Origin: Acidobacteriota bacterium
GTDB lineage: Bacteria; Acidobacteriota; Aminicenantia; Aminicenantales; Saccharicenantaceae
Length of the DNA stretch: 64,000 nt
Direction of reading: 5' to 3'
Assembly: GCA_028749115.1 (NCBI GenBank)
Contig: JAQURD010000009.1
Span: 1-64,000, forward strand
Shown here: positions 1 through 64,000 of the stretch, piece by piece
Layout of the letters: every line of letters starts with the position of its first letter
Position numbering within the stretch: position 1 is the first letter of the stretch
Notes under the pieces: model-generated
What the model was told of the DNA's origin: nothing
What the model saw: only the letters and a program-made list of their open reading frames with translations
Databases searched by the model: none
Translations under genes and position numbers: made by a program

Positions 1-1140
1 GAACTGCCAGGCTGGATTATAGGCTGGGATCTTATTCTTGAATATATGGTAGCCGCTATTATGGTCAGCACCGGCTGGTCAGCCTACTTTGTTAACCTGT
101 TGAACAATCTGGGTCTCGCCCTGCCGGGAAAATGGATAGCCTCGCCCTGGGATAAAAGCCCAGGCATTATCAACCTGCCTGCTGTCCTGATCGTTCTGCT
201 GCTAACCGGGCTGCTCATCCGGGGAGTAAAGGAAAGCTCAAGGGCGAATCTGGTTATCGTCATCATTAAAGTTATGATCATTCTTTTCTTTATCGTCCTG
301 GCCGCACCTCATATTAATCCTGAGAACTGGAAGCCCTTTATGCCTTTTGGCTTTAAAGGAGTCATGACTTCAGCTGCTATTGTCTTTCTGGCCTTTGTTG
401 GCTTTGATGCTGTCTCAACGGTGGCTGAAGAGACAGTTAATCCCCAGCGGGATATGCCGGTTGGGATTATGGGCTCTCTCATCGTGGCCACTGTCCTGTA
501 TATTGCCGTCTCGGCCATTATGACTGGAGTGGTTCATTATACCAAGCTCAATGTAGCCGATCCGGTCGCTCTGGTTCTCAATGAGCTACATAAGCCCCAG
601 GCTTCAATGGTCATCAGTGTCGGCGCCCTGGCTGGTATTACCTCTGTCCTGCTCGTCTTACTGATGGGACAGCCCAGGATCTTCTTTTCGATGTCACGTG
701 ACGGTCTCCTGCCAGAAGCCTTTTCAAAAGTCCACCCACGGTTTAAAACCCCAATTGCTACTACTCTTCTGACCGGTGGAGTCGTAGCCATAGCTGCGGG
801 GCTGACACCCATTAGTGTCTCATCTGAACTCGTCTCAATTGGTACGCTATTTGCTTTTATCATTGTCAGTTGTGGTGTCATTTTGCTCCGTCGTCAGCAT
901 CCTGAGTATAACCGCCCGTTTAAGGTGCCAATGTATCCTTACCTGCCAGCTATCGGGGCGCTGCTCTGTGCCTTTTTAATGATAAGCCTGCCGGGCATCA
1001 CCTGGATCCGTTTTGTCGTCTGGCTAGCAGCTGGTCTGACCATTTATTTCTTCTATGGGCAGCGGCATAGCCGGCTGGCACAGCTGGGATCAGATCGCCC
1101 AAATGACACCGGGCCAGCGCAAATTATGAAGAATCAATAA
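1..1140 (+). CDS. APC-family amino acid permease, 5' end cut by the window
   Basis: Inner-membrane transporter of the amino acid-polyamine-organocation superfamily, probably a cationic amino acid permease of the YfnA/CAT type. The frame is open from base 1, and the first visible residues (PGWIIGWDLILEYMVA) match the conserved region around transmembrane segment 3 of this group, so the gene starts outside the window. About nine hydrophobic segments remain. The conserved FVGFDAVSTVAEE stretch (TM6 region) and a QPRIFFSMSRDGLLP loop are both diagnostic for the CAT-like branch. The C-terminus is short and hydrophilic. A strong intrinsic terminator follows. The family is secure; the substrate is not determined by sequence alone. 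Confidence 0.9.
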   Translation, partial: ELPGWIIGWDLILEYMVAAIMVSTGWSAYFVNLLNNLGLALPGKWIASPWDKSPGIINLPAVLIVLLLTGLLIRGVKESSRANLVIVIIKVMIILFFIVLAAPHINPENWKPFMPFGFKGVMTSAAIVFLAFVGFDAVSTVAEETVNPQRDMPVGIMGSLIVATVLYIAVSAIMTGVVHYTKLNVADPVALVLNELHKPQASMVISVGALAGITSVLLVLLMGQPRIFFSMSRDGLLPEAFSKVHPRFKTPIATTLLTGGVVAIAAGLTPISVSSELVSIGTLFAFIIVSCGVILLRRQHPEYNRPFKVPMYPYLPAIGALLCAFLMISLPGITWIRFVVWLAAGLTIYFFYGQRHSRLAQLGSDRPNDTGPAQIMKNQ

Positions 1141-1301
1141 GATAGTTGCCACACTGGCTAATGTCTAGAGACTGATAAATAGGTCTGGCCAGCACAATTC
1201 CTTTATAATCAATAATATAGCTACCATGTCTTATGATCTGACTCTAAGCTAAACAGCCCTGTCAGGCCTCCTCAGCTAGCACAACTTATTGATAATAAAA
1301 T

Positions 1302-1338
1302 AAATCTACTGGTCAGACCTCATTCAGTAGATTTTTTT
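1302..1338 (+). terminator. Rho-independent terminator after the permease
   Basis: A perfect 10-bp stem (AAATCTACTG at 1302-1311 with CAGTAGATTT at 1325-1334) encloses a 13-nt loop and runs straight into a T tract ending at 1338. It separates the permease from fusA. The rest of the 1141-1451 gap shows no gene; a TGGTAAAAT extended -10-like sequence near 1347-1355 could belong to a fusA promoter. Confidence 0.85.
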
Positions 1339-1451
1339 AAGAATTGTGGTAAAATATTGAGCTGAGTAGCGATTAGCTTTTAGCCTCGCCATTACTCACC
1401 TGATAAAGGGCCTAAAAAATCATAGATTTATAAGCAGAGGTATTTTTTTAT

Positions 1452-3548
1452 ATGAATAGCACATTGTCTAACACATTATCCAGAATGAGAAACATCGGGA
1501 TCAGTGCCCACATTGACTCCGGCAAAACTACTCTTACCGAACGGATTCTCTATTACTGCAAGAAAATTCACCGGATGCATGAAGTCAAAGCAAAAGAAGG
1601 CGGTGGAGCAACGATGGATTTTATGGAACTTGAAAGAGAGCGTGGCATCACCATCTCATCCGCTACGACCAACGTAAGTTGGAATGATCATTCCATTAAT
1701 ATTATTGATACACCTGGCCATGTTGACTTTACCATTGAAGTTGAGCGCTCGCTCCGCGTCCTGGATGGGGCAATTCTGGTTCTATGTTCAGTCGGCGGAG
1801 TTCAGTCACAGACACTGACAGTTGATAAGCAGCTTAAAAGATACAAAGTCCCGGTTCTGGCCTTCATCAATAAGCTTGACCGGATTGGGGCCAACCCGTT
1901 TAAAGTCAAAGAGCAGGTAGTGGACAAACTTGGCCGGCAAGCCGCCCTGATGCAAATCCCCATCGGACTTGAAGATAAATTAGAGGGAGTGATCGATCTC
2001 GTTTCCTTTAAAGCTATCTACTTTGATGGCCCCAATGGTGAGACCATCAGGGAAGAGGAGATACCGGTTGAGCTACTTGACCAGGCCCGGCACTACCGGG
2101 AAGAGCTCCTGGATATAGTTTCCTTAACCTCCGATGAACTGGCGGAAGTTATCCTCGAAGATAAAGTCGCACCTGGAATTCTCCATAAAGCTATCCGTCA
2201 GGCCACCATCCGGAGGGAATTTACACCGGTTTTTATCGGCTCAGCTTACCATAACAAGGGTGTTCAACCACTGCTCGATGGTGTGGTGAATTATCTCCCT
2301 CATCCCGGTGAAGTCGAAAATATCGCTCTTGACCTTGATCGGAATCAGCTGCCGGTCGCCTTGCCGGCTGACCCGGACCTGCCCTGTGTTGCTTACGCTT
2401 TTAAACTGGAGGAAGGCCCTTATGGCCAGTTGACTTACATCAGGATCTATCAGGGCAGTCTGAAAAAAGGCGACGAACTTTTTAATACCCGCTCCAGGCA
2501 AAAATTTAAAGTCGGACGGCTGGTCAGAATGCATGCGGATCACATGGAAGATATCACCGGTGCTATCGCTGGTGATATCATTGCCCTCTTTGGCGTTGAC
2601 TTTGCCTCTGGCGATACGATCTGTTCAAATGGACTTAATTATACCCTCACCTCAATCTATGTCCCTGATCCAGTTATTTCCCTGGCCATTGAGCCAGTAG
2701 ATAAAATTTCTTCTGACCGGATGTCACGGGCTCTTTCCCGTTTTACCAAAGAAGACCCGACCTTCCGGACTTACCTCGATCCTGAATCACGACAGACTAT
2801 CATTCAGGGCATGGGTGAACTTCATCTTGATGTCTATATTGAACGCATGAAAAGAGAGTACAGGGTAGAGGTGGTCAGCGGCCAGCCTCAGGTAGCTTAT
2901 CGCGAGGCAATAACTGCGCGTGCAGATTTTGATTATGTCCACAAAAAACAGACCGGCGGAGCCGGCCAGTTTGCCCGGGTCAGCGGTTACCTTGAGCCTT
3001 TTGAAGGCAGCTATGAATTTATTAATGAAGTCAAGAGCGGCCATATTCCCCGAGAATTTATTCCCTCCTGTGACAAAGGGTTTCAAGCCTCCTTAAAAAA
3101 AGGCCAGTTGATCGGCAGCCCGATCATCGGTGTTAGAGTCGTCCTGACTGACGGCCAGTTTCATCCAGTAGATTCCTCTGATCTGGCTTTTCAGCTAGCC
3201 GCTCAGGGAGCTTTTAAACAGGTATATAAAAAGGCCAGGCCACAATTGCTTGAGCCCATCATGAAAGTTGCCGTAGAAACCCCGTCAGAATTTTCTGGCA
3301 GTGTTTTCGGCAGCCTTAACCAGCGCCGCGGCATCATTATCAGTTCAGTAGAAACTGGCCTTTATTCTACAATCGAAGCCGAAGTGCCCTTAAGTGAAAT
3401 GTTTGGCTACTCTACTGTCCTCCGCTCTATGACCCAGGGCAAAGCTGAATATACTATGGAGTTTTTAAAATATGCCAGAGTCCCTCAAAATCTGGCTGAT
3501 GACCTGATGGAAAAACACCGTCAGCAGATTGAGGAAGAGAAAAAATAA
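1452..3548 (+). CDS. fusA: Elongation factor G, mitochondrial/spirochaete (spdEFG1/mtEFG1) type
   Basis: Translocation GTPase of full EF-G length (698 aa). The P-loop at residues 19-27 reads AHIDSGKTT, with Ser where classical bacterial EF-G has Ala. This and the following MHEVK...[14 protein letters not shown] segment are hallmarks of the mtEFG1/spdEFG1 branch. Switch [10 protein letters not shown] lies near residue 88 and NKLD near 142. Domains II, III, IV (with the GGAGQFARV stretch) and V follow in normal order. A Shine-Dalgarno-like AGAGG (1436-1440) precedes the ATG. In organisms with this form a second EF-G usually handles ribosome recycling; none is in this window. The P-loop ATPase gene follows after 26 bp. 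Confidence 0.95.
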
Positions 3549-3574
3549 CAATAAAATAGACAAGGAGTCAGCGG

Positions 3575-4279
3575 ATGGTCAAAAAAATTCTCAGTTCGAA
3601 AAGCCCGGTAAAAATTCTGGAAAAAAGCATCAGCGGCGGGCTCGGGCCTGGTAATCTTGGCGTCTTTGCTTCGCGAAAAGGAGTGGGCAAAACAGCCTGC
3701 CTGGTTCAGATTGCCCTAAACCGCCTCATCGATGGCCAGTCAATTATCCATGTCTCCTATGCCAGCCGGGTTGATTATATAATAGCCTGGTATGAAGAAA
3801 TGTTTAAAAACCTGGCCAGTCGTGAAAACCTAAGTCGGTTGATGGAAATTCACGATGAGATTATTCGCCGCCGGGTCATCATGAACTTCCGTCAGGAAGG
3901 CATGAAGACTGAACAGGTTCTAAAAGGGCTGGAAGCTCTCCTGGTCCAGGGAAACTTCCCGGCTAAAACAATCATCATTGACGGCTTTAATTTTTATCTG
4001 CCGGCAGCAGGCGACCTCCAGCTATTCAAAAAGTTTGCTCTTGACCGTCAGCTTGAGTTCTGGTTCAGTTGCTCTCTCCGGGGCAATGACCCCTTATTTG
4101 ACCAGCAGGGCCTCCCTTTCGTTCTGAAAGACTATCTTGACTCTTTTGATATTATCTTCACCCTCGAAAATGAGCATGACCGGGTTAAAGTTAACCTGGT
4201 CAAAGATCACAACCAGCTCAGCCTGAAAAAATTGAACCTTGAGCTTGATCCCCAGACGCTCCTTCTGGCTAAAGCCTGA
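3575..4279 (+). CDS. RecA/KaiC-like P-loop ATPase of unknown role
   Basis: A 234-aa protein with one RecA-fold ATPase domain. Walker A is seen near residues 32-42 (SRKGVGKTACL) and a Walker B-like hydrophobic strand ending in Asp (TIIIDGFNF) near residue 131. It resembles a single KaiC/RadA/DnaB-type domain but lacks zinc-finger, Lon-like or second ATPase domains. A good SD (AAGGAG) lies 8 nt before the ATG. The 26-bp gap after fusA suggests co-transcription and perhaps a translation-linked or regulatory role, but nothing in the sequence names its partner. It has no signal peptide and should be cytoplasmic. I do not recognise a named family. Confidence 0.7.
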   Translation: MVKKILSSKSPVKILEKSISGGLGPGNLGVFASRKGVGKTACLVQIALNRLIDGQSIIHVSYASRVDYIIAWYEEMFKNLASRENLSRLMEIHDEIIRRRVIMNFRQEGMKTEQVLKGLEALLVQGNFPAKTIIIDGFNFYLPAAGDLQLFKKFALDRQLEFWFSCSLRGNDPLFDQQGLPFVLKDYLDSFDIIFTLENEHDRVKVNLVKDHNQLSLKKLNLELDPQTLLLAKA

Positions 4280-4519
4280 TTCAAGCCTGGATTCAGAACA
4301 AATCATAAAAATCAATTCCTGCCGCCAATCACTATTCACTGTTTCCGGGGACAGCCGGGATTAATAGCTCACCACTGATTTCTTGACTGTTTTCTGGCTT
4401 CGGCTTATCATAGGTGAGATGTTTTTATCCCTCAAAAAAAACCTCAGATTAACTGGCAGCTACTCTTCCCCTTTTTCTGCCAGTTATCTACCATTTAATT
4501 TTAGCCAGGGAGGTCAAAT

Positions 4520-5845
4520 ATGCCTAAAAAAGTTGCTGCTTTTGTCCTCAGTTTTTTCTGGATGATAACTATGCTCCAGGCAGCTTTCAAAAAGGAAGAT
4601 ATCAAGGTCTTCCACCTCGACAATGGTCTGAAAATAATCCTGTATGAAGACCATAAGATGCCAAATATTTCTTATTTTACGTTTTTCAAAGTTGGCTCCC
4701 GTTGTGAAAGACCAGGCCTGACTGGCGTCTCCCACTTTATCGAACATATGATGTTTAACGGGACGGAAAAATTTCGCCCTGGCGAGTTTGACCGGCTGAT
4801 GGAATTCAGCGGCGGGGCGAATAACGCTTACACCGGCGATGATTTCACCGCCTATACAGACTGGTTTCCAGCCAATGCCCTGGAAAAAATTGTCGAACTG
4901 GAGGCCGACCGGATGCAGGGGCTGCTTTTTGATCCTGAGGTGCTCGAATCAGAAAGAGGAGTCGTAGCTTCCGAACGGCGGATGAGCGTAGAGAATGACA
5001 ATGAGGCCATCATCTATGAAAATGTCAGGTCAACAGCTATCATGGCTCATCCCTATCACTGGGATGTCATTGGCTGGATGAGTGATATCCTTGGCTGGCG
5101 GCCGGATGAAATCAAGCAATATTATCAAACTTACTATGCTCCCAACAATGCCGTTCTGGTCGTGGTCGGTGATTTTGAAGCTACCAGGCTGTTAGAGCTG
5201 ATAAAAAAATATTATGGTCATATTTCAGTTCAGCCACCAGCACCGCCTGTGATCACAGTTGAACCGCCGCAGCTCGGACGAAAAGAGGTCATCATCAGAA
5301 AGGAAGCTCAGACGCCGTCTTTTCTGTTGGCCTATCATGCTCCAGCCTGCTCTGATTCGGATTTTTTTGCCCTGTCCATACTGGAAAAACCACTGCTTCA
5401 GGGAGAAAGCAGCCGGCTCTATCGCCGTTTAGTCCGGGACGAACAGTTAGCCATTTCAGTTTCCGGCGGGTGTGAGGAGAAAATTGATCCCTTCCTATTT
5501 ATGATCGAGGTCAAACCACGGCCTGATGCTGATCTGACCCGGATTGAAAAAATAGTTGATGAAGAACTGGCTAAAATTGTTGAGCAGGGCCTGACCGAGA
5601 GCGAATATGAAAAAGCTCTCAATATCGTCAGAAGTGACTTCTACTTCAGCCTGCAGACCAACTCTGGCAAAGCCAATATGCTGGGAGCGATGGAAATGCT
5701 TTATGGCAGCTTTGACCGGCTGTTCACCATTATGGATAGCTACCTTCAGACTAAGCGAGAAGATATTCCGGACATAGCCAAAAAATATTTTAATGAGTTG
5801 AATAAAACTGCAGGCTACCTAGTGCCGGAAGGAGGCCAGCCATGA
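4520..5845 (+). CDS. Secreted M16 zinc peptidase, catalytic subunit
   Basis: Exported peptidase of family M16 (pitrilysin/processing-peptidase type). Residues 1-21 form a signal peptide (MPKK charge, hydrophobic core, then AAF). The inverted zinc motif HxxEH is intact at His72-Phe-Ile-Glu75-His76, and the downstream third-ligand region (ELEADRM) is present near residue 150. Two M16 lobes fill the remaining length (441 aa, normal for half-size bacterial members). An AGGGAGG SD precedes the start. The stop overlaps the start of the next gene by 4 bp (ATGA), so the two are translationally coupled. The active/inactive heterodimer with the next product is a family-typical arrangement. Likely acts in the periplasm on peptides or misfolded proteins. 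Confidence 0.92.
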   Translation: MPKKVAAFVLSFFWMITMLQAAFKKEDIKVFHLDNGLKIILYEDHKMPNISYFTFFKVGSRCERPGLTGVSHFIEHMMFNGTEKFRPGEFDRLMEFSGGANNAYTGDDFTAYTDWFPANALEKIVELEADRMQGLLFDPEVLESERGVVASERRMSVENDNEAIIYENVRSTAIMAHPYHWDVIGWMSDILGWRPDEIKQYYQTYYAPNNAVLVVVGDFEATRLLELIKKYYGHISVQPPAPPVITVEPPQLGRKEVIIRKEAQTPSFLLAYHAPACSDSDFFALSILEKPLLQGESSRLYRRLVRDEQLAISVSGGCEEKIDPFLFMIEVKPRPDADLTRIEKIVDEELAKIVEQGLTESEYEKALNIVRSDFYFSLQTNSGKANMLGAMEMLYGSFDRLFTIMDSYLQTKREDIPDIAKKYFNELNKTAGYLVPEGGQP

Positions 5846-7230
5846 ACAGGTTTTTAACTATTATCATAACTCTCTTTTTGCTCTGTCCAGTCCTGGTGTT
5901 CTCTTCTGAGAGATTGCCCAGGCCGCAAAAGATTACTCTCGATAACGGGCTTGTTGTTTATTATTATCAAAATCCAGAGCTTCCCTTAGTGAGCTTCAGG
6001 CTTCTGATTAAAGGGGCCGGCAGTGCTTTCGAGCCGGCCGGACTCGATGGCCTGGCCAATTTTACGTCTGATATGTTACTCAAAGGGACGAGTAGTATGA
6101 CCGCCGAACAGATCGCCGAAGCTCTCGATTTCATGGGGGCAAGATTGAACTTCACCTCCAGCGAAGAATACGCCAGTGCTGGCGGCGAATGTCTGTCTCA
6201 GTTCCTCCCCCGGCTGTTACAAATTGCCTCTGATTGCCTGACTTCACCAGCTTTTAAAGAGGAAGAATATAAAAAAGAACTGGCCAAAAAAATAGATACT
6301 CTTAAGGCCGTCAAGGACAATCCGGCTCAGGCTCTTCGGCAGTATTTTAAAAAGGCCTATTTCGGACAACACCCATTTGGCCACATTTTGCTCGGTACTG
6401 ATTCTTCACTTGAGAAGATGTCCTTACCGCAACTTAAGAAATTTCATGCGGAGAGATTCAGGCCAGACAACTCCATCATGGCCGTTGTCGGAGATGTTAA
6501 GCAGAATGAGTTGATTAATATTTTAAAAACGACTATCGGGCGATGGCCAAAGCCCGGGACACCTGCCCCCCAAGCCAGTGTTCCACCTCTCCCCTCTCTC
6601 CACGGTCAAAAACTTGTGCTGATAGATAAACCTGATGCTACTCAATCTTACTTTGCCCTTGGCTCCCCTGGCTATGCTCAAAATGACAGACTGGCGGTGG
6701 TAGCCAGCATGATGAATACTCTCTGGGGCGGGCGCTTTACTTCCTGGTTGAATACAGAGCTGAGGATTAAGCGCGGTCTGACTTACGGTGCGGGTAGCAG
6801 CTTTCAGTCGTGGAAAACAGGCGGCTTATTTATGGCCAGTTCTTATACTAAGAATGATAAAATCGGCGAAATGCTGGATATCACTTTTGATCTGCTGAAA
6901 AGAGCCAGAGACAAGGGATTTTCACCAGAAGAAGTTGAAAGTGCCAGGAATTATATAGTCGGCCAGTTTCCTCAATCGCTTGAAACCAATGGCAGCAAGG
7001 CCAGTGCTTATCTCCGTCTCGTTTATTATGATCTCGGTCTCGATTATTATGACCGCTACTTAGCTGAGATTGATGCCGTCCGGCAGGAAGACATCAAGCA
7101 GGCGGCGGTCAAACTACTCCCGGACAAAGATTACACTTTAGTCATCATCGGTAAGGCCAGCGAGATCAAGAAGCTGCTTGAGAAATTTGGCCGGTGGGAA
7201 GAAAAAAAAATAACTGATCCTGATTTTTAA
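5842..7230 (+). CDS. Secreted M16-like protein without the zinc site (partner subunit)
   Basis: A 462-aa M16-fold protein with a signal peptide (residues 1-21). At the position of HxxEH it has NFTSD (GLANFTSDML near residue 70), so both zinc histidines and the catalytic glutamate are replaced. It keeps the C-terminal RGLTYGAGSSF segment (near residue 310), the conserved Arg/Tyr-containing substrate-binding region of the non-catalytic lobe. This is the classical inactive partner of a heterodimeric M16 peptidase, and the ATGA overlap with the catalytic gene supports stoichiometric production. No other gene lies downstream on this strand; a converging operon begins at 7393. Confidence 0.9.
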   Translation: MNRFLTIIITLFLLCPVLVFSSERLPRPQKITLDNGLVVYYYQNPELPLVSFRLLIKGAGSAFEPAGLDGLANFTSDMLLKGTSSMTAEQIAEALDFMGARLNFTSSEEYASAGGECLSQFLPRLLQIASDCLTSPAFKEEEYKKELAKKIDTLKAVKDNPAQALRQYFKKAYFGQHPFGHILLGTDSSLEKMSLPQLKKFHAERFRPDNSIMAVVGDVKQNELINILKTTIGRWPKPGTPAPQASVPPLPSLHGQKLVLIDKPDATQSYFALGSPGYAQNDRLAVVASMMNTLWGGRFTSWLNTELRIKRGLTYGAGSSFQSWKTGGLFMASSYTKNDKIGEMLDITFDLLKRARDKGFSPEEVESARNYIVGQFPQSLETNGSKASAYLRLVYYDLGLDYYDRYLAEIDAVRQEDIKQAAVKLLPDKDYTLVIIGKASEIKKLLEKFGRWEEKKITDPDF

Positions 7231-7392
7231 AGACTGCTCTGTGGACAAAAATTAATCGGATGCCGGATTTGAACCTAAACCCCGGCAGAAGCGTTGAGCT
7301 AAAGTTGAAAGGAAGTGGAAATAGAGCACAGTCTTGCTTCGCTAGATGAAGTTTGGCTTTGTTTTTTTTTACTCTTTATTATTTTTTCTTCT

Positions 7393-7902
7393 TTATTTTT
7401 TCTTCTTCGTCGCCGCTGGCGCCAGAAGCCGCTCCCGGGTATAAGCAATAAGGCCACCGGCATCAATGATGGCCTGTCTGGCTTTCGGCAGTGGCTCGAT
7501 TTGAAACTCCCGGCCTGAAGTTTTATCAATAATTTTATCAGGTAGAAGTTCGAGTTCATCTCCTTCCTCAGCTTCAATAGCAGGACAGACAATGAGCTTC
7601 AGACCAAGGTTAATAGCATTCTGCATAAAAATCCTGGCAAAGTTTCTGGCCACAATGATCAGTTCGTAACCCTTCAGGGTAGAAGCAGCCTGCTCACGCG
7701 AGGAGCCACAGCCAAAGTTTTTTCCGGCAACAATGACACTACCAGGTGTAACCTGACCGCTCCTGAGCTTCGAGTTAAATTCAGGCAGATCAGCAAAAGC
7801 ATACTGCGTAGTTTCAGCAGGCAGGACGGTCGCCATGAATCTTCCAGGATAGATAATATCGGTTGAAATATCATCACCAAGTTTCAGGACAACTTTAGCC
7901 AT
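7393..7902 (-). CDS. leuD: LeuD-type small subunit of an aconitase-superfamily hydro-lyase
   Basis: Swivel-domain small subunit (169 aa) that pairs with the adjacent LeuC-like protein. The GDDISTDIIYPGRFMAT start and the FGCGSSREQA motif (near residue 66) are family signatures; the latter carries substrate-contacting Ser-Arg. The specificity loop after the DIISTD-type motif reads GRFMAT rather than the YLRL-like loop common in isopropylmalate isomerases. The C-terminus is a short Lys tail. It is one base downstream of leuC. The usual annotation would be 3-isopropylmalate dehydratase, but no leuA or leuB is nearby, so homoaconitate or dimethylmalate hydro-lyase is also possible. Confidence 0.85.
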   Translation of the reverse strand: MAKVVLKLGDDISTDIIYPGRFMATVLPAETTQYAFADLPEFNSKLRSGQVTPGSVIVAGKNFGCGSSREQAASTLKGYELIIVARNFARIFMQNAINLGLKLIVCPAIEAEEGDELELLPDKIIDKTSGREFQIEPLPKARQAIIDAGGLIAYTRERLLAPAATKKKK

Positions 7903-7903
7903 A

Positions 7904-9196
7904 TTATTTGCCTCCTTTTCCTGGATCGGTGATATAGCCAGTCAGCGCAGAAGCCGCCGCCACCGCCGGCGAGCAGAGATAAACTTCGGCCTTGGGATTA
8001 CCCATCCGGCCCTTAAAATTGCGGTTGGTGGTGGAAAGAGCAACCTCATTATCACCGAGAGCCCCTTCGTGGACCCCCAGGCAACAACCGCAGCCAGGGT
8101 TCATGATGACAGCTCCAGCCTTGATCAGGTCAGCTAAATAACCGAGCTGGAGGGCCTGTTGATAAATCCTGAAGGAAGCGGGGAAAATCAGCATTCTGAC
8201 ACCCCTGGATATTTTTTTGCCCTTTAAGATTCTGGCGGCCATGGCCAGGTCATCAAGGCGGCCATTGGTGCAGGAGCCAATAACAATCTGGTTGACTCTT
8301 ACCCGGCCAACCTGGCTGACGGGCTTAACGTTGTCTACCGTGTGAGGGCAGGCTACCACCGGTTCAAGCTGGGAGACATCTATCTCAACCACCTGATCAT
8401 ATTCAGCTTCCGGGTCGGGCCCGAAAATGTCAATCGAACCTTTAACCTTCGCTTCTTCCTTGAGGTAACGCTGCGTTTCTTTATCGGGCGGAAAGATGCC
8501 GGAGGTAGCTCCAGCTTCCACCGACATATTGGCCACCGTCAGGCGTCCGGAGGTCGGCATTTTTTCTATAGCCGGGCCGTGATATTCCAGGACCTTGAAA
8601 TTTGCCCCCTCGGCTGAAATCTTACCGATGAGATAAAGGATAAAGTCCTTGGGGAGAACATAACGTCCAAACCTTCCTTTAGCCACAACTTTAATCGTCT
8701 TCGGCACTTCAACATTGAGAACCCGGCCGAGGGCCCAAACCGAGGCCATTTCAGTTGCACCAATGCCAAAGCTAAAAGCCCCCAGAGCACCATGAGAAGT
8801 GGTATGACTGTCTGTCCCGACGACCACTGTCCCGGGCAGCACATAACCATTTTCGGGCAAAATTTGGTGGCAAATGCCGCCTTCGTCGCCCCGAATGTCA
8901 TGGAACTTTTTGATTTTCTGAGCAGCTACAAATTCTCTTATTTTTTTCTGATTGGTCGCTGTTTTGGCACTTTCGGCTGGAACACGGTGATCAAAGATAA
9001 TAGCGATTTTATCTGGAGCCCAGACTTTTGGTTTAAGCCCGGTGTCCTTATAAATTTCCATAAATTGGTTTATAACCAGAGCCGCATTTTCGTGCGACAT
9101 GGCCAGACTAACCTTAGGCTCAATGACCTCACCAGCCTTAACCGCTTTTTGACCGGAAGCCTGAGCCAGGATTTTTTCCACCATCGTCATTGCCAT
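7904..9196 (-). CDS. leuC: LeuC-type large subunit, 4Fe-4S hydro-lyase
   Basis: Large [4Fe-4S] subunit (430 aa) of the archaeal/HACN-like branch of isopropylmalate and homoaconitate hydratases. The Fe-S cysteines are seen in GSCTNG (near residue 310) and NPGCGCCLG (near residue 370). The TDSHTT motif near residue 127 is typical of the aconitase superfamily. GGAGGT (9206-9211) lies 9 nt before the chosen ATG. It forms an operon with the small subunit (1-nt gap) and probably with the upstream lyase gene at 9430-10344. Branch and context leave the substrate open: 3-isopropylmalate, homocitrate-type acids or 2,3-dimethylmalate. Confidence 0.88.
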   Translation of the reverse strand: MAMTMVEKILAQASGQKAVKAGEVIEPKVSLAMSHENAALVINQFMEIYKDTGLKPKVWAPDKIAIIFDHRVPAESAKTATNQKKIREFVAAQKIKKFHDIRGDEGGICHQILPENGYVLPGTVVVGTDSHTTSHGALGAFSFGIGATEMASVWALGRVLNVEVPKTIKVVAKGRFGRYVLPKDFILYLIGKISAEGANFKVLEYHGPAIEKMPTSGRLTVANMSVEAGATSGIFPPDKETQRYLKEEAKVKGSIDIFGPDPEAEYDQVVEIDVSQLEPVVACPHTVDNVKPVSQVGRVRVNQIVIGSCTNGRLDDLAMAARILKGKKISRGVRMLIFPASFRIYQQALQLGYLADLIKAGAVIMNPGCGCCLGVHEGALGDNEVALSTTNRNFKGRMGNPKAEVYLCSPAVAAASALTGYITDPGKGGK

Positions 9197-9429
9197 GGCA
9201 CTGTTACCTCCTTCATTGAGTGATTAAATTCATTCACTATTGATGTCCAGTATTTAAACCTTAATTCTTATTATAATCATTTATCTAACTTCTGGTTCAT
9301 GTTTAATTTTGGCTAAAAGAGCTGAGGCCTGGCAGTCAAAAGGGGGGCAGGCCGCTAACCCGGGAAGAGTGTATGCAATTACTGCTCCTACTTCTTCTGG
9401 TTCGCTTGTTATCGTCCCTATTCTATTTT

Positions 9430-10344
9430 TTATTTTATGTATTTATTCTGAACTCTGTCCTCCGGCAGGAACTCTTCTTCCAGTTGCCGGTAATCCTTTA
9501 TACCTACAAAAGTAGTGTAATCTTCAAAAGAAGTGAGCCATTTGGTTTGGCCAGCCAGGATGCCAGTTGGTGAATTTTTTAGAGCAGTAAAAAATTCTAT
9601 CAGGGCTTTATGCATGACCATAATCGAAGCTACCGGAATTGATACCCGTCCGATGCCCATTTTAGCCAGTTCAGGAATCGGGACGAGTTCTGTTCTCACG
9701 CCAGTGACACCATCCATCAAATTAACTGACAGAGGTCCCTTGATTTCTTTAGCCGCCCTTTCTATATCAGCCCTGGATCTAATACCGTCAATAAAGACCA
9801 GATCGGCCCCGGCTTCCAGATAGAGCTGGCAGCGCCGGATGGCCTCATCCAGGCCATAGATGGCAAAAGTATCTGTGCGGGCATTAAGGATAAAATCCCT
9901 GTCCAGAGCATCTCTGACCCGGGCACAGGCTTTAATTTTTCCAGCCATTTCCTCGGCTGAGATGACTTCTTTTCCGGCTAGGTGGCCACAGCGCTTGGGG
10001 AAGACCTGATCTTCAATGTTCATGCCAGCCGCACCAATACTTATGATCCGCTCAGTTACCCAGGCCGCATTAATCGCATTGCCGCCACCGGTATCGAGGT
10101 CAGCCATCACCGGGATATCAACCGCCTGAACAACGTTCCAGGTTATATCAATGATATCCTTCATCTGAACCAGGCCGACATCTGGCTTGGCCAGAAAAGA
10201 ACCAGCCAGGCCAAAGCCGGAGACCTGAAGGGCTTCAAAGCCACATTTTTCAATAATCCTGGCACTTAAAGCATCATGACAGCCGGGGACAACCACCGCT
10301 CGCCTATCCATAATAGCCTTTCTTAATCTAGTCGTTTCCTTCAC
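9430..10344 (-). CDS. Isocitrate lyase/PEP mutase-family C-C lyase (methylisocitrate or dimethylmalate lyase-like)
   Basis: A 304-aa (beta/alpha)8 lyase. The motif KRCGH at residues 117-121 has the catalytic Cys119 found in true lyases and absent from phosphoenolpyruvate mutase and phosphonopyruvate hydrolase. Metal ligands are visible as ADLDTG (Asp82, Asp84) and the ED pair at 111-112. Length and motifs fit PrpB methylisocitrate lyase or 2,3-dimethylmalate lyase. The start is GTG, preceded by AGGAGG at 5 nt. It lies 233 bp upstream of the LeuC/LeuD pair on the same strand. The trio matches the gene content of dimethylmalate hydration plus cleavage to propionate and pyruvate. No prpC or prpD is in the window. 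Confidence 0.85.
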   Translation of the reverse strand: MKETTRLRKAIMDRRAVVVPGCHDALSARIIEKCGFEALQVSGFGLAGSFLAKPDVGLVQMKDIIDITWNVVQAVDIPVMADLDTGGGNAINAAWVTERIISIGAAGMNIEDQVFPKRCGHLAGKEVISAEEMAGKIKACARVRDALDRDFILNARTDTFAIYGLDEAIRRCQLYLEAGADLVFIDGIRSRADIERAAKEIKGPLSVNLMDGVTGVRTELVPIPELAKMGIGRVSIPVASIMVMHKALIEFFTALKNSPTGILAGQTKWLTSFEDYTTFVGIKDYRQLEEEFLPEDRVQNKYIK

Positions 10345-10582
10345 TTAGTCCTCCTGAAAGAATCGAGTTTTCAAACTCTTATTATAATCATAAAATTTTT
10401 TTTGGCTATAAAATAATGGTAGCTGGCGGCAGGTTTCACTTTTACCTCAACAGGGTAGAAAAACAGCTGCGCTTTGCTTTATTCAGGGCTGAAGAGAGAA
10501 GAAAGTTAATCCGGTCAAAAAAGGCTAAACGCAAATTTAATCCTGATTTAACCCGAGTAGCTAATCATCAAGCGATCTGGAG

Positions 10583-11317
10583 TTAGACTGATTGGTCTGA
10601 GCTTATGCGCGGACGGTGGAAAAAATAAAAAAAGAGGACTTTGAACGTTTCTCTGATTTCCCGGCCTGATATTTTTGATTGGCCTTCCTGGCGGTTAACA
10701 AAAGTTATAGGCACTTCCGCCACCTCTGCTCCCGCTCGCTGAAAATAGTAGAGCACTTCAAGATGTGCAGAGTAGCCGCAAGCCACTAATTTTTCCAGAG
10801 GCACGATTTTGAGATACTCAGCCCGGTAGGAGCGGAAAGCTCCTGTGCAGTCTTTAGCTTTAAGGCCCATCAACCTTCTGGCTAGAAAATTGGCTGTCCA
10901 GCTATTTAGTTTCCGGGTAAGTGACCAGCCCTCTGTCCGCCCTCCCTTTACATAGCGGGAACCAATAACCATGCCGGCCCCAGCCAGTTGCTCAAGCATC
11001 AAAGGAATGGCCTCGGGCGGATGCGAGAAATCGGCATCCATAGTCACCAGCCGTTCATAACCATGCTCTATTCCCCATCTAAAGCCATCACGGTGGGCTG
11101 TCCCCAGCCCGAGTTTTCCTGGCCGGTGAAGAACAAATACCCGCCCACTAAATATCTGGCTAAGGCGGTCAGCCAGGTCACCTGTTCCATCCGGCGAATG
11201 ATCATCAACTACCAGAACATCTACTTCGGGTCTAAGATTCAACACACTCTGGACTAACGGCTCTATATTTTCTGCTTCGTTATAAGTCGGAATTATGACT
11301 ACCGCCTGGTTTTTCAT
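10583..11317 (-). CDS. GT2 glycosyltransferase, polyprenyl-phosphate mannose synthase-like
   Basis: A 244-aa GT-A enzyme resembling the catalytic domain of dolichol/polyprenol-phosphate mannosyltransferase (Dpm1/Ppm1). The N-terminal strand PTYNEAENI, the VDDHSPDGT loop, the DADFSHPP metal-binding segment (near residue 94) and IGSRYVKGG are all family signatures. The C-terminus ends soon after the GT domain, with no trailing membrane segments. It would transfer a sugar from GDP- or UDP-sugar to an undecaprenyl carrier at the inner membrane. No clear SD is seen; a TAAAAT box sits about 6 nt before the ATG, so a leaderless or very short-leader transcript is possible. The gene stands alone, diverging from pyrE. 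Confidence 0.87.
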   Translation of the reverse strand: MKNQAVVIIPTYNEAENIEPLVQSVLNLRPEVDVLVVDDHSPDGTGDLADRLSQIFSGRVFVLHRPGKLGLGTAHRDGFRWGIEHGYERLVTMDADFSHPPEAIPLMLEQLAGAGMVIGSRYVKGGRTEGWSLTRKLNSWTANFLARRLMGLKAKDCTGAFRSYRAEYLKIVPLEKLVACGYSAHLEVLYYFQRAGAEVAEVPITFVNRQEGQSKISGREIRETFKVLFFYFFHRPRISSDQSV

Positions 11318-11435
11318 ACCGGCATTTTATCAAAAATAAGACCAGGCGGCAAAAAACTCTTTCCTTTGAATTTGCCTTAGGTTATACTTGGTATCCAATC
11401 CTGGTCAGAGGCTATTCTGGCCAGCCGGAGGAAAA

Positions 11436-12029
11436 ATGCCCGATAACCGTTCAGAATTAATTCTAAGCCTTTTTCAGCAAAGTAATGCCTTGCTCAGGGG
11501 CCATTTTAAATTGACTTCAGGTAAACACTCTGAATGGTACTTTGAAAAAATTAAGTTGATCGAGCGCCCGGCCGTCCTGGAAAAAATTATTGACCTGCTG
11601 GCCGAGCAAATCAAGCAGGACAACCTGGCCTTTGATTATGTGGTCTCTCCAGCTTATGGGGCTATAGCCATCGGTTTTTTGACCGCTTTGAAACTCAATA
11701 AGCTGTTTGCCTTCAGCCAGAGAGCTGAGGAAAAAATGACCGTCCGTTCCGGTTTTTCTGGCCTGGATAAGTCCAGAGCAATTATCGTCGAAGATATCCT
11801 GACGACCGGCGGCTCCATCCAGGAGGTTCTTGACTGCCTCCACCAGAAAGAAGTGGAAGTCGCCGGGATTTACTGCCTGGTTGATCGTAGTGGCGGCCAG
11901 GTGCTCATTGAGGGCAAGCCGGTTAAAAGCCTCCTGTCACTAAAAGTTGAAGCCTTCGAGCCAGAGGGCTGCCCTCTCTGCCGGCAGAATTTGCCCTTGA
12001 TCAAGCCTGGAGCCTCTGACAAGAAATGA
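11436..12029 (+). CDS. pyrE: Orotate phosphoribosyltransferase
   Basis: Converts orotate and PRPP to OMP in pyrimidine synthesis. The PRPP-binding motif VEDILTTGGS (near residue 110) is intact, and the N-terminal FKLTSGKHSEWYF segment is the orotate-site signature. An ATG at 11388 is in frame, but the GGAGG at 11427-11431 sits 4 nt before the ATG at 11436, which is chosen and gives 197 aa. The C-terminus has a CPLC pair, seen in some bacterial and archaeal-type PyrE proteins. The stop overlaps the following Maf-RlmD start by 4 bp (ATGA). pyrB is elsewhere (27930-28910). Confidence 0.93.
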   Translation: MPDNRSELILSLFQQSNALLRGHFKLTSGKHSEWYFEKIKLIERPAVLEKIIDLLAEQIKQDNLAFDYVVSPAYGAIAIGFLTALKLNKLFAFSQRAEEKMTVRSGFSGLDKSRAIIVEDILTTGGSIQEVLDCLHQKEVEVAGIYCLVDRSGGQVLIEGKPVKSLLSLKVEAFEPEGCPLCRQNLPLIKPGASDKK

Positions 12030-13951
12030 AGGTCATTCTGGCTTCAGAATCTCCGAGAAGAATCCGCCTGCTAAAAAAAATTCTGAAGTCTTTTTCTGTT
12101 ATACCCAGCGGCTTTGATGAGAGAACCATCAATGAAAAGGAGCCTGCTGCCTATGCCCTGGAGGCAGCCGCAGCCAAAGCCAGAGCAGTGGGCGAAAAAT
12201 ATCCTGATGATCTGATCATCGCCGCTGACACCGTCGTCACCATTGATGGCTTGATTCTGGGCAAGCCAGATAGCCGGGAAGAAGCCAGGAAAATGCTGGA
12301 GACTCTGTCAGGCCGCACTCACCAGGTAATAACGGCCATCGCCCTATTTAACCGGAATAAATCAAGGCTTTTAAGCGATTATCAGCTCACCGGTGTTAGC
12401 TTCAGGCCGCTTTCAGCCGGAGAAATCGAGACCTATCTCTCTTTAAACACTTTCGCCGATAAAGCCGGCGCCTACGCTCTGCAGAATGTCAGAGAAAAAT
12501 TCATAGAGGAGATTAAAGGCGACTACTACAATGTGGTCGGACTGCCGCTTGGAAAACTGCGCCAGTTGCTTCACCGTTTCTCTGAGGAGAAGCTGACTGC
12601 CGAGATTTCCGGTTTTCGCCTGCCTGAAGGCTTTGGACTGATTGAATCGGCAGGAGGTGAAACCTACCTGGTGCCCGGTGCTTACCCCGGGGATCAGGTA
12701 GAAATTGCTTTTGAAGCTAATCAACAGAAAATCCACCAGGCCCGCCTGCTGTCTATCCTCAGGCCGTCTTCCCTAAGAAGGCCGGCGGCCTGCCCTCATT
12801 TTGGGCTGTGCGGCGGCTGCAGCTTTCAAGACCTCATCTACGGGGAGCAACTACATCAGAAAAGGCTGTATCTGAGCCGGGTTCTAAAAAAATATTTTCC
12901 GGCCGATTACCATTATTTCGAGGTAGAAGATATCAGGCCTTCACCCAGTGAATACTACTACCGGAATAAGATGGAATTTTCCTTTGGACAGGCAGAAGGC
13001 GAAGTTTATCCGGGCCTCAGGGAAAAAACGAGAATAAAAGGCCGCCAGAGTGACAAAAAGGTTGTCAGACTGGATCGCTGTCTGATTTCTTCTCCCCTGA
13101 CTGAAACACTGTTCAGCCTTTTCCATCAGTTGACTGAGGAATCCGGGCTGCCTGCTTTTGACCTTAAAACCAAGCAGGGATTTTTCCGTCATCTGGTTAT
13201 CCGTGAAGGCAAAAATAGCGGCGAAATGATGGTCAGCCTGGTCACCAGCAGTCAGGCTGAAATCAGCCTCAAGGATTTTTCAGAGCAACTGGTCAGAGCC
13301 CTGCCCGGCATCAAGAGTGTCTGGTGGGTAGAAAATGACCGGCTGGCTGATGTCGTTTCCTACGAAAAGCCCCACCTGATTTACGGTCAGGAATCAATTG
13401 AAGATTGCCTCCTTGGCTTTCGCTTTAAAATTCACCAATCATCCTTCTTCCAGACTAATCCCCTGGCAGCTGAACTGGTTTATAAGCGGATCGCAGATGA
13501 AGCCAGAAGGCTGCGGGCTCAATCGGCCATGGGCCTTTATTGCGGCTCTGGCGCCATAGAAATTTGCCTCAGCCCGGCAGTAGGAGATGTCCTGGGTATT
13601 GACTGGGATCCGGCCAATATCAAAGCAGCCAATGAAAACGCCGTCCTGAATGGAGTCAAAAATACCAGATTCCTGTCAAGTCCGGTCGAATCAGCTTTAT
13701 CAGAAATCAGCCGCGGCTCCTTTGACCTTTTGATTATTGATCCTCCCCGGGCCGGCCTCAGCCCGCGGGCCATGAAGCAAATTATCCCTCTGCGTATTCC
13801 AAATTTGCTTTATGTCTCCTGCCACCCGGAGACACTGGCCAGAGATCTTAGCATTCTCATTCAAAGCGGTTACCGGCTGGAAAGTATAGCTCCGGTTGAC
13901 TTCTTCCCCCAAACCGCTCACTTAGAAGCTATCGCCTGCCTCAGCCGATAA
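12026..13951 (+). CDS. Fusion: Maf nucleotide pyrophosphatase + TRAM/RlmD-type RNA (uracil-5)-methyltransferase
   Basis: One 641-aa frame joins two enzymes normally made separately. Residues 1-185 are a complete Maf domain (ASESPRR start, IIAADTVV near 64-71, SGRTHQV near 95), a house-cleaning dTTP/UTP pyrophosphatase. Residues 190-250 look like a TRAM RNA-binding domain. Residues 255-641 are an RlmD/RumA-type SAM methyltransferase: Fe-S cysteines Cys256-X5-Cys262-X2-Cys265 plus a fourth in RLDRC, substrate motif FFQTNP, SAM motif LYCGSGA, and catalytic Cys in SCHPETLARDL. There is no stop or repeat at the junction, so the fusion appears genuine. The product should methylate C5 of a uracil in rRNA or tRNA. 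It is coupled to pyrE by ATGA. Confidence 0.9.
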   Translation: MKVILASESPRRIRLLKKILKSFSVIPSGFDERTINEKEPAAYALEAAAAKARAVGEKYPDDLIIAADTVVTIDGLILGKPDSREEARKMLETLSGRTHQVITAIALFNRNKSRLLSDYQLTGVSFRPLSAGEIETYLSLNTFADKAGAYALQNVREKFIEEIKGDYYNVVGLPLGKLRQLLHRFSEEKLTAEISGFRLPEGFGLIESAGGETYLVPGAYPGDQVEIAFEANQQKIHQARLLSILRPSSLRRPAACPHFGLCGGCSFQDLIYGEQLHQKRLYLSRVLKKYFPADYHYFEVEDIRPSPSEYYYRNKMEFSFGQAEGEVYPGLREKTRIKGRQSDKKVVRLDRCLISSPLTETLFSLFHQLTEESGLPAFDLKTKQGFFRHLVIREGKNSGEMMVSLVTSSQAEISLKDFSEQLVRALPGIKSVWWVENDRLADVVSYEKPHLIYGQESIEDCLLGFRFKIHQSSFFQTNPLAAELVYKRIADEARRLRAQSAMGLYCGSGAIEICLSPAVGDVLGIDWDPANIKAANENAVLNGVKNTRFLSSPVESALSEISRGSFDLLIIDPPRAGLSPRAMKQIIPLRIPNLLYVSCHPETLARDLSILIQSGYRLESIAPVDFFPQTAHLEAIACLSR

Positions 13952-14045
13952 AAGACAATCTTGAGATTAAAATCTAGATTAATAAAGATATACCCGGCGT
14001 CCAAAAACGCCATTAAGACTTATAACATCCCCCGCCAGTTGTGAT

Positions 14046-14513
14046 TTATTTCGTCTGAGTCGTCAGAAAGATAGGCAGGGTCATCTGCTTAACCTGGTCC
14101 ATCAACTCCTCAATTTCATCAATATGCCTGTCTTCATCCTGAAGAATTTTTTCGAGGAGTTCCCTGGTAGCATAATCACCCACTTCGCCAGCGAGTTTAA
14201 TAGCTGCATTGTAGGCTTTAATGGCGTCAAATTCAGCTCGGTGATCGAACTCCAGCATCTGGGGAACTTCACTGCCGATAAAAATCTTTTTAAGTGTAGA
14301 GACAACTGGCAAGCCTTCCAGAAAAAGTATCCGGCCAATCAGGCTTTCCGCATGTTTCATCTCCTGGATAGCTCTTTTCTCAATTGTCTCATGGAGCTTA
14401 ACATAGCCCCAGCTGGCACACATTTCGGAGTGGACCATATACTGATTAACCGCTGTCAACTCATCGGCCAGAAGAGAGTTAAGGGTCTCAATTAACTTGC
14501 TATCACCTTTCAT
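14046..14513 (-). CDS. bfr: Bacterioferritin
   Basis: Haem-containing iron-storage protein forming a 24-mer shell. All ferroxidase ligands align with Escherichia coli numbering: Glu18, Glu51, His54, Glu94, Glu127 and His130. Met52, the axial haem ligand, is present in QEMKHAE, and Tyr25 is kept. Length (155 aa) is typical. The SD AAAGGAGG precedes the ATG. It stands alone between the convergent Maf-RlmD gene and the divergent truD; no ferredoxin (bfd) or Fur box was recognised next to it. Confidence 0.96.
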   Translation of the reverse strand: MKGDSKLIETLNSLLADELTAVNQYMVHSEMCASWGYVKLHETIEKRAIQEMKHAESLIGRILFLEGLPVVSTLKKIFIGSEVPQMLEFDHRAEFDAIKAYNAAIKLAGEVGDYATRELLEKILQDEDRHIDEIEELMDQVKQMTLPIFLTTQTK

Positions 14514-14611
14514 CTTAGCCTCCTTTGTCTTATTTATTATATTTTATACTATAATCTCTTATCCGTAAACTATTAGCATTCCAGAAGATTTTCTTTTAAA
14601 ATTAAGCCTGA

Positions 14612-15769
14612 ATGATTAAAGCCAGGCCTGAAGATTTCATTGTCGAGGAGGTGGCCTCCCTGCCCCTCGTCGAAAAGGGCGAGTTCCGTGTTTATCAACT
14701 GACCAAAAAGAACTGGACAACGCCAGATATAGTTCGTTTTTTGGCCAGGCTCCTGTCTATTTCCCCCAAAGCCATTGCCTATGGAGGTAAAAAAGACAAG
14801 CACGGCCTGACCACTCAGCACATCACCATTAGGAGTCAAAAAGATTTCAGCCTGGAAGAACCTAATTTTTCTCTTAAGTCTATCGGCTTCATGCGAAAAC
14901 CGATGAGCCCGGCTCTGATCGAAGGCAATCGCTTCTGCATTACCATCCGCCAGTTGAAAGCCATTGAACCATTGCTCAAAAATCTAGAAGAGGTCAAAAC
15001 TTACGGTTTTCCTAACTTCTTCGATGACCAGCGCTTCCGGGGCACAAGACCGGAGCTTGGTTTTTTTGCTGACCGTGTCCTTCGGGCACACTACAATGGC
15101 GCCCTGCAGATCTTTCTTCAATCACAGAATATAAAAGCGGCTGATAAAAAGAATAAAGAAAGAATGGCCGAAATCATAGCCAACTGGAGAAACTGGGAAA
15201 AATGCCTGGAGCTGGCCCAGGGTCTGACAGAAAAAAGAATATTCCGGACACTACTACTCCGGCCCGATGATTTTCTGGCAGCTCTGGAAAAAATCCCGCG
15301 TGAAGAGATTTCTATGGCCTACGCTGCCTTTGGCTCTTACCTCTGGAATGAGCTCTTGCGCCACCTCCTGCGGGCTAAAATAGATAATCTTAAAGAAGTC
15401 GAGGCGGAGTCGGGCACATTTCTTTTCTGGTCCACTCTTAACCAGCCCACTCTGGCCTATCTTCAGGCTTTAAGACTGCCGACGCCTGCTGCCAGAATGC
15501 ACTTTATGGATGACCTGAGCCGCCAGCTTTATTGCCGGGTGCTGGAAGAACAGAATCTAAAATTCAGTTCTTTCCGGACCAGAGCCTTGAGCCGGGTATT
15601 TTTCCGGTCTTTTGAGCGACAGGTTCTTCTTTATCCGCAAGACCTGCAGGTGGTTAACTCTGGAGCTGATGAGCTCCATCCAAAAATGAAATCCTTAGTT
15701 TTATCTTTTTCTCTCCCCCGGGGAGCTTTTGCCACCATGCTGATTAAAAGAATTATGCTGGAGGAATAA
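14612..15769 (+). CDS. truD: tRNA pseudouridine(13) synthase TruD
   Basis: Isomerises U13 in tRNA-Glu. The N-terminal ARPEDFIVEEV is the family opening, and YGGKKDKHGLTTQ (near residue 56) carries the catalytic Asp. Length (385 aa) fits a TruD domain with its insertion. The segment FPNFFDDQRFRG near residue 130 is the conserved FxNYFGxQRFG-like motif. An in-frame TGA directly precedes the ATG, so this is the earliest possible start; no convincing SD is seen. The gene is followed after 78 bp by ispD on the same strand. Confidence 0.92.
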   Translation: MIKARPEDFIVEEVASLPLVEKGEFRVYQLTKKNWTTPDIVRFLARLLSISPKAIAYGGKKDKHGLTTQHITIRSQKDFSLEEPNFSLKSIGFMRKPMSPALIEGNRFCITIRQLKAIEPLLKNLEEVKTYGFPNFFDDQRFRGTRPELGFFADRVLRAHYNGALQIFLQSQNIKAADKKNKERMAEIIANWRNWEKCLELAQGLTEKRIFRTLLLRPDDFLAALEKIPREEISMAYAAFGSYLWNELLRHLLRAKIDNLKEVEAESGTFLFWSTLNQPTLAYLQALRLPTPAARMHFMDDLSRQLYCRVLEEQNLKFSSFRTRALSRVFFRSFERQVLLYPQDLQVVNSGADELHPKMKSLVLSFSLPRGAFATMLIKRIMLEE

Positions 15770-15847
15770 AAAATAGACTGGCCAGCCGGTCAGGCCGGTC
15801 TTTGAATGCCAATATTTTTTAGGGCCAATGGTCTGGAGTTGAGAAAC

Positions 15848-16555
15848 ATGGTGATTAAAAACAAGAAAAGGTCAGCCTCAAAAATGAAAACAGCCGTTAT
15901 TATCCTGGCTGGAGGGCATGGCACGAGATGCGGTTTTCCCCGCCCGAAACAATTTCTGCTTTTGGGCGGCCGTCCGCTTATTGATTATTCAGTTGAAAAA
16001 TTTCTTTCTCTTCATCCCGGTATCATAATTGCCGTCCTGGTTAATAATTATCAAAAATATTATCGGCCTCACCCGGGAATCAGCCTGATTGCTCCTGGCG
16101 GAAAGGAGAGGCAGGCCTCAGTTCTGAATGGCCTCAGCAGCTGTCCCGCTGGAACTGAACTGGTCATCATTCACGATGCTGCCCGCCCCTTTTTCCCTCT
16201 GGCCGGAGTTAGAGCAGGCCTGCAACTATTAGCAAATGACAAATATGATGGGCTGGCCCTGGCTAGTCCGGCAGTGGATAGTCTGGTGGAGGTAAATGAC
16301 GGGGAAATAGTCTCTTTTCCCGACCGTAAAAAAATATATCAGACTCAGACTCCCCAGCTCTTCCAGTATCCAGCCATGCTGAAAGCCTGTCAGAAACTCT
16401 GTGGACAGAAATCTTTCGCCTTTACAGATGATCTATCAGTCGCTTATGCGGCTGGCCTGCGCTGCAGTCTGGTTGAGGGCAGCCAGATGAATTTTAAAAT
16501 AACGACCAGATTTGACTGGGAATTAGCCGGGCAGCTTTTGAAAACCGGCTTTTAG
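15848..16555 (+). CDS. ispD: 2-C-methyl-D-erythritol 4-phosphate cytidylyltransferase
   Basis: Third step of the non-mevalonate isoprenoid pathway: CTP plus MEP to CDP-ME. The CTP-binding LAGGHGTR and the PKQF segment follow within 20 residues of the conserved domain start. HDAARPF, TQTPQLF and FTDD motifs then appear in family order. The frame is open from an ATG at 15806. The ATG at 15848 has GGAG 9 nt upstream and is preferred; the conserved domain itself begins at an internal Met near 15884 without an SD. The gene converges on and overlaps the next one by 4 bp. No ispF is adjacent. Confidence 0.88.
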   Translation: MVIKNKKRSASKMKTAVIILAGGHGTRCGFPRPKQFLLLGGRPLIDYSVEKFLSLHPGIIIAVLVNNYQKYYRPHPGISLIAPGGKERQASVLNGLSSCPAGTELVIIHDAARPFFPLAGVRAGLQLLANDKYDGLALASPAVDSLVEVNDGEIVSFPDRKKIYQTQTPQLFQYPAMLKACQKLCGQKSFAFTDDLSVAYAAGLRCSLVEGSQMNFKITTRFDWELAGQLLKTGF

Positions 16556-17289
16556 AATGGATTCCCATACCTTTTTAAATAGTCTTCAGCCTGGCGTAAA
16601 GCCTTTTCATCGTCAACATCAATCCAGAACCTGTCTTCTATATCCATTACTCTGGCTCTGGCTTGAACCGCCAGGACTCTGACCCCGGCAGAAAGAGTAA
16701 AATCGCTGGCTGTTTTCTGACTCTTTTCCAGAGCTTCAAAAAGCGCTCTGGTTCCATAGAATATCCCTGTATCGAAAGCATTATAGCTGGCTAATTCCTT
16801 GCCAATATCAACAATCCGTTCTCCATTTATTTCTACTTTCGTCACATCAGCCAGGTCAACAAAAGGATGATTATTTGTCCGGTAATCAACGGCCAGGATC
16901 AGCCCGCCTTCTTCTACCGGCAGCCCGATCAGCCTGGCAAGAATAGCCGGGTCAAAGATATGATCCGACATCAATAGAATAAATCTGTCTCCAACCAGAT
17001 CTTTTGCCCGGTAAACTGACAGGCCATTTTCTTTCTGCCAATCTTTGTTTTCCAGGCAGGTGACCTGTACTCCTGGAGGGTAGGACCGCTTCTGGAGATG
17101 TTCTTCCAGCCGTTCACTCTGAAAACCAGTGACCACGATGATATCTTTTATACCCGCCTTGATCAGTGAATCTATGGTTCTGTCAATTAAAGCTCGTCCA
17201 TTAACTTCAAGGAGAGGCTTGACCGGACAGAGATTTGAAATTCTCTTTCCCTGGCCAGCGGCAATAATTAGACCCTTCAAATTATTCAT
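16552..17289 (-). CDS. Sugar/inositol-phosphate nucleotidyltransferase
   Basis: A 245-aa NTP-transferase domain protein. LIIAAGQGKR is the nucleotide-binding loop and KPLLEVNGRALIDRTID follows. LMSDHIFDP (near residue 106) supplies the metal-binding Asp, and FWIDVDDEKA near the C-terminus is typical of this branch. The overall pattern, including AVDYRTNNHPFVDL, resembles inositol-1-phosphate cytidylyltransferase domains of thermophiles and related phosphocholine or sugar-1-phosphate cytidylyltransferases, but the CDP-alcohol phosphotransferase domain is missing. It is transcribed against ispD with a 4-bp tail overlap and diverges from the thiamine operon. The substrate is uncertain. Confidence 0.75.
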   Translation of the reverse strand: MNNLKGLIIAAGQGKRISNLCPVKPLLEVNGRALIDRTIDSLIKAGIKDIIVVTGFQSERLEEHLQKRSYPPGVQVTCLENKDWQKENGLSVYRAKDLVGDRFILLMSDHIFDPAILARLIGLPVEEGGLILAVDYRTNNHPFVDLADVTKVEINGERIVDIGKELASYNAFDTGIFYGTRALFEALEKSQKTASDFTLSAGVRVLAVQARARVMDIEDRFWIDVDDEKALRQAEDYLKRYGNPF

Positions 17290-17417
17290 CTTGACTCGCT
17301 TCCAGCCAGCCCGGCGGCTAGCTTAGACATTGAATTTTACTCGAGCTCAGCTCAAAAGTCTATGAAGCAGCCTGGCCTCAACCTGTCGGGTATGATCATA
17401 GCCAATCCGATCAAAAA

Positions 17418-17446
17418 TTGACATCCGCCCGGATTTGTAGTAGAAA
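17418..17446 (+). promoter_or_regulatory. Sigma70-like promoter of the thiamine operon
   Basis: A consensus -35 TTGACA (17418-17423) is followed after 17 bp by TAGAAA (17441-17446), a 4/6 match to the -10 box. Initiation about 7 nt downstream would start the RNA at the 5' edge of the TPP aptamer. Confidence 0.65.
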
Positions 17447-17454
17447 AATCAAGT

Positions 17455-17544
17455 AACGTCAGGGGTGCTAGCGGCACTAAAGGCCGGGGCTGAGAATACA
17501 CCCTTTGAACCTGAACCAGGTAATGCTGGCGCAGGGAGACAGTT
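17455..17544 (+). promoter_or_regulatory. TPP riboswitch (THI-box aptamer)
   Basis: The thi-box core is unmistakable: GGGGTGC at 17462-17468, CTGAGAATACACCC from 17490, AACCTGAACCAGGTAATGC in the middle, and GCGCAGGGA near 17530-17538. The closing P1 helix can be drawn as AACGTC (17455-17460) with GACAGTT (17538-17544, one bulged A). It binds thiamine pyrophosphate and controls the thiM-thiE-thiL genes directly downstream. Confidence 0.96.
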
Positions 17545-17559
17545 TCAGCGGCAAAAAAC

Positions 17560-17597
17560 CTCAGCCCCTCCTGACAGCACAATTTTAGGCCAGGAGG
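17560..17597 (+). promoter_or_regulatory. Expression platform of the TPP riboswitch (SD sequestration)
   Basis: CCTCCTG (17567-17573) is a perfect 7-nt complement of CAGGAGG (17591-17597), the Shine-Dalgarno region of thiM. The overlapping CTCAGCCCC (17560-17568) is a perfect 9-nt complement of GGGGCTGAG (17486-17494) inside the aptamer. The two pairings exclude each other, giving a translational OFF switch when TPP is bound. Confidence 0.8.
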
Positions 17598-17604
17598 AAT
17601 GGTT

Positions 17605-18402
17605 ATGCTCTCAGCTGAAATAATTATTTCCGACCTGAATAAGATCAGGAAGCAGGCTCCTCTTATTCACAATATCACCAACTACGTTGTCATGAACGTG
17701 ACGGCCAATGCTCAGCTGTCTATTGGTGCTTCTCCCGTAATGGCTCACGCTCTCGAGGAGGTCGAAGACATGACCGGGTTAGCCTCAGCTCTGGTCATCA
17801 ACATCGGCACTCTCAGTCCCGCCTGGGTGCAAGCTATGATCAGAGCTATTAAAAGAGCTGAAGCGAAAAAAATTCCAGTCGTCCTGGATCCGGTTGGAGC
17901 TGGAGCCACCACTTACCGGACAAAAACGGCCAGCCAGTTGCTGCAGGCAGGTCCTGTTGCCATCATCAGAGGCAATGCTTCAGAAATCAGAGCTCTGGTT
18001 GAGACCAATGCCCAGACCAAAGGAGTAGACAGTTTAGAGGTCTCAGGAGCAGCCATTGAAGCCGGACGGCAGCTGTCCTCAAAATATGCCTCGACGGTTA
18101 GTATTAGCGGGCCGGTTGATTATATTATCAAGGGGGCGCAGACCATTGCTGTTTACAATGGCCACCCGCTGATGCCCCGGGTAACCGGGCTGGGCTGTAC
18201 TGCCACCGCCCTAACTGCAGCTTTTGCCGCTGTTAATCATGATTATTTTCAGGCAGCTGCTGGAGCTATGGCCATCATGGGTATTGCCGGTGAACTCGCT
18301 GGAGAAAGCTGCCTCGGACCAGCCAGCTTTGAAATCAGCTTTCGTGACTGGCTCTACCGTCTTTCTGATAAGGAAATTTTTGCCAGGCTGAAAATAAGAT
18401 GA
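17605..18402 (+). CDS. thiM: Hydroxyethylthiazole kinase
   Basis: Salvage kinase that phosphorylates 4-methyl-5-hydroxyethylthiazole. The start region LIHNITNYVVMN, the VLDPVGAGAT segment (near residue 92) and VTGLGCTATA near residue 195, with the conserved Gly/Cys active-site loop, identify ThiM. An ATG at 17599 is only 1 nt from the AGGAGG, while the ATG at 17605 is 7 nt away, so the second is taken (265 aa). It is the first gene after the riboswitch. Its stop overlaps thiE by 4 bp (ATGA). Confidence 0.95.
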   Translation: MLSAEIIISDLNKIRKQAPLIHNITNYVVMNVTANAQLSIGASPVMAHALEEVEDMTGLASALVINIGTLSPAWVQAMIRAIKRAEAKKIPVVLDPVGAGATTYRTKTASQLLQAGPVAIIRGNASEIRALVETNAQTKGVDSLEVSGAAIEAGRQLSSKYASTVSISGPVDYIIKGAQTIAVYNGHPLMPRVTGLGCTATALTAAFAAVNHDYFQAAAGAMAIMGIAGELAGESCLGPASFEISFRDWLYRLSDKEIFARLKIR

Positions 18403-19094
18403 AAGGTAACCGTCTCCTGGATTTAAGCCTCTACCTGGTGACCGACCAGAAACTGGCTGAAAACAGGGATCTGATTGACTTAATCCTGAAAGCCATAAGA
18501 GGCGGAGTGACGGCCGTCCAGCTCAGGGAAAAAGACATTCCTGCCCGGGAATTTTACCAGCTGGCTCTCCAGGTAAGAAAGGCCATTCCCCGGGAAATCC
18601 CGCTGATTATTAACGACCGGCTGGATATAGCTCTGGCCGCCGGGGCAGATGGTCTCCATCTCGGTCAGGCTGATTTACCGGCCGGAATTGCCCGGCAGCA
18701 TTTTGGCCCTCAGGCCATCATCGGACTGTCCATTGAGAATATTCAGCAACTAAAGGAAGCCAGGCACCTACCTGTCAATTATTTAGCTATCAGCCCGGTT
18801 TTTCCCACCCCAACAAAAGCAGATACCGGACCAGCCTGGGGTCTGGCTGGCCTGAAAACGGCCAGACAACTGACTGATCTGCCACTGGTGGTTATTGGTG
18901 GTCTGAACGAAAGAAATGCTGCTACGGTCATGGAAACCGGTGTCGATGGCCTGGCTGTTGTCTCTGCCATCTGCAGTCAGCCAGACCCGGAAAGAGCAGC
19001 CAGAAGATTAAAATCTATTATCACAGAAGCCAGAAAAAATAAACACAATAGATTAATTTTTTCTTCAGGAAAAAGCAGGAAAAATGAAGATTAA
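18399..19094 (+). CDS. thiE: Thiamine-phosphate synthase
   Basis: Joins HMP-pyrophosphate and thiazole phosphate to thiamine monophosphate. A TIM-barrel protein with VQLREKDI (near residue 40), INDRLDIALAAGADGLHLGQ (pyrimidine/pyrophosphate site), PVFPTPTKAD and VIGGLNERN phosphate loop in order. The C-terminus runs about 15 residues past the usual end, is Lys/Arg rich, and overlaps thiL by 11 bp. ThiD, which would supply HMP-PP, is not in the window. Confidence 0.95.
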   Translation: MKGNRLLDLSLYLVTDQKLAENRDLIDLILKAIRGGVTAVQLREKDIPAREFYQLALQVRKAIPREIPLIINDRLDIALAAGADGLHLGQADLPAGIARQHFGPQAIIGLSIENIQQLKEARHLPVNYLAISPVFPTPTKADTGPAWGLAGLKTARQLTDLPLVVIGGLNERNAATVMETGVDGLAVVSAICSQPDPERAARRLKSIITEARKNKHNRLIFSSGKSRKNED

Positions 19095-20115
19095 AAATAG
19101 CCGCCAGCTTTCTGATCTGGGGGAATTTGGTTTTATTGCCCGCCTGGCGGCGGCCGTCAACCATCACCTTCCTGAAAATGTCACCGGCATCGGCGATGAT
19201 TGCGCTGTGGTTCCCTGGGAAGGCAATAGAAATCTCCTGGTGACAACTGACCTCCTACTCGATGGTGTCCACTTCTTAAAGCAGAAAATATCTGCGCGCG
19301 ATCTCGGCTACAAATCCTTGGCCGTCAATCTGAGTGATATCGCCGCCATGGGAGGAAAGCCTCTCTGGGCTTTTCTTTCCATCGCCCTGCCGGCTGAAAC
19401 AAAGGTCTCCTGGGTTGACCAATTTCTTTCGGGCTGGAAAAGCCTCAGCCAGAAAACCGGAGTGAAGCTCCTGGGTGGAGATACCAGTAAAACCAGCGGA
19501 GCCATGGTGATTAACGTGGCTTTGTTGGGAGAAGCCCAGGAAAAATATATTAAATACAGATCAACTGCCAGAACCGGGGAAGTGGTGGCAGTGACAGGCG
19601 AACTTGGCTCATCAGAAGGCGGGTTGCGTCTGATACTTAATGAGCGATTAGAAAATTTGACTGGAAAAGATGAAAAATACTTGCTACGGCGCCATTTCCA
19701 CCCGCAGCCCTGCCTGCGGGAAGGTTTTTTTCTTGCCCATCAACCAGAAGTTGGAGCTATGATGGATGTTTCTGACGGGATTGACTCTGACTTAAAAAGA
19801 ATAATGGAGCGTTCAGACCGCGGAGCCGAGGTTTATCTGGAAGAATTGCCGGTGTCGGCTAGTTTGAAAAGATGCAGCCGGAAATACGGCTGGCATCTGG
19901 AGGAAGCTGCTATCGGCGGTGGAGAAGATTACTGCCTATTGCTCACCGTCAGGTCTGAAAATTTCCAGAGACTCAACGAGCGTTATAGCTTAAAATTCGG
20001 TCGCCGGCTTTATCCGATCGGTCGCATGACAGAAAAAAAAGGAATTCTAACCTATCTAAAAAATGGCCAGCCTGTTTCTTTTCGGCGATTGGGTTTTGAT
20101 CACTTTAGAAGCTGA
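19084..20115 (+). CDS. thiL: Thiamine-monophosphate kinase
   Basis: Makes TPP from thiamine monophosphate with ATP, the last step of the pathway and the one producing the riboswitch ligand. A PurM/AIR-synthase-fold enzyme: FIARL opening, GIGDDCAVV (metal-binding Asp pair, near residue 37), TTDLLLDGVHF, NLSDIAAMGG (near residue 80), MMDVSDGIDSDL near residue 230. Length (343 aa) is normal. It overlaps thiE and is the last gene of the operon. Confidence 0.95.
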   Translation: MKIKNSRQLSDLGEFGFIARLAAAVNHHLPENVTGIGDDCAVVPWEGNRNLLVTTDLLLDGVHFLKQKISARDLGYKSLAVNLSDIAAMGGKPLWAFLSIALPAETKVSWVDQFLSGWKSLSQKTGVKLLGGDTSKTSGAMVINVALLGEAQEKYIKYRSTARTGEVVAVTGELGSSEGGLRLILNERLENLTGKDEKYLLRRHFHPQPCLREGFFLAHQPEVGAMMDVSDGIDSDLKRIMERSDRGAEVYLEELPVSASLKRCSRKYGWHLEEAAIGGGEDYCLLLTVRSENFQRLNERYSLKFGRRLYPIGRMTEKKGILTYLKNGQPVSFRRLGFDHFRS

Positions 20116-20168
20116 CCGGGCCGGAGTCAGAGTTCCTGCTTTGATTTTATTTATTCTTTTATATTCTC

Positions 20169-21041
20169 TTAATTTTCAGCTGGGGGATTTTCTAACTTAA
20201 GTACTTCCTGCAGGACATCAGCCTCTTCAGCCGTGATAATCTTATCCCGAAAAACTACCTGAACTTTAAACTTGCCGTCGTCAGCCTCAACTAATAGGAA
20301 ATGATTGCCTCCCCCATTTTGAACATAGAGATTATTTATGCGCGGGCCACCACCACCGCTGATATAATACTTAATTCCATCTATTTCTCTGGTTGGACCA
20401 AAGCGGTGATAATGGCCGGCAAAAACGGCCAGCACTTTATTCTGCAGAAGCAGAGGATGGACTTTGTTTGTCCAGAAATCTTTGTCAATGTCAAGAACAT
20501 ATTTACTTGTCTTTGTCCAGGTCGGCACATGGAGAAAAACGAAAGCTCCTTTCCATTCATCTGAATTTTTGAGGTCAGCTTTCAGCCAGTTAAATTGTTT
20601 CCGACTGATATGTCCGAGTCTGTTATCCTCAACATTCCAGAGAAAAATCAAATGGTAACCATTAAGATCAACAGACCGATAGGTTAACCCATATCGCCGG
20701 AGATAAACCTCCAAGGATTTCTGACTGTAAATATCATGATTGCCTGGCACCCGGAAAAAAGGTACTTTAATTTTGGCCACCAGGCGATCAAATTCATTCC
20801 ATTGAGAATCAGCCCGGCGAATCCCGTAACCGGCAATCATATCGCCCAGGTGGATGACAGCCTCTGGTTGAAGCTCATTAATTTTCTCTATCATCTGGGT
20901 AAAAAATGGACTTTTCCGGCTCAAAAACTCTGGACTGGTATCACCGATAACCACCAGCCTGAGATCAGCTGCCGCCAGCCAGCCAGGTAGAACGATAATT
21001 ATCAAAAATGAAAATAATTTTTTTATTTCCGGCCTGCTCAA
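20169..21041 (-). CDS. Secreted calcineurin-like metallophosphoesterase
   Basis: An exported phosphoesterase (290 aa). Signal peptide at residues 1-25 ends at WLAAAD. The five metallophosphatase blocks are in order: VIGDTS (block D), HLGDMI (GD), GNHD, HVPT and GHYHRFG (GHxH), so the di-metal site appears complete. The start is TTG with AGGA 6 nt upstream; an overlapping ATG is out of frame. The target is unknown. It is followed on the same strand side by other secreted phosphatase-like genes (21791-24499 and the tyrosine-type phosphatase at 25113), a loose functional grouping only. Confidence 0.88.
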   Translation of the reverse strand: MSRPEIKKLFSFLIIIVLPGWLAAADLRLVVIGDTSPEFLSRKSPFFTQMIEKINELQPEAVIHLGDMIAGYGIRRADSQWNEFDRLVAKIKVPFFRVPGNHDIYSQKSLEVYLRRYGLTYRSVDLNGYHLIFLWNVEDNRLGHISRKQFNWLKADLKNSDEWKGAFVFLHVPTWTKTSKYVLDIDKDFWTNKVHPLLLQNKVLAVFAGHYHRFGPTREIDGIKYYISGGGGPRINNLYVQNGGGNHFLLVEADDGKFKVQVVFRDKIITAEEADVLQEVLKLENPPAEN

Positions 21042-21124
21042 TTTTCATCCTAGCTGGCGATAAACATTAAATTTTAAGAAAAGTTGCCTCCGACCAGCCA
21101 TCAGGGAAGAAGCCATGCGATTCA

Positions 21125-21646
21125 TTAACTCTGCCGCTGGAAGCGAAGAGCATATTTTTGGGGAAAATCACCCCAGGCCAGGTCCACTTTTATCCTTTTA
21201 GCAGCTACCTCCTCATCAGCATAAGCCTCAACTACCTGGCCAATAAAAAGCATTTTATCACCTGTTTGCACCTGATTTTTGACCTGGCATTCGAGATGAG
21301 CCAGGCATTCATCAACGATCGGAACACTGACTCTCCGCCCGGCAACAGGAGTCAGCCCGGCAGCCTCAAACTTATCAATTTCACGTCCTGTCCGGGAACC
21401 ACAAAAATAGATTTTGGCTTTCAAACTGGCAGGAGGAATATTGACTATAAATTCCTTCCTGACCTCAATTAATTCTCTTGAATAAGAAGTTAACCCCAGA
21501 GCGCAGGCAACCAGGGGAGGCTGCTTGGAAACGGGCAGGCAAAAGCTAACAGCCGCAATAGTGTTTTTCCCGCCAGAATCGCCTGAAGTAATTAGATAAT
21601 GCCTCATCGGCCACATAAATTCTAAATACTCTACCTCAACTTTCAT
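21125..21646 (-). CDS. Flavin reductase-like, FMN-binding split-barrel protein
   Basis: A 173-aa split-barrel protein of the flavin reductase/DIM6-NTAB group. YLITSGDSGGKNTIAAVSF is the FMN phosphate-binding loop, and FIVNIPPASL near residue 62 is the conserved second block; the HLECQV and GQVVEAY blocks near residues 115-140 complete the fold. It has no signal peptide. It would reduce or store FMN using NAD(P)H for an unidentified partner. The gene is isolated, with no neighbouring monooxygenase. Confidence 0.88.
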   Translation of the reverse strand: MKVEVEYLEFMWPMRHYLITSGDSGGKNTIAAVSFCLPVSKQPPLVACALGLTSYSRELIEVRKEFIVNIPPASLKAKIYFCGSRTGREIDKFEAAGLTPVAGRRVSVPIVDECLAHLECQVKNQVQTGDKMLFIGQVVEAYADEEVAAKRIKVDLAWGDFPQKYALRFQRQS

Positions 21647-21790
21647 CGCTTTGCCTCTATTAGTTTTTATTATAATTCAGCAGGGGGCCAAAACAAAATT
21701 GATCTTGGCTAACTGACAGCCAGCCTGTCCAGTCTGCCTGCCTACATGTGAGTTTCTAAACTGATTTAAGTTATTTTTAAATCCTCAGGA

Positions 21791-24499
21791 TTATGGAAGA
21801 TCAGCACTGAAATCAACCACTTTAATTTTTTTCACACCGGCTGGCAAAGAGGTTAATTTTTTAATCTCCTTCCAGTTGTCTGTGCCTGGCTCACCGCAGC
21901 AGACAGAATAGGTTCCCGCCCGAAAAACAGGCGGCCTGAATTCGTTTTCTTTAATTCTCAACGTATAGATAACCTCCTGACTTCTTTCCTCCACCACCTG
22001 AACGACCGGGTGGTCGAGGCCTTTAAATCTAAGTGATGGCAGATAAGCCGCCGGCCGACGTCCCTCATTTTCAAGGAAAGAAGAACTGATCGGCCAGCCT
22101 GAAAGAAGACTTGAACCAGGCCAGGACATTCCCTGAGTTACTGACCAGTTTTCAAAGATTATAGTCCCGTCTTTTTTAAACCTTACCAGACCGAAGCCTG
22201 AGGCTTCATGTCCCTCCCCGCCATCAGCCGTTGCTGATGGGTTAGCTACAGCTTTAACCGAGAATCTGTTGCCAAAGGCATCAGTCAGATTGCCCGTAGC
22301 TACAGGCGCAGTTTTAGTCGCTGTTTTGTCTTTCCGGGGAAACCACCTGAGCTTTGACGCAGCCATTAAAGGTTTAGGAACAAAAGCATAACTCGCTTCA
22401 TCATATCGGCTCAATCCATATCTAAGGGAGGCAGCCGGGCCACCGCCACCGGCTAAGTGGATGGCCAGTGCTTTTCTCAGGATTTTAATTGCTTCATCCC
22501 GGCCATTTTTTGGCCAGCCTCCAGAATTAAAGTCAGCAGTAGGCTGATCATCAGGAGGATATTCCCCCGGCAGAGGTGGAGGCGACTTAAAGAGAGCTTC
22601 ATCACCGGCTACACCAGCCGGCGTAGTCTCCAGGCAGACCCACAGACTTTGTGATAAAGCTGCTTTAAACTCAACCTGGCCAGACCAGTCCTCCGCCCAG
22701 CCCTGGAGAAAATCAAGCTGATCTTTTCCATGAAGGTCAGCTCTTTTCGCTTCGGCTTCCTTCAGAACATCAAAAGCCGGGTTTTCCGCCCAGCCATTTC
22801 TAATTTTAGCCTCTGGTAAGGCCGAACCTGGTGGTGTTTTAAACATCCGGTCATCAAGAACAGCCAGGCTCAAGCCACCATAATTTACCTGGCAATAATA
22901 GGGCTTCAGACCTATCCCGGTCAGTTCTGGAGCGGGTGAGTCAGGCAGATGAGATGTCTGAGTAACCAGAACCAGACGGATAAATTCAGCAGGCAGCAAA
23001 AAGCCACCTTCATCCTGTCCCAGAATGAAATTACTGGCTTTCTCACCGGCATCTGTCTTCCCGCCATTTCCCCAGAGCTTAAGCTGGAAATAATCTCTGG
23101 CCTCAGGTGTGATGATAGCTGGCCTGTCTTTCAGCAGGTCAGCAAATGCCCAGCCAAATAAAATCCACTGTCTGAGATACTCCTGTTTTAGTCTGTCAGG
23201 AGAAACTTCTTCCTGCCACCAGGCGGGTGGCCGCCCGAAGACCTGGTTGCCACCAAAAAAGAGCACATCTGGATTGAGGTTTTTCAGGCTGGCCACCACC
23301 TGTGAATAAGGATAATCAATTTCACTCCCGGAAGCTAAAACCGCCAGTCTTATCTCCTCAGGATTATCCGGCTCTGAAGAAATCTGACCACGAAAAGATG
23401 GGAGTCTGGTCTCCTGCCCGTTTTTATCTAAGATTACCAGCCGGTAGGTTACAGTCTGTTTAGAATTCCAGTCTTTAATTGAAAAGAGAACCCCTGCATT
23501 CTCGGGTTGAATTTTTTCTGACGCCGTTCTTTGCCACTGACCGTTATCTTCGACTTCAAAAGCTACCAGACTTTCCTCTGGCAGGCTGCCCGGTATCGCC
23601 TGAGCCCTGAGTTTAAGCTGACTGCGGTTCAAACTGTAAAGGGTAAAAGCTAATGGTCCAAGCTGTCTTTCTGGATGAGTCTCAAGCAGATCGCCTTCAA
23701 GCTCAAGCTGCCAGAACTCTGAGACAGACAGGCTGGACTGGTTAATTTTCATCTCAGGTAAGCTTGAGACCAGGGCCAGTCCCCCTTTGACTTTTTCAGA
23801 TTCCGGCCCATTATCCTCTAATTTATTCAGGAGCTTTCCATTTTGTAGCTCATACAGACCCAGCTCGAGTTGATACCCCCCATCGTTAATTTCAACTCTG
23901 ATTTTAAACTCGACGCCTGTCATTAAGGCCGCTTTTATTATTTCCTGAGTTTCAATTGAGCTAACACTTTCCAGATCCCCAATAAATAACAGGCCGTCGG
24001 TGGTCAGGCCAAGGTCAAGGCCTCCGCCAGCAACGGCTGACTGCCGGTAGTCCCCATCTTTGCCTTTAATGCCCACCCTCAAGCCAATATAGTTTTTAAG
24101 CCGTGGCCGGGAAACTGATGAATTGATTTTTGCTTTAAAACTGGCCTGAAACCCGCCGGCCAGGCCTTCCATCTCCCCGGTCAAAAAATAGACATAACGG
24201 TTCAGGGCCGGGGTCAGGCACTGAAGGCGGCCGGTTTTAACCTGCCAGTCTTCAAAATTGGAGGCGAAAAAATCCGGCCCGGGCCACGGCCGGTTAATCT
24301 CAAGAGATAAATCCAGCTTGAAGTCATCAGCAGCCAGGGGTAAAAATGAGCAGAGAATAGCCAGCCAGCTCAGCAGGAATAAAAAACAGCTTTTTCCCCT
24401 GGTCTGGCTTAGTTTTCTTATTATCTTCCAGCGGGGACTTAAGTATTTAAATCCTGGTGCTAGAAATCTTACTGCTTTTTTCATTAACCTTCGGGCCAT
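21791..24499 (-). CDS. Large secreted PhoD-like protein with degenerate metal site
   Basis: A 902-aa exported protein. A twin-Arg-containing N-region precedes a hydrophobic stretch at about residues 36-55; the true start may be the Met at 24484. Residues 60-260 look like a LamG-type beta domain. From about residue 380 the order of blocks follows PhoD-type phosphatases: a start strand (LAVLASG), PDVLFFGGNQVFG, IITPEARDY, GKDQLDFLQGW and a late HLAGGGGPAASL. Every place where PhoD enzymes keep metal ligands (GDQ, DDHDY, LSGDxH) is altered, so it is probably not a phosphatase. The assignment rests on motif order only; a search is needed to confirm. Confidence 0.55.
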   Translation of the reverse strand: MARRLMKKAVRFLAPGFKYLSPRWKIIRKLSQTRGKSCFLFLLSWLAILCSFLPLAADDFKLDLSLEINRPWPGPDFFASNFEDWQVKTGRLQCLTPALNRYVYFLTGEMEGLAGGFQASFKAKINSSVSRPRLKNYIGLRVGIKGKDGDYRQSAVAGGGLDLGLTTDGLLFIGDLESVSSIETQEIIKAALMTGVEFKIRVEINDGGYQLELGLYELQNGKLLNKLEDNGPESEKVKGGLALVSSLPEMKINQSSLSVSEFWQLELEGDLLETHPERQLGPLAFTLYSLNRSQLKLRAQAIPGSLPEESLVAFEVEDNGQWQRTASEKIQPENAGVLFSIKDWNSKQTVTYRLVILDKNGQETRLPSFRGQISSEPDNPEEIRLAVLASGSEIDYPYSQVVASLKNLNPDVLFFGGNQVFGRPPAWWQEEVSPDRLKQEYLRQWILFGWAFADLLKDRPAIITPEARDYFQLKLWGNGGKTDAGEKASNFILGQDEGGFLLPAEFIRLVLVTQTSHLPDSPAPELTGIGLKPYYCQVNYGGLSLAVLDDRMFKTPPGSALPEAKIRNGWAENPAFDVLKEAEAKRADLHGKDQLDFLQGWAEDWSGQVEFKAALSQSLWVCLETTPAGVAGDEALFKSPPPLPGEYPPDDQPTADFNSGGWPKNGRDEAIKILRKALAIHLAGGGGPAASLRYGLSRYDEASYAFVPKPLMAASKLRWFPRKDKTATKTAPVATGNLTDAFGNRFSVKAVANPSATADGGEGHEASGFGLVRFKKDGTIIFENWSVTQGMSWPGSSLLSGWPISSSFLENEGRRPAAYLPSLRFKGLDHPVVQVVEERSQEVIYTLRIKENEFRPPVFRAGTYSVCCGEPGTDNWKEIKKLTSLPAGVKKIKVVDFSADLP

Positions 24500-24706
24500 T
24501 TATTTATAACAGGCTGTTGTTATTCTGATCGCACACTTCAAGTAAAATTAATTTTAACATCATTCCGGCCGGAAAGGTAGCTGGAAATAGCTCACCTCTC
24601 ACCGGCCAGCAAATCTTAGAGTTCATGATAAACAATTCAGTTATTGTTTCCGGCAATTTTTGTTATAATTTCCGGGCTGATTTTGCATCTCCAGGGAAGC
24701 AAGAAA

Positions 24707-24922
24707 ATGATTCAGCAGGCGGTGATTTTCGCTCTGATTTTCTCTCCAGTCGCTGCCCTTTCTGCTTATCTCATCACCTACGGTGAATACCGGAGACATT
24801 TCCCGGAAGATCGCCGGCGGGCCAGGCGTCTCTCACTTGAATTTGCTCTGGCCGCCTTCATCTTTTTTTTTGTGATCATTGTCCTGGCCATTATCTTCAT
24901 TAATAAATTTTCCCCACCCTGA
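24707..24922 (+). CDS. Small two-helix membrane protein, unknown
   Basis: A 71-aa protein with two predicted transmembrane segments (about residues 4-23 and 47-66) joined by a highly charged Arg-rich loop (YRRHFPEDRRRARR). A longer reading from 24644 exists, but the ATG at 24707 has a weak GGGAAG upstream and starts directly with the membrane helix. I do not recognise a family. The gene lies between the divergent PhoD-like gene and the tyrosine-phosphatase-like gene. Confidence 0.55.
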   Translation: MIQQAVIFALIFSPVAALSAYLITYGEYRRHFPEDRRRARRLSLEFALAAFIFFFVIIVLAIIFINKFSPP

Positions 24923-25112
24923 AAAACTGACCAGAAAGAACAAAATTAAAGAAGAACTTTAATGGTCGGGAAACTGCTGACTGTCCAGCACATCTGGACC
25001 AAACCCGTCTCTTTTCCATCCACTCTGGATATTAGGTCTCAACCTGATTGAGAAAAAGGTTTGACTCATTAATATTTATCCTATAATCTATAAAATAAAA
25101 AGGAAAGTAAAG

Positions 25113-25709
25113 ATGTCAGAATCTATTCAGGGCAGAAGCCGGCGGTGGCAGTTTTCCCTGATTTTGCTCCTGGCTATGAGCTTTCTGCTGGCTAACTCGC
25201 CAGCCTGTCAGAAGAGAGGGCCCCGGCCAGAACACTGGGCAAAACCGATCAAGCTGGCTGGTGTGCCCAACTTTTATCAGGTTAGCGACCTTCTTTACCG
25301 CAGTGCCCAACCAACCAGCCAGGGATTTAAGGCACTGGAAAAATTTGGTATCAGATCAATCATTGACCTGCGGGGCGGCGATCATGACCCGAAATTAATA
25401 GCAGATACGAATCTTAAATATTTTGCCATTCCATCCAGAGCCAGCCAAGTCAGGGAAGATGAGCTGCTGAAATTTCTTAAAATTGTCACCAGCCCGGCTG
25501 ATGGCCCCTATCTTGTTCACTGTCATTACGGGGCTGATCGAACCGGACTCTTTACTGCTGTTTACCGGGTAGTAGTTCAAAATTGGTCAGCAGAAGAAGC
25601 TATCCGGGAAATGCAGTCTGGCGGCTTTGGCTTTAACAACACTTATACCAACATTATTAAATATATAAAGGGATTAGATCCAGAAAAATTCAGGCAAGAT
25701 TTAAAGTAA
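25113..25709 (+). CDS. Exported dual-specificity/tyrosine phosphatase-like protein
   Basis: A 198-aa phosphatase of the DSP/SIW14-like type. The P-loop HCHYGADRTG (near residue 137) fits HCX5R, with Cys and Arg present, and IDLRGG near residue 89 precedes a general-acid loop. An N-terminal hydrophobic segment (residues 14-30) is followed by Cys32 in a weak lipobox (SPAC), so it may be a lipoprotein or be anchored. A TATAAT-like box lies about 30 nt upstream, with an AAGGAAAG SD. The substrate is unknown; it could be phosphotyrosine or an inositol phosphate. Confidence 0.85.
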   Translation: MSESIQGRSRRWQFSLILLLAMSFLLANSPACQKRGPRPEHWAKPIKLAGVPNFYQVSDLLYRSAQPTSQGFKALEKFGIRSIIDLRGGDHDPKLIADTNLKYFAIPSRASQVREDELLKFLKIVTSPADGPYLVHCHYGADRTGLFTAVYRVVVQNWSAEEAIREMQSGGFGFNNTYTNIIKYIKGLDPEKFRQDLK

Positions 25710-25733
25710 ATCCTTTTTGAAGTCTTATTCAAA

Positions 25734-25809
25734 AAAAGCCAGGTATCTTACCCTCCCCCACCCGTGGACATCATCCTCCGGTCCGGGACAGGCTCAATAC
25801 CTGGCTTTT
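25734..25809. terminator. Bidirectional terminator between convergent genes
   Basis: AAAAGCCAGGTAT (25734-25746) is the perfect reverse complement of ATACCTGGCTTTT (25797-25809), a 13-bp stem with A/T tails on both sides. It lies between the stops of the phosphatase (+) and the RRM gene (-). The 50-nt interior is unusually long for a simple terminator and is pyrimidine-rich in its first half. Confidence 0.7.
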
Positions 25810-25848
25810 ATCGTTGGTTTAAGCTACTAACTTATCTTTTAGATTCAA

Positions 25849-26157
25849 TTAATAGCGCCGGCCGCCAGAGGAACTGCGTCCGCGTCCTCCGCCAAAACCG
25901 GTGCGCGGTTTATCCTGCCGCGGTTTGGCTTCATTAACAGTGGCTGTGCGGCCCTTCAGGTTTTTGCCATTCAGGCCATTGATAGCCGCCTGGGCTTCTT
26001 CCTGGTTGGGCATTTCGACAAAGCCGAAACCCCTTGATTCACCGGTGTAGCGATCCTTAATGATGGAGACGCTACTGACCGCACCAAAAGCTTCGAAGGC
26101 TTCCTTCAATTCGCTTTCGGTCAAGTCTCTGGAAAGATTTCCTGCGTAGATGTTCAT
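25849..26157 (-). CDS. RRM-domain RNA-binding protein with glycine/arginine-rich tail
   Basis: A 102-aa protein made of one RRM plus a Gly-rich tail. RNP2 (NIYAGNL, residues 2-8) and RNP1 (RGFGFVEM, near residue 42) are intact, followed by a short basic, Gly/Ser/Arg-rich end (GGGRGRSSSGGRRY). It matches the bacterial cold-inducible Rbp family known from cyanobacteria and other phyla. It binds single-stranded RNA in the cytoplasm. The SD AAAGGAGAG lies 6 nt before ATG, in a leader with competing hairpins (see 26164-26239). Confidence 0.93.
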   Translation of the reverse strand: MNIYAGNLSRDLTESELKEAFEAFGAVSSVSIIKDRYTGESRGFGFVEMPNQEEAQAAINGLNGKNLKGRTATVNEAKPRQDKPRTGFGGGRGRSSSGGRRY

Positions 26158-26163
26158 GCTCTA

Positions 26164-26239
26164 CTCTCCTTTTAAAATTTCCGTTATAAAGGAGAGGAGT
26201 ATGCCGATAAGGGCCCATGCCCTCTTCCTTTATAATCGA
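26164..26239 (-). promoter_or_regulatory. 5' leader of the RRM gene with mutually exclusive hairpins
   Basis: Read on the minus strand, arm B TATAAAGGAAGAGG (26234-26221) can pair with arm A CCTCTCCTTTATA (26197-26185): 13 bp with one bulged A. Arm A can instead pair with the Shine-Dalgarno AAAGGAGAG (26172-26164) through a perfect 9-bp helix. A:B leaves the SD free; A:SD hides it. Arm B would be at the very 5' end of the RNA. Confidence 0.6.
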
Positions 26240-26245
26240 GGTGGT

Positions 26246-26254
26246 ATTATAGCA
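26246..26254 (-). promoter_or_regulatory. Extended -10 promoter of the RRM gene
   Basis: The minus strand reads TGCTATAAT, a perfect extended -10 element. No good -35 hexamer stands at 16-18 bp, as is usual for extended -10 promoters. Initiation is expected near 26239. Confidence 0.6.
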
Positions 26255-26462
26255 CATAATTCAAAATAAATCCTGGTCAACAAAAAACTTTTTCCGGTTC
26301 TAAACTTAGCCGGCTTAAAGCCCGGCCTGTAAGAAGGAAAGCTATTATGTTATAAATATTTAAGGTAAATAGACAACAGGCAGGATGCTTGACAGGCGAT
26401 AATTCCTAGGAGCTAAATCAGAGGAATGGAGAAGAGAAAAAGGGAGAGGAAAGGAGAAAGCC

Positions 26463-27617
26463 TTGACTAAAATCATTCAAAATAGAGCTAAAGTCGGCTA
26501 CCGCGTTTTTTCCAGGCTCTTTCTTTTCAGGGCGGTTTTTCTGCCAGTTTTTATTGGTGCTATCTCAATCTGGCTTCTGGCCCAGGCTGAGACTTTAACA
26601 GTCACCGGAGAAAAAGCTGCTGTCCGGCTAAGACCAATTCGCGATGATGTCGGCTTCTGCTGGAGCCAGGATAGTATGAAAATTCTCGTTGATTATCTGG
26701 CCGCCAACGAAAAAGAAACTTTCAGAAGCGAGGGCCTGGTAGCTGCCATTTCTCCTCACGACGATTACCTCTATGCCGGCCACCTCTATTACCCTTTATT
26801 TAACCTGATTAGAGCTAAGGAAGCAGTCATCTTCGGAGTGACTCACGGAACTGTCCGCCAGGAAATCAAAGGACTGGATAGTGTGTTGATTCTGGATGAT
26901 TATGACCTCTGGCCAGGTGTTCTCAAACCAGTCAATGTCTCGCCCCTGCGGGAATTTATCCAAAAAAAGCTCCAGCCGGCTGACCTGGTGGTGAATGACC
27001 GGGCGCATGAACTTGAACATTCTATTGAAGCCTTGCTGCCCTTTCTGCAGTATTTCAATCCGGAGATAGAAATTACGCCGCTGATGGTTACTCCTATGCC
27101 TTTAAATAAAATGGAGGAATTATCGACTGACCTGGCTAAGGTGATTTCAACCTATATGAAAGAAAATCATCTGGTTCCAGGCCGCGATATCTTTTTTCTG
27201 ATTTCAGCCGATGGCAATCATTACGGAAAAGATTTTAACAATCTGGCCTTTGGCGAAGGACAGACAGCCTGGGAAAAAGCTCTTGATTTCGACCGGCAGC
27301 TTATTGCTAATTACCTGACAGGTATAATCGATTCTAAAAAAATAGCGGGTCTGACCGGTGAATTCTGGGGCCAGACTTACCTTGATTACAAAAACTCCTA
27401 TTGGTGTGGGAAGTATTCTATACCATTTGGCCTCCTGGCAGCTGAAAAAATCATCAAGGAAACAACCGGTAAGAAAATTAAAGGTGAACTTATACGCTAT
27501 TCTGATAGTTACAGCGAGGGTGTGCTGCCACTGAGAAAAACCGGCATGGGCATAACAGCTCCTTTTTCCCTGCGTCACTGGGTAAGCTATGCCGCTATCG
27601 GCTATTACCTGAATTAG
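26463..27617 (+). CDS. Exported MEMO-family (AmmeMemoRadiSam protein B-like) protein
   Basis: A 384-aa protein with an N-terminal export or anchor segment (hydrophobic about residues 19-41, ending AQAE), then a MEMO domain. SPHDDYLYAG (near residue 97) is the MEMO SPHAGY-type metal-site motif, with Asp where Ala is usual; HELEHSIEALLPFLQ near 181 and SADGNHYG near 257 are the later blocks. The start is TTG with AAAGGAG 7 nt upstream; no ATG gives the signal segment. MEMO proteins are related to non-haem iron dioxygenases, but their bacterial role is unsettled. The usual partners AMMECR1 and radical-SAM protein are absent here. Confidence 0.85.
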   Translation: MTKIIQNRAKVGYRVFSRLFLFRAVFLPVFIGAISIWLLAQAETLTVTGEKAAVRLRPIRDDVGFCWSQDSMKILVDYLAANEKETFRSEGLVAAISPHDDYLYAGHLYYPLFNLIRAKEAVIFGVTHGTVRQEIKGLDSVLILDDYDLWPGVLKPVNVSPLREFIQKKLQPADLVVNDRAHELEHSIEALLPFLQYFNPEIEITPLMVTPMPLNKMEELSTDLAKVISTYMKENHLVPGRDIFFLISADGNHYGKDFNNLAFGEGQTAWEKALDFDRQLIANYLTGIIDSKKIAGLTGEFWGQTYLDYKNSYWCGKYSIPFGLLAAEKIIKETTGKKIKGELIRYSDSYSEGVLPLRKTGMGITAPFSLRHWVSYAAIGYYLN

Positions 27618-27929
27618 CCTGGCGCACTGGTCAGGAAGGTGCCTCTGGACTTTTTCTCCCGTGGTCGAAGACTGCCTCGAAATGAGCCCGCCCGATAGAC
27701 ATAAACAGCCACAATAAAAAGAAAAGAGCGGCCAGAAATAAATTTTAGCCTTTGAAATGGTTGAAAGCGTGAATGAGGCCAAGACAAGCCTGGTCAAAAA
27801 TTTCAATTCTGCCTGTTATAAATTTTTATCTGTCTCAACAAAAAAGGCCAGATAAAAGTTCATCACTTCAGTCGTAAACTTATGTTGGCTCCTTCTAACC
27901 AGCCAGCCTGAATGCATTGAAATCTATCT
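27618..27929. other. Convergent intergenic region, no gene seen
   Basis: The gap between the MEMO gene and pyrB tail to tail. Only reading-frame shadows are present; no hairpin followed by a T tract stood out. Confidence 0.5.
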
Positions 27930-28910
27930 TTAAGCTTTTCCCAGAACCATGGCCAGCAGAGCCATCCTGACGTAGAGACCGTATTCCATCTGGCGGAAAT
28001 AAGCTGCTCGAGGATCTTTATCCACTTCCATGGAAATTTCGTTGACCCTGGGCAAAGGATGCATGATAATCATCCGCTCTTTGGCCTCTTCCAGCGTTTT
28101 GGGCGTGATGATATAGGCGTCTTTAACTTTCTCATACTCTTCAAGATTGTCAAATCTTTCTCTCTGCACACGGGTCACATATAAAACATCAGTTTCAGAC
28201 AGGACGCCTTCGAGCGTCCGGTGTTCCTTCTGAGGCAGGCCTTTTTCAGCTACTTCCTCAATAACTTCAGGCGGCATGCGCAGAGCATCGGGAGAAACAT
28301 AATGAAGCTTGATGTGATCAAAACGCGTCAGCAGTCTGGCTAAGGAATGCACGGTGCGGCCATATTTCAGATCCCCCAGCATAGTCACGGTCAAGTCGTC
28401 GAGCCGGCCAAGCTCTTCTCTGATAGTAAAGACATCAAGCAGAGCCTGGGTGGGATGCTCCCCGACGCCGTCGCCGGCATTGATCACCGGCTTGCCGGCA
28501 TAACGGGCTGCCAGAGCGGCTGACCCGACCTCGGGATGTCTGATGACAATGACATCGGCATAAGCAGCCAGGGTTCGCACAGTGTCTGGCAGGCTTTCGC
28601 CTTTAGCTACCGAGGAATATCGCACTTCACTGATCGGGATGACGGCCCCGCCCAGCCGCTGCATAGCAGCCATAAAGGATGAAAATGTTCTGGTTGAAGG
28701 TTCATAGAATAAATTCGCCAGGATTTTGCCTTTGAGTAAATCAAAGGTGCCGATTCTCTCCACCATGACTCGCATCTCATGGGCAACGCTAAAAATATAT
28801 TCCAGGTCTGGCCTGGCAAACTGTCTGACGGACAGGATATCTTTCCCATACCAGGGAGCAGTTTGCTGGTCACCAAAGGGCAGGTAGGGACTCTTTGGTT
28901 TGGTCGGCAT
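27930..28910 (-). CDS. pyrB: Aspartate carbamoyltransferase catalytic subunit
   Basis: Commits carbamoyl phosphate and aspartate to pyrimidine synthesis. FYEPSTRT (carbamoyl-phosphate site, near residue 68) and HPTQALLD (near 151) are intact; TRVQRERF near 245 and HPLPRVNEI near 282 form the aspartate site. Length 326 aa. The SD AAAGGAGAC precedes the ATG. No pyrI regulatory subunit or pyrC is adjacent, and no uracil attenuator could be drawn with confidence in the leader. Confidence 0.96.
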
Positions 28911-29304
28911 AATGTCTCCTTTTTATACTTGTTCAGGCTTAGTTTAGCTCAGTCTGACCTGATTTTAAGCCTGTTCTCGCCTGCCATGAATGCTAATCTT
29001 ATTTTTATTTAATATATTCACTGTTGAGCTAACTGTCAATCAACAAAACAGAACTTCTATTTAAGCTTGAATGTTCAATTTTGCTCCAGGCAAATGGTCT
29101 CTCATTAACCCGGCTAACTTCCGGTTCTGGCTCCAAAGGCAATTCATTTCAGTAACCGGTCCAGTTCTCACCCTGATAGAGTTGAATTCATTATTGATTA
29201 ATTTTTAGACAAAGATTATAAATAAAATATCAAGAGCTAATTGAGATAAAATAACAGAAGAGATGGAAAGCCTTGAAAGATAAATTACAAAAAGGAGGTG
29301 GACC
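28911..29304. other. Divergent intergenic region with promoters expected
   Basis: Separates divergent pyrB and the 29305 gene. The right half is AT-rich, with a TATAAA at about 29217-29222, and AAAGGAGGTG immediately before the 29305 ATG is a very strong SD. I see no further gene or repeat. Confidence 0.45.
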
Positions 29305-29973
29305 ATGAGTGTGAAATTGAAATTAACTTCGATCTGGCCGATGCTGGTGATATTTCTTCTATCTGCTGGTTTTCTGCCCGGGCCGGGCCGCCTGTCAGCC
29401 CAGAATGTTGACCTCGGGATATCATTTGCTGATGGCCAGCTTCTCGGCTTTTATTTCTCAATTTCTAAGTATTTTAATGTTCCCTCTGAGACAGTCATTG
29501 ATGTTCGCAATCGTTATCGCCTGGCTGATGACGATTTGCCGGTGGTTTTCTTTTTAGCCAGAGAGGCGCGAGTTGAGCCGGCTATTATCATTAGTCTGCG
29601 GCTTAAAGGCCTGAGCTGGTGGGATATCACCTTGCATTTTGGCCTCAGTCCTGAGATTTTCTTCATTCCAGTCAGCATGGTTAAGATTGGACCTCCTTAT
29701 GGGAATGCCTATGGCTACTATCGTCAGTACCACGGTCAGAGAAACTGGGGCCAGGCTATTTTGAATGATGGAGACGTGATCAATCTGGTCAATCTTAAGT
29801 TCATTTCTGAAGTACAACAAATTGAACCAGAGCGGGTTATGGAGATGAGAGCTAAGGGCCAGCGCTTTGTAGATATCCATGAAGCCATTCGTCTGGAAAA
29901 GGCCAGAGGCCAGGGCCAGCCCCTGAATCAAAAAGGCAAGCCTGGTAAAAGTGGTAAAGACAAAAACAAATAG
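29305..29973 (+). CDS. Secreted protein of unknown function
   Basis: A 222-aa exported protein, signal peptide about residues 1-32 ending LSAQN. The mature part holds two short helical segments separated by a Gly/Tyr-rich stretch (GPPYGNAYGYYRQYHGQ near residue 131). The C-terminus is disordered and Lys/Gly-rich. AAAGGAGGTG precedes the start, suggesting strong translation. I do not recognise the family. The segment VVFFLAREARVEPAIIISLR and a later RVMEMRAKGQRFVDIHEA look like two related helical units, perhaps a repeat. Confidence 0.6.
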   Translation: MSVKLKLTSIWPMLVIFLLSAGFLPGPGRLSAQNVDLGISFADGQLLGFYFSISKYFNVPSETVIDVRNRYRLADDDLPVVFFLAREARVEPAIIISLRLKGLSWWDITLHFGLSPEIFFIPVSMVKIGPPYGNAYGYYRQYHGQRNWGQAILNDGDVINLVNLKFISEVQQIEPERVMEMRAKGQRFVDIHEAIRLEKARGQGQPLNQKGKPGKSGKDKNK

Positions 29974-30226
29974 ACAGAGCAAAACGATAAAAAAAGTTAC
30001 AAGACTGAAATAAATATCAAGGGAATTGGCCAAACCCAAAAAGTTTAAATTTTTTAATTTAAAGTCCAATTTAAAGTTTGTTGATTGAATTTAAGACGAA
30101 CTCAACAGACATCTAAAATCAACTAAATTGAGCCGTCAAGAAAGGTCCGGGTTTATTATTTATGTTCTTCACCAATTTATTTCAACTTATTGATTTAAAA
30201 GGAAAGGCGCTGGCCTGCCTTCATTT

Positions 30227-31312
30227 TTAGAGGTAGGGCTGCCAGTCTGCTTTTTTGAATTTTCTGGTCTCCTGAGAAACAGAAGTCAAGAGAATAACTG
30301 AGGCTTCTTCTGCCGATCTCGAGTGGCTGTACCTGATAGTCAGGAGGGCTGCCTTTTTGACCAGCAGAAGGTCCAAAACCTCGTTGCCACTGAGGCTATT
30401 TCCCGCCGGCTGGCCAGTGGCAGCCGGGCAGAGATGGCCCATAGCCAGAGGCCCCAGGTCCTTGAACCTGATAGCAGTTAAAGGGCCTTTGCGGTCAGCC
30501 ATAGTCAGAAGAAGGTCAGAGGCCAGAACTTTTTTCTCCAATCTTTCATTTTCTTCCTGGTTGCGGCCGACAACAATAAGCCCATCATTTTCAAAAAAGC
30601 TACGGCCAGTCTTTATAAGTTCAATATCTTCTGCCAGCCACCGGCCTCGCCAGTGCTGCAGTTGTTTTAACTTCTGTGTAAAACCAGGATCAGTCAGCAG
30701 GCAGCCGCCAGAGGGTGTGGGGTAATTGTTCAGGCCATAATAGCCAGCCAGTTCTATCTGCCGCTGGCGAGTTCGGCCTGAAAGATCAAGCAGCTTTTCA
30801 CGTTTGACCAGGCCCAGCTCTTCTGGTCTGGTCGAAGGCAGAAGGCGAGCGGAGAGGGGCCGGAGAAGCAGCCCTCCTGCCGCCCCCAGTTTTTCTACCA
30901 GCTCCAGGGATTGACGGTTCTGAGACTTCGGCCTTTCACCCAGGACTTCACCGGTAGAGATAAAATCAGCCTGGTAGCGGGACAGAAGCTGGACAGCCAA
31001 CCTGACCATCTGACCATGGCAATCAATGCAGGGATTAAAATGGCGACCATAACCATAACGTGGCTGATCAACAATCTTTATCTCTTCCTCCGTTATATCA
31101 GCGATAATCAAGGGCCAGTTAAGCCTGTCAGCCGCTTCCCTGGCCAGAACCGGCTCAAAGAAGACACTGGCGAAAGTCAAGCCAATAATTTCAACACCCT
31201 GTTCTTCCAGAACCTTACCGGCCAGAAGGCTATCCAGGCCACCTGAGAGAAGCAATAAAGTTCTGGCTCTGGACTTTTTCTCGCCTGGTGCCCTGATTTC
31301 ATTTATATTCAT
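30227..31312 (-). CDS. PP-loop ATPase, ThiI/MnmA-like putative tRNA thiolation enzyme
   Basis: A 361-aa protein opening with the pyrophosphatase loop LLSGGLDSLLAG (near residue 22). The CIDCHGQM and STGEVLGERPKSQ blocks (near residues 97 and 117) match the ThiI/MnmA adenylation domain. It lacks the THUMP domain of ThiI and the C-terminal barrel of MnmA; the end resembles the small C-terminal (NFACT-R-like) domain of stand-alone homologues. Probably adenylates a tRNA uridine before sulfur transfer. Its ATG overlaps the upstream SDR stop by 4 bp. A separate MnmA lies at 48491-50572. Confidence 0.8.
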   Translation of the reverse strand: MNINEIRAPGEKKSRARTLLLLSGGLDSLLAGKVLEEQGVEIIGLTFASVFFEPVLAREAADRLNWPLIIADITEEEIKIVDQPRYGYGRHFNPCIDCHGQMVRLAVQLLSRYQADFISTGEVLGERPKSQNRQSLELVEKLGAAGGLLLRPLSARLLPSTRPEELGLVKREKLLDLSGRTRQRQIELAGYYGLNNYPTPSGGCLLTDPGFTQKLKQLQHWRGRWLAEDIELIKTGRSFFENDGLIVVGRNQEENERLEKKVLASDLLLTMADRKGPLTAIRFKDLGPLAMGHLCPAATGQPAGNSLSGNEVLDLLLVKKAALLTIRYSHSRSAEEASVILLTSVSQETRKFKKADWQPYL

Positions 31313-32118
31313 CTCAAATGGCCATCCGCTATTTGCCTTATCTTTTTCTGACGAGAACCCCAGTGAGCCAGCCCAAAAGTCAAAGGGCAGCGCAGAAAGG
31401 AGGCTACCAGTTTGTTTTTCATCCCGGGGATGATAATCACCTTATGCCCGGATAAGGCCCGGAGTGAAATCCTGACCACGTCTTCTGCTTTCATCCAGGC
31501 TATTCCCGGAATAGCTTCAACCTTAATGCCGGCCACCTGATGAAATTCTGTCCTGGTCAGTCCCGGGCAGAGAGCCTGAACCTTCAAGCCAGTCTCATAA
31601 AGCTCGCTCTGCAGATTTTCGGAAAACATTACCTCGAAAGCTTTAGTCGAGCTGTACATTGCCCCGGAAAGGGGGGAAAAGGCAGCCACCGAAGCCACAT
31701 TAATAATCGCACCCCATCGTCCGGCAATCATGGAGGGTAAAGCCGCTCTGGTCAGAATGGTGGTAGCCAGGACATGCACTTTGATCATCCGCTCCGCTTC
31801 TCCTGTTTCCTCCAGATGAAATTTCCCATGGCCACCAAAGCCAGCATTATTGATCAGCAAATCAAGATCAGGTGTCTGGCGAATTTTCAAAGCTACCTTT
31901 TCTATTTCTTCATCCTGGCTGAGATCAGCCTGGAAAACTTCAGCCGTAACTCCAGAGGAGCTGCTTAGCTGGCTGGCTAAAAGTTCGAGACGCTCCCGCC
32001 GCCTGGCCACTAAAATCAGATGTGTGCCACTTTGAGCCAGTTGCCTGGCATATTCCTGACCGAGGCCAGAGGATGACCCGGTAATCAGGGCTTTCCTGTA
32101 TCCTGCCCTTTTCATCAT
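31309..32118 (-). CDS. Short-chain dehydrogenase/reductase
   Basis: A 269-aa classical SDR. TGSSSGLG (near residue 13) binds NAD(P), NNAG near 91 follows, and a Ser with YSSTK near 154-158 complete the catalytic triad. The RRRERLELL following the second strand suggests NADPH preference. A C-terminal basic segment follows the SDR core. Substrate unknown; the best resemblance is to DltE/YqjQ-like SDRs. An ATGATG start follows AAAGGAGAC. It overlaps the PP-loop gene by 4 bp, which probably reflects operon packing. Confidence 0.88.
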   Translation of the reverse strand: MMKRAGYRKALITGSSSGLGQEYARQLAQSGTHLILVARRRERLELLASQLSSSSGVTAEVFQADLSQDEEIEKVALKIRQTPDLDLLINNAGFGGHGKFHLEETGEAERMIKVHVLATTILTRAALPSMIAGRWGAIINVASVAAFSPLSGAMYSSTKAFEVMFSENLQSELYETGLKVQALCPGLTRTEFHQVAGIKVEAIPGIAWMKAEDVVRISLRALSGHKVIIIPGMKNKLVASFLRCPLTFGLAHWGSRQKKIRQIADGHLR

Positions 32119-32459
32119 CGTCTCCTTTCAAAGTTAAAAGGGGTCTACTCCACTTCTTTTCTTTATTATCACCCCGATTATCAACCAGTTAATAATTAAC
32201 CTTTATCCGGCCTGTTCCTTCAGGAAGTTTTAGCTTTCTTTTTTGTCGGCTGAGCAACTCTTTCCTCTTCTCCAGATGATTTTTTCCCAACTTATGTACT
32301 TTATAGATTCCGGCCGGTAAAATAACACCCTATTAATTATATAGTCTTTTCGCCTGCCAGGAAAACAGAATTACTGCCTATCCAGTTTTGGCCCAACACT
32401 ATGCACCCGGGTGGCTGCCTTTCCTCATTTGCCAGCCAGAACCCATTCGCCCCTTTAAC
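32119..32459. other. Intergenic region, no gene seen
   Basis: Lies between mscL and the SDR gene, both leftward. Pyrimidine-rich on this strand, no convincing terminator or reading frame. A promoter for the SDR operon should be in the right-hand part. Confidence 0.4.
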
Positions 32460-32828
32460 TTATTTGTTCTTAAGAGTAGCCAGGATTTCTGATAACAGTC
32501 TGACCTCATCTGATGGAGCTGGCGTGGCCGCTACCTTCTTCTTATCCATTTTTTCCTGCAACTTTTTCATCGGCAGCACTATACCGAAATAAATCGTCAC
32601 CGCCACGATAAAAAAATTAACAACGGCATTGATGAATTTTCCAACAAAAATCGGGCCAAGAACAATACCTGAAAAATCCGGCCGGCCAAAAATAGCTCCA
32701 ATGAGCGGAGTTAGCACATCGCCTACCATGGAATTGACAATTTGATTAAAAGCAGCACCAATTATGACAGCTACAGCCAGGTCAACAACATTGCCTCTCA
32801 TCATAAAATCTTTGAAGCCTTTTAGCAT
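32460..32828 (-). CDS. mscL: Large-conductance mechanosensitive channel
   Basis: Homopentameric osmotic safety valve of the inner membrane. The FKDFMMRGNVVDLAVAVIIG N-helix and TM1 are diagnostic, with TM2 at about residues 66-90 and a Lys-rich C-terminal helix (KKLQEKMDKKK). Length 122 aa is typical. A GGGGAGAG SD precedes ATG. It diverges from the YfiR-like gene. Confidence 0.96.
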   Translation of the reverse strand: MLKGFKDFMMRGNVVDLAVAVIIGAAFNQIVNSMVGDVLTPLIGAIFGRPDFSGIVLGPIFVGKFINAVVNFFIVAVTIYFGIVLPMKKLQEKMDKKKVAATPAPSDEVRLLSEILATLKNK

Positions 32829-33013
32829 ATTTGCTCTCCCCTTACCTTGAATTCGCTACTTATTCTATGGAATATCCGGACTTTTAGCAATTTTCCCCCG
32901 GTCTCTATCTACTTCGCTTCTTTCTCTATAACAGGTGCTGTCCGCATTTCTGGCTGGCCTGATTTTGATTGACAGCAGATGACGATAATGCTAACTTGAA
33001 GTCAGCAGCGACA

Positions 33014-33730
33014 ATGAAGGCTACCAGTTGCTGGATATTGCTGATCCTGGTTCTGTCTGGTGCTTTTTTTTACTCTTCAGGGCTGTTTCTTTGTTCTACA
33101 GCTTCTGTTCCATTCCCGGCTTTTTCTGCCAAGCTTTCTGTTAAACTTTCCTCCTCACCTCAGAGTTCAAGCTACAAATATTATTTTGAACCGGCTAAAG
33201 AACTAGATCTACTATTGAAGATCCTGAAGTTTGAACGTAACTGGAAATCCCGGGCCGGGGAATTTTTCGTCATTGGCATCGTTAACCAGAAATCCGATTC
33301 GCTTTCAGCCCGCCTGGCCTCTGACTGGTTGGCTTTGAACCAGACCTTAAGCCAGCAACAGATCAATATTTATGGCCTGCCCATCTCCATAATTGATCTG
33401 GATGTTGATTCTTTTCCTTTCCCTGCTCTCGAAAAAAAACTCCAGCAGGAATCAGTTAATTTCGTCTATTTCACGGTACTTAATCTTAAGAAAGATCCTG
33501 ACCTGATTAAGAATATCTGCCGTCTCTGCCGGAAAATAAAGATAGGCACCTTCACCGACAACCCGGAATACTTTGAGACCGGTATGGCCCTGTGTTTAAT
33601 GCCGGATAAGGATAAGCCGCAGATCATCATCAATCTGGAGGAGGCTCAAGCTCAGGGATTAAGCTTTTCTTCCCGGCTCCTGCATCTGGTCAAGATAAGG
33701 AACGCTAATGGAACTTCAATCCCCTACTAA
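33014..33730 (+). CDS. YfiR/DUF4154-like periplasmic protein
   Basis: A 238-aa exported protein. An in-frame TTG at 32969 exists, but the Met at 33014 begins directly with the signal sequence (hydrophobic residues 5-24) and is preferred; neither has a clear SD. The body fits the YfiR/DUF4154 pattern: LLLKILKFERNW early, FFVIGIV strand, a middle block ending VNFVYFTVL and a C-terminal segment ending FSSRLLHLVKI. YfiR binds and silences the diguanylate cyclase YfiN from the periplasm. The gene overlaps a membrane diguanylate cyclase by 23 bp, which supports the assignment. Confidence 0.7.
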   Translation: MKATSCWILLILVLSGAFFYSSGLFLCSTASVPFPAFSAKLSVKLSSSPQSSSYKYYFEPAKELDLLLKILKFERNWKSRAGEFFVIGIVNQKSDSLSARLASDWLALNQTLSQQQINIYGLPISIIDLDVDSFPFPALEKKLQQESVNFVYFTVLNLKKDPDLIKNICRLCRKIKIGTFTDNPEYFETGMALCLMPDKDKPQIIINLEEAQAQGLSFSSRLLHLVKIRNANGTSIPY

Positions 33731-36188
33731 ACCACCAGCTGCTTCTGACTCTTTTTCTAATCCTTCTTCCACTTCCCCTTCTAATCTTCTTCCTTCCTAC
33801 CGGCGGAGCCCAATTGTCCTGAAATTCATGTTAATTTCCCTGCCTCTTTTAGTTTTAGCCTGTTTAGCTTTATTGATTCTTGGACCGCGCTTTTACCGGC
33901 TCCATTCTATGGAAAACTTACAGGATAAAGCTGAATCAATAGGCAGAGTAGCTGCTTTCAGTCTGGCTCCAGCCATTATCTTTAATGATACCGATAATAT
34001 CGATGAATTTCTGAAGAGTCTCAGCCAGACACCTGAGGTGGAATATATCTTAGTTTCCGATGAAACTGGCCGGGAGCTTGGCCGCTATCAGCGCCCCGAC
34101 GAGCGAGCAGCCGCTCCGTCCGCTTCTTCCAGCCTTCAAACTGTTTCATCCGCTGTCTCCTCAACTTCATCATCAACTGCTTCGCCACTATCCAGCCTAC
34201 CATCGCCACTTGAGTCAAAACCCTCCGCAACACCTAAAACTGCTCCCCTGCCAGCTATTAATCAAATAAACAAAACAGGTCTGAGCCCTGATGGCCTTTT
34301 CTGGAACTTCTTTACTCCGGTTGAACATCAGGGAGAACTGGTTGGCTATCTGACCGTAGGCTTCTCTCTAAAAACCCTCAATGCCCGCCTGACACGTATA
34401 AACCACCTTTTTCTTATTAGTTCCTTGCTGGTTTTTGCTTTCGGCCTGCTGACCTTTTACTCTTTGAGCCTGCTGGTCACCCGCCCGCTGCGCAAAATGA
34501 CCAGAACGGTTAACCAGATTGCTGCCGGTAATCTTGACCTCAGACTGGATATGACCACCTCTGATGAAGTTGGACAGTTAGCCTCAATTTTTAATGTCGG
34601 ACTTGAAGAACTGCAGAAGACCATGCGTCATCTTGAAGAGGCCAAGCAAACCCTGGAAAAGAAAGTAGAAGAAAGGACGGCCGAGCTAAAACAGCAGGTA
34701 GAAGAAACAGAAGCCATTGCCCGCAAGCTTAGCGAAAGCGAAGAGCTCTTTCGTAACATGGTGGAGTCCCTGGGAGAAGCAGTGATTATAGTTGATAACC
34801 AGGAAAGGTTTACCTTCGCCAATCCTGCTGCCAGAAGAATTTTCAACGATACGGAACAAAAGCTGGAGGGTCAGAGCCTTCAGGAATTTACCACCGCTAA
34901 GGATTTTGAATATCTTCGCCAGCAAACTCTCCGCCGCCAGCAGGGTTATCGCGATACTTATGACCTTGAACTGAATTTCCCTGACAGTAGTAAAAAATCA
35001 GTTATTGTCAATGCGGCTCCCAGGATCAATCCCGATGGACAGATTATTGGCACCCTGGCTGTACTGACCGATATTACTGAGAGAAAAAGACAGGAAAAGG
35101 CCCTGTCTGAAGCGAAGGATGAACTGGAAAAAGCCATTACTGAACTTCAGCAGAGAAATAAAAATACAGTCCAATTAGTTGAAATGGGGGAAGCCATTGG
35201 ACTGGCCAAATCTGAGGAAGAAGCTATAAAGATAGTCATCAACTTTGGCGAAAAACTTTTTCCTAAAGAGACCGGGCTTTTCTATCTCCGGCCAGCAAAA
35301 GAAAATTTCCTGGAACTTATTTCTTCCTGGAATCAGGCGGCTGAAGCCGAGACCATCATTAATCTGGACGATTGCTGGGCCCTCAGGCGGTCTCTTCCCC
35401 ATTTTGTTGACCCTTCAAATAGAGCCTTTCTTTGCCCTCACTTAAAAAATATTATCAAGACACCAGAAAGAAGCGCTTGCCTGCCACTCAGCTCAGCCGG
35501 CGAGACAATTGGCTTACTGGCGCTTTATTGCTGTCTGCCTGACAAATCTGGCCAGACTTCAGCTTTTATGCTGTCCAATCTGGCCGAGTCTGAAGCCAAA
35601 AAGTCTCTCCTTATTGCCTTCTCCCAGAGAGTAGCCACCTCACTGGCCAATATCAGGTTGAGAGAATCGCTCCGGCAGCAGTCAATCCGCGATCCTTTGA
35701 CCGGTCTTTACAACCGGCGTTACCTGGAGGAGACCCTGGAAAGGGAATTCGCCTGGGCCAGAAGAGCGAGTCAGCCGGTTTCTATCATTATGTTTGACAT
35801 TGACCACTTTAAAAAGGTAAATGATCTCTTCGGACATGATGCTGGCGATGTTGCTCTCCAGACTATCGCCGGCCAGCTTCAGAAATCTGTCCGGACTGAA
35901 GATATAGTCTGCCGTTTTGGCGGGGAAGAATTTACCGTGGTCATGCCTGCACTGCCATTAGACAGGGCTCTAAACAGAGCCAATCTAATTCTCGAGTCGG
36001 TCAGAAATCTTGAGCTCTCATCTAAAGGAATGTTCATTCAAAAGATAACCATGTCAGCCGGAGTAGCCTCTTTCCCGCTCCATGGAGAAACACCGGCCAA
36101 TGTTTTACAGTCGGCTGATCTATCACTCCTCAGAGCTAAAAATGAAGGGCGGGATCGGGCTCAGGCCGCCGATAAGCCAGTCAGTTAA
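33708..36188 (+). CDS. Membrane diguanylate cyclase: CHASE8-like sensor, HAMP, PAS, GAF-like, GGDEF
   Basis: An 826-aa inner-membrane enzyme making cyclic di-GMP. TM1 is about residues 37-58, a periplasmic CHASE8-like domain runs from 59 to 232, TM2 234-256, HAMP to about 308. A coiled coil, a PAS domain (about 345-460), a GAF-like region (490-640) and a GGDEF domain (655-820) follow. The active site reads GGEEF, and RTED five residues before it is an inhibitory I-site, so it should be active and product-inhibited. A Ser/Pro/Ala-rich segment (about 131-182) interrupts the sensor domain. It resembles YfiN with added PAS/GAF and follows a YfiR-like gene. Confidence 0.88.
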   Translation: MELQSPTKPPAASDSFSNPSSTSPSNLLPSYRRSPIVLKFMLISLPLLVLACLALLILGPRFYRLHSMENLQDKAESIGRVAAFSLAPAIIFNDTDNIDEFLKSLSQTPEVEYILVSDETGRELGRYQRPDERAAAPSASSSLQTVSSAVSSTSSSTASPLSSLPSPLESKPSATPKTAPLPAINQINKTGLSPDGLFWNFFTPVEHQGELVGYLTVGFSLKTLNARLTRINHLFLISSLLVFAFGLLTFYSLSLLVTRPLRKMTRTVNQIAAGNLDLRLDMTTSDEVGQLASIFNVGLEELQKTMRHLEEAKQTLEKKVEERTAELKQQVEETEAIARKLSESEELFRNMVESLGEAVIIVDNQERFTFANPAARRIFNDTEQKLEGQSLQEFTTAKDFEYLRQQTLRRQQGYRDTYDLELNFPDSSKKSVIVNAAPRINPDGQIIGTLAVLTDITERKRQEKALSEAKDELEKAITELQQRNKNTVQLVEMGEAIGLAKSEEEAIKIVINFGEKLFPKETGLFYLRPAKENFLELISSWNQAAEAETIINLDDCWALRRSLPHFVDPSNRAFLCPHLKNIIKTPERSACLPLSSAGETIGLLALYCCLPDKSGQTSAFMLSNLAESEAKKSLLIAFSQRVATSLANIRLRESLRQQSIRDPLTGLYNRRYLEETLEREFAWARRASQPVSIIMFDIDHFKKVNDLFGHDAGDVALQTIAGQLQKSVRTEDIVCRFGGEEFTVVMPALPLDRALNRANLILESVRNLELSSKGMFIQKITMSAGVASFPLHGETPANVLQSADLSLLRAKNEGRDRAQAADKPVS

Positions 36189-36257
36189 CTGAGAAACCTA
36201 ATTCGGGTTAAATAGATACTCAATGCCTGATGACCAAAGTCAGGGTGGAGGCGAGCG

Positions 36258-39200
36258 ATGAGTAGCTTTGAGTTTCTGCCTTCAAAATGGAAGAAGAGGT
36301 TTAGCAGCCCGGTTTACTTAATAGCTCTTGTTCTAATCATCAGCATTGTAATTATCGGGGTGGTTTTTTATCGAGCTGAAGAAAGAAGAGTAAAAAACGT
36401 CATTTTTAATCAGCTTTCCAGCATTGCCCGCCTGCAGGGCTGGGAAATAAAATCCTGGCTGGACAAAGGGCGATCCGATGCGGAAGAAACGGCCGGCAGC
36501 CTCTTTTTTTCCAGGGCCATTATCAGTTTCTTGAATGAGCCTGACCTGGAAAAAAGAAATGAAGTAAGAGAACGTCTGAAGCTCACCTCTCGAATTTATG
36601 GCTACTCACGCATTATGATTTTAGACAGGCAAAAGAAGCCGGTTATTTCTGTTGGCGAAGAGGCCCCAGCCGGAGCCCCAGCTTCATTTTCCCAGGAATT
36701 AAAGGAAGCCCTGACGCAAAACGAAAAAACAGGCGAGGTATCTATGACGGATTTGCATGTCCCACAACCTGGCAGCCCCGTTCACCTGGATATAGTGGCT
36801 TCTATTTATTCACCTCAAAGCCAGGGGAAAATAGAAGAAAATAAGCAACCTGATGCTTATCTTGTTCTGAGCGCCAATGCTTCAGAATTTCTTTTCCCGC
36901 TTATTGATTTCTGGCCAGTGGCCTCAAAGACAGGAGAAACTCAACTGGTGAAAAGAGACGGAAATGAAGTAGTTTTTCTCAATGAGCTGAAATCCAGAAA
37001 AGGCTCGGCCCTCACTCTGCGTCTGCCACTCAGCCGGACTGAGACAGCAGCAGTCAAAGCAGTTCTCGGCCAGTATGGTAATTTTGAGGGCTATGATTAC
37101 CGGCAGGAGAAGGTCATGGCCTGCCTGTCTGCTGTTCCCGGGACAAACTGGTCTATTATCGCCAAAATTGATAGGAAAGAAGCTCAGTCCATCTGGCAAA
37201 AACGCTCAAGGTTGATTATCTTTTTAATCATTGCCATTATTATCGTTAATTTACTACTGACTGAGCTTTTCTGGCAGCAACGGAAAACGGCCAATCTGGC
37301 TAAACTTTATCAGGCTGAAACTGCAGTCAGAGAAAGCCAGAAGCTATTTCAGGTGCTGACTGAATCATCTCTGACTGGAGTTTATCTGATTCAGGATGGG
37401 GTTTTTAAATATGTCAACCAGCCCCTGGCTGAGTGGTTCGGCTATAAACCGGAAGAACTGGTAGGCAAGCTCGGTAATCTTGAGCTAACTCACCCTGATG
37501 ACCGGCCAATGGTCGCCAACTATAATCGCCTGCGCCTTGAAAAGAAACTTAAAAGTGCCAGGTACGAATTTAAAGGTCTTAGAAAAGATGGCAGCATCTT
37601 TTATGTTGAAGCTTTCGGAAGTGCCATAGATTATGAAGGAAGGCCAGCTATCATTGGTTCCCTATTTGATATTACTGAAAGGATAAATCTTCTGCAGGAA
37701 ATTCTGGCCAGAGAAGCCGAAATCAAAGCCACGCTTTACAGCATTGGCGATGCCGTCATTGCTACTAACCTGTCCGGCCGGATTGAAATTATGAATCCAC
37801 CGGCTGAAAGACTGACTGGCTGGACAGAAAAGGAGGCTAAGGGCCAGCCGGTTCAGGAAGTTTTCCGGGTCATTGATGAAATGAGCCGCCAGCCTGCTGA
37901 AAATATTTTTGATCGGGTCGCCCGTGAAGGCCTTACTGTTGGCCTGGCCAATCATTCTATTTTAGTCTCAAAAGATGGGAGGGAATATCCAATTGCCGAT
38001 AGCGGTGCACCAATCATTGATAGTCACGGCCAGATGCAGGGCATTATTCTTGTCTTCCGCGATCAGACGGAGGAGCGAAAAATTCAGAAGAAAATTATTG
38101 AAACCAGAGAGCAGCTCAAGGAAAAAAACAGGTTTTTTGAGCACCTCATTGCCAACTTGCCTGGCCTGATTTACCGCTGCCAGAACGACCGGAACTGGAC
38201 AATGGAATATCTAGCTGGCACCTGCCTCGAAATTACCGGTTATAAACCGGAAGATTTAATAAATAATAACAAGCTGGCCTTTAATGATTTAATCCTTCCT
38301 GAATATCAGGAATTTGTCTGGAAAAAATGGCAGGAGGCTTTAGAGAAGAAAGAGACTTTTGAAGGCGAATATCAAATTATAAGTGCCGACGGCAAGATAA
38401 AATGGGTCTGGGAGAAAGGCAGCGGAGTTTTTGATGAGGGGGGCCATCTCCTCTGCCTCGAAGGGTTTATTACTGACATTACGGAAAGGAAAAAAACTGA
38501 GGAAAAACTGGTCAAAAGCGAGCAGGAAAAATCGGCAATCTTTGCCACTATTTCTGAACTTGTGGCTTATCAGACATTTGATCATACTATCTTATGGGTC
38601 AACAGGGCCGCCTGCGATTCCCTTGGGGAAAAAATGGAAGAGGTGGTTGGGAAAAAATGTTATGAGTTGTGGCATGGAAGAAGCGAACCATGTGATAATT
38701 GCCCGGTGGCTGTAGCCAGGGAATCAGGACTGCCAGCTAACACCGATATTGGCAGCCCGGATGGACGCTACTGGCATATAAGTGGCTACCCTCTTAAAAA
38801 TGAGCAGGGGCAAATAATAAGAATGATAGAAGTTACTGCGGACATAACTGACCGGAAAAAAGCAGAAGAAGCTATGAAACAGTCACTTAAAGAAAAGGAA
38901 GTTTTAATCAGGGAAGTGCATCACCGGGTGAAAAACAATATGCAGGTTATTTCCAGCATTCTGAACCTTCAGTCTTCTTTGCTGACTGACCCAAAAGCTA
39001 AAGAAGCCATTAAAGAATGCCAGCACCGGATAAAATCCATGGCTATGGTTCATGAGAAGCTTTACCAGGCAAACAACTTAGCCAATATTGACTTTGCCAG
39101 CTATTTGAGCAGTCTGGCCAAAAATATTTTCCTCGAACACCAAGTCAAAGCAGACCGGATCAGTCTTAACCTTGATATTGAGCCAATTGAAACCAATCTG

Positions 39201-39494
39201 AATGTGGCTGTCCCTCTCGGCTTGATTTTAAACGAGCTGATTACTAACGCTTTTATTCATGCCTTCCCGGGAGGAAAGAAGGGTAACATCTGGATCAGCT
39301 TCAAAAAACAGCCTGATGGCCTGGTGGAAATGCGGGTTAAGGATGACGGGGCTGGTTTTCCTGAGGGACTAGATTTTAAAAAATCAGAATCACTGGGCCT
39401 GGTCATTATCAATACACTTGTCGAGCAAATTGATGGACAGATAGAATTGAGGAGAGATGGCGGCACGGAGTTCCGGCTGACCTTTAAAAGTTAA
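36258..39494 (+). CDS. Multi-PAS membrane histidine kinase (HisKA_2 type)
   Basis: A 1078-aa sensor kinase. TM1 is about residues 19-41 and TM2 about 320-340, with a Cache-like sensor between. Three to four PAS domains follow (about 357-478, 480-605, 625-750, 755-865), each ending in a DITERK/DITDRK-like segment. The kinase core has HisKA_2 with REVHHRVKNNMQVISS (phosphoacceptor His about 885) and an HATPase with N box NELITNAFIHA and G box DDGAGFPEG. GGAGG precedes the ATG by 6 nt. No response regulator is adjacent, so its partner is elsewhere. It follows the diguanylate cyclase by 69 bp, perhaps the same signalling unit. Confidence 0.9.
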   Translation: MSSFEFLPSKWKKRFSSPVYLIALVLIISIVIIGVVFYRAEERRVKNVIFNQLSSIARLQGWEIKSWLDKGRSDAEETAGSLFFSRAIISFLNEPDLEKRNEVRERLKLTSRIYGYSRIMILDRQKKPVISVGEEAPAGAPASFSQELKEALTQNEKTGEVSMTDLHVPQPGSPVHLDIVASIYSPQSQGKIEENKQPDAYLVLSANASEFLFPLIDFWPVASKTGETQLVKRDGNEVVFLNELKSRKGSALTLRLPLSRTETAAVKAVLGQYGNFEGYDYRQEKVMACLSAVPGTNWSIIAKIDRKEAQSIWQKRSRLIIFLIIAIIIVNLLLTELFWQQRKTANLAKLYQAETAVRESQKLFQVLTESSLTGVYLIQDGVFKYVNQPLAEWFGYKPEELVGKLGNLELTHPDDRPMVANYNRLRLEKKLKSARYEFKGLRKDGSIFYVEAFGSAIDYEGRPAIIGSLFDITERINLLQEILAREAEIKATLYSIGDAVIATNLSGRIEIMNPPAERLTGWTEKEAKGQPVQEVFRVIDEMSRQPAENIFDRVAREGLTVGLANHSILVSKDGREYPIADSGAPIIDSHGQMQGIILVFRDQTEERKIQKKIIETREQLKEKNRFFEHLIANLPGLIYRCQNDRNWTMEYLAGTCLEITGYKPEDLINNNKLAFNDLILPEYQEFVWKKWQEALEKKETFEGEYQIISADGKIKWVWEKGSGVFDEGGHLLCLEGFITDITERKKTEEKLVKSEQEKSAIFATISELVAYQTFDHTILWVNRAACDSLGEKMEEVVGKKCYELWHGRSEPCDNCPVAVARESGLPANTDIGSPDGRYWHISGYPLKNEQGQIIRMIEVTADITDRKKAEEAMKQSLKEKEVLIREVHHRVKNNMQVISSILNLQSSLLTDPKAKEAIKECQHRIKSMAMVHEKLYQANNLANIDFASYLSSLAKNIFLEHQVKADRISLNLDIEPIETNLNVAVPLGLILNELITNAFIHAFPGGKKGNIWISFKKQPDGLVEMRVKDDGAGFPEGLDFKKSESLGLVIINTLVEQIDGQIELRRDGGTEFRLTFKS

Positions 39495-39756
39495 GTGAAA
39501 AAATAAAAATCACTATTAAAAGTGAATCTGAAGAAAGGTCGGTTAAGATCAGAATTAAGATTAAGATATTAAGATTAATAAAATTAGCAGGACTCAAAAA
39601 AGACAAAAAATAAGATAAGGGGGAAAATATCAGCCTTTTGCCTATTAGTTAAAGGCCTTGCCGGGCAGGCTGGTTTTATTTGTTTTTTCCGGAAGAAAAT
39701 GGCTTTCCTGGCGTCTCAAGTTATATGATATTTCTTTCAGGAAATGGAGGTCTTAG

Positions 39757-41622
39757 ATGAAAAAGAAATTCTTACCGGTCATGATGCTGGCCCTGGTGCT
39801 GCTGACTTACTCCTGGCTGCAGGCTCAAATGCCTACACTGGAGAAAAAGCCAGAAGAAGTAAAAAGAGCTCTCAGCCTGGTCAGCGAGACTCAGCCAGTC
39901 CTGGAGAAGTACAAAGTTGGTTTTGATTCCATTACTCCGGCTGACACCCTGAATATGCTTGGTTATATTTCCTCTGACTGGATGGAAGGGCGCGACACAG
40001 GAAGCCATGGTTTTGGTGTGGCTGCCGATTATGTCGTTTCCATGTTCAAAATGTGGGGCGTTAGACCCGGGGGCGATGAAGCCAGAATGAATATGAACAT
40101 AGATATGTTCAGGGCCATGGCCCGCGGTGGTGGCCGTCCCGGTCAGCCAGCGGGGAGAAGCTATTTTCAAGAATTTACTTTGAAAGAAATTTCTGATTCT
40201 AAAACTTTACTGACCATTGAGGTCACAAGAGGAAGCAGTCTGAAAAGCCGGACTTTTCAGGGCGGAATCGATTTTATGAGCCTCTTTCCAGCAGAAGAAA
40301 GGATGGAGGGCCCGGTTGTTTTTGCTGGCTATGGAATTAAAGAACCGTCTATTGGCTGGGACGAGCTCAAGGGCTTAAACCTCAAGGATAAAGTGGTGGT
40401 GGTTATCAGTGAAGCACCAGGCAAGGATGATCCGAAATCGCCTTTCAACCAGAAAAAAGAGTTAAAAGATAAATATTTCCCTGAAGACCAGGGCAGGCAG
40501 ATGATGTTGATGAGAATGAGGGGCCGCGGCCAGAGATTCAATAAACTCGACGAAATTTACAAACAGCAACCGGCCGCGGTGCTGATTGTCCAGAATCGGG
40601 GTAAAGATTCAGACATCTATAATTCGCTGGGTGCTGATCAAAATGCTCTACCGTCGGATGACAAGCCAATTATTGATATGCCCAGAAAGAGATTGGTTAT
40701 TCCTGGAGCAAAAGACATGATGTCTGAAATGATGGGTGGAGCCAGCGCACCAACCGTCAATATCACCAGGGAAATGGCCAACCTGTTGCTCGAAAACACC
40801 GGCAAAACGATTGACGGGTGGAAAAAAGCTATAGAGACTACTTATAAGCCGGCTTCCAAAGACATCCCGGGAGCCAGAGTTTCAATAAATTCGACGGCTA
40901 CTTCTCAGCTGATCAAGGCTAAAAATATTATTGCCTATATTGAAGGCACTGATCCAAAGCTCAAAGATGAGTATTTTGTGGTTGGGGCTCATTTTGACCA
41001 TGTCGGCCGCTGGCAGGATTATATTTTTAATGGCTCGGACGATAACGGTTCCGGCTCAGTCGGGGTAATGGCCATTGCCAGGGCGATGGCTCTTAACCCG
41101 GTCAAACCAAAACGAACAATTGTTTTCTGTCTGTGGACAGGTGAAGAAAAAGGCCTGCTGGGTAGCCGCTATTATGTCCAGAATCCAACCTTTCCTATGG
41201 ACAGAACAGTGGGCTATCTCAATTATGACATGATCAGCCGGGCTTTCGATGAGCAGACGATGGAACGCTACCAGAAAATGCTGGGTGTGGCTGGAGTGGA
41301 AGATCTGATTAAGAAAATCCGGCCTGCTTATTTTGCCACGGTTAATGCCACCAAAGACTCGGGCTTTTATGAAATCCAGCAGGAAATGAATAAATACGTC
41401 GGTCTTGATCTTTATATCAACGAACCTGAACTGGGAGCTGGCGGTGGTGGCTCTGATCATTCGTCCTTCGCCGCGGTTAAAAAGCCATACGTTTATTATA
41501 TGACCTCAATGCACCCTGATTATCATCAGCCCAGCGACAGTGTGGACAAAGCTTCAGGCGATTTGCTGTCGAGAGTCATCAGGCTGGGTTATCTAACAGT
41601 TTTTGCCTTTGCTGATAAATAA
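39757..41622 (+). CDS. Secreted M28 zinc aminopeptidase with PA domain
   Basis: A 621-aa exported peptidase. Signal peptide residues 1-24 (ending LQAQ). A PA-type insertion lies at about 175-310, and the M28 catalytic core follows: GAHFDHVG, GSDDNGSG, WTGEEKGLLGS (Glu pair), YDMIS and HPDYHQPSD supply the metal ligands His, Asp, Glu, Asp and His in family order. GGAGG precedes ATG by 6 nt. The stop lies 5 nt before the first copy of a long inverted repeat. It probably scavenges peptides in the periplasm. Confidence 0.93.
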   Translation: MKKKFLPVMMLALVLLTYSWLQAQMPTLEKKPEEVKRALSLVSETQPVLEKYKVGFDSITPADTLNMLGYISSDWMEGRDTGSHGFGVAADYVVSMFKMWGVRPGGDEARMNMNIDMFRAMARGGGRPGQPAGRSYFQEFTLKEISDSKTLLTIEVTRGSSLKSRTFQGGIDFMSLFPAEERMEGPVVFAGYGIKEPSIGWDELKGLNLKDKVVVVISEAPGKDDPKSPFNQKKELKDKYFPEDQGRQMMLMRMRGRGQRFNKLDEIYKQQPAAVLIVQNRGKDSDIYNSLGADQNALPSDDKPIIDMPRKRLVIPGAKDMMSEMMGGASAPTVNITREMANLLLENTGKTIDGWKKAIETTYKPASKDIPGARVSINSTATSQLIKAKNIIAYIEGTDPKLKDEYFVVGAHFDHVGRWQDYIFNGSDDNGSGSVGVMAIARAMALNPVKPKRTIVFCLWTGEEKGLLGSRYYVQNPTFPMDRTVGYLNYDMISRAFDEQTMERYQKMLGVAGVEDLIKKIRPAYFATVNATKDSGFYEIQQEMNKYVGLDLYINEPELGAGGGGSDHSSFAAVKKPYVYYMTSMHPDYHQPSDSVDKASGDLLSRVIRLGYLTVFAFADK

Positions 41623-41627
41623 CTTTT

Positions 41628-41660
41628 AAAACAGGGGACACAAACTATATTTCCTATTTT
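41628..41660 (+). repeat. RAYT-associated repeat, copy 1 (33 bp)
   Basis: Begins AAAACAGGGGACACAAAC, 5 nt after the M28 peptidase stop. Its exact 33-bp reverse complement is at 42012-42044. The interior 41661-42011 has no gene; AAGGGGTACT with AGTGCCCCTT forms a hairpin near 41667-41691. Confidence 0.9.
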
Positions 41661-42011
41661 CTAAGTAAGGGGTACTCTATAAGTGCCCCTTTCCTGATCT
41701 TCTTCCTTTCTGCCATTTCCTTTCTTCTTCGCGATGTTTGCATGACAGTCAGGATTTCATTTGACAGCAACCCAGTAACATTCTGGCGGCGTTAAGTTTT
41801 TTAGCCTTGCCAGGTTTTGTTCTCAATCCAGCCATCGTAAACTCTACTTCCACTTCAATTCTTCAGCTTAAAAAGGCCCTCGGCAATTGCACTATAGTTA
41901 CCTATATAGGTGCATTTGCCTATTAAAACCTATCCGGTTCTTACCAACAAGAATCAGATAAAGTAATTAACTATGCTTAGTTAAGGATCGCCTGCCGGGT
42001 CAATTGCTCTA

Positions 42012-42044
42012 AAAATAGGAAATATAGTTTGTGTCCCCTGTTTT
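42012..42044 (-). repeat. RAYT-associated repeat, copy 2 (33 bp)
   Basis: Exact reverse complement of copy 1 and identical to copy 3. A second partial copy of the outer end (TCCCCTGTTTT, 42046-42056) overlaps the stop codon of the transposase gene. Confidence 0.9.
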
Positions 42045-42054
42045 ATCCCCTGTT

Positions 42055-42714
42055 TTAATGTATTCTCGGCCTGCCTGGCGGATTTATCTTTATTTTGATG
42101 CCCAGGGTCCATTCCAGACTCTTTATGAACTCACTACTTCCCAACGGTTTCCCGCTTCTGGCGTATTCTCTAAAACGCATTAACTCTTCTTCGCTTTCTT
42201 GTCCGCGCAAAAACCCTGCCCAATCCTTGATGTCCCTGGCTAACGGTATAGCCGAGAGTATCCCGTCATTTTGCCCAAAAACATGAGCTCGGGCACTCGA
42301 CCACCGGTAATCTTCAGCTTTTGCTACCAGCCCGGCTCTGACCGGATTACGCTCGATATATCTAATGCAGTTAAACAGATAGGCCTCATCCATGGGATAA
42401 GAGAGAAAACGGCCCTGCCACAAATAGCCTTTCCAATTATTTTTGGCATTAATCATCCAGGTATATTTTTTATGTGTCTCCCCAATAGCTCGCCTCAGAT
42501 TCTCACCATTTCCGGGCACAGCAATCAGATGAACATGATTATCCATTAGGCAATAGCACCAAATTTTTACCTTTTCTTCATGACAGTAAAAACCCAGAAT
42601 CTTCAAATACAGTCTTTTGTCTTCATCATTAAAGAAAACCCGTTGGTTTCTATTTCCACGTTGAATTACATGATGAGGGACATCTGGAACAACAATCCTG
42701 GCAATTCTTGGCAT
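42055..42714 (-). CDS. REP-associated tyrosine transposase (RAYT, Y1_Tnp)
   Basis: A 219-aa HUH-superfamily transposase related to IS200/IS605 TnpA. The opening PHHVIQRGNRNQRVFF, the HUH motif DNHVHLIAVP (near residue 57) and the YIERNPVRAGLV segment (Tyr near 118) are all RAYT hallmarks. Full length with no frameshift, so it may be active. It is bracketed by two direct copies of a 33-bp repeat (42012-42044, 42796-42828) and one inverted copy (41628-41660). No accessory gene accompanies it. A truncated relative is at 54219-54340. RAYTs act on REP-like palindromes in other bacteria; these repeats are likely its cognate sites. Confidence 0.92.
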   Translation of the reverse strand: MPRIARIVVPDVPHHVIQRGNRNQRVFFNDEDKRLYLKILGFYCHEEKVKIWCYCLMDNHVHLIAVPGNGENLRRAIGETHKKYTWMINAKNNWKGYLWQGRFLSYPMDEAYLFNCIRYIERNPVRAGLVAKAEDYRWSSARAHVFGQNDGILSAIPLARDIKDWAGFLRGQESEEELMRFREYARSGKPLGSSEFIKSLEWTLGIKIKINPPGRPRIH

Positions 42715-42795
42715 AGCACATATTAAGACGAAGATGATTGCTGAGATTTATCATGTTAAGTTGAATAATCAATAAAAACAAAAAAATAGAAGCAA

Positions 42796-42828
42796 AAAAT
42801 AGGAAATATAGTTTGTGTCCCCTGTTTT
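42796..42828 (-). repeat. RAYT-associated repeat, copy 3 (33 bp)
   Basis: Identical to copy 2 in the same orientation. Its outer end shares a base with the stop codon (TGA) of the DUF5916 gene. Confidence 0.9.
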
Positions 42829-45629
42829 CACAGGTCGAAGCGGTAAGAAAATTTAAGGAGGAAGATGTTGTCGCCGGGGGCGGTGAATAAGTCACCCAGA
42901 TCGCGCCAGAGCGAAAGCTCGCCGGGGTGACTGTAATCCGCCCGGTTCTGTGTCCAGACCAGATAGAGCAGCGACCCGGGCCGGTATTCCCATCTGAGGA
43001 CGATTGTTCCTCGCCATGACTTATAATTGAAATCTGGATTATTGATAATAAAAGATGAAGCCGGCCCTTCTGCCCCGTCCGGATCAACGAGATAGCCTCC
43101 CTCCACTGGCTCGAGTGTTGAGCCGTCAGCCTCACCGAAAACCAAATAATCATAAGCCCGCGGCCGGTTAAGCTGCTTGAAGCGGTCATACTTGCCGACA
43201 GCGATAAATGGCTGCAAATAAACCTGCAAGCTGAGTTTTGGTGTGAAAATCCAGTTGACCCTGATTTCACTGGCCACTGTCTTCTGATCAATCCGCCCGA
43301 ATACATACCGCACACCATAAGTTTCAGTCATCAGGGGATCAGTTACCTTCTTGACCCATTGCGTTTCATTAGTCTCAAAACTGATCAGTGGTCCGAGAGA
43401 CAGGCTGAAACTGGCCGCTGGTTTCCAGCGCACCGAAAAATTGGCTGACCAGGAATGTGAATCATGCCTGGCCCACTGATAAGAAAAATACCCATCTAAA
43501 ACAACTGGCTGCCTGGAATCGCTTGACAGGTAAAACTGGTGGAGAAAGCCAGTCGGCGTTCTGGCCAGCGGGCCGCCTCTGGTCAACTGATTGGTCAAAG
43601 TAGCCGGCATAAAGAGGAAAGTATAATCAAATTGCCACCAGTTGGTGAGAGTGCCGTTAAAGTCACCAAACAAACAGCTGAACAATTTATTGCCGCCAAA
43701 GTCATACTGCTGGGTCAGGCCGATAAAGGCCATTGACTGGCGAAAGACTTTGCCAGGTTTCAGCCACTGATAACCATAGAATCCATTTAAATCAATTAGA
43801 TCCGAGCCCAGGCTTTGAAAACCGGCATCGTTGGGATCAAAGCCAGGCGATAGAGCCCCGGCTGACAGCAGAAAAAGTGAATTTCCCTGCTGCTTGCCCA
43901 ACTTGAACTGACCGGCCCAGCCATTGAGGGTAGTGGCTTCGGGGTTAAGGCTGATGTGAGTCGCATCAGGCCGCTGGAAATAGTGCAAGGAGCTTTGCTG
44001 CAGCCGATAAATATCTTCCTGGCTGCCCTCGATAAAAGATCCGCCCAGCCAGCCACCAACTACCCAGGTGCGTTTTTTGTCGAGAAACGACCAGCCGTCG
44101 GCCGCTAAGGTAAAAGCATTTTTATTCAGGACAGCTGACAGGGCTTCACTATTTATGTCCCTCATAACACCAGTGGCCATCAGTCCCAAGCCATGCTGTC
44201 CATCATTTATATCCTTCTGGGCCCGGAGGATGCCATAATAAGTCAGCGGCTCGACCTCGTCCTGGTAGCGAGTCCCAAGATCATCAACAGTCACATACTC
44301 ACGAGCAGTGACAGCATTAATGAAACCAACATTCCAGCCGGAGCCAATCCGGCCCGTCAATTTAAAAGCGCCGAGGATGGACGTCCGGTCAGGAAAATCA
44401 ACGAAACCATCATGAAGGGGATACCCCTGAGGCTCGCGGCCAATCCGGCGGCTGTAAAAAAGGCGAGGGCTAGGCCAGTTGACATTGACATTCATATAGA
44501 CACCGCCACTTCCGAAGTTATCAAAAATTGAGGCCCCCTCAATGAAAAAGGGCCTTTTCTCTTCGTAGTAAGTCTCGTAGGCACTGAGGTTAATGACCGC
44601 CGGATCAACTTCCACCTGACCAAAATCCGGATTGACGCTCACATCGAGATTAAGATTGCTCTTTAAGCCGACCTTAAGATCAAAACCGGCGTTGCCTGAA
44701 TATTTATGACCGGTTTTAAACGGATTGCCGGCTTCGGCTGGCTGGAACCGAGCCTGACCGACGGTGTAAGGATAGAACTCGATGCGCCGGCCAGGGCTTA
44801 TTTTCTCAATGCCTTCCAGCCGGGCAAAACGTGAAACATAAGCATTGTCTTCTTTCGGCACCCAGGCGTAATAAAGTCGCTCATTTTTTCGTTTGATGGT
44901 CCGCTGAAAATTTACTCCCCAGACATAGCTGTCTTTTTTCGGAAAGCGGAGCTGATTAAAGGGAATGCACATTTCCAGAGTCCAGCCATCAGCCACCCGG
45001 ACAGCTTTAGCTTCCCAGATGCCGTCCCAGCTGTCGTCCTCGCTAATATCGTTGGAGAGAACCTCATCGACGATCGAACCAGAGGGGTTGATGCCGAAAA
45101 GATAACCGCTGCGCCGGTCAAAATATGGATCGACAGCAAAGAAGAACCAATCCGAATCAACAAAAGAATCGCGGCGGCCAAGGAGCCCAATGATGCCGTC
45201 AGGTTGAGAATCATGGCAGTAAGCAGCCACATAAATATTAGAGCCGTCGTAGGCCAGCCAGACTTCGGTTTTTTCGCTGGCCGGGGCACCATCCACCGGA
45301 TCTTTCTGAAGAAAATCGCTGACTGGCTGGTTTTTCTTCCAGACCTCTTCCTCCAGGAGGCCGTCTAATTTGATTGGAGTGTTGTCGAGGCGGATGGCCT
45401 TTACGACTTTTTCCTCCTGAACTTTCCTTAGGGCCTTTTTGTCAATGTCGTCAGGACGGAGGGCTTTTTTATCAGCAGCTGAAAGATGGTCTGGAAAGAA
45501 AATCAATAAATTGAAGAAAAGAAGAAATAATAAAGGGTAAAAAAATAAAAATCTGTAAATCAGAGCTTCTTTGGCCTCTCCTGGCTCTCCGGATTGTTTT
45601 TGATACTTATTATTTATTACTTTTCCCAT
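42828..45629 (-). CDS. Outer-membrane-type DUF5916 protein with CBM9-like N-domain
   Basis: A 933-aa exported protein. A hydrophobic signal region about residues 25-52 ends LSAADK. Residues about 75-250 form a CBM9/DOMON-like beta-sandwich (IKLDGLLEEEVW start, WLAYDGSNIYVAAYC). The remaining 650 residues are the DUF5916 beta-strand-rich region, expected to form an outer-membrane barrel. The chain ends in FSYRFDL, a C-terminal aromatic pattern typical of barrels. Such proteins are frequent in Acidobacteriota, Bacteroidota and Aminicenantes, and their cargo is unknown. The stop lies in a RAYT-associated repeat. Confidence 0.85.
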   Translation of the reverse strand: MGKVINNKYQKQSGEPGEAKEALIYRFLFFYPLLFLLFFNLLIFFPDHLSAADKKALRPDDIDKKALRKVQEEKVVKAIRLDNTPIKLDGLLEEEVWKKNQPVSDFLQKDPVDGAPASEKTEVWLAYDGSNIYVAAYCHDSQPDGIIGLLGRRDSFVDSDWFFFAVDPYFDRRSGYLFGINPSGSIVDEVLSNDISEDDSWDGIWEAKAVRVADGWTLEMCIPFNQLRFPKKDSYVWGVNFQRTIKRKNERLYYAWVPKEDNAYVSRFARLEGIEKISPGRRIEFYPYTVGQARFQPAEAGNPFKTGHKYSGNAGFDLKVGLKSNLNLDVSVNPDFGQVEVDPAVINLSAYETYYEEKRPFFIEGASIFDNFGSGGVYMNVNVNWPSPRLFYSRRIGREPQGYPLHDGFVDFPDRTSILGAFKLTGRIGSGWNVGFINAVTAREYVTVDDLGTRYQDEVEPLTYYGILRAQKDINDGQHGLGLMATGVMRDINSEALSAVLNKNAFTLAADGWSFLDKKRTWVVGGWLGGSFIEGSQEDIYRLQQSSLHYFQRPDATHISLNPEATTLNGWAGQFKLGKQQGNSLFLLSAGALSPGFDPNDAGFQSLGSDLIDLNGFYGYQWLKPGKVFRQSMAFIGLTQQYDFGGNKLFSCLFGDFNGTLTNWWQFDYTFLFMPATLTNQLTRGGPLARTPTGFLHQFYLSSDSRQPVVLDGYFSYQWARHDSHSWSANFSVRWKPAASFSLSLGPLISFETNETQWVKKVTDPLMTETYGVRYVFGRIDQKTVASEIRVNWIFTPKLSLQVYLQPFIAVGKYDRFKQLNRPRAYDYLVFGEADGSTLEPVEGGYLVDPDGAEGPASSFIINNPDFNYKSWRGTIVLRWEYRPGSLLYLVWTQNRADYSHPGELSLWRDLGDLFTAPGDNIFLLKFSYRFDL

Positions 45630-45724
45630 GTTCGACTTCTTCGCTCCATAGTCTTAACTCGTCTTCTTATCTCTTTAACGAAGCCGAACACAGAAAAGTT
45701 CACTTTATGTATTTATTTATTTGT

Positions 45725-46333
45725 TTATTCCAGAATAACAGCCACTTCGTTGCTTATATCAGGGTCATTTTTCGCTCTAACTCTGATGATGATTCTATCG
45801 CCCTTTTTAAAACCAGGGTTCTTAAAATAGCACCTGGTTCGGAAGCCGATCAGGCCAGTCATTGAGCCTTCATCCACTGCCTGCCGAGAGGTTATCCCCG
45901 GTGGAGGGAAAAAGTCTGTTTTTTGAGGAAATTGATAGAAACGAATCCAGGTAGAGGCAATTCCTTCTTTGCCCATAACTCTGGAAAAGTCAATGTCACG
46001 AATTTGACCACCGTAATTCTTACGCAGTTCTTCGAGGGTTGGCATTTTGTATTCCTTGTCCTGATAAATCATAGTAATGCCGTCACGGCCAACAACAATA
46101 TTACGACTTTCCTCACCTGAGGCCATATAGATGATGAACATCACATAAGGGCTGTCTATTTGCTTGATGGCCAGACTCGCATCGACAGCCAGTTTAATCG
46201 GCCCGGTAGAATTGGCAAAGGCACCCAGGCCATAGTTTTCTGTCACTATTTCTTCTTGAGCCATAATGGCAGATGGCCAGACAAGAATCAGGCTAAAAAC
46301 CAGGATTAAAAGAGAAGTTTTTAAATTTTTCAT
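45725..46333 (-). CDS. Secreted protein of unknown function
   Basis: A 202-aa exported protein with signal peptide (residues 1-25, ending IMAQ). The mature part is beta-rich, with YVMFIIYMASGEESRNIVVGRDGITMIYQDKEY-type strands about 63-95 and a C-terminal segment GFKKGDRIIIRVRAKND. GGGGTG precedes the ATG. I see no metal or catalytic motif. It lies upstream of the DUF5916 gene on the same strand, 96 bp apart, and may be co-transcribed with it. Confidence 0.65.
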   Translation of the reverse strand: MKNLKTSLLILVFSLILVWPSAIMAQEEIVTENYGLGAFANSTGPIKLAVDASLAIKQIDSPYVMFIIYMASGEESRNIVVGRDGITMIYQDKEYKMPTLEELRKNYGGQIRDIDFSRVMGKEGIASTWIRFYQFPQKTDFFPPPGITSRQAVDEGSMTGLIGFRTRCYFKNPGFKKGDRIIIRVRAKNDPDISNEVAVILE

Positions 46334-46399
46334 GTTTCACCCCTTGTTTCTTTATTATACTCCAATTTTCAAGGCAATACTCTGCAGTGTTATTCAGGC

Positions 46400-46590
46400 T
46401 TGAAAAGTGAACTGTTGATGAGGCATTCCATGAATAGGAGGAATGCATGGAACAGATACACAACCGGTCTCGTTCTAAGAGGTCATCCACCTAAAACAGT
46501 CAATGCTTACCAGCGTATTGAGTTCTATAATCATCAAATCCCTCTCCCCAAGAGTTCACTTTTGAACTGGATAATAGTTCATTTTTCAAC
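46400..46590. repeat. Inverted-repeat-bounded element next to a stop codon
   Basis: TTGAAAAGTGAACT (46400-46413) and its near reverse complement AGTTCATTTTTCAA (46577-46590, one mismatch) bound about 190 bp without a gene; an 11-bp perfect inner match lies at 46553-46563. CATTCC...GGAATG forms a small hairpin inside. The right end overlaps the stop of the GHL10-like gene. Confidence 0.6.
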
Positions 46591-47991
46591 TTTTGCTAAC
46601 ATCCTGATTTTTTCCAGAAAAGAAGCAGTCAGACTGCTGCCCGAAAAGAAGATCACGCCATCAGCACCGGCTGCCCGGGCCAATCCGATTTCTTTCATCA
46701 TAATCTCCGGGTTGCTCTGATTATGCGAGGTTCCAATGCCCACCCCCGGGCAGACCAGGACCTTTCTCCATAATTTTGTTTCGCTTTTGCTACTACAAAT
46801 TTTTTCGGGCTGTGTTCCAGATGCCACTTCAACACCCACCGATTCACTAGCCGCTACTTCAGGCGCTAACGCACAAGCGGCAACAGTCACTGCCCGTTTT
46901 GTCAGCCGGTCAAAAAGGGCTGTGTCATTGGTGTAGAGCATCGGGCAAAGCATATCAACCAGTCCCAGCTCAACCCATCTGGCCCAGTCCTGGCCAATAA
47001 GCACCCGGGCATTATCAGCATCTGGGAAGATAGCCGCACTTATTTTTACCTGGCGACCGGTGGCCGCAAGTTCACCCTTTAATTCCTGGATAAATGTCGT
47101 GACCTGCTGGCGATTCCACTCCAGCCAGACATTCCAGTGTGGATTACCCGAATCGCGAGCCTTAAGACTGCTGAAATCAATCCCGGTTTCTTCTTTAAAA
47201 AGTTTCAGGGTCTTCGCATCATAGCTAAAATAGGGCTCAACTGGCTCGCAGGGAAACCGGATATAATCGAGATGAATCCAGTCCACTTCATATTTTTTAA
47301 CCAGTTCAGTCATCAAGCTAATTTCATAAGCACGGGCAGCAGGCAGAGCTGGATTGACTGTGCGCACCATTTCTCCGCGTGGCCCGCTAATCAGCCAATC
47401 AGGGCGCTCCCTCACCTGCCCAACCAACGCGCCTTCAGGAAAAACGCAAAACCAGGGATGAACCGCCATATTTCTTTTTCTGGCCTCTTCGAGAAAGACA
47501 GTAAAGAAATCCCAATCATAAGCCGGGTCCCTGACACCAATCTCGCTTTGAAAATAAACATAGCCGCTGGTATCCTTGACCAGCATAATGAGTGTATTAA
47601 GGCCAGCCTGAGCATATTCATCCAGTGTGCGCCTCATTTTTGAGATGGCCTCCTTCTTGTCGGGGCCAAACATACCAGGGTGAAGCCAGACACCGCTAAT
47701 CCAGGTCTCCGAACTCTCTGGCAGCAGGGTTTGTGCCTGTGGTTGCACTTGAGGCCTGGGCTGAAGAGTCGGGTGGTGAGCTAGAGACTGGGGCTGAGTT
47801 AGTGTTTGAATCTGCATCAGGAGTAGAGTCTGTCTTTCCGTCGGCTGCTGTGGCTCCATTTCTGTCCGGGCCCGAAGAAGAAGAGAATCATCCACCACCA
47901 GTGCCATGGCCAGCCCAAAGCCAGCTATATAAATCACCAAACGCCGACAGAAATCTAGCCGCTTCTTTTCTGACCAGGATCTTATTTTCAT
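46579..47991 (-). CDS. Secreted GHL10-type glycoside hydrolase-like protein
   Basis: A 470-aa exported TIM-barrel protein of the GHL10 (former DUF187) group. Signal/anchor segment about residues 15-36. A Gln/Pro-rich low-complexity linker (about 46-90) separates it from the barrel, which opens ISGVWLHPG and holds AGLNTLIMLVKD, VHPWFCVFP and DWIHLDYIRFP (Asp near 230, likely active-site region). GGAGGAG precedes the ATG. It should hydrolyse a glycan in the periplasm or at the cell surface; the substrate is unknown. It is the first of three adjacent genes carrying low-complexity segments. Confidence 0.8.
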   Translation of the reverse strand: MKIRSWSEKKRLDFCRRLVIYIAGFGLAMALVVDDSLLLRARTEMEPQQPTERQTLLLMQIQTLTQPQSLAHHPTLQPRPQVQPQAQTLLPESSETWISGVWLHPGMFGPDKKEAISKMRRTLDEYAQAGLNTLIMLVKDTSGYVYFQSEIGVRDPAYDWDFFTVFLEEARKRNMAVHPWFCVFPEGALVGQVRERPDWLISGPRGEMVRTVNPALPAARAYEISLMTELVKKYEVDWIHLDYIRFPCEPVEPYFSYDAKTLKLFKEETGIDFSSLKARDSGNPHWNVWLEWNRQQVTTFIQELKGELAATGRQVKISAAIFPDADNARVLIGQDWARWVELGLVDMLCPMLYTNDTALFDRLTKRAVTVAACALAPEVAASESVGVEVASGTQPEKICSSKSETKLWRKVLVCPGVGIGTSHNQSNPEIMMKEIGLARAAGADGVIFFSGSSLTASFLEKIRMLAKVEK

Positions 47992-48490
47992 TTCGACTCC
48001 TCCTTTAAAAAATTTCCGGGCAGAAGTTTGATAGCCATCTGCCTGCTGGTGGCTGGATGTCGCCCTTCAGAGCACTTCAGACATAAATCAGGAACCTTCC
48101 AAAACAAAAAGCATTTATACCTTCCCCTACTCAAGATTGAGGGCCAACGGCCACCTGAGCCCTGAGAATTATTAGCTACCAGATATTTTCCCCGCACCTT
48201 AAAAGCGACTGATCTTCTGTCTCTTTTTTCTGGCTCTATGGCTTTTCCGTTCACTCTTCGCCTCGGCCACTTTTTTGCTTTTTCCGGTTTCCGGGCCTTT
48301 TTCTTCTTTCTATTACCTTTTCTTCTTTTTACTACTTTTTACTACCTTATTTTATCGCCATTGTTGCCAGCCTCTTATTATCCCTGTGTCCTCCAGGCTT
48401 TCTTCGTCCTTGTTCACCTTTATTGCCTGTTTCACGTTCTGGGTCTGAGAGCCCTGTTCTATCTGCCTTATATACTTGCTTCCGGTCAGT
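47992..48490. other. Intergenic region, pyrimidine-rich, no gene supported
   Basis: The plus strand from 48238 carries an 86-codon frame rich in Phe, Leu and Tyr, which is a by-product of a long T/C-rich tract rather than a gene. The minus strand is correspondingly purine-rich. It lies between the GHL10-like gene and mnmA, both leftward. No terminator was recognised. Confidence 0.5.
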
Positions 48491-50572
48491 TTATCTGATA
48501 AAGCCAGCTCCAAGAACCGCCTCCCCTTCGTAGAAGACAGCCACCTGGCCCGGCGTTATCGCTTTATAGGGAGTCAAAAGAACAATTTCAGCCGCCTCCG
48601 GCGTTGAAGGTAGCTTAACAGCTGTCGCCGATAAATCGTCTGATGGCAGACCGGAGCAAGCTGGTGGAGTCTGAACATTATCAGCCCTCTCTCCTCCTGA
48701 CCGGTGAAGCAGAGATGCCGACTTATGAAAAACCGAAGGCTTGGCCGATGAGGCAAGCTCTGGCCTGAGTCGTAGCTCGAGTTCTCTCTTAAGATCTCTC
48801 CCGGCATATTCAGGGTTTTCTATGGCCGGCAGGCCCCGGCTATCCTGGGTTCTAGTTGAGCTGTTGTTCTTAAAGTCATCCTGGCAGCTCATCTGACTAT
48901 CATCCCGACCTTCATTTTGACCTCTACTCCGGCTTTTACTCTGGCTATTTCCCTGACTTCTATCCTGACATTTATCCTGGTTTCTATCCCGATCATTACT
49001 CTCGCACCCATTCAGGTTCTTGCTCAGGCTTTTACCAGGGCTGCTATCCAGACTGCCTTGCCCGCTGTCATCCTGATCTTTAAACTGGCGATTACCTTCT
49101 CCGCTGTTTCCGCTGTTCTTCTGACCGCTATTCTGCTCACTACTGCCATCAGGTATCAGTCGGCACTCAAGTTCAGGCGATCTGTAGCGCACTTTGACCG
49201 TAGCCTCAATTGTCTCGCCGCGGGCGGGAATTCGTCCGACCCAGTTTATCCCATCAATATAAAATCTGCTGGTCAGTAAATCTTTCTCCTCACCGACATA
49301 AACCGTATTAGTCGCCGCCTCAATTTTGATGACATAGAGCCGGCCGCTGCTGGCTAACCCCAGACCGCGGCGCTGGCCGAGGGTGTAGTTCTCTATTCCA
49401 TTGTGAAGACCAAGCGTGTGACCGGAAAGGTCTTTGATCGGGCCTGGCTGGCCCTGGCTGAGCAGCTCACGATAGTTGCCGGCATAGAAATCCTGACTAT
49501 CTTCTTTGTCACTGACCAGTAAATCATGCTTCCTGGCAATTCGCCTGACTTCTGCTTTCGTCAGCTCGCCGAGAGGAAAAATCGAGCGTGCCAGTTGTTC
49601 CTGACTCAGAAAAGAAAGGAAATATGACTGGTCCTTGGTCGGGTCGATGGCTTTAAGCAGCTGCCAGCGGCCTGTACGTTGGTCATATTTGAGCCGGGCA
49701 TAATGGCCCGTGGCAAAGTAATCATATTCAAGACCGAGCTGACGGCAGCCAGCCAGCAACAGACCAAATTTGATTTCAGCATTACACTTAACACACGGAT
49801 TGGGCGTGCGGCCCCGAGCATATTCACGGCGGAAATAATTTAAAATTCGTTCCTCATAGGCCTGGTGAAGATCAACGACATAAAATGGAATGCCGAGATG
49901 ACGAGCGACAGCAGCAGCGGTGTTAATTTCCTGCTCTTCATCATCACCAAAACAGGACAGGCGGCGAAGATGACTTCTGGAGACGCCACGGGGATGGAGG
50001 GAGGTGGCGGAGGTGGTGTCGGAGTCATCAGACACAGCAGCACCAGAGACGGAGAGAGAGAGAGAAGCACCAGGAACCTTTAAGGCTGTGGAAGCACCAT
50101 GGCCGGGAGGAACCGGATGACCACAGGAGATATCGGAGGCGCCTGTTTCTTCAGGTGCTACTGATATTTCCACTTGCCCGGGTAGCCCGGCAGATTCTGA
50201 TTTGGCTTTATGGCTTTCTTCGTACTTCCGTTCAGGCTTCATTTCAGGCTCTGCTTCAGGCTTCACTTCAGGCCCGGTCAAATTAGTTGCCTCAGCTTGC
50301 CTGGCTTCAGTTGAGTTAATAGATTCGGTCAGACAGCCGGAAGCAGCTTTCCTGGATAAGCCACCGGGCCGATTGGTTCTCTGGCTGTGTTCAATCTGGA
50401 GCTCCTCATTGCTCTCTGGGTTTTCCGGTGCGCCCGTTAACCTCTCGGGAGACCCGATCCTCATGGTCACACCAATGACTTCATAGCCAGCTTTTTTTAG
50501 TAGCAGGGCAGCGACAGAGGAATCCACTCCACCGCTCATTCCAACCAGTACTCGTTTTTTCTCTGTCGCCAT
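48491..50572 (-). CDS. mnmA: tRNA 2-thiouridylase MnmA with two large low-complexity insertions
   Basis: Thiolates U34 of tRNA. Core parts are all present: PP-loop GMSGGVDSS (11-19), NPCVKCN with catalytic Cys260, ATGHYAR (287-293), KDQSYFLS and the C-terminal barrel ending VFYEGEAVLGAGFIR. The usual length is about 360 aa, here 693. Insert 1 (about residues 41-205) lies in the loop after the second strand. Insert 2 (about 474-660) splits the final barrel and is rich in Ser, Gln, Asp, Asn and Arg. At the site of the second cysteine (normally SQxICF) it reads SQDFY, so that Cys is lost. The promoter (TGTTATAAT, 50579-50587) lies so close that the mRNA should be leaderless. Confidence 0.85.
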   Translation of the reverse strand: MATEKKRVLVGMSGGVDSSVAALLLKKAGYEVIGVTMRIGSPERLTGAPENPESNEELQIEHSQRTNRPGGLSRKAASGCLTESINSTEARQAEATNLTGPEVKPEAEPEMKPERKYEESHKAKSESAGLPGQVEISVAPEETGASDISCGHPVPPGHGASTALKVPGASLSLSVSGAAVSDDSDTTSATSLHPRGVSRSHLRRLSCFGDDEEQEINTAAAVARHLGIPFYVVDLHQAYEERILNYFRREYARGRTPNPCVKCNAEIKFGLLLAGCRQLGLEYDYFATGHYARLKYDQRTGRWQLLKAIDPTKDQSYFLSFLSQEQLARSIFPLGELTKAEVRRIARKHDLLVSDKEDSQDFYAGNYRELLSQGQPGPIKDLSGHTLGLHNGIENYTLGQRRGLGLASSGRLYVIKIEAATNTVYVGEEKDLLTSRFYIDGINWVGRIPARGETIEATVKVRYRSPELECRLIPDGSSEQNSGQKNSGNSGEGNRQFKDQDDSGQGSLDSSPGKSLSKNLNGCESNDRDRNQDKCQDRSQGNSQSKSRSRGQNEGRDDSQMSCQDDFKNNSSTRTQDSRGLPAIENPEYAGRDLKRELELRLRPELASSAKPSVFHKSASLLHRSGGERADNVQTPPACSGLPSDDLSATAVKLPSTPEAAEIVLLTPYKAITPGQVAVFYEGEAVLGAGFIR

Positions 50573-50578
50573 GCTTAG

Positions 50579-50587
50579 ATTATAACA
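50579..50587 (-). promoter_or_regulatory. Extended -10 promoter for leaderless mnmA mRNA
   Basis: The minus strand reads TGTTATAAT, with 6 nt to the ATG at 50572. Transcription would begin at or near the A of the start codon, and no Shine-Dalgarno is present. The adjacent palindrome (50597-50636) covers the -35 area. Confidence 0.5.
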
Positions 50588-50596
50588 TCTGAACCG

Positions 50597-50636
50597 GTGA
50601 CGTGATACTCTGTCCCGGGACAGAGTATGATGTCAC
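50597..50636. repeat. 40-bp palindrome of the GGGACAGAGTAT subfamily
   Basis: Two 20-bp arms meet without a spacer at CCCGGG (centre 50616/50617), with two mismatches. It overlaps the TauE/SafE stop codon at 50633 and the mnmA promoter region. The arms match those of the element at 51683-51923. Confidence 0.85.
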
Positions 50637-51643
50637 AGGAGGAAACGCAGGGCCACAAAAATGAGGAACAGACCATAAAGAACCTTAACCAGCTCGCCCG
50701 AGATTCTGATATTTAAGCGTGCGCCAACCACCGTCCCAGCTACCAGCCCGATAGCCAGCAGGCCTGCTACTCGAAGGTCAAGTGTTCCAGCTTTATAATA
50801 ATATATGACTCCTGGCAGGCCGACAGGCGCCAGCAGTGCTCCAAGTGACGTAGCAATAGCTCTCTTCACCGGATAACGCAGGAATAAAATAAGGAAGGGC
50901 ACAATAACATTGCCTCCGCCAATGCCAAACATCCCTGACATCACCCCGGCTATAAGTCCAACTCCGACAAGCGCCAGAAAATGAGGCTTAAGACAGGGTG
51001 GTTCAGAAGCAATCGCCGCGGCAGCAGCAGAAGCGCCAGCTGAACCATCTGAACCACCGCTCCCGCCAGCCCTCACAGTCACCTCGCTGGTAGCTTTAAC
51101 CGCCGCCTGAGCCCCATCACCATTAGCCACCGAGGCCACCAATAAAGCCTCGCTCAGGCCCGGCGAAACTTCCGAAGCCTTTGACTCATCAGCCACTTTC
51201 CCTCTCACAGAAGCAGAGATAGCTGAAGCTTCCTCGGCCTTTTGCTGTCCTCTCTTTTTCTGACCAAAATACTTTCTAAATTTATTCACTGGTTTAACAA
51301 ATGTCCAGCTGACATAAAGGCAGAAAAGCGCATAGAGTTTCTGGACAATAGTGGCTGGGAGAGCATGCGCCAGCCAGGCTCCTACCATCACCGACATGGC
51401 CAGACCGACAGCGATTAAAATTGACCCGCGAATATCAATTAGTTTAGCTCGGTAATAAGCTATGACGCCAAAGATCCCCACCGGCAGCAAAATAGCCGCC
51501 AGTGAAGTCCCCGTGGCTTTAATCAACGGGAAATTAGCCAGCATGACCATGGCCGGAACCATAACAATTCCGCCACCGATACCAAACAACCCGGAAAAAA
51601 TTCCGGCCAGAATGCCGATGCTTATAATCAGAATAGAATTCAT
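50633..51643 (-). CDS. TauE/SafE-family membrane permease with central low-complexity insert
   Basis: A 336-aa inner-membrane protein, probably exporting sulfite or an organosulfonate-type anion. Two homologous halves each carry the family motif GLFGIGGG/GMFGIGGG (19-25 and 238-244), with about four helices per half. The halves are joined by an unusually long cytoplasmic linker (about 128-217) rich in Ala, Ser, Gly, Glu. TATAAT (minus strand, 51656-51651) stands 7 nt before the ATG, so the mRNA is probably leaderless. The stop falls in a 40-bp palindrome. Confidence 0.87.
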   Translation of the reverse strand: MNSILIISIGILAGIFSGLFGIGGGIVMVPAMVMLANFPLIKATGTSLAAILLPVGIFGVIAYYRAKLIDIRGSILIAVGLAMSVMVGAWLAHALPATIVQKLYALFCLYVSWTFVKPVNKFRKYFGQKKRGQQKAEEASAISASVRGKVADESKASEVSPGLSEALLVASVANGDGAQAAVKATSEVTVRAGGSGGSDGSAGASAAAAAIASEPPCLKPHFLALVGVGLIAGVMSGMFGIGGGNVIVPFLILFLRYPVKRAIATSLGALLAPVGLPGVIYYYKAGTLDLRVAGLLAIGLVAGTVVGARLNIRISGELVKVLYGLFLIFVALRFLL

Positions 51644-51650
51644 GCTGTGA

Positions 51651-51656
51651 ATTATA
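51651..51656 (-). promoter_or_regulatory. -10 box for leaderless tauE/safE-like mRNA
   Basis: A consensus TATAAT on the minus strand ends 7 nt before the ATG at 51643. No SD fits between, and the -35 region is weak. Confidence 0.45.
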
Positions 51657-51682
51657 CTAAATAAACCGGTGATAAATAAAAC

Positions 51683-51923
51683 GGTGACGTGATACTCTGT
51701 CCCTATTTTAGACGTTGACCACTACCACGTTACCATGATGGGATGTCAATCATGCTACGCGTTATGCTATGCGTCATGCTACGTTATGATCAGGCGAAGT
51801 AACACTCGTAGCAACACTCTGTCGCCTTTCTACTCGCAATTACGCAATTATACAACCACACCATTATCTATGCTAATGACAGATAAATTAACTTTTTAAA
51901 AAGGGACAGAGTATCACGTCACC
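51683..51923. repeat. IR-bounded element of the GGGACAGAGTAT subfamily
   Basis: A perfect 21-bp inverted repeat: arms at 51683-51703 (starting GGTGACGTGATACTC) and 51903-51923. The 199-bp interior has no gene; it contains imperfect repeats (ATGCTACG, ATGCTATGCG, ATGCTACG near 51753-51785). The right arm abuts the stop codon (TAG) of the dehydrogenase gene. Confidence 0.85.
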
Positions 51924-53224
51924 TAAGCCTTCCAGACCTGGTGGGGCGTCGTTTTTACACCGGCCATGGCGTTCCGTGTGTCCACAATGACCTTGCCCTT
52001 GCACCACTTTGCCAGCCCTTCCCAGTCTATCACCTTATGGGCCGTCGCTATGACACAGGCGTCAAAGCCGCTGATCGTCCCTTCATTCCACTCCACCGAC
52101 CTCGTCCCGGCCCAGTGCGGATGCTCTCTCGTCGTCTTGATGACCGGAATATACGGGTCGTAATATGATACTTCGGCTCCATATTTCGCCAGCAAATCCA
52201 TCAGATGATACGACGGCGACTCGCGCTCGTCATCCACATCCTCCTTATAGGCCAGCCCGACCACCAGCACCTTGCTCCCCTTAAGCGGCTTCCCGCACCA
52301 ATTCAGCGCCTCAATTGTCCTTTCCAATACATACTCGGGCATCCTGGTATTAACCTCGCCTGCCAGCTCAATGAACCTGGTGGTCTGTCCATATTCGCGT
52401 GCCTTCCAGGTCAGATAAAAAGGATCGATCGGAATGCAATGTCCGCCCAGCCCCGGCCCTGGATAAAACGGCATAAAGCCGAACGGCTTGGTTTTGGCCG
52501 CCTCAATGACCTCCCAGATATCTATACCCATGGCCGCATAGACGGCCTTTAATTCATTGACCAGAGCGATATTAACCGACCGGAAAATATTCTCAAGAAG
52601 TTTGACCGCCTCGGCCGTCCGGCAGGAAGAAACCGGCACAATATTTTTCACCGCGATCCCATAAATCTCCATCGCTTTCTTCAGGCATTCGGGCGTGAGC
52701 CCGCCGATAACCTTCGGCACTTCCGACACGCGGCTCTTCGCATTACCCGGGTCTTCCCTCTCAGGTGAAAAAGCTAAATAAAAATCCTTCCCAGCCACCA
52801 GGCCCGATCCACCCTCCAGCACCGGCCGCAGATATTCATCCGTTGTCCCCGGAAAAGTCGTTGATTCCAGGACAATCACCATCCCCCGCTGAATATACGG
52901 AGCAATTTCTCTCCCCGTGTCCAAAATAAATGAAATGTCCGGTTCCCTCTGCTTCGTTAACGGCGTCGGAACACAGATGATAACTGCATCCACCGCCTCG
53001 CTCTTGATCAGCGAAAAATCGGTTGATGCCCTGAAGCTCCCCTTCGCCACTGCCTCACTCACATCCTCTTCAGCTATATGCTTGATATAGCTTTTGCCCG
53101 CATTTAAGGCTTCGACTTTTTCCGGATCTATATCAAGTCCGATGACTTTCGCACCAGCCCTGGTAAAGTTCAGCGCCAGCGGCAAGCCCACATAACCAAG
53201 CCCGATAACAGCAATCTTTTTCAT
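51923..53224 (-). CDS. UDP-sugar dehydrogenase (WecC/TviB-like)
   Basis: A 433-aa nucleotide-sugar 6-dehydrogenase, oxidising a UDP-hexose or UDP-N-acetylhexosamine to the uronate. The NAD fold opens KKIAVIGLGYVGLPLA; LESTTFPGTTDE and FSPEREDPG lie near 110-160, and the GGHCIPIDPFY active-site Cys is near 260. The C-terminal LAYKEDVDDERESP is characteristic. A frame extends upstream to 53254, but GGAG 5 nt before the ATG at 53224 fixes the start there. It should feed uronic acid into surface polysaccharide. Confidence 0.9.
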   Translation of the reverse strand: MKKIAVIGLGYVGLPLALNFTRAGAKVIGLDIDPEKVEALNAGKSYIKHIAEEDVSEAVAKGSFRASTDFSLIKSEAVDAVIICVPTPLTKQREPDISFILDTGREIAPYIQRGMVIVLESTTFPGTTDEYLRPVLEGGSGLVAGKDFYLAFSPEREDPGNAKSRVSEVPKVIGGLTPECLKKAMEIYGIAVKNIVPVSSCRTAEAVKLLENIFRSVNIALVNELKAVYAAMGIDIWEVIEAAKTKPFGFMPFYPGPGLGGHCIPIDPFYLTWKAREYGQTTRFIELAGEVNTRMPEYVLERTIEALNWCGKPLKGSKVLVVGLAYKEDVDDERESPSYHLMDLLAKYGAEVSYYDPYIPVIKTTREHPHWAGTRSVEWNEGTISGFDACVIATAHKVIDWEGLAKWCKGKVIVDTRNAMAGVKTTPHQVWKA

Positions 53225-53240
53225 CTTAGCTCCTATCTTA

Positions 53241-53344
53241 AAAACAGGGGACACAATCTATATTTCCTAATTTTATTCCCTAATTTTTTGGCCTGCTCAC
53301 CGAACACCCGCCGATAGAAAATAGGAAATATAGATTGTGTCCCC
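53241..53344. repeat. IR-bounded 104-bp element, GGGGACACAATCTAT subfamily
   Basis: A perfect 23-bp inverted repeat (53247-53269 and 53322-53344) with a 52-bp interior. It is close to the RAYT repeat but reads AATCTA in place of AAACTA. It fills the gap between the dehydrogenase start and the zinc-ribbon gene; the right arm ends 3 nt from the stop at 53348. Confidence 0.88.
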
Positions 53345-53347
53345 ATT

Positions 53348-53656
53348 TCAGCTCATGATGGCATACAATACACCAAACAAAACTCTAAAGACAATGTAAA
53401 TTCCAGCCAGCCAGACCACCCCCGTGGCCGCCACCCGCAGCCATCTTTCTCCGCGCTTCATCTGCTTCCATCTCGGCGACATCGCAAAAAAGCGCTGGTA
53501 ACATCCCTGGCATTTATAATGCCTGAGCGGCACGGCAAATGACACAGCCTTCTGCCACAGCCTTCGCGGTCGCCGGCTTAGCCCATCACCACAATGCGGG
53601 CATTTATGGTCCTCAACCGCCCTCAAATAAATCTCAAATTCGCCAATCTTCATCAT
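53348..53656 (-). CDS. Small zinc-ribbon membrane protein, unknown
   Basis: A 102-aa protein with four cysteines in two pairs, CPHC (residues 19-22) and CQGC (about 54-57), forming a likely zinc ribbon. One transmembrane helix follows at about 77-97. Arg/Lys-rich stretches flank it. It sits 3 bp from the membrane-protein gene upstream, and the two are probably co-transcribed. It lies between two repeat elements. I do not recognise a named family. Confidence 0.6.
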   Translation of the reverse strand: MMKIGEFEIYLRAVEDHKCPHCGDGLSRRPRRLWQKAVSFAVPLRHYKCQGCYQRFFAMSPRWKQMKRGERWLRVAATGVVWLAGIYIVFRVLFGVLYAIMS

Positions 53657-53659
53657 AAT

Positions 53660-54013
53660 TTATTCTTCACCTTCCAGAAACCAATTTCCCCACTTTCCTG
53701 CTTCCAGCACAATGGCGTTCCAGCCGAAGCCAAAGCCAAAAGCCAAGCAGAAAAGCCTGAAATAATTTTCAAAACCCGGGACGATTCCTGTCCCGCTCGC
53801 CCCGCCCTGGCCTCCCGCCTCACCCTTAAACTGCGGGAAAATCACCAGGGTAATAATCACCCCAAGAATAAAAGTGGCAATTCCCGAATAAAGATATCGC
53901 TTATCAAACCCCTTGACCTCGCCATTCCGCAGTTTTCTAAGCCAGGGAATAAGCGAACGAGCCACCACCCCGAGGAAAAGACCGATAATTTTGATGGCAA
54001 AATCCGTGGTCAT
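53660..54013 (-). CDS. Small membrane protein, unknown
   Basis: A 117-aa protein with three hydrophobic segments (about 7-23, 43-61 and 83-105) and a Gly-rich hydrophilic loop (KGEAGGQGGASGTG near residue 64). It probably forms an operon with the zinc-ribbon protein. An AGGAGGCG SD precedes the ATG. There is no family recognition, and the pair stands between repeat elements. Confidence 0.6.
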   Translation of the reverse strand: MTTDFAIKIIGLFLGVVARSLIPWLRKLRNGEVKGFDKRYLYSGIATFILGVIITLVIFPQFKGEAGGQGGASGTGIVPGFENYFRLFCLAFGFGFGWNAIVLEAGKWGNWFLEGEE

Positions 54014-54141
54014 TTCGCCTCCTCATGTCCTCATGCCGCTTGCCTGCCGCCTGTTTTGATTTCCTTCTGCATCTCAAGGCTTATTTTAAGGCTTATTTTT
54101 CCCTTTTATATAAAAACCATCTTTCCCTGTCAACAAAAATC

Positions 54142-54451
54142 GGGACACCCTAGATTTTCACTATTTTTTAACTATCCTTTTCTTTCAACCCTTTCCACTC
54201 TTTCCCCCGTCTCAGGCCCTAAAGACTTAGAATCTTGAGATATAGAGCCTTGTCCTCATCGCTAAAAAACACCTTCTGTCTTCGATTGCCACGCTGAATC
54301 ACATGGTGCGGCAAGCCGGGAACAGCCAGTCTGGCGTGTGGCGCTTCTTCACATAGTAATTTATAAGACGCTGGCCAGCAGCCATTTCTATCACGAAAAG
54401 ATAAAAAAGAAAGAAACAAGAGAAAAAAATAGTGAAAATCTAGGGTGTCCC
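54142..54451. mobile_element. Nonautonomous element: RAYT remnant bounded by 28-bp inverted repeats
   Basis: A perfect 28-bp inverted repeat (54142-54169 and 54424-54451, inner motif GGGACACCCTAGATTTTCAC) encloses the transposase fragment at 54219-54340 with nothing else coding. The arms differ from those of the intact RAYT, forming a separate subfamily. Confidence 0.8.
54219..54340 (-). pseudogene. 5' fragment of a RAYT transposase
   Basis: About 38 codons match the RAYT N-terminus (ARLAVPGLPHHVIQRGNR and VFFSDEDKALYLKIL) before a TAG. The proper ATG is lost upstream and the catalytic HUH and Tyr regions are missing, so it cannot act. Compared with the intact copy it differs at many positions, so it is not a recent deletion product of it. 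Confidence 0.85.
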
Positions 54452-54478
54452 CATTTATTTTTATGGTAGAATAAAAAA

Positions 54479-54526
54479 GGGGGACACAAACTATCTTTAG
54501 CCTTACAAAAAAAGTCCGTGTCCCCC
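54479..54526. repeat. Short hairpin repeat GGGGGACAC/GTGTCCCCC
   Basis: Nine-bp perfect arms (54479-54487 and 54518-54526) enclose 30 bp. The left arm continues as ACAAACTAT, as in the RAYT repeat. A further half copy (AGGTGTCCCCA, 54654-54664) stands at the stop of the CapD gene at 54668. Confidence 0.75.
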
Positions 54527-54667
54527 TCGCTCTTTTTTTCTTCTTAGCTCTGTTTATTTATGCTCCTGAATATCGTATTTCGGCAAAACCAGCAAAAATT
54601 TTACCCATTCCCATTTTTATAATCTGTTCTGATAATAATTGCTAAAAAATAGTAGGTGTCCCCATTT

Positions 54668-56560
54668 TTATGGCCGATAGGTCGGTAAAATTTCCTTAAG
54701 CATCTCCACTACTTCCTCTCTGTTGCCGCTGTTATCGCAAAGTTGAATTAATCCCTCCACCTTGCTCATCACCGCCTCAAGGTCATAATTTCTCCTATTT
54801 CTCACCTTAAATATCTTAGGCATTCCCGTCGGTTCACTTCCCTCTTCAGCTCCGAGCATTTCCTCAAAAAGCTTCTCTCCTGGCCTGAAACCGCTATAAA
54901 CAATGGCGATATCAACATCCGGCTCTTTTCCGGCCAGCCTTATCATTTCTCGCGCCAGATAATCAATTTTTACCGGCTCACCCATATCCAGCACAAAAGT
55001 CTCGCCCCCTTCTCCGACCGCCGCCGCTTCGAGCACCAGCAGAACCGCCTCCGATATAGTCATGAAATATCGCCTCATCTCCGGGTGAGTTACCGTCACC
55101 GGTCCGCCTCTCTTTATCTGGTCTTTAAATAGCGGGATTACGCTTCCTCTGCTTCCCAGCACATTGCCAAACCTGACCGATATAAACCTTGTCCCGTTAA
55201 GTGCATTCATTGTCCTCAGCAATTCTTCGGCCACCCGCTTCGAAGCCCCCATAACGCTGGAAGGATTGATGGCCTTATCGGTTGAAATATTAATGAATTT
55301 TTCAACCCCACTCTTTATTGCCTCTTCGGCCAGGAGGCGTGTCCCCCCGACGTTAGTCTTTATCGCCTCCTCCGGGAATTCTTCCATCACCGGAACATGC
55401 TTATAGGCAGCCGCATGGATAACTATCTGCGGCCGGCACTCCAAATAGACCCGCCTGATCTTATTCCTGTCCCTTATATCCGCCACGATTGTCCTGAGCT
55501 TCTGTCCTTTCGCATTATCTTTATTGCTTTGCTCCAGCACAAACAATTCGGTTTCATCAATGTCAAGAGCGAATAACCTCTCCGGCTCAAACCTCAAACA
55601 GGTTCTTACCACCTCGCTCCCTATTGATCCCCCTGCGCCCGTCACCAGCACCCTCTTCCCTTCGACAAACCTCCTTATAAGATCAAAATCAATATCAACC
55701 CTGTCTCTCCCCAGCAAATCTTCTGGCTGGATACTTTCTATCTGCGAAAGGTTGACATTTCCCCCGGGAATATCCAGCAAACTGGGCAATATTTTTATTT
55801 CCACCTGTTTATTAGCCTGTCGGACTTTTTCTACAATGTCTTTAATCTGCCCGGAATTAGCCGAAGGAATAGCAATAAGTACTTCATCAACATTTAGGGT
55901 TTCTATCGCCTTGGGAATGACCTGCCTTGGCCCCAACACCTTGATTCCACAGATTAAAAGATTCTTCTTGGCCGGATCATCGTCAATAAATGCAACCGGC
56001 AGATATTCAGACCTCGGATTGTTCTGCATTTCCTTACAGAGCTGAACTCCAGCCTCCCCTGCTCCCACTATAAGTATCCTTTTATTCCTTGTATGTCTAT
56101 TACCATTTTTCAGGATTATCTCAGTAAATATTCTTTTTGAAATCCTCAGTCCATAAAGCAGGCTAATGGTCAGCACAAAATCGGCCAGCAGAACTCCTCG
56201 TGGAAACCCGCCAAAAGGAGGCCTATTTCTGAGTAACATCGCCACGGGGCCAAAGACCAAAAATGACGTCAGGATGGCAAAAATCAGCCTGACCGCTTCC
56301 CTAAGCCCAAACAATCCCCACGAAAAGTTATAAACCCTAAAGGCTGCCAGCGTGCTGATCTTAATAACTACCGCCAGGGCAAGATAATAAAAGAATCCAG
56401 GGAAATATTCAGCCGGTACGTTCCCTTCAAACCTGATCCAGAAAGCAAGATACAGCGAAGCACATATAAACAGGGCATCAAAGGTTAAAAAGAAAGCCCG
56501 GCGTTTCCAAGGCGTTTTGCTAAATATTTGAGAAAAGAAGGGAATATTGCTCTTTTGCAC
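54668..56560 (-). CDS. Membrane nucleotide-sugar 4,6-dehydratase (CapD/WbpM/PglF family)
   Basis: A 630-aa protein. Four transmembrane helices fill residues about 20-140. A first NAD-binding fold (ILIVGAGEAGVQL, near 165) precedes the catalytic SDR domain: VLVTGAGGSIGSE (near 310) then STDKAINPSSVMGASKR near 430, with the Met/Lys pair in place of Tyr/Lys as typical of this family. It should convert UDP-GlcNAc (or similar) into a 4-keto-6-deoxy sugar. The start is GTG; SD weak. It is last in the leftward cluster, and its stop is next to a half repeat at 54654. Confidence 0.9.
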   Translation of the reverse strand: MQKSNIPFFSQIFSKTPWKRRAFFLTFDALFICASLYLAFWIRFEGNVPAEYFPGFFYYLALAVVIKISTLAAFRVYNFSWGLFGLREAVRLIFAILTSFLVFGPVAMLLRNRPPFGGFPRGVLLADFVLTISLLYGLRISKRIFTEIILKNGNRHTRNKRILIVGAGEAGVQLCKEMQNNPRSEYLPVAFIDDDPAKKNLLICGIKVLGPRQVIPKAIETLNVDEVLIAIPSANSGQIKDIVEKVRQANKQVEIKILPSLLDIPGGNVNLSQIESIQPEDLLGRDRVDIDFDLIRRFVEGKRVLVTGAGGSIGSEVVRTCLRFEPERLFALDIDETELFVLEQSNKDNAKGQKLRTIVADIRDRNKIRRVYLECRPQIVIHAAAYKHVPVMEEFPEEAIKTNVGGTRLLAEEAIKSGVEKFINISTDKAINPSSVMGASKRVAEELLRTMNALNGTRFISVRFGNVLGSRGSVIPLFKDQIKRGGPVTVTHPEMRRYFMTISEAVLLVLEAAAVGEGGETFVLDMGEPVKIDYLAREMIRLAGKEPDVDIAIVYSGFRPGEKLFEEMLGAEEGSEPTGMPKIFKVRNRRNYDLEAVMSKVEGLIQLCDNSGNREEVVEMLKEILPTYRP

Positions 56561-56663
56561 GACCTATCCCGATCCTTTTGAGATTTCTTTTAATCCCCTT
56601 GATAATTATCCGCCAAAAATCAGTTGATCGCTTTTAATAAAGACATATATTTTAATCATGGAC

Positions 56664-57824
56664 CTAAAATTTTATGCTTTCTATCCTTCTGCATGCTTCA
56701 TCTAATATATCGTCATCTTTTGCGAAACAAAAGCGAGCTAAATATTCCCCCGAGCCATCATGATAAAACGCCTCTCCTGGCACACAAGCAACGCCAGCCT
56801 TATACAATATGTTCATCGCACGTTCCTTACTCGTATTGCCTGGAACTTTTGAAATATCTGCTAGCACATAATAGGCACCTTCAGGAATATGAGGAAATAA
56901 ACCCGCTTTCTGAAGAGACTTGCATAGCTTATCTCTCTTTTTTTGATATATTTTCGACAAATTCCTGTAGTATTCTTCTTTTATTTCCAAAAGTCCATTT
57001 GCAACACCCATCTGCAGAGGCGCCGGCGCACAAACATAAAATAGATCATTAAAATACCCTATAGCTTTTGCCCATCTTTCGTCACAAATAGCATAACCAA
57101 CTCGCCATCCTGTTATACTAAATGTCTTGGAAAATCCAGAAACAGTTATTGTCCTCTCTTTCATACCAGGTAACGTTGCGAGAGAAATATGCTGACGACT
57201 ATCATAGACAAAATGCTCATAAATCTCATCTGTAAAAACAAACAAATCCTGATCCATGGCTATTTCTGCTACCTTTTCTAACTCCCAGTCTTTAAATACT
57301 TTTCCGCTTGGATTTGCTGGAGAATTAATAATAATTCCTTTAGTTCGTTTTGTTATAGCCTTTTTTAACTCATCAAAATTAATTGACCAATCAGGAGGAT
57401 TCGTTTTTACATAAACGGGAACACCTTGAGTTGCTATAACAGTACTTAAGTGATAGCCGTAGTAAGGCTCGAAAAGTATAACCTCATCGCCCGGATTAAG
57501 TAGAGCAAAACAAGCACAAAACAAAGCTCCTGTCGAACCAGCACTCACGACAATTTCTTTTTCTGGATCCACCTCCATTTTAGAAAATTGCTTTTGCTTT
57601 TTAGCAATTTCTATTCTCAAATCCTCAAGGCCATCATAACGGGTGTAAGTATTAAAACCTATATCAATAGCCTCCTTAGCTGCATTCCGGACAACAACCG
57701 GGGGCATCGTATCACAGATACCTTGAGAAAGATTTATTCCGTTAACCTTATCGCATTCAATTGACATATTTCGAATTTCAGATTGAATAACCCAGGCATG
57801 CCTGTCACTAAGTTTTAACGCCAT
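56664..57824 (-). CDS. Class I/II aminotransferase
   Basis: A 386-aa PLP enzyme (AAT fold type I, aspartate/aromatic-like). NSPANPSGKVF binds PLP (Asn near 166). The DEIYEHFVYD stretch supplies the Asp/Tyr, SGFSKTFSITGWRVGY gives the Schiff-base Lys (near 233), and ARFCFA near the end gives the carboxylate-binding Arg. It is more amino-acid-like than sugar-like, odd for a polysaccharide cluster. Its start is 14 bp after the DegT stop, so it is in the operon. AT-rich coding, as for the neighbours. Confidence 0.9.
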   Translation of the reverse strand: MALKLSDRHAWVIQSEIRNMSIECDKVNGINLSQGICDTMPPVVVRNAAKEAIDIGFNTYTRYDGLEDLRIEIAKKQKQFSKMEVDPEKEIVVSAGSTGALFCACFALLNPGDEVILFEPYYGYHLSTVIATQGVPVYVKTNPPDWSINFDELKKAITKRTKGIIINSPANPSGKVFKDWELEKVAEIAMDQDLFVFTDEIYEHFVYDSRQHISLATLPGMKERTITVSGFSKTFSITGWRVGYAICDERWAKAIGYFNDLFYVCAPAPLQMGVANGLLEIKEEYYRNLSKIYQKKRDKLCKSLQKAGLFPHIPEGAYYVLADISKVPGNTSKERAMNILYKAGVACVPGEAFYHDGSGEYLARFCFAKDDDILDEACRRIESIKF

Positions 57825-57838
57825 TTTAATATCTCACC

Positions 57839-58963
57839 TCACCTGTTATAGAATCGCCTGATGACAGAGACCACATAATCTATTTCATCATCCATTAATT
57901 CTGGATTCATTGGTAGTGAACAAACTTCTTTACTTAATTGTTCCGTTTCAGGAAAGCCGTGATCTTCAAGTTCTAATGCTATATGTTTATAATACGGCTT
58001 TCTGAACTGCTTTAATACCTCAATACCATTGTCAGCCAAAAAAGAAGAGAACTCATCGCCTTGTTTAGATCTGACAACATAATTCTGATAAACGTGATCT
58101 CTTCTAGGATCCTTGTAATGAGGTAACATTAGATCTTCGATATCACAGAGAGAGATTCTGTATTTTTCAGCAACTTTTCTCCTGCGATCTATCCACTTAG
58201 GTAGATATTTTAGTTTAATGTCTAAAAAAGCTGCCTGCATATTATCTAAAAGGCACGTAAAGCCATGACCATGATATTCACCAGTCATTCTATCTTCTCC
58301 GTTATAGCGCATTCTTCTTGCGAATAAAGCAACGTCAGGATCATTTGTCGTTATTGCCCCGCCATCGCCATATGCACCGAGTATCTTAAATGGATAGAAA
58401 CTCCAGCAACCAGTTAATCCCCACGCTCCGGCTTTGATTATCATTCCAGTTACTTCATTCATCATGCCTGCACCCAGACTTTGGCAGGCATCTTCTATTA
58501 CTATCAAATTATATTTTTCAGCAATTTCCATTATCCTAACCATATCACACATATAGCCGTTAAGATGAACTGGCATTATTGCTTTTGTCTTTGGAGTTAT
58601 AGCTTCCTCTATTTTTTCACAGTCTATATTGAAGTCCTTTCCAACATCTACAAGAACTGGCTTTGCCCCGACGTTAACTATAGCAGAGGCTGAAGCAACA
58701 AAAGTATGAGCAGGAACTATCACTTCGTCGCCATTTCCTATTCCTGCGGCTCTTAAAGAAATATGAAGAGCGTCATACCCACTATTGAGACCAACAGCGT
58801 ATTTTGTCCCTACAAAAGAGGCGAGGTTCTCTTCAAATCTTCTTAACTGTTGGCGGTCTATAAAATCTCCTTTGCTCATTACCTCGAAATAAGCAGCGTC
58901 TAATTCTTCTTTTAAGATTCTATATAGTCTATCTGGATAAACATATCTAACATTATAAGACAT
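57839..58963 (-). CDS. DegT/DnrJ/EryC1/StrS sugar aminotransferase
   Basis: A 374-aa PLP aminotransferase acting on keto-sugar nucleotides. The PLP Lys lies in SFYPFKILGAYGDGGAI (near 196), matching the FdtB/QdtB/WecE group; EDACQSLGAG near 157 and the GTKYAVGLNSGYDAL opening are family blocks. A GGAGGGG SD precedes the ATG. With the CapD dehydratase and the GNAT gene it could give a 4-amino-4,6-dideoxy-hexose or a 3-amino one. The position of amination cannot be read from sequence. Confidence 0.92.
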   Translation of the reverse strand: MSYNVRYVYPDRLYRILKEELDAAYFEVMSKGDFIDRQQLRRFEENLASFVGTKYAVGLNSGYDALHISLRAAGIGNGDEVIVPAHTFVASASAIVNVGAKPVLVDVGKDFNIDCEKIEEAITPKTKAIMPVHLNGYMCDMVRIMEIAEKYNLIVIEDACQSLGAGMMNEVTGMIIKAGAWGLTGCWSFYPFKILGAYGDGGAITTNDPDVALFARRMRYNGEDRMTGEYHGHGFTCLLDNMQAAFLDIKLKYLPKWIDRRRKVAEKYRISLCDIEDLMLPHYKDPRRDHVYQNYVVRSKQGDEFSSFLADNGIEVLKQFRKPYYKHIALELEDHGFPETEQLSKEVCSLPMNPELMDDEIDYVVSVIRRFYNR

Positions 58964-59076
58964 GGCACCCCTCCTTGGTATGACCTTATTATCTTCAGCT
59001 TATTTGAGATTCAATTCACCTTCTTAGATTGGTTAAAATACTTAATTGAATAGATATTTATTTATGCGAAGTTGCC

Positions 59077-60009
59077 TTATTTGGTATTCTTGTTTTCAAG
59101 TACTTTCAAAATATCTTCAGAAATATTTTTTGCGTTAAGGCCATAACAATTCCTTCTGAATTCAGCATTCCCAATAGTTTTTTTTAGATTCAAGGGTATC
59201 CCGAACCTTTTAAAAATCCCGGAGTAGGAATTTTCTACTAGAACCTCTGCAACAGCAGAACCTAATCCACCAGAAATATAATGCTCCTCTATTGTAAATA
59301 TAGCGTTGTATTCGTCAGAGTACCTTTTGATAAGCACTTCATCTAGGGGTTTTAAAGTGTGTATATTCACAACTGAAACCCCCATGCCATGTTTGGCCAA
59401 AATATCATGAACGTCGAGGGCGACACTTATCATACTGCCAACTGAAAAAATTGCCACATCATTGCCTCGAGTTAAAATTAATCCCTTCCCTATTTCAATA
59501 TTAGGCTTTTGTTGATGAATATTAGGCTTGTTATTTCTTCCTAATCTTATATAAATGGGGGAATTATAGTCATAAGATAATCGCGCAAATTCTTGGGCCT
59601 CCGAAGGATCACATGGCACAATAACCGTCATATTCGGCAAAGCTCTCATTAATGCTAAATCCTCCAAAGCAAAATGGGTGAATCCTTCTAACCCATATGT
59701 AAAGCCTCCACCAGCTCCGATCAATTTCACATTTAAATTTTGATAAGCTATATCTATTCTAATCTGCTCATAAGCCCTCATAATGAGAAACGGAATAATT
59801 GAATAACAATAAACGTTCTTTGCAGAAAGAGCTAATCCCGATGCTATGCCTATCATGTTAGCTTCGGCAACTCCAATATCATAGAATCTTTCAGGATATT
59901 TATTTCTAAAATTGTCAAATAGTCCAAATCCTAAGTCAGCGGTAAGTATATATATATCGTCTCTTTCAATCGCGAGATCCTCAATAACTTTAAAAAACCT
60001 ATCTCTCAT
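59077..60009 (-). CDS. Transketolase-like protein, C-terminal half
   Basis: A 310-aa protein carrying the pyrimidine-binding and C-terminal domains of transketolase. GVAEANMIGIASGLA and the PCDPSEAQEFARL and SVGSMISVALDV stretches are typical. It shares one base (TAATG) with the N-terminal half gene, so the two should form a heteromeric enzyme. Split transketolases like this occur in many archaea and in exopolysaccharide clusters. The substrate in this cluster is unknown. Confidence 0.88.
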   Translation of the reverse strand: MRDRFFKVIEDLAIERDDIYILTADLGFGLFDNFRNKYPERFYDIGVAEANMIGIASGLALSAKNVYCYSIIPFLIMRAYEQIRIDIAYQNLNVKLIGAGGGFTYGLEGFTHFALEDLALMRALPNMTVIVPCDPSEAQEFARLSYDYNSPIYIRLGRNNKPNIHQQKPNIEIGKGLILTRGNDVAIFSVGSMISVALDVHDILAKHGMGVSVVNIHTLKPLDEVLIKRYSDEYNAIFTIEEHYISGGLGSAVAEVLVENSYSGIFKRFGIPLNLKKTIGNAEFRRNCYGLNAKNISEDILKVLENKNTK

Positions 60010-60830
60010 TAAGAAAGCTCCTCTATTGCCTTTTTATATTCATTATCATCTGGACAACGGTAGTGCCAAATTAGTTTATCTTCCATAAAAGAAACTCCTT
60101 TGCCTTTTATAGTATGCGCAATAATAACATTCGGCTTATGAGACTCAAAAGGTACATTTCCGAACGTCTTGAATATCTGTCCAAAATTATGGCCATCTAT
60201 CTCCATAGCTGACCAACCAAAAGATGTCCATTTCTGAGTTAATGGCTCCAATTGAACTATATCTTTTGTATAACCCAAGGCCTGAATCTTGTTATAATCT
60301 ATTATTGCCACTAAATTATCTAGCTTATGTTTTGCGGCAAACATAGCTGCCTCCCAGACAGAGCCTTCATTTAGTTCTCCATCACTTAGCAACACATACA
60401 CCTTATAACCTTTACAATCTTTCATAGCGGCAAGAGCTATGCCAACACCAATCGAGAGTCCATGACCAAGTGAACCAGTAGTAACTTCAATACCTCTCTT
60501 TATATCTATGTTAGGATGCTGTTCTAAAACTCCATCATTGACCGCAAACCTTAGAAGATATTCTGGGCTTAAAAAACCTCTTTCTTCTAAAATCGAATAA
60601 AGAGCAGGACAGCCATGTCCTTTACTTAAAATAAATCTATCTCTATTAGGATAAAACGGGTTTATGGGGTCTATATTAAGAACTTTGAAATATAAAGCAA
60701 TTAATAATTCGACGATTGAAAAAGATGAGCCTATGTGAGGACTTTTCGTCCGGTAAATTAATTGAAGAGTCTTTTTTCTTATTTTTCTTGATAACGAGTC
60801 ATAAAAGTCTCTTTCATCATCAGTCAACAT
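60009..60830 (-). CDS. Transketolase-like protein, N-terminal TPP-binding half
   Basis: A 273-aa protein with the TPP/Mg site GDGELNEGSVWEA-like motif (LLSDGELNEGSVWE near 148) and SKGHGCPALY (near 69). Full N-terminal transketolase domain length. Translationally coupled to the C-terminal half, and overlaps the upstream sugar transferase stop by 11 bp. It would transfer a two-carbon ketol unit, and the TPP cofactor links it functionally to the thiamine operon at 17.6 kb, though not genetically. Confidence 0.9.
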   Translation of the reverse strand: MLTDDERDFYDSLSRKIRKKTLQLIYRTKSPHIGSSFSIVELLIALYFKVLNIDPINPFYPNRDRFILSKGHGCPALYSILEERGFLSPEYLLRFAVNDGVLEQHPNIDIKRGIEVTTGSLGHGLSIGVGIALAAMKDCKGYKVYVLLSDGELNEGSVWEAAMFAAKHKLDNLVAIIDYNKIQALGYTKDIVQLEPLTQKWTSFGWSAMEIDGHNFGQIFKTFGNVPFESHKPNVIIAHTIKGKGVSFMEDKLIWHYRCPDDNEYKKAIEELS

Positions 60831-61452
60831 TGGCGCTACCTTTTGTACTTCTAGTTTTAATTATAATTAAGATAGTCTGAATTATTATATTGAGATCAAT
60901 TAAAAAAGAATGATCATCAACATATTGTAAGGCTAATCTGAGCTTCTCGGGTCGTATTTTTTCTCGGTATGTTTGATGAGGATTAGAACTGCCCTTAAGA
61001 ATTTCTCCTTCATTATTAAATAGTATAGAAGCATAATCCGTCATACCTGGTTTTACTGATAAAATCCTTTTTTCTTCATCCGTATAAGTTGCTACTTCTT
61101 GAGGAACTTCGGGCCTTGGACCTACTATACTCATCTCATCTTTTAAAACATTTATCAGCTGAGGAACTTCATCCAATTTATACTTCCGCAGAATCCTACC
61201 TATCTTTGTAATTCTAGGGTCATCGTCAGAAGTAGAAGGCCCTCCCTTTTTATCGGCATCTACTACCATAGTCCTGAATTTATAAATATTAAATAATTTC
61301 CCATCTTTGCCCACTCGGATTCCTCGGTATAAAATAGGGCCATCGTCTTCTTTCTTTATAAATAGACATATAAAAACCATTAGAGGAACCAATAATATTA
61401 AACCCAGCAATGAAATAGCTATATCAAACAGTCTTTTTGGGTTCATATCCAT
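60820..61452 (-). CDS. PglC-like undecaprenyl-phosphate sugar phosphotransferase
   Basis: A 210-aa monotopic phosphoglycosyltransferase. It has the re-entrant N-terminal helix (about 9-32), then the core GILYRG-like segment (DGPILYRGIRVGKDGK), YKFRTM, LDEVPQLINVLKDEMSIVGPRPEVP (Asp-Glu catalytic region) and PGMTDYASI. Transfers a phosphosugar from UDP-sugar to undecaprenyl phosphate, starting repeat-unit or glycan synthesis. The start may be the second Met at 61446. It overlaps the GNAT gene by 29 bp. Confidence 0.92.
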   Translation of the reverse strand: MDMNPKRLFDIAISLLGLILLVPLMVFICLFIKKEDDGPILYRGIRVGKDGKLFNIYKFRTMVVDADKKGGPSTSDDDPRITKIGRILRKYKLDEVPQLINVLKDEMSIVGPRPEVPQEVATYTDEEKRILSVKPGMTDYASILFNNEGEILKGSSNPHQTYREKIRPEKLRLALQYVDDHSFLIDLNIIIQTILIIIKTRSTKGSANVD

Positions 61453-61987
61453 TCGTTTTTACAAAATCATAGAATCCTAATAGAAATGATCCCCATCTTG
61501 AAAATTTTTTCCCATATCCAACCAATTGAAAACCCAATTTTTCTACGACCTTAATAGAGGATTTATTTGTATCTTCTACTACGTACCAGAAGATTTTACC
61601 TTCTTTAGAAAATCTGGAAAGAACACTCATAATAGCAAGTGAAGCAATTCCTCTTCCTCTGAATGATGGATCAGTCCAAACGTCACCAATTTGCAAATCG
61701 TTTTTACCCATAAAAGGGAATCTAAAGAAAGCTGGGAAAATAAACGTATGATGGATAATTTTTTTGTTATATCGAACCAGATATATGCCATAATAATTTG
61801 ATTTAAATATCCTCAATACATAAAAGATATACCAAATAATCAACTTGGCCCTGAAAAATCGGTCTGGAAATACCTTAAAAAAAGATGGCCACCACATTTC
61901 GTACTCAAATGACTTATCCATAAAGTTTGTAACAGGACTGATTTCAGAAGGTCGTTTTTTATATATTCTGAATAACCTATCTCTCAT
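61424..61987 (-). CDS. GNAT-family acetyltransferase
   Basis: A 187-aa protein. The acetyl-CoA loop DPSFRGRGIASLAI (near 119) is the GNAT Q/RxxGxG/A signature, and EKLGFQLVGYGKKFSRW near residue 158 is the typical last strand. In this cluster it probably N-acetylates an aminosugar nucleotide. It overlaps the sugar transferase. The N-terminal 60 residues are strongly basic and aromatic, and unlike typical PglD hexapeptide enzymes. A hydrophobic segment near residue 49 is present. Confidence 0.85.
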   Translation of the reverse strand: MRDRLFRIYKKRPSEISPVTNFMDKSFEYEMWWPSFFKVFPDRFFRAKLIIWYIFYVLRIFKSNYYGIYLVRYNKKIIHHTFIFPAFFRFPFMGKNDLQIGDVWTDPSFRGRGIASLAIMSVLSRFSKEGKIFWYVVEDTNKSSIKVVEKLGFQLVGYGKKFSRWGSFLLGFYDFVKTNGYEPKKTV

Positions 61988-61998
61988 TATCTGACCTG

Positions 61999-62142
61999 GT
62001 TAGATCAAAGAATTCATATTTTTAGAACCCCTGCCTGGCTTATCTGATGCTCCGGGCAGATCTCAGCTACCGACTTCTGACCCCTTAATCCCTCCAGCGC
62101 TATGGCCATCTTCTCCTCTGAACGCCATTTCCTTAGCTTCAT
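61999..62142 (-). pseudogene. 5' fragment of an IS3-family transposase OrfA
   Basis: 47 codons beginning MKLRKWRSEEKMAIALEG with KSVAEICPEHQISQ, the helix-turn-helix N-terminus of IS3/IS2-type OrfA. A good SD (GGAGGT, 62154-62149) remains. Homology ends after ISQA, and the frame ends in unrelated residues. No OrfB or terminal inverted repeat was found. Confidence 0.75.
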
Positions 62143-62527
62143 CCTGACACCTCCTTAATCAGTATAAACCCTATCTCTTTGAGGCGTCTACCTCCTCAGG
62201 GGGTCAGTATAGTTCTGTTGGCACGCCGCTCGCTCTCGAATCTAAATATTATCTCTTGATCATGTTTTCTTATTAACTCGGCTAATCTTGCTTTATGTTC
62301 AAGCGTTATCACATATAACTTGGCTTAAACCTCGTCATGCGTTAGGATCTGTAAGATTCCTCTAACAAAAACATAGTCAATAACAAGATCTCTTTATCCT
62401 ACCTAACCTCTATCTTTTCCTTCTTGAGAATCGAAGTAACTTCCAAACTAATAAGCTATCGCGGTCGTCAATGTTAAAAGATTCGGCGTCTCTCCCCAGT
62501 CCTAAGCTTTTAGTAGCCAGAGATGTT

Positions 62528-62683
62528 CTAGTAGCCAAGTCCCGGACGAACCTGCTTAAACAATATTGGCCTGCCCATGGTGAGGTAAATCAAAATTGAG
62601 ATCAGGCATATTATGGGCAAGCTAATTGTCAGAGCTATAATAGAAAAGACAACATCAACTGTTCTCTTCGCTTTTTCTTTCAT
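62528..62683 (-). pseudogene. 5' fragment of a bacterial sugar transferase (PglC/WcaJ type)
   Basis: 51 codons from ATG (62683) to TAG: VDVVFSIIALTISLPI is the membrane helix, and GRPILFKQVRPG is the conserved next segment. The frame then stops where the YKFRTM region would begin. A full-length relative is at 60820-61452, but the two are clearly different in sequence. Confidence 0.8.
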
Positions 62684-62722
62684 GATCAAACACCAGAACG
62701 TATTCCTGAGGGTAGATTTATA

Positions 62723-63949
62723 TTAGCTTTTATCTTGAACAGCGGAAACAAAGACTCTTTCGAATTTATTTACTGCTATGTCAAATGAAAGATTGTTTTT
62801 ATAATAGACACTACCATTCTTACCCATTCTTTCTCTATCCTCAAATTTGAGATTAGCAATTTTAATAATTCCCTTTGCCAGTTCTTCAGGATTTTCGGGG
62901 GGCACAATAACACCTGCGCCAGACTCTTTTATAAGGTCTGCTGCATCACCACGGACTCCAGCTATTATAGGCCTTCCTGCAGCCAAGTAAGTTTGTATTT
63001 TTGATGGTATTGTAATGGAAAACAAAGGATCGTCCTTAAGATGAACCAACAGGACATCTGCAGCCTGCATATATCGTTTAATTTCGCTGGCAGGTCTATA
63101 GGGTAAGAACATTACATTATCTAAATTCATCTTTTCTGCCTTTTTTTTGAGACGATCGGCTTCTACTCCCGCGCCGACAAATACAAATTGAATATTTAAA
63201 TATTTATCTCTTATTATTTTTGCTGCATACAGGACTGTGTCTAAAGCCTGAGCTCTACCTAGATTTCCGGCATATAAAACAGTAAATTTTTTTAAGTCCC
63301 AAGGAATTTCTGATTTATTGAAATGATCCTTAGATAATATACTGTCTTCATCGCACCAATTGTAAATTGTTTCTATTTCTTTCGAGTCCAAACCTAACTC
63401 CACTAACTTCTTTTTAAATCCTGGGGACAAAACAATTATCTTATCTGCCATCCTATAAAACAATCTACTGATATTGCCTATCAGCTTTATGATGTGATTA
63501 TTATTTATCATATCGGTAGCCTTTAACGTATCCGGCCAAAAATCCTCTATATCTAATATGATCTGAGAATTATAAAGCAGCTTTATGCAAACTGCAGGGA
63601 TCATAGCTGTTATTGGCGGATGATATACATAAATAACGTCGGGGCGAGTCACGTTTATTGACCCGAGAATCGAAGCTGATAAGGACCAGCTGAGGTAATT
63701 TACGATCCTTTTAATTTTTGATAAATCATGACTAGGGTATAAGGCCGTTCGGATAACTTTAATTCCATCAATAATCTCTTCTTTTACCAGCTTTATTTTA
63801 TATCCTGGATAGAGTTTCCCATGCGGGTAATTGGGGAAACCGGTTAAAACCTCAACCCTATGACCTTTTAATTTAAGTGCCTTCGCCAATGGCAAGCCCT
63901 TAAACATCGGCTCGGGCTGAAACCATTGGGTAACAAAAAGAATATTCAT
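62723..63949 (-). CDS. GT4 glycosyltransferase, WbuB-like
   Basis: A 408-aa GT-B glycosyltransferase. The opening ILFVTQWFQPEPMFKG, then GHRVEVLTGFPNYPHGKLYPGY, is typical of the WbuB group that adds GlcNAc-type or related residues in O-antigen synthesis. DIEDFWPDTL lies near residue 143; YAGNLGRAQ and PPENPEELA (GPGR/EX7E-like region) are in the C-terminal half. No membrane helix needed, although TM-like patches exist. It is the rightmost gene. AT-rich, and about 735 bp from the next gene of the cluster. Confidence 0.92.
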   Translation of the reverse strand: MNILFVTQWFQPEPMFKGLPLAKALKLKGHRVEVLTGFPNYPHGKLYPGYKIKLVKEEIIDGIKVIRTALYPSHDLSKIKRIVNYLSWSLSASILGSINVTRPDVIYVYHPPITAMIPAVCIKLLYNSQIILDIEDFWPDTLKATDMINNNHIIKLIGNISRLFYRMADKIIVLSPGFKKKLVELGLDSKEIETIYNWCDEDSILSKDHFNKSEIPWDLKKFTVLYAGNLGRAQALDTVLYAAKIIRDKYLNIQFVFVGAGVEADRLKKKAEKMNLDNVMFLPYRPASEIKRYMQAADVLLVHLKDDPLFSITIPSKIQTYLAAGRPIIAGVRGDAADLIKESGAGVIVPPENPEELAKGIIKIANLKFEDRERMGKNGSVYYKNNLSFDIAVNKFERVFVSAVQDKS

Positions 63950-64000
63950 CTAACCCATGAAGCTTATGAAAAGACCTACACTTCAGGATTTTTTCCATAC

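Follow-up and report, generated by a model that had tools for sequence, protein, structure and literature searches.

An MnmA branch without the third catalytic cysteine, and two long loop inserts in the MnmA of a Candidatus Saccharicenans genome

The sulfur chemistry of MnmA is disputed, one model placing a persulfide on Cys199 and the other an Fe–S cluster on Asp99, Cys102 and Cys199 (PMC11784392). Our literature searches returned only a division of the family into D-type and C-type enzymes; a third class could have been mentioned in the paper from which this division stems (Shigi et al. 2020). The D-type (C-DxxC-C) is represented by the enzymes of E. coli and S. pneumoniae (structures 2der, 2deu and 2hma). 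MnmA of Thermus thermophilus belongs to the C-type (CC-CxxC-C) and holds a [4Fe-4S] cluster (PMC8584467, PMC11784392), the CxxC pair of such enzymes being part of the cluster site (PMC8584467). Within the C-type, the proteins of Campylobacter and Helicobacter are devoid of the loop CC region (PMC11784392). A greatly lengthened member is the apicoplast MnmA of Plasmodium falciparum, which has 1084 residues, with the MnmA-like fold at 422–1084 (PMC10219651).

The window analysed here is a stretch of 64,000 nucleotides from a genome of Candidatus Saccharicenans, Aminicenantes (the window genus, labelled g1 in our comparisons, with g4 for the sister genus and f1 for the family). Its mnmA gene (48491–50572, reverse strand) encodes a tRNA 2-thiouridine(34) synthase of 693 residues in a single stop-free frame, interrupted by two in-frame inserts that bring the enzyme to almost twice its usual length, as the preliminary description of the locus had claimed. 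That description had also regarded the MnmA core as complete, and this holds: phmmer against MnmA structures in the PDB (E=1.4e-66) recovers three collinear blocks, aa 4–38, 217–470 and 658–692, Pfam domains PF03054, PF20259 and PF20258 are matched, and the scores for the NCBIfam equivalog NF001138 (357.2 bits, cut-off 284) and for TIGR00420 (306.1 bits, cut-off 236.95) exceed the thresholds. The core comprises an N-terminal part (aa 1–41; 50450–50572, reverse strand) with the PP-loop SGGVDSS, a middle part (aa 203–475; 49148–49966, reverse strand) with TPNPCVKCN and KDQSYF, for which dN/dS is far below 1, and the remainder of the C-terminal barrel (aa 656–693; 48494–48607, reverse strand; PF20258 at aa 656–692). 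In an AlphaFold2 model built with an alignment of 29 orthologues, pLDDT is above 90 over most of the core. The model presents the three-domain MnmA fold and, the inserts notwithstanding, Foldseek matches it to the E. coli and S. pneumoniae structures 2hma, 2der, 2det and 2deu with TMt 0.82–0.86, so that the structural prediction suggested earlier bears out a core folded around the inserts. Accordingly, the protein is an MnmA by descent and by profile, albeit one without the textbook mechanism. Judging from its sequence, it is probably a working enzyme of the Fe–S or the persulfide type, and it would thiolate U34 of the tRNAs for Lys, Glu and Gln while displaying two mutually independent peculiarities.

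The first of these concerns the cysteines. The third catalytic or cluster cysteine, equivalent to E. coli Cys199, is absent from the window MnmA, where SQDFY (aa 359–363; 49484–49498, reverse strand) replaces SQE[I/V]CF; the loss of a catalytic cysteine at this site had been recognized from the start. It had also been proposed that C260 is the catalytic cysteine that stays. One cysteine is indeed retained, but it is C263 that corresponds to E. coli Cys102, while C260 occupies the Asp99 position. The window MnmA thus shares with the D-type its fold and core and the cysteine at position 102, and departs from it in having a cysteine for Asp99 and none for Cys199. With the C-type of T. thermophilus it has in common the PP-loop ATPase fold, the active-site CxxC (CVKC, at the Asp99/Cys102 position), a loop cysteine, tRNA-binding residues and the C-terminal barrel. 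In contrast with that enzyme, it has SQDFY for SQExCF, a single loop cysteine for CC, and two long inserts. The suggestion that an alternative sulfur route might run through an Fe–S cluster at CVKC stands in so far as the pair matches the [4Fe-4S] site of C-type MnmAs (PMC8584467); a cluster may be assembled here as it is in them.

All g1 MnmAs and almost all of those from g4 have SQDFY, irrespective of inserts, whereas other Aminicenantales and other members of the phylum carry the canonical SQExCF-type motif. Inserts and cysteine loss are therefore unrelated, contrary to the tie between them that the preliminary description implied. It had named sister orthologues lacking both inserts and bearing a normal SQxICF as evidence against its account; insert-free sisters do exist, but they too read SQDFY. 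Nor is the loss peculiar to the window protein, since it marks a branch of 100 members spread over many phyla. In a tree of 157 MnmA sequences, a single branch with support 0.995 separates 100 SQDF-type proteins from 57 with the third cysteine, the latter drawn mostly from one phylum. The species genomes were scanned with the patterns TPNPCV[RK]C and FATGHYAR, and hence for CxxC-bearing proteins as opposed to the D-type. Eight proteins unclassified by the initial pattern all proved to have the third cysteine (SHEICF, SQQLCF, SYELCF). The SQDF proteins are thus a monophyletic branch of C-type MnmA that lost the third catalytic or cluster cysteine, with the signature VGMSGG ... C[YFL][GS] ... 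CxxC ... SQ[DN]F. According to the labels of the metagenome bins, the scan met this type in Spirochaetes, Dehalococcoidia, Elusimicrobia, Lentisphaerae/Kiritimatiellae, Desulfobacterales, rumen Alphaproteobacteria, Gastranaerophilales, Bacteroidales and others. Given the monophyly of the branch, its spread over phyla and the canonical motif in other members of the phylum, the family of the window genome probably took up its SQDF-type MnmA by horizontal transfer. The branch is widespread and apparently unremarked in the literature that we searched.

What might compensate for the missing thiol? The only cysteines invariant among the 100 SQDF-type proteins are C207, C260 and C263, that is, the loop cysteine and the CxxC pair; for L052–L130 the invariance of CxxC and of FATGHYAR arises partly by construction, while the loop cysteine was no search pattern. 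C207 (49952–49954, reverse strand; S-C-F-G) is hence a candidate substitute. The residue that follows SQDF varies (Y in 73 proteins, I in 16, L in 5, V in 3, others in the remainder), and no fixed ligand is therefore possible at that site. A loop cysteine occurs in 100/100 SQDF-type proteins versus 50/57 of those with the third cysteine (Fisher P=6e-4), the seven exceptions amounting to about four independent losses by parsimony. The tree has a total length of 72.01, of which 44.54 falls to the SQDF subtree and 27.47 to the third-Cys part; a rough rate test resting on these ~4 losses, a small number, predicts ~6.5 losses of the loop cysteine on the SQDF subtree, against none seen (P(0)~0.0015). 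A simple interpretation of this pattern is that an MnmA cannot dispense with both, and that the loop cysteine would stand in for the third. On sequence grounds, the missing thiol would come from C207, which would be the third [4Fe-4S] ligand together with C260 and C263 or, alternatively, carry a persulfide to U34-AMP. We advance only tentatively, with the chances somewhat against us, the broader proposal of a third widespread MnmA class in which the role of Cys199, be it that of cluster ligand or of sulfur carrier, has passed to a cysteine of the flexible beta-2 loop. The SQDF proteins form one clade, and their cysteine pattern may go back to a single ancestral event and have been kept for another reason. 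The loop with the invariant cysteine is modelled at pLDDT below 50, also in an insert-free model. A special sulfur donor encoded nearby gave no clear signal, a cysteine desulfurase gene being adjacent at 1/75 SQDF-branch loci.

The loop cysteine might instead be no ligand at all, the CxxC pair performing the chemistry alone, with a persulfide on one cysteine and the other resolving it, and the loop cysteine being structural or contacting tRNA or the sulfur donor. The invariance of CxxC in the branch fits this alternative, as does the presence of the loop cysteine in 50/57 third-Cys proteins, where it must have some older role; however, it is absolutely invariant only where the third cysteine is missing and was lost about four times elsewhere, and we regard the alternative as rather unlikely. 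Returning to C207 as third thiol, the SQDF branch resembles the Campylobacter and Helicobacter enzymes in being a C-type minus one cysteine group, and yet it is their mirror image: those have lost the CC loop, whereas the SQDF branch keeps a loop cysteine and loses the third. To a branch without Cys199 the textbook persulfide step as written is unavailable, and its enzymes could separate the Fe–S model of MnmA from the persulfide model. If the cluster were indeed held by CxxC and the loop cysteine, a ligand would have been swapped inside one enzyme family, providing a natural test of the disputed mechanism. This branch-wide rearrangement of cysteines is the part of our observations that more deserves experiment than the inserts do.

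A protein lacking the third catalytic cysteine could also be a decaying or non-thiolating MnmA relative, and five members of the genus (G008, G012, G013, G014 and G017) have no MnmA match at all. Against this, strong purifying selection acts on the core, the residues of the PP-loop, the GHYAR region, KDQSYF and CxxC are invariant or nearly so over the 100 SQDF-type proteins, and the genome encodes no other full MnmA; decay is accordingly very improbable. The missing matches in the five genomes may reflect assembly gaps or real loss, some of the loci inspected in them lying at contig ends. Loss of the whole s2U/C5 pathway was rejected for these genomes, all of which still encode MnmG, the partner in C5 modification; the window genome encodes it as well. 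It had further been proposed that a second PP-loop enzyme (30227–31312) shares the work of MnmA. This protein has a CxxC of its own (NPCIDCHGQ), a later GGC, a weak NFACT-R_2 match and a C-terminal part of variable length. It is present in 17/18 genus relatives, but it is missing from all g4 genomes, which bear SQDFY, and occurs beside canonical MnmA in f6 genomes. Since its distribution does not track SQDFY, general compensation by this protein was rejected.

The second peculiarity is the pair of inserts. Insert 1 (aa 42–202; 49967–50449, reverse strand) is hydrophilic and S/E/A/P/G-rich and lies in the loop after beta-2, while insert 2 (aa 476–655; 48608–49147, reverse strand), rich in S/G/D/N/Q/R, occupies a hairpin of the C-terminal barrel. 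Their hydrophobic fractions are 0.17 and 0.15, compared with 0.35 for the core, and in 569 ORFs from 705 kb of the genome no other hydrophobic-poor segment reaches the length of either. Both are predicted to be disordered, with pLDDT below 50 for aa 46–201 and most of 482–652, and this suggests that they would be disordered in solution too. The label ‘low-complexity’ given to them earlier fits loosely: each insert does hold short repeats with a period of 12 nt, which cover little of its length and hint at slippage, but the sequence entropy is 3.8 bits versus 4.07 for the core.

Comparison with orthologues, which the preliminary description had advised, revealed that close relatives are expanded at the same two sites. 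The inserts are limited to Ca. Saccharicenans, in which the 14 members with an MnmA match (the window genome counted) share these two loop sites with very different lengths, from none to ~200 aa (12–166 at site 1 and 23–204 at site 2 when measured by pattern). The g4 proteins examined are all in the short state (12 aa at site 1 and 23 aa at site 2 by pattern), and site 1 is likewise 12 aa in insert-free orthologues. MnmA has 693 aa in the window and 416 aa in the nearest relative, G018, while syntenic genes are mostly of equal length. In a tree computed from the core alone, the insert-free L014 is basal and sister to the remaining g1 proteins, and the outgroup is likewise without both inserts. 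The clade L001/L002/L013/L003/L008/L010/L011 (bootstrap 87) accounts for the one gain at site 1; site 2 lengthens in steps, the window species being the longest at both. Thus, the barrel loop lengthened early within Ca. Saccharicenans and the beta-2 loop once, in one subclade, and in the model the core folds around both enlarged loops. In the comparison with the nearest relative (L001 and L002), dN is 0.10 and dS 1.4 for the core, as against dN 0.5 and dS 1–1.9 for the inserts, values of dS this high being approximate; in most comparisons the dN of the inserts is ~0.3–1 times dS. In our view the inserts arose where loops under weak constraint tolerated growth in frame, and they are close to neutral filler as far as their sequences indicate.

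An assembly or sequencing artefact might be suspected in a draft metagenome-type genome of 41 contigs. It is hardly credible here: the mnmA frame contains no frameshifts or stops, insert boundaries are conserved, the insert sequences are absent elsewhere in the genome, and several independent genomes show expansion at the homologous sites, which excludes an assembly error. A specific function of the inserts, such as condensate formation, binding of a partner or RNA, or heat or redox tuning, would agree with the long persistence of hydrophilic, in-frame sequence at both fixed sites, and with the inserts being the most extreme of the genome sampled. Nevertheless, insert sequence and length change quickly, dN nears dS in several pairs and insert-free relatives have the same core, all of which makes such a function improbable. 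We consider it fairly probable that the window protein is a functional MnmA that combines near-neutral loop growth with C207 as third thiol. P. falciparum MnmA is likewise greatly lengthened and still functional; unlike the window MnmA, it is of the D-type, its catalytic cysteines are conserved and a 421-aa N-terminal extension makes up much of the additional length. The inserts of the window MnmA take an ordinary phenomenon to an extreme, and are a clean bacterial example of how far the loops of a conserved enzyme can grow under weak constraint.

Rickettsia palindromic elements, which are repeated mobile palindromes, sit within genes as in-frame extra peptide of conserved enzymes. The MnmA inserts differ from them in being long and single copy in the genome, with only short internal 12-nt repeats, and their origin as mobile or repeated elements was discarded. 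A genome-wide tendency to insertion found no local support either, most window genes having the length of their G018 counterparts, with the exception of the TauE-like neighbour. This TauE/SafE-type permease gene (50633–51643), beside mnmA, has a hydrophilic insert of ~80 aa; orthologous open frames range from 271 to 404 aa, and most of the genus is insert-free. A sensor diguanylate cyclase (33708–36188) has a ~50-aa S/P-rich segment in its sensor domain that is shorter or absent in relatives. Copies of a REP-like palindrome (50594–50639, 51682–51703 and 51903–51923) flank the TauE-like gene, and in G018 and G003 a relative of a transposase-like gene (42055–42714 in the window) lies between mnmA and tauE. 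The segment 51901–54151 (~2.25 kb), which holds a UDP-glucose/GDP-mannose dehydrogenase gene as well as 911 nt in which no gene is convincing, has no match in G003 or G010 and is 93–97% identical to G018, neighbouring genes being ~70–80% identical in protein; this suggests that the segment was exchanged recently or contains a non-coding element under strong conservation. Finally, a TPP riboswitch (17451–17554; Rfam RF00059, 61.5 bits) lies upstream of the gene at 17599.
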